Assembly: GCA_021209225.1 (NCBI GenBank) | Contig: JAJOIW010000004.1 | Coordinates: 1 to 35,030 of the forward strand | Direction: 5' to 3' | DNA from: Verrucomicrobiota bacterium | GTDB lineage: Bacteria; Verrucomicrobiota; Verrucomicrobiia; Limisphaerales; JAJOIW01 | Length of the DNA stretch: 35,030 nucleotides | Shown: positions 1 through 35,030 of the stretch, in pieces | How the letters are laid out: every line of letters begins with the position of its first letter | Position numbering within the stretch: position 1 is the stretch's first letter | Made by a program: the position numbers and the translations under genes | Notes under the pieces: generated by a model | What the model was told of the DNA's origin: nothing | The model's database searches: none | What the model saw: the letters and a program-made list of their open reading frames with translations, nothing else

Positions 1-727
1 CTGATTTTCCGTATTTGGAAATGACCGCATCCTGACCTTGCTTGAGGATATCTGGACGCAGTTTAACGGAACCCGGTTTGTATGAGCCATGCACGTTGCC
101 GAAAGTTGCGGCAAAGAGGTAGCGCCCCACCCCGTTCAGGGCTTCATAGACCGCCAGCATATCCTCTGGTGTGGTGTAGAGCTTGGATGATGGGGTGTCA
201 TGCCCGCCGGCAGCTCCGTCCTCCTCACCACCCACAACACCTGCCTCCACTTCAAGAATAATTTCATTCGCAGCGCAAAGCTCAAGATATTCACGGGAAA
301 TCTTCATATTCTCATTCAATGGCAGGATTGAAGCATCGAGCATGTGACTCTGAAACAGGTTGTTTTCCCCACGGGCGCGGCGAGCCGCAGTCGCTTCGAT
401 CAGGGGTTTCAGAAATGTGGCCGCATCTCCTGGCTGGCAGTGGTCGGTATGGAGACCCACCAGAATGTCATACCTTTCAGCGAGCCTGTGGGCGGCTTCA
501 GCTAAAACAATACATCCAAGCACGGCGTCTTTGATATTCAGGCCGGAGGCAAATTGTCCACCACCCGTGCTCATTTGAATGATTCCGTCGGATTTGGAAT
601 CGGCAAAGGCTTTGAGTGTGGCATTGATGGTGGTGATCGATGTGACGTTGACGGCTGGATAGGCGTAACTTCCTTTCTGGGCGGCGTCAATCATCGCCGC
701 ATACTGTTTTGGTGTTGCTATGGGCAT
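1..727 (-). CDS. fba: Class II fructose-bisphosphate aldolase (N-terminal 242 residues; 3' end beyond window)
   Basis: Glycolytic and gluconeogenic enzyme that reversibly cleaves fructose-1,6-bisphosphate into dihydroxyacetone phosphate and glyceraldehyde-3-phosphate; zinc-dependent and cytoplasmic. The frame is open from ATG at 727 to the left edge. It begins MPIATPKQYAAM, close to the start of the actinobacterial-type enzyme. Family motifs appear in order: FAYPA-like PAVNVTS, GIIQMSTGGG, HTDHC (catalytic Asp and zinc His), FQSHMLD, ILEVEAGVVGGEEDG (metal-binding Glu region), LYTTPEDM and FGNVHGSYKPG. The C-terminal third, with the last zinc ligand and the phosphate loop, lies outside the window. 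It is divergent from the ThuA-like gene across about 250 bp. No strong Shine-Dalgarno precedes the ATG, but the start agrees with relatives. Identity is very secure. Confidence 0.95.
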   Translation of the reverse strand, partial: MPIATPKQYAAMIDAAQKGSYAYPAVNVTSITTINATLKAFADSKSDGIIQMSTGGGQFASGLNIKDAVLGCIVLAEAAHRLAERYDILVGLHTDHCQPGDAATFLKPLIEATAARRARGENNLFQSHMLDASILPLNENMKISREYLELCAANEIILEVEAGVVGGEEDGAAGGHDTPSSKLYTTPEDMLAVYEALNGVGRYLFAATFGNVHGSYKPGSVKLRPDILKQGQDAVISKYGKS

Positions 728-976
728 GGTAATGTCTCGGGAATCAGATATTCAAAATCGGGCCAGTTGAATTAATTCTGGCCCAATCGGGGTGCTTCCT
801 GGTTAGGAAACAGGGCTCACTTTACCCCAATAGTCGGACTTCACAAGCTCACTTTTCGATTAAAAACCGGGATTTTATCGTGGAATCGCCGGTGGCATCC
901 GCTGAGGCAAAGTGGCGTCTGGACATCCATGCCCGGTCAAGCCAAAATGGCAGCGATTCACAAATTAGATTCGGAC

Positions 977-1891
977 ATGAACTATCATTCGGCATGGAAA
1001 ATTTTGTTATGCGCCACAGTGGGGGCATTGGTTGTGACGGGGCTGGTATCGAGTGCTGGTGCCGGGGACAATTCTTCTGCTGATCGAAAGAAGCTATTGA
1101 TCATTGCAGGTCGCCAAAGCCATGGACCTGGAGATCACGAATTCAATGCCGGGTGCATGCTTCTCAAAAAGGGCCTTCAAGAGTCGACACCTGAGCTCGA
1201 TGTGCATTTGCACAAGGGAGGATGGCCAGAATCGGACACCGCATTTGAAGGGGCGGATGCTGTGTTCTTTTACATGGATGGAGGAGCCGGGCATCCAGCT
1301 ATTCAACCAGAGCGCTTGAAACTGTTGAGTGAACTGATGGCCCGTGGAGTCGGGATGGGATGCGCACATTATGCAGTGGAAGTCCCGGCAGGGGATCCGG
1401 GAGAAGCCTGGAAAAACTGGATTGGCGGGCATTATGAGCATTTATTTTCCTGCAATCCATTCTGGTCGCCGGAGTTCCAGACCTTTCCTGAGCATGCGAT
1501 TGCCAACGGTGTGGGCCCGTTTTCAATCCGGGATGAATGGTATATGAATATGCGATTCCGCCCTGAGATGGCCGGTGTTGTGCCCATTCTGGAGGCCCGG
1601 CCTTCGGATAAAGTCCGCCAGGGACCGTACGTGTATCCACGTGGCCCATACAAACATATCGTCGATAATTCAGGACGTTCTGAAGTGATGATGTGGGCGG
1701 TTGAAAGAGAGGATGGCGGAAGAGGATTCGGCTTCACCGGTGGCCATGTGCATCGCAATTGGGGCGAGCCCAATTTCCGCAAAGTCATGTTGAACGCACT
1801 CCTCTGGATTTCCCATGTGGATGTTCCAGCCGATGGTGTCCACACTGTGGTGACGGATGAGGATCTCAAATTGAATCTGGATCCCAAATAA
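977..1891 (+). CDS. Secreted ThuA-like domain protein
   Basis: ThuA-like proteins have a class I glutamine-amidotransferase-like fold. They are linked to sugar (trehalose-type) utilisation, but the reaction is unknown in PVC bacteria. From the ATG at 977 the protein is 304 residues, starting with a signal peptide (MNYHSAWK, hydrophobic ILLCATVGALVVTGLV, then SSAGAGD). The domain follows: KLLIIAGRQSHGPGDHEF, a DAVFFYMDGGAGHP segment, GVGMGCAHYAVE at the position of the amidotransferase elbow, GGHYEHLF, and a late GFTGGHVHRNW. The same frame is open back to an ATG at 929, but that start would put 16 polar residues before the signal peptide, so 977 is preferred. The beta-propeller gene begins 35 bp downstream, a common PVC gene pair, so the two are probably co-transcribed and act on sugars in the periplasm. 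Confidence 0.88.
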   Translation: MNYHSAWKILLCATVGALVVTGLVSSAGAGDNSSADRKKLLIIAGRQSHGPGDHEFNAGCMLLKKGLQESTPELDVHLHKGGWPESDTAFEGADAVFFYMDGGAGHPAIQPERLKLLSELMARGVGMGCAHYAVEVPAGDPGEAWKNWIGGHYEHLFSCNPFWSPEFQTFPEHAIANGVGPFSIRDEWYMNMRFRPEMAGVVPILEARPSDKVRQGPYVYPRGPYKHIVDNSGRSEVMMWAVEREDGGRGFGFTGGHVHRNWGEPNFRKVMLNALLWISHVDVPADGVHTVVTDEDLKLNLDPK

Positions 1892-1926
1892 TGCCGGCAG
1901 TTTGAATTTTATTAAAAAAAGAGAAA

Positions 1927-3945
1927 ATGATGAAGGATCAACAATTGATTGGGAAGCCAGCCCTTTTATGGGCGGCTGTGACTGGCCTTGCGGCGATGGG
2001 TTCGGTATATGCGGAGAATCCGGCCGGCACTGGACTGGAGGCGGCTTTGGCGCAAACGGCCAGGCTGGTTGTTCACCCGGACCTCGAAGTGTCCCTTTTT
2101 GCCTGTGAACCCATGGTGGTGAACCCTGCCAATCTGGATGTGGACCATCGGGGTAGAGTATGGTCCACCGAAGGAGCCAACTACCGGCTTTGGCAGAAGT
2201 GGGGCAAGCAACGTCCGGAAGGAGACCGCATTGTGATTCTGGAGGATACGGATGGTGACGGGCAGGCTGACTCCCACAAGGTTTTTTACCAGGGGGATGA
2301 TGTGAATACAGCTCTGGGTCTCTGCGTGCTCGGCTCAAAGGTGATTGTCTCCCGATCTCCTCATGTCCTGGTTTTGACGGATACAGATGGCGACGACAAG
2401 GCTGACAAGAAAGAGATCCTGTTTTCCAACATCAAAGGGGTGGATCACGATCATGGGGTGCATGCCTTCGTTTTCGGGCCGGATGGCAAACTGTATTTCA
2501 ATCAGGGCAACGATGGCTATCAGGTCGGAGGGCCGGATGGGACGATTATCACGGACATTTTTGGCCGCAAAGTGATGGGCAACCGCCAACCCTATCAACA
2601 GGGTATGGTTTTCAGATGCGATATGGATGGGTCAAATTTCGAAGTCCTTGGCTATAATTTCAGAAATAATTATGAGGTGGCCGTCGACTCATTCGGAACA
2701 TTGTGGCAGTCGGATAATGACGATGATGGAAACCAGGGAGTGCGCATCAATTATGTGATGCAACATGGCAATTATGGTTACCGGGACGAAATGACAGGTG
2801 CCGGATGGGGCGATAAACGCACGAATATGGAGGAGGAAACTCCCCGTCGCCACTGGCATCTCAATGACCCTGGGGTTGTTCCAAATTTCATTCAGACGGG
2901 TGCAGGGTCTCCGACGGGTATCCTGCATTACGAGGGGAATCTCCTTCCTGAAGTCTTGCGCCATCAAGTGATCCATTGTGATGCCGGGCCTGGGGTTGTG
3001 AGAGCCTATGTGCGATCCGACGACGGAGCCGGTTATAAGGCTGGGATTGTCAATGTGCTCCAGGGTGGAGAGGACCGCTGGTTCCGACCATCGGATGTTT
3101 GTGCTGCCCCGGACGGTTCATTGTTTATTTCCGATTGGAATGACGCGGGTGTGGGAGGGCACTATATGGCGGACCAGAAATTGGAGACCATGACTGGCCG
3201 TATATACCGGGTGGCCCCCAAGGGACATTCTTACCAGGTGCGTCCAATGGATGTCAGCACGGTGCAGGGATCCATGAGAGCTCTGAGATCCCCCAATCAG
3301 GAACGACGCTACCTCGCCTGGAATTCGCTGAGCCAAAAAGGCAAATCAGCCGAAGAGGCCTTAGCCAGACTCTTCCGAAGTGGCCGGGTTACAGCCTATC
3401 GGGCAAGAGCCTTTCACCTTTTAACCCGACTGGACAATGGCGGGGATTACATCCGGGAAGCCATTCAGGATCCGGAAAAAGATATCCGCATCACAGGTAT
3501 TCGGGCAGCTGTTTTGAAAAATGCGGATCTGGAAGCCATTCTGACTTCCCTCACTTTTGATCCATCCAGCCAAGTACGGCGGGAAGTCGCATTGGCACTC
3601 CACCAGAAGAAAGGCGGGAAGATTGCTGATATCTGGGCTGATCTGGCGAGCCAGCACACCGGAATGGACCGCTGGTACCTTGAAGCATTGGGGATTGCCG
3701 CGTCCGGCAATGAGGATGCCTGCTTCCTGGCCTACGCCAAAAAATACCCGAATCGACTGCACTCAGAAGCAGGCAGAGACATTATCTGGAGGTCACGTTC
3801 CGCTCACGCCATTCCATATGTTGTCGAAATCCTCCAGTCCAATGACATCCAGCAGAAAGAAAAAGACCGCTTTTTCAGATCTCTCGATTTCCATTCCGGC
3901 CCGGAAAAAGAAGAGGCTTTATTAAAGCTTCTGGCAGCTGAATAA
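1927..3945 (+). CDS. Secreted PVC-type sugar-dehydrogenase-like beta-propeller with C-terminal HEAT-like repeats
   Basis: 672 residues. An N-terminal signal segment (roughly 10-30, ending VYAE) is followed by the beta-propeller family typical of Planctomycetes and Verrucomicrobia (the group with the 'Piru_Ver_Nterm' membrane-bound dehydrogenase domain), about residues 45-430. Visible motifs include HPDLEVSLFACEP, VDHRGRVWSTEG, GDRIVILEDTDGDGQAD and ALGLCVLG. Three acidic loops (DTDGDGQAD, DTDGDDKAD, DNDDDGNQG) look like calcium-binding loops. The remaining part, about 440-670, is helical with HEAT-like repeats. Many relatives end in a CxxCH cytochrome c domain; here none is present. Function is inferred: oxidation or binding of sugars in the periplasm together with the ThuA-like partner. 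ATG codons at 1927 and 1930 are both possible, behind the purine-rich AAAAAGAGAAAA. A strong terminator follows. Confidence 0.88.
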   Translation: MMKDQQLIGKPALLWAAVTGLAAMGSVYAENPAGTGLEAALAQTARLVVHPDLEVSLFACEPMVVNPANLDVDHRGRVWSTEGANYRLWQKWGKQRPEGDRIVILEDTDGDGQADSHKVFYQGDDVNTALGLCVLGSKVIVSRSPHVLVLTDTDGDDKADKKEILFSNIKGVDHDHGVHAFVFGPDGKLYFNQGNDGYQVGGPDGTIITDIFGRKVMGNRQPYQQGMVFRCDMDGSNFEVLGYNFRNNYEVAVDSFGTLWQSDNDDDGNQGVRINYVMQHGNYGYRDEMTGAGWGDKRTNMEEETPRRHWHLNDPGVVPNFIQTGAGSPTGILHYEGNLLPEVLRHQVIHCDAGPGVVRAYVRSDDGAGYKAGIVNVLQGGEDRWFRPSDVCAAPDGSLFISDWNDAGVGGHYMADQKLETMTGRIYRVAPKGHSYQVRPMDVSTVQGSMRALRSPNQERRYLAWNSLSQKGKSAEEALARLFRSGRVTAYRARAFHLLTRLDNGGDYIREAIQDPEKDIRITGIRAAVLKNADLEAILTSLTFDPSSQVRREVALALHQKKGGKIADIWADLASQHTGMDRWYLEALGIAASGNEDACFLAYAKKYPNRLHSEAGRDIIWRSRSAHAIPYVVEILQSNDIQQKEKDRFFRSLDFHSGPEKEEALLKLLAAE

Positions 3946-3974
3946 TAGAAATCAAACCAATTCCCATTCTTTGC

Positions 3975-4005
3975 AAAAGCTGCCGGAATTCCGGCAGCTT
4001 TTTTT
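3975..4005 (+). terminator. Rho-independent terminator of the ThuA/propeller unit
   Basis: A perfect inverted repeat, GCTGCCGG-AATT-CCGGCAGC, is flanked by AAAA on the left and seven T on the right. It starts 30 bp after the propeller stop. The A run on the left could also make it work for minus-strand transcription coming from rpsT. Confidence 0.93.
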
Positions 4006-4184
4006 CTGCTTATTCCCGGTGAGTTCATTGAGCGGGTTGCGCGTTCTCATCACTGCGGGAAGCATTCGTCCAGTTGAAATGGAGAAACAAAAAAATCCCA
4101 GCCAATGATGGTCCCATCGGAACGGGATCGAGGCGGGGAAATAGGATCGGATTGTGCCGGGAGGATTTTCTCCCTGAGGGAGAA

Positions 4185-4456
4185 TCAGGATTTTTTAGTA
4201 GCAGCAGCCAATTTGCTGGCCAGGCGGCTTTTGATGCGATTGGCCGGGCTTTGGGATAAACACCTTTTTTGGCTGCCTTGTCCACTGCGGAGTAAGCGAG
4301 ACGCAAAGCTTTCTGGGTCTCTTCCGCATTACCGCCTGCCAAGGTTGTCAGGAACCCTTTCTGGAGTGTGCGGGCACGGTTTTTATTCATCTTATTGATG
4401 GCAGTTCTGACACCCGTTAATCGTGTCCTCTTGATTGCTGACTTCGTATTCGGCAT
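4185..4456 (-). CDS. rpsT: 30S ribosomal protein S20, with an apparent one-base deletion
   Basis: S20 binds 16S rRNA during assembly of the small ribosomal subunit. From ATG at 4456 the protein reads MPNTKSAIKRTRLT and reaches DKAAKKGVYPK, all typical S20. As sequenced, the frame then runs into an unrelated tail and stops at 4025. Stepping back one base near 4247 restores PANRIKSRLASKLAAATKKS and a TGA at 4185-4187, giving 90 residues, the usual S20 length. The local bases on the coding strand are AAAGCCCGG; AAAGCCCCGG would be in frame, so one C appears missing from a C run. No programmed-frameshift heptamer fits the reading frame. Sequencing error is the likeliest cause. It is convergent with the propeller gene. 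Confidence 0.92.
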
Positions 4457-5119
4457 AGCTCGTTCTGGTTCCCACCGGATAAAATGGGAATGGCATACTA
4501 AAATACGGAAGCTTTATGTCAATCTCCTTCTGCAAAAAATTTCATCCCCGTGTTGCCTCACAAACAAGACACCATGGCGGGAGCCTGAGAAATAAGTGGG
4601 AAGAGTAATCCGGAATATCCTGAGAGGGTGAGGCAATCCGGCTGGGATGGGAATGGGGTTCCCAGGATTGCGGTTGTTCCAGGCTTCATCCTGGGCTTTC
4701 TCCGGTGGCCGCGTTTTGGCGGGAGTCTGCTGGACTAGAGGCGCGGCGCCTCTTTGCCGAAGGTGTTGGAAACCAATTGGCATAGATGAGTAAGGCGGGT
4801 TTACGGCGAAAGGTTCTGGTTTCACCTCGTGGAGTGCAGAGGAAGATCAACCCAAGACTGGGTTCATTTGAGGCATGTGCCCATGCGATGTCCCTTCGAT
4901 TGTATGGGTTGGCAGCATTGAAACCGCTTTCTGTCACTCGATGTCCCATATCAGAATATTGTGCCCCGGCCCGGACAATCTGAATATCAACAAATTGCCT
5001 TATGTACGGAACATGTTCTCCATGGAAAAATTTGAAATCGAAGGGTCATAAATGATTTTTTCGAGATCGTCGCTCATCCAGAAATTAAATGTAACCAGCT
5101 CGGAGGAAGGTGATGCTGA
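4457..5119. other. Non-coding stretch with several inverted repeats
   Basis: No convincing gene lies in these 663 bp. Overlapping open frames on both strands (minus 4514-4825 and 4686-4949, plus 4786-4983) are Arg/Pro/Ser-rich and match no family I know. The region contains several short inverted repeats: AGAGGCG-CGG-CGCCTCT at 4737-4753, AACCCA-agac-TGGGTT at about 4849-4864, and GCATG-tgcc-CATGC just after it. There is also a looser pair around 4633-4671 (CAATCC...TGGGA against TTCCCAGGATTG). A 10-bp palindrome GAACATGTTC sits at 5009-5018. The right end carries the ribosome-binding site GGAGGAAGG (5102-5110) for the gene at 5120. It could be a dispersed intergenic repeat or a structured RNA; I cannot decide from one copy. 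Confidence 0.5.
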
Positions 5120-7211
5120 ATGAAATCTGCAGTGAAAAAACTATTTATCTTATTGGTATTGCCCGCTCTGATTGGGCAATTGCAGTCGGCGACAAATAAT
5201 ACCGGGAATTCCCCGGCATTTATCATGATCGATTTATGCACAAATGGACTTGGCGACAGCGTCGGAAACTTTGATCAGCCTCGGATGGAGCCGGACGTGT
5301 TTGACATTGGTCTGGATATCGATGCGGACGGGACAATCGATCGATGGCTTTCACAAGAAAGCGCCACGTGGTTTGGTGGCGGTAACAGTGACGCCATCTT
5401 CCCGGATGCTTTCCGAAGAATTTATTTTTTCCAACTTGATGAATATGTCGGCCGTCAGGCTAAAATCCGCTTTGTAGATAAGAGTGAAATATACTACATG
5501 GCAATCAATGCGGTGCGGGTGTGCGGAGCCGATGGAGTAATCGTCGGGAATGCAATAAAAAACGGTTTTTTTGAGGCCGAAAACGGCTTGGATGGATGGA
5601 ACGTGATTGAATCATCCTTGGATGATGTGAACAAGTTGATTGTCAGCAATGGGACTCCGGGAAGCGATGAGGAATATGTCAACTACAGCGGCAGGCTCCT
5701 GTCCACCATGACTGATCCTCTATCTTTGGATTTCACTGAACAGGCAGTCGTCGAATCAGATGCTTTCACCATTCCTCAAGTAACCAGTTTCATCTTTGGA
5801 AATATGTCCGGTGGAGTCTCTGAATTTGTGAATATTCCTGAGGCCCTCTTTTCTGACAATCAAAGTGGTGTTTACATCGATCTTGGAACAATGGATTCTG
5901 ACCCGGACGGTGCGTTTGATCCCGCCAATGACATTGCCCTGCGGGGCCAGTGGGGTGGTGCTCCAGGAGCTGGTCGCAATGATTTTTTTTTCCGTATTCA
6001 TCAATACCTCCGGACTCGAGGGCAGACGCGCTCAGGTCGTGGCTTTTGATCACTCGGATAATTACCATGTTGCGCTCGATGCCATACGCATGAACTGGGA
6101 TTGGCAGGAGTCCATTATTAAAAACGGTGGATTTGACCAGGGAGTGCCGACTCCAGAGAGCCATCCTGACGCCACACTCTGGTTTCAGGAAAATGGATCT
6201 GAACTCCCCTATACAGAGCATCCAAGTGGATCCATTCCAGGTTGGAAAGTCCTCATGAGGGAGGACGCCACTGGGAATGCATTTTTCTTTGATTCAAATG
6301 CCCGACGCGATCACATGACTGGCCGCACATTTGTCGGAACAGGTGGAGGCAATCTCGCATACACAGGTGTTGAGATTCGATCTGATGTCTTTACCATCCA
6401 GCCAATCCCAAATGCTTCAGAAAGCGTTTTTGTCCAGTTTGCCTCAGCCCAGGGCACCGATCGTGAAAGATATTCAGATGACGGATCGGAACGGGCGTTT
6501 GGAAGGATCCAGTTGATTGTCGACGTGAATGGCAATGGCAGTTTTGATGACGCGGAAGACTTCCACTACGTCCAGCGGAATCAGTCGATGGCACCCAATT
6601 ACTCCAACAGCGGCCGCGACCTTTGGCACCATCCGGAATACCGGTTTTACATTCAGCCAGAACATCAATCAAAAATGGCCATTTTCCGGGCAGAAGACAA
6701 TTTCGGCCCATTCAAGGCAAGCTGGGGATGGCTGTGTATTGATGACTTATTTGTCTGGGATGGGAAATCAGCTGAGCTTGCCTTTCCTAACAGCGATTTT
6801 GAGCTGGGAAGTTTGGAGAATTGGGTCCCGGTGATCCAAGGTGGAGCCGGTTTCAATTCCTGGTTATCCGGGTCCCGCGAGTCCGTTGAGGCAGGCACAG
6901 CAACACATAGTGTCATGAACAATCGCAGTGTCGATATCGACGGGAAATTTGCAGCAGACACAGCCGCCAGAGAAACAGGCGGTGGGGATGGCGGGATCGG
7001 AAGCCTCACCTCAATTCCCTTTCAACTGCCATCCCTGACCACTGGGGGAATTCAGTCAATAGCTATTGTCTCCGAAAAAGTTGTCATTGAATTCTCTGGG
7101 ACACTCAAAGCCGCAGATTCGATTGTCGGTCCATTCTCCCCAGTCCCCGGGGCATCATCGCCTTATGAAGTCACCCCGGATTCATCACAGAAGTTTTATT
7201 CGGCAGAATAA
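5120..7211 (+). CDS. Secreted repeat protein of unknown function, with an apparent one-base insertion
   Basis: Hypothetical exported protein, about 696 residues once the frame is repaired. The ATG at 5120 follows GGAGGAAGG at good spacing and starts a signal peptide (MKSAVKKLFILLVLPALIG). The body holds about three repeats, each with an acidic loop (DIDADGTIDRW, DSDPDGAFDPANDIA, DVNGNGSFDDAED) and an NGxFExG...W element (NGFFEAENGLDGW, NGGFDQG, NSDFELGSLENW). These resemble carbohydrate-binding beta-sandwich repeats. At a run of nine T (5983-5991) the first frame ends at 6049. The continuation (FFSVFINTSGLEGRRAQVV) is in another frame, open to 7211, and parallels the earlier copy FFQLDEYVGRQAKIRF. 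Eight T would join them. The last 55 residues form the module shared with the 30193-34463 protein. A strong terminator follows. Confidence 0.8.
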
Positions 7212-7235
7212 CCTGAATTTTTCCAACGAGTCACG

Positions 7236-7263
7236 AGGCCAGGATTCCTGGCCTTTTTTTTTT
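7236..7263 (+). terminator. Rho-independent terminator of the secreted repeat protein gene
   Basis: AGGCCAGG-ATT-CCTGGCCT hairpin followed by ten T, starting 24 bp after the stop codon. A textbook intrinsic terminator on the plus strand. Confidence 0.95.
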
Positions 7264-7552
7264 AATTTTTCCGAAGGGGCAGACCTATCAGCAGGATCTG
7301 AAAGAAGACCCATGATCCAGGAACCGGAATGGATGGGATCAATGGAATTCCAATTCCGCAAGAATATCAACTGGTGAATCATTGCACGCATCAAACTGAG
7401 GTCATTGTGCGATCCACAGCTCAGGTGCTGGCAGGTGGAATTCAGAGTGCCTGCTTTGGCCCGGGATTGTAAATGTCAGCGAGACTCCTGCCTGATTGTG
7501 CATTCCAAACGGTCAGCGGATTGCATGACTGGGGGAAAATATTCCGGGGCAT

Positions 7553-7591
7553 AAAAAAATCCGGGAGAGGACGGTGCTTGTCCCACCCGGA
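7553..7591 (-). terminator. Rho-independent terminator on the minus strand, without an assigned gene
   Basis: On the minus strand TCCGGG...CCCGGA encloses an inner GGAC/GUCC helix with a 7-nt loop, then seven T. This is a complete intrinsic terminator pointing left, yet no minus-strand protein gene lies between it and the antiporter at 7942. That suggests a small RNA ending here. Confidence 0.7.
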
Positions 7592-7668
7592 GTATAAATG
7601 GATTCCCCACCGTAATGCCGTGTATTACCTTTCCATTGAACAATGGAAATATAAGTGGATCCCCTTCT
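7591..7668. repeat. Duplicated motif TATAARTGGATCCCC beside hairpins
   Basis: On the plus strand TATAAATGGATTCCCC (about 7593-7608) and TATAAGTGGATCCCC (about 7649-7663) are near-identical. Each directly follows a hairpin: the terminator stem, and TTTCCATTG-aa-CAATGGAAA (about 7629-7648). Between them lies a third small hairpin, GTAAT-gccgtgt-ATTAC. The two hairpin-plus-motif units are about 56 bp apart. Function is unknown. Confidence 0.5.
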
Positions 7669-7755
7669 GTGCTTTCGGCTTCCTGTTAAGGCCTGCCGGC
7701 TGACACATGCGAAGTACGGGTTCCATTTTTTTACACTTAAGGTTCAAGGACATAG

Positions 7756-7941
7756 TATAATAATCACGAACATGGCAGGGAAATTTTTCGAGCGATCCGG
7801 TCTGCCTCCGGTCAGTAAATTCTTTCCGCCTCGAACCTATGTGACTTATCGTAGTTCGAAGATGGTATGAACGCAAGACTCACCCGGTGAATGCGCGTAA
7901 GTTTTTCCTGGTATCGGCCGAATGATTGGAAGGATTGAGAT
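7756..7941 (+). promoter_or_regulatory. Possible promoter and structured leader of the Na+/H+ antiporter gene
   Basis: A TATAAT hexamer at about 7756-7761 would start transcription near 7768 and give a leader of about 170 nt. No good -35 at 17 bp is seen; TTTACA lies 20 bp away. The leader can fold a bulged hairpin, TCGAACCTATG...CGTAGTTCGA (about 7832-7860), and a second with TCAC-ccg-GTGA inside outer ACGC/GCG pairing (about 7871-7898). The ribosome-binding site GGAAGG is at 7928-7933. A cis-acting ion-responsive leader is possible, but I recognise no known riboswitch consensus. Confidence 0.3.
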
Positions 7942-9213
7942 ATGACGACTTTTGAGATTGCCGCATTATTGCTGGTTGTTGCTGCCTTGTGTGGCTTTTT
8001 GAATGAGAAGTTTGTGAAATTGCCGACGACGATTGGACTGATGGCGATTTCATCGGCGATGTCGATCGGGTTTTTGGTGGCGAAAGCGGTTGGCTTGGAG
8101 GTTGGCACTGCCGCGGAGATGATGATTGCCCAGATTGATTTTGAGAAGGCTCTGATGGAGGGGATGCTGTGTTTTTTACTTTTTGCGGGTGCCTTGCACA
8201 TCAACCTGGGCGATCTGGTGAAGCAGGTGCGCATTATCAGTATCCTCGCCACTTTTGGGGTGATCTTATCGACATTTCTGGTTGGCCTGATGATGAAAGG
8301 ATTGTTAGGGGTCTTAGGGGTTGAGATGTCCTGGACGTATTGTTTTTTATTTGGGGCACTGATCTCGCCGACCGATCCCATTGCCGTTCTGGCACTGTTG
8401 AAAAAAGTCGGGGCGCCAAAATCGTTGGAAACAAAAATTGCGGGTGAATCGCTTTTCAATGATGGGGTTGGGGTCGTGGTATTTTTATTATTGCTTGAGA
8501 CGTTGACTGGCCATGTCGAGATGAATGCAGCCAGGATCGCCACATTTTTCGTTCAGGAAGCGGTTGGGGGGATTGGGATTGGGCTGCTTTTTGGATATGT
8601 GGGGTATAAGATGCTGAAACAATTGGATAATTATTCCATTGAAATTCTGGTGACATTGGCACTGGTCATGGGGTGTTATGCGTTGGCTCAAAGGCTGCAT
8701 TTTTCCGGCCCCCTGGCGATGGTGGTCATTGGACTCATGATTGGCAATATTGGGCGGTATCTCGCCATGTCGACCAAAACCCGGGAGCACCTCGACACGT
8801 TCTGGGAGCTTATTGACGAGATTCTCAATGCCGTTCTTTTTGTGTTACTCGGACTGGAACTGGTGATTCTCGACCTGTCACTCCAGGCGTTTGTGATTGG
8901 ATTGGCGGCTATTCCAATCGTTTTATTGAGTCGGTGGTTATGTGTTCTGGGGCCTATTTCCATGCTTCGGGCGTTCAAGCTTCCATTCAATCCCCATGCC
9001 GTCAAAGTCATGACCTGGGGAGGTTTGCGTGGGGGGATTTCGGTCGCTCTGGCACTGACTCTTCCGGCCGGAGACGAGCGGCAATTCTGGCTGGTGGCGA
9101 CCTATTGTGTGGTGCTCTTCACGATTATTGTCCAGGGACTCACCATGAGTAAGCTGCTGCGGCTGGCTTCATCCGCGCATCTCGAATCTGATGCCAAGGC
9201 CTCAGTTGAATAA
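7942..9213 (+). CDS. CPA1-family Na+/H+ (cation/proton) antiporter
   Basis: Inner-membrane exchanger that expels Na+ (or K+) for protons, used in pH and salt homeostasis. 423 residues, hydrophobic almost throughout, about 12 membrane helices, and no large cytoplasmic tail. The diagnostic CPA1/NhaP motifs are present: LFGALISPTDPIAVLALLK, then GESLFNDGVGVV with the ion-binding Asn173-Asp174 pair, and MTWGGLRGGISVALAL near the C-terminus with the conserved arginine. The ATG at 7942 follows GGAAGG with 8-bp spacing. A long non-coding region upstream may regulate it. The stop overlaps the end of the convergent kinase-like gene by 12 bp. Exact cation preference cannot be read from the sequence. 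Confidence 0.94.
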   Translation: MTTFEIAALLLVVAALCGFLNEKFVKLPTTIGLMAISSAMSIGFLVAKAVGLEVGTAAEMMIAQIDFEKALMEGMLCFLLFAGALHINLGDLVKQVRIISILATFGVILSTFLVGLMMKGLLGVLGVEMSWTYCFLFGALISPTDPIAVLALLKKVGAPKSLETKIAGESLFNDGVGVVVFLLLLETLTGHVEMNAARIATFFVQEAVGGIGIGLLFGYVGYKMLKQLDNYSIEILVTLALVMGCYALAQRLHFSGPLAMVVIGLMIGNIGRYLAMSTKTREHLDTFWELIDEILNAVLFVLLGLELVILDLSLQAFVIGLAAIPIVLLSRWLCVLGPISMLRAFKLPFNPHAVKVMTWGGLRGGISVALALTLPAGDERQFWLVATYCVVLFTIIVQGLTMSKLLRLASSAHLESDAKASVE

Positions 9214-10167
9214 TTGTTGTGCCAACCGGAAAATGCGGTTCTTGTAGTTCCTGACCGACACTCCATCCGTGTGGGTGACGGCGTCAATGAACAATCGCTT
9301 TTGCATCTCCAGGAGTGAATAGAGCGCGATGTCCGGGGTGCTCTGATGTCTTTCATTTCCAGCATGCCCATAGGCATCATGAAATTCTTTAGCCGTCAGG
9401 CCATTCATGGAGGCGATCACCAGGTCCAACCGTGGGTCTCCCCAAAGGGCATTGCCCCACCCGAGGACCCCGGTCAGCTGTCCATCGCTTTGACTGAGCA
9501 CTTTTTCCAAATGCAACCCGGCATGGAGAAGGCTGGCGTTTTCCAATGTGGGTAGGGCATGGCGGAAGGTTTCCATCAATCTTTTGAGCGACCGTGCCTC
9601 CTCCGGCCCGTATACCTGTGAGGATTCCAATTGATCAATCATCAAATTCCACAAATGACAAAAGGCATCCGGCCAGGATGTCTGCAGATCCATGGTTGTC
9701 GATGGACCGGAAAATCCAAAGTGACTTGAGGTGATTGCGTGGAGGTCCTTCAGAAATTTTCCGGTGTTCCTGAGGAGGTTGGAATAGGCTTCGGGGCTGA
9801 AATTCTGTCGTGTGGCTGGATTCCCCGCAAGCCGGGTCGTCAGAATCCAGTCACAACGGAGACTGGGGTCTTGCTCCAGGGCGCAAATCACGCTGGGCAC
9901 CGAGAATTTGCCTCGATTGTGCAGGAGGGACAAAGTGGCTGGTTGACGCAGGATGGAACCCATGTGCCAGAATAACTGGTTGGAATTCCCGCTTTGCTGA
10001 TCCATTTTCAACGTCAGGGGCTGGGTCCAGCCATCCACCAAATAAGTGGTGAGCGGACTGCCATACCGGTCGAGCCCTGCCACTTCGCGCAGGTGAATCA
10101 AACCGGGATCACAGCCCAAATGGGTTGCGACAGTTGAACAAATCATGGTTTCAAAGGAGTTTGCCAC
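9202..10167 (-). CDS. Aminoglycoside-phosphotransferase-fold protein, probable pseudokinase
   Basis: 321 residues with the layout of the APH/choline-kinase-like family. An N-lobe has a possible ATP-binding lysine (LTLKMD, Lys54). The C-lobe shows the two active-site segments, but both are degenerate. The catalytic loop, usually HGDLHxxN, reads HAGLHLEK (215-222): the catalytic Asp is Gly217 and the Mg-binding Asn is Lys222. The second segment, usually GVIDW, reads GVLGWGNALWGDP (233-245), with Gly236 in place of the Mg-binding Asp. The surrounding GDPRLDL is intact, so the gene is not simply decaying. Kinase activity looks unlikely; a binding or regulatory role is inferred. It overlaps the antiporter tail by 12 bp and is divergent from the membrane protein at 10251. 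Confidence 0.8.
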   Translation of the reverse strand: MANSFETMICSTVATHLGCDPGLIHLREVAGLDRYGSPLTTYLVDGWTQPLTLKMDQQSGNSNQLFWHMGSILRQPATLSLLHNRGKFSVPSVICALEQDPSLRCDWILTTRLAGNPATRQNFSPEAYSNLLRNTGKFLKDLHAITSSHFGFSGPSTTMDLQTSWPDAFCHLWNLMIDQLESSQVYGPEEARSLKRLMETFRHALPTLENASLLHAGLHLEKVLSQSDGQLTGVLGWGNALWGDPRLDLVIASMNGLTAKEFHDAYGHAGNERHQSTPDIALYSLLEMQKRLFIDAVTHTDGVSVRNYKNRIFRLAQQLFN

Positions 10168-10250
10168 GGGGCATTGTCAATCGGGGTATCCGGCGGATTG
10201 CTGCATGTCATTGAGCAAATCTATTTGCAGCGCGCTCAAATCTGCGTACG

Positions 10251-10886
10251 ATGCAGGTCATGATTGCAGCTGCGGAAAACAGTGCCGGCTTTGTCTGGTT
10301 ACTATGTTCATTTTTGACTGTGTTTTGCTTTGGAGTTTACGGAAACCTGCTCCACACAGGACAAGTCAGTATGAAAGACCCCAAGGTCGGTCGATACAAG
10401 GCATTTCTTATGGTGGGTGTGGCTTACTTTGTGGTAGCCGTCCTGCTTCCGGCGTTGATTTTAGTGCCGTCGAAGGATGGGTTCCAGTTCGAATGGAAAG
10501 GGGTGTGGTATTCGCTGATTGCTGGCGGATTCGGGGCTGTTGGGGCATTTGGAATATTGCTGGCGTTTGGCGCCCGCGGGACGCCAGTGGTGGTGATGTC
10601 GATTGTTTTTGCGGGGGCTCCGATTATAAATGCAGCTTTTTCCATTTTCCTCCATCCACCCACTGGAGGTCTTGGGTCGATCAATCCCTTATTTTTTCTG
10701 GGGATCATCCTCGCTGCGACGGGTGGTGGACTTGTCACATTCTACAAACCCCCGCCATCGACATCGCATCCGAAAAAATCCAAGGAGGGCGGCATTCTTC
10801 CGCCCCGGGATTTTGCCAAGTTTCTGGATCGCTTGAATACCCCACAGGTCAAGTCCCCGCGCATGGTCAACAAATTCCCTGAATAA
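10251..10886 (+). CDS. Small multi-pass membrane protein, possibly half-size DMT/EamA-like
   Basis: 211 residues with about five hydrophobic helices: LLCSFLTVFCFGVYG, AFLMVGVAYFVVAVLLPALIL, VWYSLIAGGFGAVGAFGILLAF, VVVMSIVFAGAPIINAAFSIFL and FFLGIILAATGGGLVTFY. It ends in a charged, proline-rich cytoplasmic tail. The helix pattern, with small-residue-rich segments such as GGFGAVGAFGILL and a PVVVMSIVFAGAPI helix, resembles one half of a drug/metabolite transporter. No substrate can be named. Codons at 10251 and 10260 are both possible starts; neither has a clear Shine-Dalgarno. The 83-bp gap to the divergent kinase-like gene contains the inverted repeat GCAAAT-CT-ATTTGC (10215-10228), a candidate operator. 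Confidence 0.75.
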   Translation: MQVMIAAAENSAGFVWLLCSFLTVFCFGVYGNLLHTGQVSMKDPKVGRYKAFLMVGVAYFVVAVLLPALILVPSKDGFQFEWKGVWYSLIAGGFGAVGAFGILLAFGARGTPVVVMSIVFAGAPIINAAFSIFLHPPTGGLGSINPLFFLGIILAATGGGLVTFYKPPPSTSHPKKSKEGGILPPRDFAKFLDRLNTPQVKSPRMVNKFPE

Positions 10887-10904
10887 ATCTTTTTCTCGGG
10901 TGAT

Positions 10905-13090
10905 TTACGGGAGGGTGAAGGCATAAAGTTTATTGCCGGATCGGGTGCCAGGCTTGCCTCCGCCACCTGCGGCGATGGCGATCCACTGTTTTCCATTGCA
11001 TGAATATGTCGCCGGGGTAGCGTAGGCACCGGCGTCCAGTTGGAATTCCCAGAGATGTTCCCCTGAATCTTTATCGAATGCCCGAAAGCGTTCATCCATA
11101 GTGGCTCCGATGAAAACCAATCCACCGGCAGTCACAATGGGCCCACCAATATTGAATGTGCCAGTTGGTTGAAATCCCCTTCTTTCCAATTCCGGATATG
11201 TGCCCAATGCGACCTGCCATAGCATGGTCCCCTGGTTTAAGTTCAGAGCTGTGAGTGTTCCCCAGGGACGCGGGTTGACTGGGTAGCCATCCGGGTCGCG
11301 GAAATCGTGATGGCCAGTCGCTTGATATGGGATCTCGTCCTTCCATTGAGCATCCAATTCTCCTGGCTGGAGATGGACATTTTTTCCTGAAGCAAAAATG
11401 AAATCGGTGATGGCCTTTCTTTCCACATCCAGCAGATAACCAAATCCAGGCATGGCACCACGGCCGGCTGTCAATATGGATTCCACTTCCGGCCGCGACA
11501 TGCGATGAGCGACTGATTCGAGGCTTGCGGGGGGTTTTTCTGGAAATTGGGCGGCGGCTATTGGATTGCCGTGGCAATTCGAACACATGGATTGAACTAT
11601 CTGGGATCCCAACTGGAAGCTGGTGATGGACTCAACTGGTTGGGATGGTCGCATACTGATCCATTCCGCCTCATTACTGGCGTTCACATACAGGATGCCG
11701 GTTTCAGGGTCACTGCCGGACCGCCCCATTCCGCTCCCCCATTAAATTGCGGTAACACGACTGAAGGCACAATTCCCGGGGGAAGAAAAACTCCTCCAGT
11801 CCGCATAGTCCCGAGTCTTTCCCGAATCCATTGTGCAGACTCGGGTGAGAGTTCCGCTACTTTGGCCGCTGTGAATTCCTGCTGGGCAAATGCTGGTGGC
11901 GCTTTGGGAAATGGTTGAGTGGGCCAGGATTTCTCACCTGGAATATCTGATTGGGGCACGGGTCTTTCCTCCACCTCAAAGACGGGTTGCCCATTGTCTC
12001 TTCTGAGCACAAATGTGTGGCCCATTTTTGTCACCTGAGCGAGGGCTTCTATATCTTTTCCATCAATCTTCAGGTCAACCAACACCGGCGGGCAGGGTAA
12101 GTCATAATCCCACAAATCATGGTGCACAGTCTGAAAATGCCATTGGTAGGCGCCACTTTGAGCATCCAATGCCACCACACAGTTCGCAAATAAATTGGCT
12201 CCAATCCGATTTCCTCCAAAATGATCGTACGAGGCGGAACCGGTTCCGAAATAGACCCGTCCAGATCGGGCATCCAAACTGAATCCGCCCCAGGCATTTG
12301 CGCCGCCAGCAGATTTCCATGCGTCGGGAGGCCATGTTTCGTAGCCTGGTTCGCCAGGATGAGGAATGGTGTGAAAGATCCATTTTCTCTCACCAGTGTG
12401 CACATCGAAAGCCCGAACATGTCCAGGAGCGGACCGCCCAGGTCCCTCACCCACCCGGGAGCCGAGAATGAACAGATCATTATAAATGACACCTGGCGTA
12501 TTGCAGGTGACCAGTTCAGTCACCCAATCACGGTCCAGACCTTTTCGCAGGTCAATCCGGCCATTCACCCCAAAGCTTTCGATCATTGCACCAGATTCCG
12601 GATCCAAAGCGAAGAGGTAAATTCCGGAGACCATGAACAGGCGCTTCACATTGCCATCCTTATCCCACCACAATGTCACACCCCGATTGACACCCCGACT
12701 TCCACCATGACGGACCGGATCCCAGGACCAGATTTCTTTTCCAGTGTCTGCCTCCAGGCAAACGAGTTCCATGATTGGAGAGGTAATGTAGAGGAAGTTC
12801 TTAAATATCACTGGATTACATTGAATGGTGGTGCCCGAACCACCGCCCCGAAATTCATATATCCATCCGGGCCTTAAATTCTTCACATTATGGCGATTGA
12901 TCTCCTCCAATGTGGAATAATGGGTCGACTGTCTGTCCCCATTGTAGACACTCCAGCTGGTTTTTGAGAAATGTTCCCCGTCATCGGAAATTCCAACATG
13001 AACGAAGTGTAAATGACTTATGGCCAGCAGGATGCAGATAATTTGCATAGTCAGCCGGCATATTTTTCTGCGGAATCCTGAAATAAGCAT
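10905..13090 (-). CDS. PQQ-dependent dehydrogenase with an inserted cytochrome c domain, with an apparent one-base deletion
   Basis: Periplasmic quinoprotein that oxidises an alcohol or sugar with pyrroloquinoline quinone and passes electrons to an internal heme c. About 728 residues after repair. A signal peptide (MLISGFRRK..., hydrophobic IICILLAISHL) precedes the family N-terminus WSVYNGDRQSTHYS and propeller blades with ALDxxSGxxxW-type repeats (CLEADTGKEIWSWDP, AFDVHTGERKW, ALDAQSGAYQWHFQ). The heme motif CSNCH is at about residue 502, inside the propeller. The last blades then follow (NQGTMLWQVALGTYPEL, FDKDSGEHLWEF). As sequenced, the frame breaks near 11712. GGAEWGGPAV continues as DPETGILYVNASNEAEW only if one base is added. 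The frame also opens at a TTG (13126), and ATG 13048 is another possible start. Confidence 0.88.
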
Positions 13091-13288
13091 GGCACCAAGG
13101 TTGATGTGTAAAGTGCTGGAAATCAACTCTATATAACCAGGAATTCAACAATCCCGGCATATCGGCTTTTCTATCCGGGAGAGTGTTATCCGGTATCGAA
13201 TCTGAATATATGCTAAACATTCATTCCAGCATGTTCGATCTATTGACTCTAAGGACTGCAAGAAAGCCAGCAGCGCAGTGTGGCCAGA

Positions 13289-16200
13289 ATGAAGAAAATT
13301 TTTACTAAAAATATGGAAATAATGAGTCAGCGGATTCGAAGTAAACAGATGCCAGTGCTCTTTGCATTGTCCATCCTGACGATGGTATGCAAGGTGGATG
13401 CACAGATACAACGTCCGGAGAATCTGGCCATTTCCTCCTTGAATATGCAACTGAATGGCTGGGCTGGAGGAAGTAATCCATCCTTGGTGAATACTGAATC
13501 AGCCGTCATTTCCGCTGGGGTCACTCCTGGGACAGTATCAGGGAGTCTGGGGTCGATAATCGATGGAAACCCGAATGAAGGATCTGTTGGTTACCACGTC
13601 GACTCAAACAGTGATGCCTCAGTGAAACTGGTTTTTAAAGCGCAGCAGAAGGTTCGTTATGTGGCCATTTCGCCTTCTGCCTCACATTGGTCCGATGGAA
13701 GCCGGATGCTGGATGCTAAAGTCACCATTCGCGACAGCAATGGAGCTGTGACGTATGATTCCGTCGCCAAAGCGCCGACGGTGCAGTTTATACCAGGGAA
13801 ATTGAACACATCTTCGGGCACTGTTCTTCCTGCCTGGTATATTTATGATCTGCGCGGAACATACAATACTTCTGAGATTGAAGTTGCAGATGCGGACCTG
13901 TCCATCCAGGAAATTGAAGCCTTTAAGAATGAGGGAGGCAGATTATCCCCCCTTCAGGCACTTGAGTTACCCGGCTGGAATGGGGGGCTCTTCAGCGGAT
14001 TGCTGAATGCAACCACGGCTACGATATCGAATCAATCTCAGGATACATCGAAAAACAGCGAACTTTCCAAAATCATCAATGGGACGCCCGATGTGACTGG
14101 TGGTTTCCAGACGACGTCAGCCGGCAAACTCGTTGCCCAGTTGAATTCGTCTGTATCAGCGCAGTATGTAACTATTTCACCCACCGCAACCAAATGGGGC
14201 GGGGTGAACAGTTTGTTGGAACACGCATTCACCATCAAAAATCAGGCAGGCGCTGTGGTATTTGATTCCCGATCGTCATTGTATTCCCGGTACTATGTTC
14301 GGGGTAAAGTATCCACAAAACCCTCTTACCTCATCCTGGATCTAGGGGTGCCTGTTGAAACAGCTTCGATTGAAATCCAGGCACCAGCACTCGACATCCA
14401 GGAACTGGATGTCTTCAGTACTTTCCCCGACCTGGCTCCATTCTCCCGCCCGGGCATAGCCTATTATGAATTTCCTTACCAGACTGGAAATCAGTGGCCT
14501 GCATTGACGGGGGCGATTTCTATCAACCGGGGCGTCTCGTCCACATTTAATCCAGATGTCCACATAGGGCAACCCAACTTTCTGCTGCGCTTTGAAACCC
14601 GACTGTGGCTGCCCGAACCGGACACGTATAGTTTCACCTTGAACCCCGCCACGAGAACCCGACTGATCCTCGACGGGAATAACATAAGCATTTCAGCTTC
14701 AAATGGGAACACATCCGGGATTCCGCTGACAGCTGGAATGCATACCATTGTCATCGACTATAAATCAGATAACCCATCCGATGTGTTGCAGATATTATGC
14801 TCACGGAATGGATCCTCTCCAGTTCAGCTCGACTCCAAAAATATCTTCCTGCCAGATGGCTTTGAGGCCCTGAATATCGACACCACAAAGTTACCACTGA
14901 AAGTGGGAATTGTTTATTCACCTGCAACCGAGCTGGCATATGGGGACCCATTCTTCATGCGACAGGTCTACGCTGCCTGCCAGCTTCAGAGTGTCATGGC
15001 AGGATTTCCATTTGACCTTGTGAAGCCGGAGGAACTTTTAAATTACAATGCGTTAACAAACAGATTTGGTGCCCTCATTATCCCATCCCTGGACGGATTC
15101 AGTGCACAGGATGCGGGAATCATATCCACAAACCTTCAGAAGTTGATGAATATCAATGGGGTGGGTATTGTCGCATCATCCGAATTGTTCTCCTACGATG
15201 CGGCGGGAAATTTCATGGAAAATCTGTCGACCCCACAAATGAATACAATCTTCAGGATCGAACCACAAACATGGGGCAATGGAGTTCAGGCCAGCATTTC
15301 AATTCCCGAAACCACCGATGGATCATCTGTTCATCCATTGCTCAAACACTATACGGACCGGGGCAAACTGGTCGATTTTCCCGCACTTTATTTTGCTGAA
15401 TTTGTTCCAGTCGAAGGCGCATCAGTGGATGTCATCGCCACCATTGAAGCCAATGGCCGGAGTTATAACGGTGTCCTCGCCGGGACCCGCGGAAATGGGA
15501 AATTCGTCCATTTTTCAAATCTGGAAATATTAATGGATACCCGGATGGCATGGGCTGCACTGCGTTGGGTTTTCTCGCAGGATGCGAATGGAGCTCCATT
15601 CTATATGTCCCCTACCCGATCAGAGGGGATTTTCCTGGCCCGGAATGATATGGACCTTTCACGATTCTTTTTTGCATTGAGCCAGACCGAATTCCCACTT
15701 CTGGAGTTTCTTAAGGATTGGAAAGCAAAATATAATTTTGTCGGTTCCTATTATATCAATAATGGCAACAACCCAACGACTGGTGAGTTTACAGATTGGA
15801 GTGTTTCAAAGCCCCTTTATGACCAGTATATTGCTCTCGGCAATGAGATTGGAACTCACAGCTACACCCATCCTCAAAGAACATCAGATCTGGATGCCAA
15901 CAGTCTCCGGTTTGAATTCGAGCAATCGAAAATAGAAATTGAAGCTGGACTCGGCAATACCGTGCTGGGGACAGCGATCCCTGGGGAAGACGAAAACCTG
16001 TTTGTGGTGGATGAGCTGAAAAAATATCTGGATTATATCTCCGGTCACGGATTCTATTCATCCTCAAACCGCCATTTCAATCCGAGTATCGGGTTTCTCA
16101 CGCCCGATGACAGTCTGCTTTATTATTCACTGAATATGACTCCCGATTATGTTCTGGGGGATGTGATGAAACTGACACCTGAGCAAAGTATACAATTCTG

Positions 16201-18856
16201 GAAGGATGAAATGGCTTCCGCAGCGCTGGGAATGCCCAAGGGTGTCATCCAGTTCCTCTGGCATGATTATGCTGTGACGACCGCTCTTGCCAGTGGGAAT
16301 TACTCTGTCGCTATGATTGAAGAAACCCTCAAAAACGCCTACCAGAAAGGGTATGAATTTGTTTCACTGCAGGACTTCATGAATCGATATCGTGCGGCCC
16401 GCAGCAATTCCCTGAATTATTTCTGGAATGATACAGATACCCTGACAGTCCAGGTTACAGGCGGAGGCCTTGGACAATATGCTATGGAATTCGCCAATAA
16501 CTTATCCATTGGCTCAGTCAAAGATTGGTTCGCATATAATAATAACACGATCTTTGTTCCAGAAAATGGCGGCATCTTTGAGGTCAATTTCTCATCTGAA
16601 CCACAGAGTCTGACCCGCATCAGCAGCCTCCCGATGCGAATGAAACTCCGCTCGACATCCGGCGATGGCTCGAATCTCACATTCGATGTCTACGGCGAAG
16701 GCAAAGTGGAAATCAGCCTCAATACATCAAATAACAAAAAATACCAGGTCATGGGAGTTCGCGATTTTGAATATGTGCATTCAGACCTGATCAGTATTGA
16801 TCTGCCAACGATTGGTGAATACCGCATCCAGATACTCGAAACCGATAATATCCTCCCAATTACTCAGAATGTATCCATTGCCGGGGATTGGAATATGTCA
16901 CACGATTTCGAGGTTTCCACAATTGATTTTGATGGCACTGTCGAAAGTGTTCAGATAACCCATGCCCCACTCAATGGAACAGTGAACTTTAATGGATTTG
17001 TTGGAACATTCACCCCAAATTCCGGGTTTTCCGGTGCCGACTCATTTGAGTTCATCGTCATTGACAACCTGGGGGCACAAAGCTTACCTGCCACTGGAGC
17101 GGTTAATATATCGCAAACCAATTCCTCAGACGGACTGGCAAATTACAACTTTCTCAACCGGGAATTCATATTGAATGGCCAGTTTGATGAATGGGAAGGA
17201 TTGGAAAGTGCCTTGGTCGATGCGGCGGATGCAACCCAGCCACTGGATCAGTTGGACTATAGAGAAATCGCTCTGGCTCACGATGACACCCACTTTTATA
17301 TTCGATATAGCAGTGAGAAAGCGGCTGCTTTGAATTGGGCTCACAATATTTATATCGATACTGACGCGAATCCAGGTACTGGCTACCAGTATTGGTATGT
17401 TGGAGGCGATATTCTGATCCAGGCAGGCAAAGCCTATAAATACCTCGGAACTGGCGCTGACTGGAATTGGCAATCCATGACAGATTCACAGATTGCCACT
17501 GATCCAGCCATGAAGCAGTTTGAACTGTCTCTCAACCGATCCGCCATAGCCGGTTCGCAATATATAAAACTTGTATTCCTTGCTGACAACTTTGCCTACC
17601 CGGGGGGCAGCACCTTTGATTTTGCTCCGGATGGATTCACCACGACAGGGGCCACTCTCGACTACTATTTTATCAACCCGAACAGTAATTTCGCTCCAGT
17701 GGCGACACCTGACTCTGCCGTCCTTCTCAAAAATACGTCGCGTCAGTTCACACTGGATGGAGTGGACCGTGAGTCGTCGAATCTGACTTACCAGATTTCG
17801 GCTCAACCACTGCATGGAACCCTGGATGGCCTGCCTCCCAACGTCACATACACTCCGTCACCTGATTATCTGGGAGTGGATACATTCACATTCCGGGTAT
17901 CGGATGGGGATCTGGTATCGCAGGCAGCCACGATCACAATTCGAGTCATAGATCTGCCGCCTGGTAATGTATTCTCCAATAACGGAAGTACTGTCTTCCT
18001 GGACGGAAACCTGGATGACTGGAGTAACCTGGTCCCACTTCCGAGTGATTCTCCGGAAATCCTTGAGCAAGCGGCCGGAATTGACTGGAAGACTGCTTAC
18101 CTGGCGAATGATGATTCCAGCCTGTTTGTTGCCATTCAGAGTGGAAAACCCATCAGTCTGAATTGGGGTTATATGGTGTTTATTGACACAGATTTGACTG
18201 CATCGACCGGGTTCCAATTGTCCGCGGTTCCAGGATTGGGATCTGAGTATATGGTTCAGGGAAGCGCGTTGTTCAGGTATACAGGAACTGGATTGGACTG
18301 GGCCTGGCAATTTGTGAACTTTAACGATCGGGGCACCAAAGACCACGTGTTTGAGTTCAGGATCGCCTTGTCTGATATGGGGATACTCAATCTCCCAGTC
18401 CAGGTTAAGATGGTGTTCTACGGCGATAACTCTGCTTTCAGTGGGGGGACGACCTTGGATCTCTATCCTGATGCCGGGTCCTCCTTCTCACCCGGATGGA
18501 CCTATGAGATACGGACTCCATCACTCCAGCAGAACATTGCGGATCAACCAGTCCGGATTGCACCTGCTTACAACCACACCTTAAGGATATATGAACGGAC
18601 ACCAATGGCGCTCACCAGTTCTGGAGTTCCTGATGATGATACCTTGTTATTCAAGTTGCGCTTCGAGGCAAACCCCAGATCCACCTGGAACCTTGAAAAA
18701 TCGTTGAATCTCAATGACTGGTTGCCCATCAATCGTTGGACCGTTTATGGAGCGGAGTCCAATATCATCCTCTCACCAGAGCATTTCCAATCCTCAAAAG
18801 GGGCATTTTTCCTGCGTGGAAAGCAATCCCCGCCGATTGGATCCACAAATAACTGA
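13289..18856 (+). CDS. Giant secreted multi-domain protein with a polysaccharide-deacetylase-like core
   Basis: 1855 residues. The signal peptide ends near KVDAQ. The domains, by similarity, run as follows: two tandem discoidin-like beta-sandwiches (about 45-210 and 215-378, each with YVxISPxAxxW); a PA14-like segment (about 390-520); an amidotransferase-like alpha/beta domain (about 538-780); a NodB-type deacetylase-like domain (about 780-1050); cadherin-like (about 1195-1280); CBM9-like (about 1282-1468); a second cadherin-like; a second CBM9-like (about 1560-1745); and a C-terminal tail. The deacetylase shows ARNDMD for the catalytic Asp region, HSYTH (His857, His861) as the metal motif, and a later LWHD. 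The layout recalls CE18 enzymes such as fungal Agd3, so N-deacetylation of an amino-sugar polysaccharide is inferred. A GTG at 13280 and an ATG at 13322 are alternative starts. A strong terminator follows. Confidence 0.85.
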   Translation: MKKIFTKNMEIMSQRIRSKQMPVLFALSILTMVCKVDAQIQRPENLAISSLNMQLNGWAGGSNPSLVNTESAVISAGVTPGTVSGSLGSIIDGNPNEGSVGYHVDSNSDASVKLVFKAQQKVRYVAISPSASHWSDGSRMLDAKVTIRDSNGAVTYDSVAKAPTVQFIPGKLNTSSGTVLPAWYIYDLRGTYNTSEIEVADADLSIQEIEAFKNEGGRLSPLQALELPGWNGGLFSGLLNATTATISNQSQDTSKNSELSKIINGTPDVTGGFQTTSAGKLVAQLNSSVSAQYVTISPTATKWGGVNSLLEHAFTIKNQAGAVVFDSRSSLYSRYYVRGKVSTKPSYLILDLGVPVETASIEIQAPALDIQELDVFSTFPDLAPFSRPGIAYYEFPYQTGNQWPALTGAISINRGVSSTFNPDVHIGQPNFLLRFETRLWLPEPDTYSFTLNPATRTRLILDGNNISISASNGNTSGIPLTAGMHTIVIDYKSDNPSDVLQILCSRNGSSPVQLDSKNIFLPDGFEALNIDTTKLPLKVGIVYSPATELAYGDPFFMRQVYAACQLQSVMAGFPFDLVKPEELLNYNALTNRFGALIIPSLDGFSAQDAGIISTNLQKLMNINGVGIVASSELFSYDAAGNFMENLSTPQMNTIFRIEPQTWGNGVQASISIPETTDGSSVHPLLKHYTDRGKLVDFPALYFAEFVPVEGASVDVIATIEANGRSYNGVLAGTRGNGKFVHFSNLEILMDTRMAWAALRWVFSQDANGAPFYMSPTRSEGIFLARNDMDLSRFFFALSQTEFPLLEFLKDWKAKYNFVGSYYINNGNNPTTGEFTDWSVSKPLYDQYIALGNEIGTHSYTHPQRTSDLDANSLRFEFEQSKIEIEAGLGNTVLGTAIPGEDENLFVVDELKKYLDYISGHGFYSSSNRHFNPSIGFLTPDDSLLYYSLNMTPDYVLGDVMKLTPEQSIQFWKDEMASAALGMPKGVIQFLWHDYAVTTALASGNYSVAMIEETLKNAYQKGYEFVSLQDFMNRYRAARSNSLNYFWNDTDTLTVQVTGGGLGQYAMEFANNLSIGSVKDWFAYNNNTIFVPENGGIFEVNFSSEPQSLTRISSLPMRMKLRSTSGDGSNLTFDVYGEGKVEISLNTSNNKKYQVMGVRDFEYVHSDLISIDLPTIGEYRIQILETDNILPITQNVSIAGDWNMSHDFEVSTIDFDGTVESVQITHAPLNGTVNFNGFVGTFTPNSGFSGADSFEFIVIDNLGAQSLPATGAVNISQTNSSDGLANYNFLNREFILNGQFDEWEGLESALVDAADATQPLDQLDYREIALAHDDTHFYIRYSSEKAAALNWAHNIYIDTDANPGTGYQYWYVGGDILIQAGKAYKYLGTGADWNWQSMTDSQIATDPAMKQFELSLNRSAIAGSQYIKLVFLADNFAYPGGSTFDFAPDGFTTTGATLDYYFINPNSNFAPVATPDSAVLLKNTSRQFTLDGVDRESSNLTYQISAQPLHGTLDGLPPNVTYTPSPDYLGVDTFTFRVSDGDLVSQAATITIRVIDLPPGNVFSNNGSTVFLDGNLDDWSNLVPLPSDSPEILEQAAGIDWKTAYLANDDSSLFVAIQSGKPISLNWGYMVFIDTDLTASTGFQLSAVPGLGSEYMVQGSALFRYTGTGLDWAWQFVNFNDRGTKDHVFEFRIALSDMGILNLPVQVKMVFYGDNSAFSGGTTLDLYPDAGSSFSPGWTYEIRTPSLQQNIADQPVRIAPAYNHTLRIYERTPMALTSSGVPDDDTLLFKLRFEANPRSTWNLEKSLNLNDWLPINRWTVYGAESNIILSPEHFQSSKGAFFLRGKQSPPIGSTNN

Positions 18857-18889
18857 CCCACAATTCATTTTCAGAACATCCTGTTCTCC

Positions 18890-18914
18890 AGGCCGGCTTT
18901 TGCCGGCCTTTTTT
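18890..18914 (+). terminator. Rho-independent terminator of the giant deacetylase gene
   Basis: AGGCCGGC-TTTT-GCCGGCCT hairpin followed by a run of six T (TTTTTTA), 34 bp after the stop codon. Confidence 0.93.
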
Positions 18915-19020
18915 ATTTTCTTTGCCGCTGATGATACGGGAGCAGATTATCAGAGCCATGTTCCCATGTCAGCAAGGGCTTCGGGTGAGGCGATGGACGA
19001 GTCACAGCCGCGAATCAGTT

Positions 19021-20209
19021 TCAGAGCGCCTGGAGGTAGAGGGATTCGAAATCAGCAACGGAAATGTCCCTGGGGTTGAAGTTTCGTGTCCATTGATTGT
19101 GGGCTTCAGCAGCGAGTGTGGGTATTGAGGAGGGGCTGATATGATGTTGGGTGAGTCTGGTGGGGATGTGCGCGATGTGAAGCAAATCGCTCAATGTTTC
19201 GACCAATATATCGACGGAACGGTCTGGATCATCGTTGCGTCCCTTGAGTGCGGCGATATTGACGAGTTCGGCGTAGATTGTTCTGGCTTCATCGAGTTGG
19301 CTGTTGAAGCGAACCACGTGCGGGAGCATGATGCCTACGGCTATTCCATGGATCATATTGAAGTGGGCTGTCAAGGGGTTTGCTGTGGAATGGGCGGCAC
19401 CCAGCATACTGTTTTCGATGGCCATTCCGGCGTAGGCCGCCCCAAGAAGCATCTGACCCCGGGCCTGCACATTGCCGGGATCGTGCAGAACGTCCCGCAA
19501 ACTGGTGACAGCGATCTGAAAGGCCCGTTGAGCATACATCAGTGAAAAGGGATTGCGTTTTTTACAAACAGCCGATTCCACAGCTGTGCGCAATCGCGTC
19601 AATCCCGGTGTGTGCCGTCACTGAGAGCGGCAGGGACAAAGTCAGTTCCGGGTCCAAAAGGGCCACCCTGGGTGCGGCTTTAAAATCCCCGCAGGCCATT
19701 TTCATGTGGGTTGTGGCATCGGATATCAGAGCAAAGGATTGGCATTCACTTCCGGTCCCAGCGGTGGTGGGGATCGCGACCATGGGAAGCATCGGCGATT
19801 TTGCTTTGCCAAACCCCCAATAATCTTTCATCTCACCTCCATTGGTGATGAGGAAATTGGCGCCTTTGGCGGTATCAAGTGCACTTCCGCCCCCGATTCC
19901 CACAATGAGGTTGGCGTTGTGTTCCCTGGCGATATTGCGGCAAAGCTCCACACAATCGGTGGTTGGGTTTTCGACCACATCGTTGAAGATGATGGTTTCA
20001 ATACCTCTCGATTCCAGAATGCTGGTGGCCCGGTCGGGGTGGCCGGTTCGCATGAGTCCGGGATCGGTCACCACGATGGCACGGGTGGCTCCCAATTCTG
20101 ATGCAATCTGGCCAAGGTCCTTTAATTTCCCATTTCCGAAAACGATTCGGGTTCGGGCCTGGTAGTCAAAGGATGAAGTATCGACGATTGATGGGTCGTA
20201 TTTGTCCAT
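19021..20209 (-). CDS. Iron-containing (type III) alcohol dehydrogenase, with an apparent one-base insertion
   Basis: NAD(P)-dependent cytoplasmic enzyme interconverting an alcohol and an aldehyde. 395 residues after repair, the normal family length. Visible motifs are GGGSALDTAKG for the nucleotide-binding region, IPTTAGTGSE, and TGIDAIAHS...VESAVCKK. Downstream the metal-binding histidines lie in GAAHSTANPLTAHFNMIHG. As sequenced, the frame breaks at CACAGCTGTG (about 19581-19588). Removing one base gives the expected IAHxVESAV join and reunites the frame ending at 19602 with the one starting upstream. The frame opens at 20239, but that start lies inside a terminator hairpin, so ATG 20209 (MDKYDPS) is chosen. 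The adjacent aldehyde dehydrogenase upstream suggests an alcohol-aldehyde-acid route. The substrate is unknown. Confidence 0.9.
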
Positions 20210-20211
20210 GG

Positions 20212-20237
20212 AAAAAGCGGCCGGATGGACCGGCCGC
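20212..20237 (-). terminator. Rho-independent terminator between the aldehyde and alcohol dehydrogenase genes
   Basis: On the minus strand GCGGCCGG-TCCAT-CCGGCCGC is followed by TTTTT. It lies right after the aldehyde dehydrogenase stop and ends 3 bp before the chosen Fe-ADH start. It would stop or reduce read-through into the Fe-ADH gene. Confidence 0.85.
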
Positions 20238-20258
20238 ATGTGGGTTAGGGTGTGTGAT

Positions 20259-21695
20259 TCAGGCTGCGACCCGTTCGTATGAACGGCGCCGATAAAGGAA
20301 TTCGAAAAGGTTTCCCTCGTGTGGTTGATCCCACGAGATCTTCATGGTGGATACCGGGCCAATATTGAGACGATCGATATGATCGGCATCCATGAGCCGG
20401 GTGATGAAGTGATTGTCTTTAGTAATCGCAGTCAGCACCAAAGTGGGCCCCATCTTCGTGAGCATTTCCGATTGTGGAACCTCCACAACACTGGCGTAAG
20501 GGCATAGAAATTCACGGTTGGCCAATGGATGATCCCAGGTTTTGCAGAAAACTATTGTGGGACGCAGGTAGGTGCCTCCATCCACTTCGACTTTCCGGGT
20601 GCCATTTCGATATGGTGCAGTCGACTCGAAGGCGCCGGGTATTTTCAGGTCTTCATCAATGGCGGAATCGATGTATTCGGCCATCATGGGATTGGCGAAT
20701 CCGGAGAGTTTGGCGTCGGGATCATCCGACCGGGTGGGTTTCATGGGACCCAGACGTTGGGCAAGTGCATCGGCGATTTCGCGGGCGTATTTCGGCACCA
20801 GGACGGCCGAGGCGTTGATACAGCTGCGCCCTCCGTTGTCAGCGATGGATGCAGCCATGACGTCAATATAATCGCGCCAGTTTTCGATTTCATCCTCGCC
20901 GATGAGTATTTTTGAGAAGCCTGGTCCGTGGACCTGGACGGCGGGGTTGTTGGCATATTTGTCTGTGGTTTTTTTATCCCCGAAGATGAGGGCCCGACCA
21001 CAGCCTTCCATGATGGCGTTGGCCCCCTCATGGTCGGTGGGGTAAAAGCCAAAGGCCTCTGCCGGGCAGCCCGCTGCAATGAATGCCTGAATCAATCGGT
21101 AGGGAGTCCAGGGTTCCTCGCGGCCTGGCTTGATTATGACGGGGATCCTGAGGGCGATGGATGGCAGCCACAGGGAATTGACAGCCGGTGAGTTGCTGGG
21201 CATCACAAGCCCCAGAGATTGAGTGGTGGCAAAGTAGGCCACTGGGACCCCGCCCTGCTCTCCAACTCCACTGTCCAGAATCGAGATGTCCAGGCCTCGG
21301 GTCAGTCCCCGAAGAATCGTGGGCATTTCCAACAAAACGTGGGCTATCTTGGTCATGTTGCGGCGGACCATGACGTGTGGCAAGCCACTGGTGGAGGAGA
21401 GTTGGCTGACGTATTGATCGGCGGATTGGGTCTCTCCACCATCACCTAATGGCAGCGTGCCCTCGGTGAAAAGCTCACCCGCCCTGGCACAGATCCGGAA
21501 CAGTTCCTGGGTGGATAAACTCCGCAGCGCATTGCGGGATTGCTCAATGTCTCTTAGGTCCTTCCGTATGATCCCGGCATTGATCGAGCTCACCTCCAGG
21601 ATTGTTTCCTTGGAACGATAATCCTGAACCGGGTTCAAGTTCAGGCTCCGATAGTTCTTGCCTCTGCGTATTGCAGGTATATGTGGTATCGCCAT
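20259..21695 (-). CDS. Aldehyde dehydrogenase family protein, atypical
   Basis: 478 residues, usual length for NAD(P)-dependent aldehyde dehydrogenases, cytoplasmic. Rossmann-type segments are visible (LGLVMPSNSPAVNSLW, RIPVIIKPGREEPWTP, GRALIFGDKKTTDKYA). The catalytic cysteine is in NGGRSCINAS. At the place where hydrolytic members have the general-base Glu (LELGGK-like segment) this protein has VHGPGFSKIL, with no Glu. That resembles CoA-acylating members or a divergent subgroup, so the reaction may be aldehyde to acyl-CoA or a specialised oxidation. It ends RRRSYERVAA. The ATG at 21695 has no clear Shine-Dalgarno. It precedes the Fe-ADH, with a terminator between, and a shared aldehyde intermediate is inferred. 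Confidence 0.85.
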   Translation of the reverse strand: MAIPHIPAIRRGKNYRSLNLNPVQDYRSKETILEVSSINAGIIRKDLRDIEQSRNALRSLSTQELFRICARAGELFTEGTLPLGDGGETQSADQYVSQLSSTSGLPHVMVRRNMTKIAHVLLEMPTILRGLTRGLDISILDSGVGEQGGVPVAYFATTQSLGLVMPSNSPAVNSLWLPSIALRIPVIIKPGREEPWTPYRLIQAFIAAGCPAEAFGFYPTDHEGANAIMEGCGRALIFGDKKTTDKYANNPAVQVHGPGFSKILIGEDEIENWRDYIDVMAASIADNGGRSCINASAVLVPKYAREIADALAQRLGPMKPTRSDDPDAKLSGFANPMMAEYIDSAIDEDLKIPGAFESTAPYRNGTRKVEVDGGTYLRPTIVFCKTWDHPLANREFLCPYASVVEVPQSEMLTKMGPTLVLTAITKDNHFITRLMDADHIDRLNIGPVSTMKISWDQPHEGNLFEFLYRRRSYERVAA

Positions 21696-21765
21696 GTCGA
21701 AATTGAGAATTTGAATCCACGCGCCTCAAGGATTGAGTCAGGTGGAAAATTTTGAATTTGGTATA

Positions 21766-23289
21766 TTATTGGTTTTTCTGGGACAATTGGGTTGATTTGC
21801 ATTCGATACGAATGATCTGGCTATCGGTGTTATTGCCCCAATTGGTGCCGAACTCGATGAGGTACAGGCAGCCATCCGGGCCAAGTTCCATGTCCATGGG
21901 TCTTTTAAATGTCATATCCGGGCAGAATCTTTCCATAGATTCGATCGCCTGGTCCTGGTTCAGTTTCACTGTGATGATCCAGTTCCGTGACCATTCGTAT
22001 ATGAAGAGTGTATGATCCAGAGATTCTGGCAACTTTTTTGATGAGGTATTTTGTTCATCGAAATAATAAGTCGGACCCGCCATGGCAGTCCTGCCGCCGG
22101 GACCATTGACAACCGGGAATCGGGCTGAGGGAGAATGTGGATAAAAGATGAAGGCAGGTTGGGCGGGAGGCAGGTTTTGGATCCCGGTATTGTTTGGGGA
22201 ATCATTGACAGGCGCCTTGGGAGAAAAGCGGTCGCCTTTGGTTTTGGTTTCGTAGTTGAAATCGAAATAGGCGCTGTTATTGCCCACGAAATAGGGCCAA
22301 CCAAAGAATCCGGCCTGCTTCGCCTGGTTGACTTCATCAAATCCGGCGGGGCCGAAATCGGGATTGAAATTCCCGGCATCCGGTCCGACATCTCCCCAAT
22401 AAAGTATGCCCTCTTTGGGATCGATCCCGATGCGGAACGGGTTCCGGCATCCCATCACGTAGATTTCGGGTCGGGTGTCTGGGGTTCCTTTGGGGAAGAG
22501 GTTGCCATCGGGGATGGTGTAGGTGCCGTCGTCTTCCGGGTGAATCCGCAGAATTTTCCCCCTGAGATCATTGGCATTGGAGGCGGATTTCTGGGCATCC
22601 CATGGGGATCGGCCAGCACGCTCATCGATGGGGCCGTAGCCACTGCGGTCTTTGTGTTGGGTGCCATCATGGAATGGATTGGTGTTGTCTCCCGTGCTCA
22701 GGTATAGGTTCCCATTTGCATCGAAATTGACTGATCCACCACTGTGGCAGCACTGCTCACGCTGGGAGCGCACTTTCAAAACCACTTTCTCGGAGGTATT
22801 GTCCAGTCTGCCATCTTTGAGCGTGAAGCGGGATAACCGGTTGTAGCCATATTTTCCGGACTCATCCTTCAAAGTCTCCAATTCCCCGTAGTAGAGGAAA
22901 ATCCATTGGTTGTTTTCAAAATCCGGATGAAGGCTCATGCCGAGTAATCCGTCCTCAAGACCTGTGAATGGTTTGATTTCTCCGATCTGCTCGGTTTTTC
23001 CCGAATCGGGGCGGAAGACTTTGAGTGTGCCGCGGCGTTCGACAAAATAGACGGACCCATCATCGGCCACATCCAGTTCCATGGGGTCGACTAATGTATC
23101 CTGGTATTTTCCCTCGTCGTTTTTTTCGTCGCTGACGAGAACGACCTTGCGGAATGGACCTGATTCCTGAGTGCCCATGTGGGGGTTTTCATCCTCAGCA
23201 AATACGGAGGGTACTATCAGCCCGTTGCCTGATCCAATTCCCAAAACCAAGGCACCAATCAGCACTATGCGTTCCAAATCTGGTTTCAT
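21766..23289 (-). CDS. Secreted PQQ-dependent sugar dehydrogenase-like (GSDH) protein
   Basis: Periplasmic six-bladed beta-propeller of the soluble glucose/aldose dehydrogenase family, which oxidises sugars using pyrroloquinoline quinone. 507 residues from ATG 23289, starting with a signal peptide (MKPDLERIVLIGALVLGIG ... VFAED). Family marks are DPMELDVADDGSVYFVERRGTLKVF, GLEDGLLGMSLHPDFENN, the CCHSGGSVNFDANGNLYLSTGDN region, DLRGKILRIHPEDDGTY, PEIYVMGCRNPFRI, and GPDGCLYLIEFG near the end. Paired cysteines (CCH) occur in the loop after SQREQ. Many PVC relatives carry extra ThuA or cytochrome domains; none is present here. The frame is open 12 codons upstream (23325), but that start would lengthen the signal peptide unusually. 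It is divergent from the EEP-family gene across about 300 bp. Confidence 0.9.
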   Translation of the reverse strand: MKPDLERIVLIGALVLGIGSGNGLIVPSVFAEDENPHMGTQESGPFRKVVLVSDEKNDEGKYQDTLVDPMELDVADDGSVYFVERRGTLKVFRPDSGKTEQIGEIKPFTGLEDGLLGMSLHPDFENNQWIFLYYGELETLKDESGKYGYNRLSRFTLKDGRLDNTSEKVVLKVRSQREQCCHSGGSVNFDANGNLYLSTGDNTNPFHDGTQHKDRSGYGPIDERAGRSPWDAQKSASNANDLRGKILRIHPEDDGTYTIPDGNLFPKGTPDTRPEIYVMGCRNPFRIGIDPKEGILYWGDVGPDAGNFNPDFGPAGFDEVNQAKQAGFFGWPYFVGNNSAYFDFNYETKTKGDRFSPKAPVNDSPNNTGIQNLPPAQPAFIFYPHSPSARFPVVNGPGGRTAMAGPTYYFDEQNTSSKKLPESLDHTLFIYEWSRNWIITVKLNQDQAIESMERFCPDMTFKRPMDMELGPDGCLYLIEFGTNWGNNTDSQIIRIECKSTQLSQKNQ

Positions 23290-23593
23290 GTGTCCATGGT
23301 CCGACAATTCAGTGATTCCGTCCACGAGAAATTACCATTCTCAGCGTGTCAAAATGTTCCTTATTTTTCCGGAATGTCCGGGGACATTCCGGATTGTGCG
23401 GAATCCTGGGGCGTCCATTTCCTGTCCAGCCAGGCATCGATCGTCCGGCCTGCGCATGGCTCCCATAGCCCGCTGCGGTTCAAGCACGTCGAATGGATAC
23501 AAATCATTTTATCGGACCTGATGGGATCAGGATGCCAAAATCCTTTTCCTTTCCCCGTCAACAATGCTTCAATGACCCTGTTATTGAGATGCC
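23290..23593. promoter_or_regulatory. Divergent intergenic region with a 26-bp perfect palindromic repeat
   Basis: 304 bp between the divergent sugar-dehydrogenase and EEP genes. At 23368-23393 lies TCCGGAATGTCC-GG-GGACATTCCGGA, with 12-bp perfect arms and a 2-bp centre. Neither side has a T run in the right place for a terminator, so it is a candidate operator or a REP-like palindrome. A partial copy (GCGGAATCC) follows at about 23398. No coding frame is convincing here. Confidence 0.55.
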
Positions 23594-24388
23594 ATGAATA
23601 TAAAATACAGAATACCCTTGATAGTCTCTATTATAGCTGGGTGCATGTGTTGTGCGGCTGAGGAATTGCATATATTGAACTACAACATTCATCATGGCCG
23701 GGGTATGGACGACCAGATAAACCTGCCCCGCATTGCCGAAGTGATCCTGGAAACTCAGGCCCATGTGGTCGCCCTGCAGGAAGTGGATCGCCGGACCGAA
23801 CGCAATCACGGGGTGGATACACTCCACGAATTGTCGCGGCTGACGGGGATGGCATATATTTTTGGAAGCAATATCCCCTACCAGGGCGGAGAATATGGAA
23901 ACGCCTTCTTGAGCCGGTTGCCGGTCACTGCGTGGAAAAACCATCACTTCAGAATGTTGCGCGAGGGCGAGCAACGCGGGGTTCTCGAAATAGTGGTCCG
24001 CACCCCGGATGGTCGATCCCTCAAACTGTGGAATACTCACCTGGATTATCGACCTGACCCTGAGGAACGTCTATTCTGCATCCAGCAATTGGATGAACTC
24101 GCAGTCGACCATCCACCTGGGCATCCATTGATTATCATGGGCGACTTCAATACCCTTCCCGGACGTGAGACCTACGTGGCTGCGACCAGACTTTGGTCGG
24201 ATGCCTGGGTGGTCGTGCGCGGCCAGGATCCTGGATTCACATTTTCGAGCACTGATCCGAATCGACGCATTGATTTCCAGTTCATCCATCAGGCTCCGGA
24301 TTCATTCAAGCCAGTGGCCGCCAGGGTGCCATCCACCCTTGCCTCAGATCACCTCCCCTTGCTTCTGACATATGAATGGGTGAAATGA
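23594..24388 (+). CDS. Exported endonuclease/exonuclease/phosphatase (EEP) family lipoprotein
   Basis: 264 residues. The N-terminus (MNIKYRIPLIVSIIAGC) has a good lipobox, IAG|C, with Cys17 as the likely lipidation site, so the protein is probably anchored in a membrane facing the periplasm. The rest is the metal-dependent EEP phosphodiesterase fold: LNYNIHHGRG, VALQEVDRRTERN (metal-binding Glu), YGNAFLSRLPV, WNTHLDYR (catalytic-site His), IIMGDFN (catalytic Asp/Asn), RRIDFQFI and ASDHLPLLL (catalytic Asp-His pair). All key residues are present, so it should be active on phosphodiester or phosphate ester substrates. Family members range from DNA and RNA nucleases to sphingomyelinase and sugar-phosphate enzymes, so the substrate is open. 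Confidence 0.9.
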   Translation: MNIKYRIPLIVSIIAGCMCCAAEELHILNYNIHHGRGMDDQINLPRIAEVILETQAHVVALQEVDRRTERNHGVDTLHELSRLTGMAYIFGSNIPYQGGEYGNAFLSRLPVTAWKNHHFRMLREGEQRGVLEIVVRTPDGRSLKLWNTHLDYRPDPEERLFCIQQLDELAVDHPPGHPLIIMGDFNTLPGRETYVAATRLWSDAWVVVRGQDPGFTFSSTDPNRRIDFQFIHQAPDSFKPVAARVPSTLASDHLPLLLTYEWVK

Positions 24389-24457
24389 GTTCCTAAGGAG
24401 GACGAAAATGTCGGAAAAAATTCCTAAAAGCTCGAAAGAGGGGGGGAATAAAAAAAT

Positions 24458-24533
24458 TGGAGCGAGTGATGAGGCTCGAACTCACGACATTCACCTTGGC
24501 AAGGTGATGCTCTACCAACTGAGCTACACTCGC
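24458..24533 (-). tRNA. tRNA-Gly (anticodon GCC), CCA encoded
   Basis: On the minus strand the gene begins GCGAGTG TA GCTC AGTTGGTA GAGC. The anticodon stem is TCACC / GGTGA with loop TTGCCAA, giving anticodon GCC. The T arm GTGAG-TTCGAGC-CTCAT and acceptor CACTCGC follow, then T and CCA. All stems pair perfectly. It sits between the EEP gene and the uracil-DNA glycosylase gene. Confidence 0.97.
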
Positions 24534-24623
24534 AATTGGTAAAGAGAAGATTAGGGACTGAATGCTTTTATGGCAAGCCGGTAATTTTGATTTTTTTAAA
24601 CTCAGAGGAGTCGGTATGCTGGA

Positions 24624-25541
24624 ATGGGCATGGCAGAGGCACTTCAGGTATTATTGAGAGCGACGGCGGACTGGTTGCAGTTGGAGCAACGTCGCGGGAT
24701 CCATTCCATCGTGGTGAATGAGGAGCTTTTGAGGAGCGTCGCACATAGCGGGGGAATTCACCCACAGGCGCAACCGGTCCGCCATAGCTTCAAGGAGCCG
24801 GTCACGATGGATTCAAAGAGCCCGAAAAGCCGGAAGATCACCATAGGACTGGAGACCTCACCCGAAGTTTCGCCTGCACAGAATCCGATCAGACGACCGG
24901 CCAGCGCCCGTTTGGACGACATGGAAATGTTGTCCCGGGAAGTACTTCCCTGCCAGCTTTGTCCACACTTGGCTCAATCCCGGAAGCAGGTTGTATTTGG
25001 GCATGGAAATCTGAATGCGGCATTGATGTTCATCGGAGAAGCCCCGGGCATGGAGGAGGACGAACAAGGTCTGCCATTTGTGGGGAAAGCCGGCCAATTG
25101 CTCAATCGCATGATTAAAGCTATGGGGCTGGATCGGGAGGATGTTTACATAGCAAATGTCCTCAAATGCCGGCCGGACACACCTGGCCAGGCGTATGGGA
25201 ACCGGAAACCGACACCGGAGGAGATGGAGCGATGCAATCCATACCTGTTAAGGCAGGTGGAGATCATCCAACCCAGGGTGATTGTGGCACTGGGTGCCAC
25301 CGCTTTGCAGGGATTGTTCGGAAATCCGAATGAGAGTATCACACGATCCAGAGGAAAGTGGCGCAGTTTCAGGGATATTCCGCTGATGCCAACCTACCAT
25401 CCTTCCTATCTTCTGCACAAGGAGTCGGTACCGGATCAGGCCATGATCGAGAAGCGGAAGGTGTGGGAAGACATGCTGAGTGTCATGGAAAAGCTGGACA
25501 TTCCAATCTCCGCCAAGCAACGGGGGTATTTTTCTCAATGA
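24624..25541 (+). CDS. Family 4 uracil-DNA glycosylase (Fe-S)
   Basis: DNA-repair enzyme that removes uracil from DNA and carries a [4Fe-4S] cluster. 305 residues: an N-terminal extension of about 105 residues that is poorly conserved, then the catalytic domain. Visible motifs are [17 protein letters not shown] (first two cluster cysteines), the active-site [31 protein letters not shown] (third cysteine), a PEEMERC (fourth cysteine), [10 protein letters not shown] and [10 protein letters not shown] (HPS motif). Full-length domain with no missing key residue. ATG codons at 24624 and 24630 both work. An ATG at 24615 in another frame has a better Shine-Dalgarno (AGAGGAG) but only a 13-codon frame. 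It ends 6 bp before the convergent LysR gene. Confidence 0.93.
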
Positions 25542-25547
25542 TGCCCA

Positions 25548-26471
25548 TCAGGCATCCGTCATCAGCTCGTTCGGTAAAAAATTGACCGCGGCACAGGCTT
25601 CAATGAACTTCTCCTCAATCAGCGAAAGCCGCTTCTCATTCCAAGTCAGGAACCCCCACTGCCGCATCAGTTTTTTTCGAGCAATCGGCAGGCATGTCAT
25701 CTCGGCGGAGGAAATTTCCTTGCGGGCAATCCATGGAGCCACGATGCCTATGCCGAGGTTCAAGCGAACCAGTTCTTTTGTGGCCACCATGGATCCGAGT
25801 TCCATCACGTGGTCGAGTTCAAAGCCTTGCTGTTTGAAATATTCGGCCACCATTTGAAATGTGAAGCTGGCCCGATCATAGAGGATATACTGCTGGTCCG
25901 GGATTTCGTCGCGCTTCACTTTCCCCTGCTGCGCCCAGGAATGTTCTTTCGAGACCAGGAAGGAAAGCTGATCCTGAAACCACGGGCGGAATTCCAGCTG
26001 GGTTTCACTCTTCGGCTTCATGGCAATGGCAATATCCACTTTGCCCGAGCGAAGCAGGTTGATCGAGTCCTGAGAATCCCGTGAGTGAAGATTGATGATC
26101 GAGGTCGGAAAATCGGATTTAATCGACTTAAGCACGGATGGAAGCAGGTACTCGCAGATGGTTGAACTGGCGACTACCCGCAACCGGGGTTGTCCCCAAT
26201 GATTGAGATTTTCTATCGATACCCGTGCCTGGGCCATCTGATCCAGAATTTTTTGTGAGTAGATATAAAGCTGTTCGCCTGCCTGAGTGAGGAGTGCTTT
26301 TTTGCCCAACCTGTCGATTAATTTACAGCCCAAATCCTGTTCGAGGGCCTTCATGGAATGGCTTACAGCGGACTGGGTCAGATTCAGTTCTTTCGCTGCA
26401 AGAGTAAAATTTTCATGTTTAGCCAGACAAACAAAGGCTTTAAGCTGACGGCTGTCTATAGTGTGATTCAT
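25548..26471 (-). CDS. LysR-family transcriptional regulator
   Basis: 307 residues, usual LysR length. The N-terminal winged helix-turn-helix reads DSRQLKAFVCLAKHENFTLAAKELNLTQSAVSHSMKALEQDLGCKLIDR, with the expected LTQSAVS recognition helix. The effector-binding domain follows from about residue 80 (LRVVASSTICEYLLPSVLKSI; KVDIAIAMKP). It acts in the cytoplasm as a DNA-binding regulator responding to a small molecule. Its target is unclear: the neighbouring genes are a uracil glycosylase (convergent) and a lipoprotein, neither divergent from it. The frame opens at 26513, but the ATG at 26471 (or 26474) is chosen because GGA lies 6 bp before it and the domain begins there. Confidence 0.93.
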   Translation of the reverse strand: MNHTIDSRQLKAFVCLAKHENFTLAAKELNLTQSAVSHSMKALEQDLGCKLIDRLGKKALLTQAGEQLYIYSQKILDQMAQARVSIENLNHWGQPRLRVVASSTICEYLLPSVLKSIKSDFPTSIINLHSRDSQDSINLLRSGKVDIAIAMKPKSETQLEFRPWFQDQLSFLVSKEHSWAQQGKVKRDEIPDQQYILYDRASFTFQMVAEYFKQQGFELDHVMELGSMVATKELVRLNLGIGIVAPWIARKEISSAEMTCLPIARKKLMRQWGFLTWNEKRLSLIEEKFIEACAAVNFLPNELMTDA

Positions 26472-26616
26472 CATAATTCCATCGACAATGAAGTCGCATG
26501 AAGAAATCAGCATTATTTAAGCCAAACAGGACTATGAGTTACTTTTGTAGAAGAAATTCCTGAAGTTTGTGGATGGTGGATTGAATCGCAAATGACAATG
26601 GCGATGGGATGAGGGA

Positions 26617-28050
26617 TCAGAGGGACGGGGTATTGGAGTCGCGGAGGATCTGGAAGAGAGCGGAGCCCAATTGGTGGTGTGCCCTGGGAGTATGAAGCCG
26701 GCGCTGCCCATCCAGCAACCAGACATCGGGAAGGATTTTAGGCGGAAAAAGCTTAAAAAATGGGAGGTTCTCCGCTTGATTCGGATCAATGGCATAAGTG
26801 GCGCAATCGGGTTGGGATTTCAGGTATTCGAGGAACTCGTCAGCTGAAATGGGCTGTGAATCATGAGGCACGTGCACGTGCACGATGGCCAGGCTGTCTG
26901 GGGAGTTGGAGTTGGATTTTTCGGCGAGTGCGAGCAGATCCTGAAGGAGGGATCGGGTCGGTTGATTCATCAGGGACCAGAAAACCAGGGCAACCGCCTT
27001 GTGCGGAAGCCGCGTCAGAGGAAGCGCCTGGGAATCGGATTGGAGAGGAGAAGTCCAGATCAGGTCCACTTTATTGCCGATAAACTGGTCCTGCATCAAC
27101 TCGAGGTGCAGGACCTCATCCATTGTGGACAGGGCAGTGGCGGCATCATGAACCAGTTCAGGGGTGGGTTTGAGCTGGATAACCTTCTGTATGTGAGAAC
27201 GGGCTGCCTCCAATTGACGGAATGAAAATAATGAAGCGGCAAAGTCCAAGCGCAGGCTGGCGGATTCGGCGGCAAGATCCGGGGACGCTGAGGAGTTGTC
27301 CAGGACTTCCGTGATACGACTCATCACGCGCTGGAAATCATTGGTTTGACGGAGGGAATGGTATATCTGGAGTGGGGTTCGCAGGAGATCGATGGAGATG
27401 ATTTTGGAGGGAAACTTGTTCAGGAGTTGATCGGTGCCCGTTTCCAGAGCATGAGCCATCGCCAGCATGCCGTTGGGTCGCTCACGCAGAGCGGCCTGCT
27501 GGACTGCCCGCACAAGTATCTGGTACTTTTCCTCCAGGCTCACGGACGGGTCGTTCAAGGAGCCCAACACAATGTCGCTGAGTCTTTGGACCGCTGGCTG
27601 GAAATTCTGGGAGGCGAGCTGGGTGACCCATTGCTTTTCCAACTGGCTCACTTCACGGGCGAGTGCATGTGAAGGCGACTGATCAACGAACTGGCGGGCA
27701 ACCTTTGAGGCTTCCCACACCGTGCCGAGAAATTGCTCTTTGAGATGATCAATGGTTTCCTGGTCGATCTCATCCGGGAGGTTCTGCACCCGGGATTCGA
27801 GATCGAGAATGGTCTGTTGAGCGGCAAGAACCTGATCGTATGTGATGGATGGCTGGTTCCCAAGATCCGCACTCGGGGCCACCTGGATAGGAAATGCGCT
27901 GGGGGAATTCTCAACAGCTGCCTCCAAGGCCTGACTGGTTGGTTGAGAAGTCACGGGATTGGAATTCTCAGAGCGCTTGCATCCCGGCCCGGATAAAGCA
28001 AGGACCAATCCGCAGATACAGAAGGCCTTTCCGGAAAGTGAGGAACGCAT
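26617..28050 (-). CDS. Probable lipoprotein with a thioredoxin-like C-terminal domain lacking the CxxC motif
   Basis: 477 residues. The start (MRSSLSGKAFCICGLVLALSGPGC) is a signal segment with a possible but imperfect lipobox. Residues about 30-330 are mostly helical and soluble, with tetratricopeptide-like spacing (AVQRLSDIVLGSL, QILVRAVQQAALRERPNGML, RSHIQKVIQLKPTPELVHDAATAL). The last 130 residues fold like TlpA/thioredoxin (KAVALVFWSLMNQPTRSLLQDLLALA, LAIVHVHVP, LPFFKLFPPKILPDVWLLDG, with the cis-Pro-like VWLLD). At the redox site the usual CxxC is MNQP, so disulfide chemistry is unlikely. Start choice: ATG 28050 follows the upstream gene's stop by one base, giving translational coupling. 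The long open frame to 28431 runs across that gene in another frame and is not coding. Confidence 0.8.
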   Translation of the reverse strand: MRSSLSGKAFCICGLVLALSGPGCKRSENSNPVTSQPTSQALEAAVENSPSAFPIQVAPSADLGNQPSITYDQVLAAQQTILDLESRVQNLPDEIDQETIDHLKEQFLGTVWEASKVARQFVDQSPSHALAREVSQLEKQWVTQLASQNFQPAVQRLSDIVLGSLNDPSVSLEEKYQILVRAVQQAALRERPNGMLAMAHALETGTDQLLNKFPSKIISIDLLRTPLQIYHSLRQTNDFQRVMSRITEVLDNSSASPDLAAESASLRLDFAASLFSFRQLEAARSHIQKVIQLKPTPELVHDAATALSTMDEVLHLELMQDQFIGNKVDLIWTSPLQSDSQALPLTRLPHKAVALVFWSLMNQPTRSLLQDLLALAEKSNSNSPDSLAIVHVHVPHDSQPISADEFLEYLKSQPDCATYAIDPNQAENLPFFKLFPPKILPDVWLLDGQRRLHTPRAHHQLGSALFQILRDSNTPSL

Positions 28051-28051
28051 A

Positions 28052-28874
28052 CTATGCTGTATTCGGGCTGCCAGACGGAACTGAATCAGATGTTGCATGA
28101 GTTTGAGAATGCTGAAGGCGTTTGATTTTTGCGAGCAGGATGAGAAGTCTCCTGGGATTCCGGATATTATAGACATCGGCTTCCCGCAGATCATCCGGCG
28201 GGTTCTGGATGGCCAGACCCAGGGCATAAGTGAGAGCGTCCATATCCCGCTCAGAAAGTGGCGGGGTGATTTGCGGGGATTGAGAGGATTTAGCCTGGAT
28301 CCGGGCCAACTCAACGAATGGGGCGCAGGGTTCGAGGCATGGGATGACGGACGGTTGGTCCGGTGGATCGGGGGGGGATGGATGGACCGGACCATTGACG
28401 GGACTTGAGACAGAACCTGGCATCGCAACAACCCGCAACAGCATCACTGAGATCCTCGGGTGAGATCAGCTGGGTGACCCGATACATACCAGTCTGTCGC
28501 TGGGAATAATCCCAATAAGTTTGAGCAGCTGAGGATCCTCGCTGGGAGAAGTGGTAATAATCGGCAACAAACCCGGGGTAAATGGTGTCGAGCGCATCCA
28601 CCAGATGTGCTCGTGAATCGGTTGTGAACCACCATCCCGGAATTAAATCAGGCGCTGACTTGATGGGACGAAAGCGGCCACTTGAATTGTGAGAAGCCAT
28701 CGATCGCAGCTCTTTGATGGAACAAACCCGGAGATCAGCCAGATCAGACTGGCGGTCAGCGACATGGAGCAGGACCCAATTCGCTGCATCCTGTCGGAGC
28801 ACGATCTGGCCGATGACAAATTCGCCATCAACCTGGTTTAAGAGGTGGTCTATTGCCGGATGATAAAAATGCAT
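28052..28874 (-). CDS. DR2241-like Fe-S protein with an apparent one-base insertion
   Basis: About 273 residues after repair. The N-terminal half (about 1-145: FVIGQIVLRQDAANWVLLHVAD, ELRSMASHNSSGRFRPIKSAPDL, WWFTTDSRAHLVDALDTIYPG, QTGMYRVTQ) resembles the DR2241-type domain. A cysteine cluster follows (CCDARFC, Cys149/150/154; then IPCLEPC, Cys179/183) that would hold an iron-sulfur cluster, then a helical tail (CAPFVELARIQAKSS). As sequenced, the cysteine groups are in different frames, separated by a run of eight C on the coding strand (28370-28377). Seven C would join them. The tail stops at 28052, one base before the lipoprotein start, so the two are a coupled operon. Related sequences are linked to cobalamin or siroheme-type metabolism, but the role here is open. 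Confidence 0.8.
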
Positions 28875-28908
28875 AACGCGGACGAATTTTAGCCTGAAAA
28901 TGAAAATT

Positions 28909-28940
28909 AAAAACCCCGGAGGATAAAAATCGCGCCGGGG
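28909..28940 (-). terminator. Rho-independent terminator of the immunophilin fusion gene
   Basis: On the minus strand CCCCGG, a 15-nt loop, CCGGGG, then TTTTT. It lies 29 bp after the stop codon of the cyclophilin-FKBP gene. The loop is longer than usual, so this is somewhat weaker than the other terminators. Confidence 0.75.
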
Positions 28941-28968
28941 ATGGGAATTTACCGGGAGTAAGCAGGAA

Positions 28969-30060
28969 TCAATCGATAATTTTGAGCAATTCCACCTTGA
29001 AGATCAGAGTGGATCCACCGGGGATGAGGCCATTGCCAATGTCACGATTCCCGTATGCCAGATCGGATGGGATCCATAATGTGGCGATTGAGCCTTCAGG
29101 GAGAAGCTGCAAGCCTTCAGTCCAGCCAGCAATGACGCGGTTGAGTGGGAATTCCGCTGGCGTATTGCGTTTGTATGAACTGTCAAAGACAGTTCCATTC
29201 AATAGCTTTCCCTCGTAATGCACCCGAACTTTGCTGCTGCCGGATGGTTTGGGTCCGTTGCCCAGTGATTCAATGCGGTACTGGAGCCCGGAAGCAGTTT
29301 CGACCACTCCTTCATTTGATTTATTGCCATTGAGGAATTCCTTTCCAAGCCGCATGTTGCTCTTGGACAGGTCAACGAGTTCGTCAAATGCCTCCTGATC
29401 ATTGCGGAAAGCCTGAGCTTTTTCACCAATCCGCTCGATTGTCACCTTTTCAATCGTGTCTCCATTGGCAATCTGGTTGACGACATCCATGCCTGTGACG
29501 ACCTTTCCAAAAACTGTATGCTTGCCGTCAAGCCAATCTGTTGATTTGTGAGTTATGAAAAACTGACTGCCGTTGGTGCCGGGTCCCGCGTTGGCCATGG
29601 ACAAAATACCAGGTCCTGAGTGCCGCAATTCCGGATGGATTTCATCGCGGAACCGATAGCCCGGGCCGCCACTTCCATTGCCGTCCGGGCAGCCTCCCTG
29701 AATCATGAAATCCGCAATGACCCGGTGAAAGGTCAGACCATCGTAGTAGGGCTGACCAGCCCGCGTCCCGGTCTTTAATTTGCCTTCAGCCAAACCGGAA
29801 AAATTGATGACAGTCAGGGGTGTCTTCTCAAATTCGAGGTTGAGAAGAATTTCTCCTTTATTGGTTTTAAGACGGGCATAAAGACCATCTTCAAGTTGGG
29901 AATCATTGTCTGATGCAGGCACTGTTTTTGGGTTTTGGGATTCAGTTGGTGGCGATGTCTGATCGGATTCAGAATTCTGTGCCTGAGTGCTGGCCATCCA
30001 ACCTCCGCAGGTCAGAGCCAGGACATATAGGTATGATCTATGAATCGACGTCATTTTCAT
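28969..30060 (-). CDS. Secreted cyclophilin-FKBP fusion peptidyl-prolyl isomerase
   Basis: 363 residues joining two unrelated families that catalyse cis-trans isomerisation of proline peptide bonds. A signal peptide (MKMTSIHRSYLYVLALTC...STQAQ) precedes a Ser/Gln-rich linker. The cyclophilin domain, about 60-210, has FHRVIADFMIQGGCPDGNGSGGPGY and NGSQFFITHKSTDWLDGKHTVFGKV, with the catalytic Arg in FHRV. The FKBP domain, about 255-363, has VRVHYEGKLLNGTVFDSSY, GWTEGLQLLPEGSIATLWIPSDLAYG and GLIPGGSTLIFKVELLKI. A short helical linker joins them. Both domains look complete. This cyclophilin-then-FKBP order is the CFBP type of dual immunophilin. A periplasmic folding role for the large exported proteins nearby is inferred. 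The ATG at 30060 is preferred over 30156 because it starts the signal peptide. Confidence 0.93.
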   Translation of the reverse strand: MKMTSIHRSYLYVLALTCGGWMASTQAQNSESDQTSPPTESQNPKTVPASDNDSQLEDGLYARLKTNKGEILLNLEFEKTPLTVINFSGLAEGKLKTGTRAGQPYYDGLTFHRVIADFMIQGGCPDGNGSGGPGYRFRDEIHPELRHSGPGILSMANAGPGTNGSQFFITHKSTDWLDGKHTVFGKVVTGMDVVNQIANGDTIEKVTIERIGEKAQAFRNDQEAFDELVDLSKSNMRLGKEFLNGNKSNEGVVETASGLQYRIESLGNGPKPSGSSKVRVHYEGKLLNGTVFDSSYKRNTPAEFPLNRVIAGWTEGLQLLPEGSIATLWIPSDLAYGNRDIGNGLIPGGSTLIFKVELLKIID

Positions 30061-30118
30061 AAGTAATGGATAGCAGAAACTGCCCGAAGGTCCAAATGAC
30101 TTTTGCTTCAGGCTGAAG

Positions 30119-30148
30119 AAAAACCCGGCTGGGATATCCCAACCGGGT
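30119..30148 (-). terminator. Rho-independent terminator of the giant PA14 protein gene
   Basis: On the minus strand ACCCGG-t-TGGGATATCCCA-g-CCGGGT is followed by TTTTT. Two stacked stems have a small mismatch. It lies 45 bp after the stop at 30193, just upstream of the immunophilin fusion start region. Confidence 0.88.
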
Positions 30149-30192
30149 CTGAACAAACAAATGACTGAATGATAATCTCAATCAGAAGAAAC

Positions 30193-33100
30193 TTATGGCA
30201 CCACCCGGAAGAACTTGGCTCCAGTGGCTACAGCCTCAGAGTATGGGCTGGAAGCACCGGTAACATCAGTCCATGGGCCGTTGATGGTCGGGGCGGACTG
30301 GAGTTTTCCGGTGTATGTGATGGAGATATTTCCACCACTGAGCGCGACGCTGGAGATGACAGCATCCACTGGGTTCACAACTTCAATCAGGGAGATTGGT
30401 GAAGCAGTCGTGTAAGCATTGAATGCAGCATCGTCGTTCGGGTCGTTGATGAGGTGACGAACTCCAGATCTGTCCATCGTCCACCATTCGACGTTTGCTC
30501 CGCCCCCACCTTCAAACCACAACAAGCGGAATGGGTAGATACCAGGCTGAGGAACGATGAAACGGAAGAGTGTATCCGAAGCACCACGCCCTGCGTCGAA
30601 GAGACCGAGTCTCATGTCGTCAGCGCTGATGGCTGGGTTTTGTCCGTGGGTCACAAGGAATCCATCGTCTGAGTTCACTGCCATGGTGACAGGTCCAGCG
30701 GCTGGGAATTCAATGTAGGTGATCACTTCCCAGGTGATGGAATCAGTGCTGGTGGTGGACATCAAACCGGCTTCAACCATGCCCAGGTCATTACCGAATC
30801 GACCAGCGGCCGATCCATCCCCGTCCTGGTTGTGGTTGATGTAATCGACGACAACATCATCGACTTCGAAATCAATGACACCGAAGTTGCCGGCGATCTG
30901 TTGTTCAGCGAGGGCGATGGTGGTTCCACGGTTGGCACCAGCGGAATCCAAGCCCTGGCGTGCGGAGAGAAGCATCCCTGGGTCACCGGCTCCCGTGAGA
31001 GGTGCGGCATACATCAGCGATGGAATGTTTTCGGTCTGGAATGTCCAGGACTGAGTTTCCTGAGCGCCTCCGGTTGTAGAGTAGCTGACTGAGACGGAGA
31101 CGGATCGGTTGAGTCCGTAATTTTCCGAGCCACCGGCGAAAGACACATTTGTGGTGTCCCCGGTTTTGACCACAGTCGCAGTAACGGTCTGGCCATTGAC
31201 TTTGAGCACAACAGATGCAGGATCGACAGCATCAGAAATACTGTCGCGGAGATCGAAGCTGATACCTGTGCTGTCTATCTGAACTCCAGTGGCTCCATTG
31301 GCTGGAGATGCTGCCAGGATGGTGATTCCATCGTAAGCAGGCTGATAGCCCCAGAGGAATTCAGCAGGAATCGGGAGAGATCCGTTAGCCAGTGCCTCTG
31401 GAGATCCATCGGCAGAGAAGCTCCAGGCAACGGCCGTGTTGTCACCGCCGCCACCTTCGGAAACAATCGCTTCCACGTAGTAGATCTGATCCGCCTGCAG
31501 GCCAATCGGTTCGGACTGGTTTCCAGCCTGGTCGAATTCGCGGATTGCGTTCCAGTTAGGTTCATTGGCGATCATGATGGAGTTCTCTGGGGAATCATCG
31601 CTTGAGAGCCAGAGTTCGGCATTGTCATCGTTGGCGATACCGAAGATATAATCACCGGTTTGAGATGGTTTGATGAAACCGAAGATGACCTGAGCATATC
31701 CTTCAATCACATCTCCAGGAGGAGCGACGTTGATATCTCCAGTGGCTGGGGATTCAAAATAGGTGGTTGAAGTACTGCGGCGGGCGCGGATATCGCTGAT
31801 GTTTGCTCCGGTTCCGTAAGCAGCAAAGCCTCCCGGATATATGCCTTTTCCGCGATCTGCAGCAGGGTAGAATGCAAGATCACCTGGGGCGTGGTTGTAG
31901 AAGAGAACAGACAAACCACCCTGGCGCAACTGATAGGAGACGAAACTTCCACCACCAGTGACAGGATTGGCGGCATCAGCCATGTCAGTCACGCCACTGA
32001 CGGCCACAGTGTACTTGGTGGCGTCAGCCTGAACGGCAGTCGTGATCAGAACACCATTCGCTCCGTTCATGGCAACAGACTCAATAGCGAGTGCGCCACC
32101 AGGACCTGTGATCGTGTAGTTGGCGGCATTGGTTGCGGAAGCCTGGTTGACATTTTCGCTGAAAGTGATGAATACATACTTTTGAGCGGCGGAGCCAGAA
32201 ACGAGGTAATTGTTGGGGGCGACGGTGTCAGGAGCGACCGAAACCTGAACAGTGCTGGATGTTGCTTCACTGAACCAGTTGGAGGCAACCACATAATATC
32301 CGCCTGCGTTGGATGGGTGAGCGGCAAAGCTGTAGGAGCGTGAGGTGGCTCCATCGATCATGATGGGCTCGCCACCACCGGCGGGAACGCGGTACCACTG
32401 GTATCCGCCACCATTTGGGTATCCCCCAACGACAACAGACATAGTGACGATCTCGTGCTCATTTGCAGAGGCGCCGACGGGCTCTGTGGCAATATTAATG
32501 TCACCGACATCTGGGCCGAGGTAGTTGATGCTGACATCGTCAAACCAGTGGGACTGCCAGGCACCGCCAGTGCGTCCACCGAATCCTGCCTGAGCATTGA
32601 GAACACCTTCCCATTCCACGTCCACACGATCCATGATGGTGACACCGTCGTAGATCACGGTGGCAAATCCGTCGATGCTGAGATCGACGGAAACCGGGAA
32701 CCAGTCCTGACCGCGGTGAATCGAAGGAATACCTGCGGCGTTCGTGGTTGGAGCACCACCAACGGTGACTTCAGGAGTGGCCACGAATGCACGGGACTGG
32801 TTCTGGTATTTGATTTCAATACCGACACCAAGGTCGGAACCACCGGAAGACCAGTTGTCGAAGGAGACAACCAATCCAGCAGGGGCATTGGCTTCCCCGC
32901 CGGCATAACCCTCTTCAGACTGAGGATATGTGCCTGTTGGCATATCATCGGCCACGTTGAAGGAGAAACCGTCCGCCGGGCGGCCAGATGTGTCACCGAT
33001 GCGGGCCTGGAATTCGAAAGTCACCTGCTGGATGTCGCGGCGCTCAGTCAGGAGAGCAGCACCGAGTTGATCTCCAACACCGTCGGTGATCTTGAGGTAA

Positions 33101-34463
33101 CCGGAATTCCCTACACCACCGGTGTCGCGAACTTCAGCGGATCCATAGATTTCCAGTTCATCCGCGTTCAACCCACTGTTGAAATCGTAAATGACAGGAA
33201 TGCCCCCTTCGAAGAGGAGGTTTCTTGTGGTGTCTTCGATGGTGTTTGGAGTTGCTGCCAAATCATCAATGCCAGAAACGTCCACGGTGATGGTGTCACC
33301 GCGCTGGAAATCGAAGTTGGCGAGAATGATGACATCGGTACCATCCCCTTTGAGCTGTGGGTGATCGGTCAGGATCTGGGCACCTGCAGGAAGGGCGGCA
33401 CCATCGACGCGGTAGTTGGCTGGGTTAGTCGCCTGAGTCAGGTTGATTTTCTCACTGAATGGGACAATCAGGGCATTCGGGTTTCCACGATGGTCGATAA
33501 AACCAACAGCTGGAACATCGGTGTCTGGTTCGACTGTCAATTCAAATTCCTCGGTGAGGGTACCATTGACAGAAGCACGGTATTTGTTGCCGTCGTTGGC
33601 CATAATTGCTTCGACGGAGATGAGTGGTGAGACGGCGCCGGGGATGTCAGTCCACCCACCGGTACCTGTGTTGATCTGCCACTGAATGGTGGCTTCCCCA
33701 TTGAAATCGAATTCAACAATGAAATCCGTGGTGCCGCGTTCGGGAACCAAGCGCTCGAGTTGAGTGAATTCATTCGGATAGGTAATCAGGCTTTCAACTT
33801 CAGAGACACCATTGATGCCCATGGCGAATGAGGAGACATCCCGTTGCACGTATGCGGCTGGAAGCACAGCCGCTGGACTGCCATCAAGTGACCATCCAAC
33901 CTGGACGAAATCTCCACCGCCGCCCTCTTTCATGAGGACTTCGAAGTAATATCCCTGACCCGCTACGAGGTCAATTGGAGCAGAGGCATTCGCGGTGAGT
34001 GCGTTACAGCACCCAGCTTCCTGGACGATCATACTGGCGTTGCCACGGGTATGATCTGTGCTGAGCCAGATCTGGGAAGCATCATGGATCGGACGTAGAA
34101 AACATAAGATCCGGTTGCGGGAGGATAGAGGACGCCAGTCAGGGCAAAGCCATAATCGTTGAGTCCAGTGTCACCAGTGCCAAAAGGCTGGGGGTATTCG
34201 ATAAATCCAGTGGAGGTTTCGATCACACCGGAGATTCCATTTTCACCAGCCACGGCGGTGACTTTTTCCACGAGTTCCGGAGAATTCGGATACTGCGGGT
34301 CGTCCAGAAGGTTGGCTACGGCAGTTCCACCAATGGCGGCGCCGCCCAATCCTGCACTCCCGTAGATACGCATATCCACGGCAGCTTGAGAAGCGAGTGG
34401 GGCCACAGCGATCATCACGCTGAAACACCACGTCAAGGTTGTAGTCAGTTTATTCTTGTTCAT
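30193..34463 (-). CDS. Giant secreted PA14/lectin-like multi-domain protein, with an apparent one-base deletion
   Basis: About 1423 residues after repair. A signal peptide (MNKNKLTTTLTWCFSVMIAVAPLASQA) leads to a first PA14-like domain. Then come an Ig-like segment (AVGFIDHRGN...), a legume-lectin/concanavalin-like domain (DGFSFNVADDMPTG; SGYLKITDGVGDQLGAALL), another Ig-like segment, two further PA14-like units (each with GGGGDNTAVAW- or GGGGANVEWW-type cores), and the C-terminal module GKLQSAPTINGPWTDVTGASSPY. PA14 and lectin domains suggest binding of sugars at the surface. The first PA14 is split: the frame breaks at about 34086, where VFYVRS should continue DDASQIWLSTDHTRGN and needs one added base. 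The protein is rich in Gly, Ala and Asp, consistent with a secreted product. A terminator follows. Confidence 0.82.
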
Positions 34464-34698
34464 CAGTTTTATTGAGTTAGGAGTTTGTCAAAAGCCAGGA
34501 ATTGATCAAACCAGGTTCCTGGACATGATAAGCAGCCCCGAAGCGGGATTTGCAATAACGTGACCAGGAATTAGTGGGAATATTACAAATCCTGAGAGAA
34601 ATATCAACTGTTTAACTTTTCAGAATGAACCTGTGCACCGGAAAACACAGGGGGGAAGATGCGGGAGAATGGGGCGAAAACAGCGGAAAAGGCAGCTT
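34464..34698. promoter_or_regulatory. Upstream region of the giant PA14 gene with repeated CCAGGAATT motifs
   Basis: CCAGGAATT occurs at 34495-34503 and 34564-34572. Between them lies CCAGG-TT-CCTGG (34511-34522), which pairs with itself. A small CCCG-ctt-CGGG hairpin lies at about 34545. A TTGACA-like hexamer is close to the start on the minus strand, but no good -10 follows. The repeats may be protein-binding sites. No gene is seen between the PA14 start and the SRPBCC stop. Confidence 0.35.
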
Positions 34699-35030
34699 TT
34701 ATGGGCGGGGAGTGGAGAAAACCCGTGCGACAATGCGGTGTCGGTGGGAAAAAAGTAGATTGAGATGGATGGTGAGGAAGGCATTTGCGAGATGTTCCAT
34801 CCATCCGGTCAGGGGCAACTCGTATTCAATATGGTCGCTGTATTGGGTCGAGGCACTGCTTGAGGACAAGTCCGGGGAGAACTGATGGGTATGTTTCCAG
34901 AACTTGAATGGGCCGATGGCTTGTTGGTCGACAAAGGACTGGGAGGGGAGGAATTCGATGTGATTGGCAACCCAAGTGACCGGTATGGGCCCCATCCAGA
35001 CGCGAAGGGAGACACGGGTGCCATTCTGGA
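34699..35030 (-). CDS. SRPBCC-family (START/polyketide-cyclase-like) protein, 5' end beyond window
   Basis: C-terminal 110 residues or so. The open frame continues through the right edge: QNGTRVSLRVW precedes MGPIPVTWVANHIEFL. The rest reads FVDQQAIGPFKFWKHTHQFSPDL, YSDHIEYELPLTGWMEHLANAFL and LLFSHRHRIVAR. This is the typical C-terminal half of the SRPBCC ligand-binding fold that holds a hydrophobic ligand in a deep cavity, as in small 'coenzyme Q-binding/ligand-binding' bacterial homologues. No catalytic residue can be assigned. The gene is separated from the PA14 gene by 235 bp and probably is an independent unit. Confidence 0.85.
   Translation of the reverse strand, partial: QNGTRVSLRVWMGPIPVTWVANHIEFLPSQSFVDQQAIGPFKFWKHTHQFSPDLSSSSASTQYSDHIEYELPLTGWMEHLANAFLTIHLNLLFSHRHRIVARVFSTPRP

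Follow-up and report, generated by a model that had tools for sequence, protein, structure and literature searches.

Gene and module architecture at the locus

The window analyzed in this study is a stretch of 35,030 nucleotides from a contig of a Verrucomicrobiota bacterium. Inspection of the reading frames revealed a single open frame on the forward strand at positions 13289–18856, which represents a real ORF of 1855 amino acids, as the first-pass annotation had described. The whole gene encodes a secreted, multi-module putative deacetylase whose core is kept in three lineages. In agreement with the earlier proposal of secretion, inspection of the N-terminus identified a hydrophobic segment with an AxA-like cleavage site (VDA/Q) at residue 38, giving a putative signal peptide of residues 1–38 (13289–13402). 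The true start of the protein may be a downstream ATG.

Both flanks of the gene are occupied by metabolic genes of unrelated function (ThuA-like, PQQ dehydrogenase, Fe-ADH, aldehyde dehydrogenase, GSDH-type, UDG and LysR). No pel genes were found among these neighbours and no polysaccharide-utilisation genes adjoin the gene. A terminator-like hairpin with a T-tract is present 34 nucleotides past the stop codon (18890–18909, forward strand); this consensus match is G+C-rich, consists of eight pairs (seven of them G-C) followed by TTTTT, and was called strong. With these unrelated neighbours the gene looks monocistronic. Three neighbouring genes, namely the PQQ dehydrogenase (10905–13126, reverse strand), the Fe-ADH (19021–20239, reverse strand) and one further, unassigned gene (5120–7211, forward strand), are each divided into two overlapping ORFs, which suggests frameshifts arising either from indel errors in the metagenome-assembled genome (MAG) or from gene decay. 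A second giant secreted-looking protein of 1279 amino acids, with PA14, Big_5 and lectin-like domains, is encoded at 30193–34032 on the reverse strand.

All modules of the 1855-residue protein are described here by their positions on the forward strand. The N-terminal part consists of two discoidin (F5/8 type C)-like domains in tandem (13415–13933 and 13952–14434). Comparison of the two domains with one another showed homology (31% identity, E=6e-21), consistent with their earlier description, and F5/8 type C matches remained below cut-off (PF00754/PF22633 for the first domain; E=1.4e-5 for the region covering both domains, 0.007 and 0.0098 for the single domains). The PA14-like unit that had been proposed was recovered at 14435–14878, but its match to PF07691 is weak (E=0.0056, below cut-off). 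These domains are followed by the core (residues ~534–1190), which is composed of a ThuA/GATase1-like alpha/beta domain (14888–15595), a NodB-like carbohydrate esterase domain (15596–16444) and a beta-rich domain (16445–16858) that is conserved in an alignment of 11 family members (A4). The first of these had been called amidotransferase-like, and relatives back this assignment: two of the 11 family members match the ThuA Pfam model (best E=8.7e-4).

The part following the core contains two solid cadherin-like/Big_9 repeats (E=2.4e-15). The first (16871–17140) shows two PF17963 stretches, with the tandem-95 model matching best at residues 1212–1280, and the second (17687–17941) matches PF17963 at residues 1467–1551. 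Two further modules (17162–17671 and 17990–18499) share a D-T-D...TG signature and form a true repeat family (alignment A7), named here the DTD-TG modules. The earlier label of a cadherin/CBM9-like array thus stands for its cadherin component and for the reality of the repeats, and the CBM9 name was rejected, as no CBM9 model in Pfam and no PDB entry supports it. A C-terminal beta-rich tail (18506–18853) had no match in Pfam; it aligns with a paralog (L013) and with a protein of 3042 amino acids (L014), and is common to other giant proteins of this genome. No glycoside hydrolase (GH) domain was matched in the protein by Pfam. The module layout proposed in the first-pass annotation is therefore broadly right, and its CE18 and CBM9 names are without profile support.

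Signature motifs and structure models of the core

Comparison of 20 homologs from three lineages revealed that the RNDMD, HxxxH and WHD motifs are invariant (20 of 20). The ARNDMD (residues 784–789) and HSYTH (residues 857–861) motifs noted earlier are both present. In R785-N-D787-M-D789 (15641–15655), D787 is the predicted base, D789 a predicted metal ligand and R785 the predicted base-activating residue. The invariant histidines of H857-SYT-H861 (15857–15871) form the predicted metal-binding HxxxH motif. In W991-H992-D993-Y994 (16259–16270), H992 is the predicted catalytic acid. The 11-sequence alignment A4 also contains an invariant PG and an invariant aspartic acid, D953 in this protein (16145–16147), a candidate MT4 acid located 39 residues before H992. 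D789 and H857 are 68 residues apart (67 residues between them). No invariant arginine occurs between H861 and H992 in either the 6- or the 11-sequence alignment. The D/H/H metal triad residues of the NodB superfamily are present in the protein as judged by motif. The motifs speak for the NodB-like core that had been proposed, and eight of the 11 members match Polysacc_deac_1, but the matches are weak and below the curated cut-off (best E=1.2e-4; 0.0017–0.0063 for the window protein, the higher value for its full length).

With regard to the (beta/alpha)7 fold of the NodB superfamily, AlphaFold2 models built with five sequences were poor, with a pLDDT of 47 for the 653-residue core and 38 for the esterase domain only. 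A Foldseek search with the low-confidence core model placed PelA (9cgy) at the top of 350,542 chains (E=8.5e-5), and the matches listed for the same model included the ThuA-like 4jqs (probability 0.85). The search with the esterase-only model gave no significant match. PDB profile searches using the single sequence and profiles of 2 to 11 sequences returned weak CE4 matches only.

Relatives, pel clusters and the fate of PelA

The core is common to 20 proteins from three lineages (the window's genome, Granulosicoccaceae and Rhodobacterales), with 28–42% identity over about 640 residues and about 30% identity between branches. Such conservation indicates that the gene is more than a chance occurrence. 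In the core tree, the window protein and its paralog L013 are sisters and the Rhodobacterales sequences form one clade. The paralog begins directly at the ThuA-like domain and shows 39% identity over residues 536–1831.

The core is rare. Searches of 240 further genomes from the phylum did not recover it, nor, apart from two sub-1e-4 fragments, did those of 57 relatives; among 320 genomes of the order it was present in the window's own genome and in none of the 319 others. Searches with the single window protein in genome contigs and with alignment A1 in viral contigs identified no related loci. A profile of the window protein and its paralog identified four Granulosicoccaceae loci, and 12 of 48 genomes of that order carry the core. 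One Granulosicoccaceae genome (G560) contains two copies (L048 and L059, on contigs C5 and C164). The position of many Granulosicoccaceae copies is conserved: they neighbour recQ/DUF1800-type and TerC/protein-kinase-like genes and are not close to pel. A spread of 399 Pseudomonadota genomes contained the core in the query genome only (1 of 399), a rarity at which a co-occurrence test is uninformative. A protein search of plasmids added seven Rhodobacterales records (E about 1e-71 to 1e-76, 93–99% of the core covered). No report of this family was found in open-licence papers.

Analysis of the Rhodobacterales loci revealed a link to Pel biosynthesis. In Sulfitobacter and Cereibacter, the homolog heads a cluster of galE, GH114 (endo-alpha-1,4-polygalactosaminidase; unnamed in one cluster record), a polysaccharide export protein, pelF and pelG. 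The Paracoccus homolog has galE in its vicinity, and its plasmid also carries pelF. These homologs carry three to four DTD-TG modules N-terminally and RTX repeats C-terminally; the latter point to export into the medium. The same clusters contain a PelA-like protein without a GH domain. Alignment with intact PelAs showed that in this protein HIDGD is changed to VVRPE or TVAPE and HTFSH to AGHSL or QGFSD, and that the histidine of YYH is gone. The Cereibacter and Paracoccus proteins lack HxDxD, HxxxH and the catalytic histidine, and only a C-terminal remnant is present in Sulfitobacter. These catalytically decayed PelA-like proteins (reverse strand; L026, 22959–25253; L022, 22933–25170; L104, 22941–25100) have lost all predicted deacetylase residues.

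Comparison of 22 pelF plasmids, covering plasmid records only, showed that the catalytic residues of PelA are lost or undetectable in all seven with the homolog, and that the PelA site (HxDGD and HTxxH) is intact in all 15 without it, the last PelA motif of one of these lying outside the readable frame. Azospirillum clusters, the nearest alphaproteobacterial comparison, contain GH114 and an intact PelA without a GH domain, and no homolog. All seven homolog-positive plasmids come from one order and may therefore reflect a single replacement event. Judged by these active-site sequences, the family appears to have taken the place of the PelA deacetylase in certain marine and photosynthetic bacteria, the Rhodobacterales.

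A different arrangement was observed in the other two lineages. No pel cluster surrounds the window gene, the paralog or the Granulosicoccaceae homologs. The window's genome, a 58% complete MAG, contains an intact PelA (9cgy, E=4.3e-98) with HIDGD, HTFSH and YFH present. This pelA-like gene forms a pel cluster on another contig (C218; L040, 7785–15747) together with two TPR export-type genes and a GAF (PelD-like) gene that reaches to 0.4 kb from the contig end, in the order of the Azospirillum pelA-B-...-D genes. Two solo GH114 genes are present in this genome as well. PelF was not found in it, possibly because the assembly is incomplete and the contig is broken off. PelA is itself rare in the window's order (15 of 313 genomes). 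In the Granulosicoccaceae order, PelF occurs in 11 of 12 core-positive genomes versus 23 of 36 core-negative genomes (one-sided p=0.065), a weak co-occurrence that is suggestive only. PelA is intact, where it could be read, in both the window's genome and Granulosicoccaceae, so that an enzyme of the window type would be an additional extracellular deacetylase there; in the window's genome it fills no vacancy.

Relation to known deacetylase families and probable function

The known Pel/GAG deacetylases belong to CE18, CE21 and CE26. The first-pass annotation described the protein as CE18-like, CE18 being the family of Agd3 from Aspergillus fumigatus. Agd3 (CE18 with CBM87) consists of an alpha/beta domain, the esterase and a beta domain; it has adjacent aspartic acids (D377-D378) in CM1, H510 more than 120 residues further on and, in CM3, the essential R613, although CM3 is absent from some bacterial homologs (PMC7229062). 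The window protein does resemble Agd3 in being secreted, in its HxxxH motif and in the order of its three core parts, a layout also found in PelA and PelADA, so the likeness of layout noted earlier was borne out; the expected substrate, a GalNAc polymer, is likewise shared. Membership of CE18 is nevertheless very improbable and was rejected. The first motif is D787-M-D789 rather than an adjacent pair, the CM1-CM2 gap is 67 residues against more than 120, and neither the CM3 arginine nor CBM87 was found in the family. Agd3_CE (PF25115) gave no match to the gene even at E<=10, none among the 11 members and none in the window's genome, Sulfitobacter, Paracoccus or a further genome (G562); in G560 a single sub-cutoff match lies away from the core homolog. 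The HMM check against CE18 and CBM87 that had been suggested returned no Agd3 or CBM87 Pfam model for the 11 members, the domain at the corresponding position resembling ThuA, and no Agd3 chain appeared in the PDB profile searches or among the 50 Foldseek matches listed.

By motif, the closest active-site layout is that of PelA (CE21), not Agd3. PelA of Pseudomonas uses H526-x-D528-x-D530, H600/H604, E723 and H761 and has no CM3 arginine (PMC12022489, PDB 9cgy). The window family shares the D-x-D register, the basic residue two positions before the base, the MT4 acid and the missing CM3 arginine. The spacing is also similar (70 residues to HxxxH in PelA, 68 here; E723-H761 38, D953-H992 39), an alpha/beta domain precedes and a beta domain follows the esterase in both, and the Rhodobacterales relatives have a pel gene context. 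The register, the MT4 acid, the missing arginine and the top rank of PelA in the search with the low-confidence core model would fit a divergent PelA deacetylase domain that lost its hydrolase and gained surface modules. Such an origin is nonetheless quite improbable: the family profile gives 399 bits or more for members and no more than 7.8 bits for PelA esterase sequences, hhalign aligned the two esterase domains around HxxxH only (E=0.0011; controls 0.14–0.44) and gave 0.23 for the alpha/beta domains, and a recognisable PelA coexists with the window protein in one genome. CE21 membership was accordingly rejected at the sequence level. The family further differs from PelA in having R785 in place of H526, in lacking a hydrolase domain, in its large arrays of surface modules and in its predicted extracellular location (RTX, lipoprotein-like or Sec signals).

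Two further families were compared. PelADA of Bacillus cereus (CE26 with CBM114) has adjacent D262-D263 and a CM3-like R458 (PMC13254593). It shares with the window family a stand-alone form, a pel linkage, an alpha/beta domain and the deacetylation of Pel outside the cell that is predicted here; however, it is a compact three-domain protein whereas most homologs here have 900–1860 amino acids with other modules, and, in a comparison by motif, the adjacent aspartic acids and Arg458 are absent here. CE4/NodB enzymes (e.g. PDB 7ax7) align in the HxxxH region (PDB match with A4, E=3.8e-4) but differ in that the window family has D-x-D as its first motif, lacks the MT3 arginine and scores below the Pfam cut-off. 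Taken together, the PelA-type layout and the failed CE18 and CE21 profile tests suggest a protein that would work like a PelA-type NodB deacetylase while belonging to neither family; it probably represents a new carbohydrate esterase family.

Our preferred interpretation, which we regard as reasonably probable, is that the product of this gene is a NodB-superfamily enzyme, secreted and metal-dependent, that removes N-acetyl groups from a polysaccharide; its most probable substrate is a Pel-type polymer that is exported and has a high content of alpha-1,4-GalNAc. It would belong to an unnamed family outside CE4, CE18 and CE21 that has apparently replaced the PelA deacetylase of Rhodobacterales and would serve as an extra enzyme elsewhere. 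The role in bacterial amino-sugar exopolysaccharide modification suggested in the earlier annotation is supported by the presence of homologs in Rhodobacterales pel clusters and by the way in which loss of the PelA catalytic site tracks the homolog. In the proposed mechanism, D789, H857 and H861 would bind a divalent metal, D787 would activate water with the help of R785 at the position of PelA H526, and H992 would serve as the acid that donates a proton to the leaving amine. Attachment to the polymer or to the cell surface may be the task of the discoidin-like, PA14-like, cadherin-like and DTD-TG modules, and the enzyme would act outside the cell on the exported GalNAc-rich polymer. The motifs, the architecture, the gene neighbourhoods and the decay of the PelA site are direct observations; the enzyme activity, the substrate, the envelope location and the functions of the accessory modules are what we infer.

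The main rival is a catabolic role, in which the protein is secreted to deacetylate foreign amino-sugar polysaccharides (Pel or GAG of other microbes, chitin, glycosaminoglycans) that hydrolases then degrade for food. The position of the paralog between genes for a ROK sugar kinase, an SIS isomerase and an SGSH-type sulfatase, the two solo GH114 genes located apart from PelA in the window's genome and the many surface-binding modules, which would fit a degradative enzyme, all point in this direction. This role is rather unlikely, since the Rhodobacterales homologs sit in pel biosynthesis clusters and track PelA decay, and the window gene has no polysaccharide-utilisation genes beside it. The substrate may also be a different N- or O-acetylated polymer, such as PNAG or an acetylated plant or algal sugar, with the pel link limited to the Rhodobacterales branch. 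NodB enzymes switch substrates frequently, the branches are only about 30% identical, and the window and Granulosicoccaceae loci are not linked to pel. We consider another polymer less likely still, as the active-site motifs are the same in all branches and PelF or PelA is present in 11 of 12 carriers of the Granulosicoccaceae order and in the window's genome.

Galactosamine polymers of the Pel type occur widely as sugars of the biofilm matrix, and their partial deacetylation confers charge and stickiness. If the preferred interpretation of a Pel-directed deacetylase is true, a further unrelated-looking family replaces the PelA site in Rhodobacterales and deacetylation can shift from the periplasm to the cell exterior. 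Replacement would also account for the "dead" PelA in Rhodobacterales pel clusters, and since both Cereibacter and Sulfitobacter can be grown in culture, the idea is open to direct testing. Proteins at present labelled hypothetical could be annotated by means of the motifs. There is about an even chance that proteins with the order RNDMD ... HxxT/SHP ... PG ... WHDY constitute an undescribed carbohydrate esterase family of post-export Pel de-N-acetylases, with the Rhodobacterales PelA left as a dead scaffold, and that the DTD-TG modules are a putative carbohydrate-binding family placed C-terminally in some lineages and N-terminally in Rhodobacterales. Several DTD-TG modules also occur in the 3042-residue protein of the window's genome mentioned above (L014; contig C37, 6479–15607), along with a kelch/galactose-oxidase-like head and discoidin, legume lectin, PA14, PKD and cytochrome c peroxidase/cytochrome c domains.
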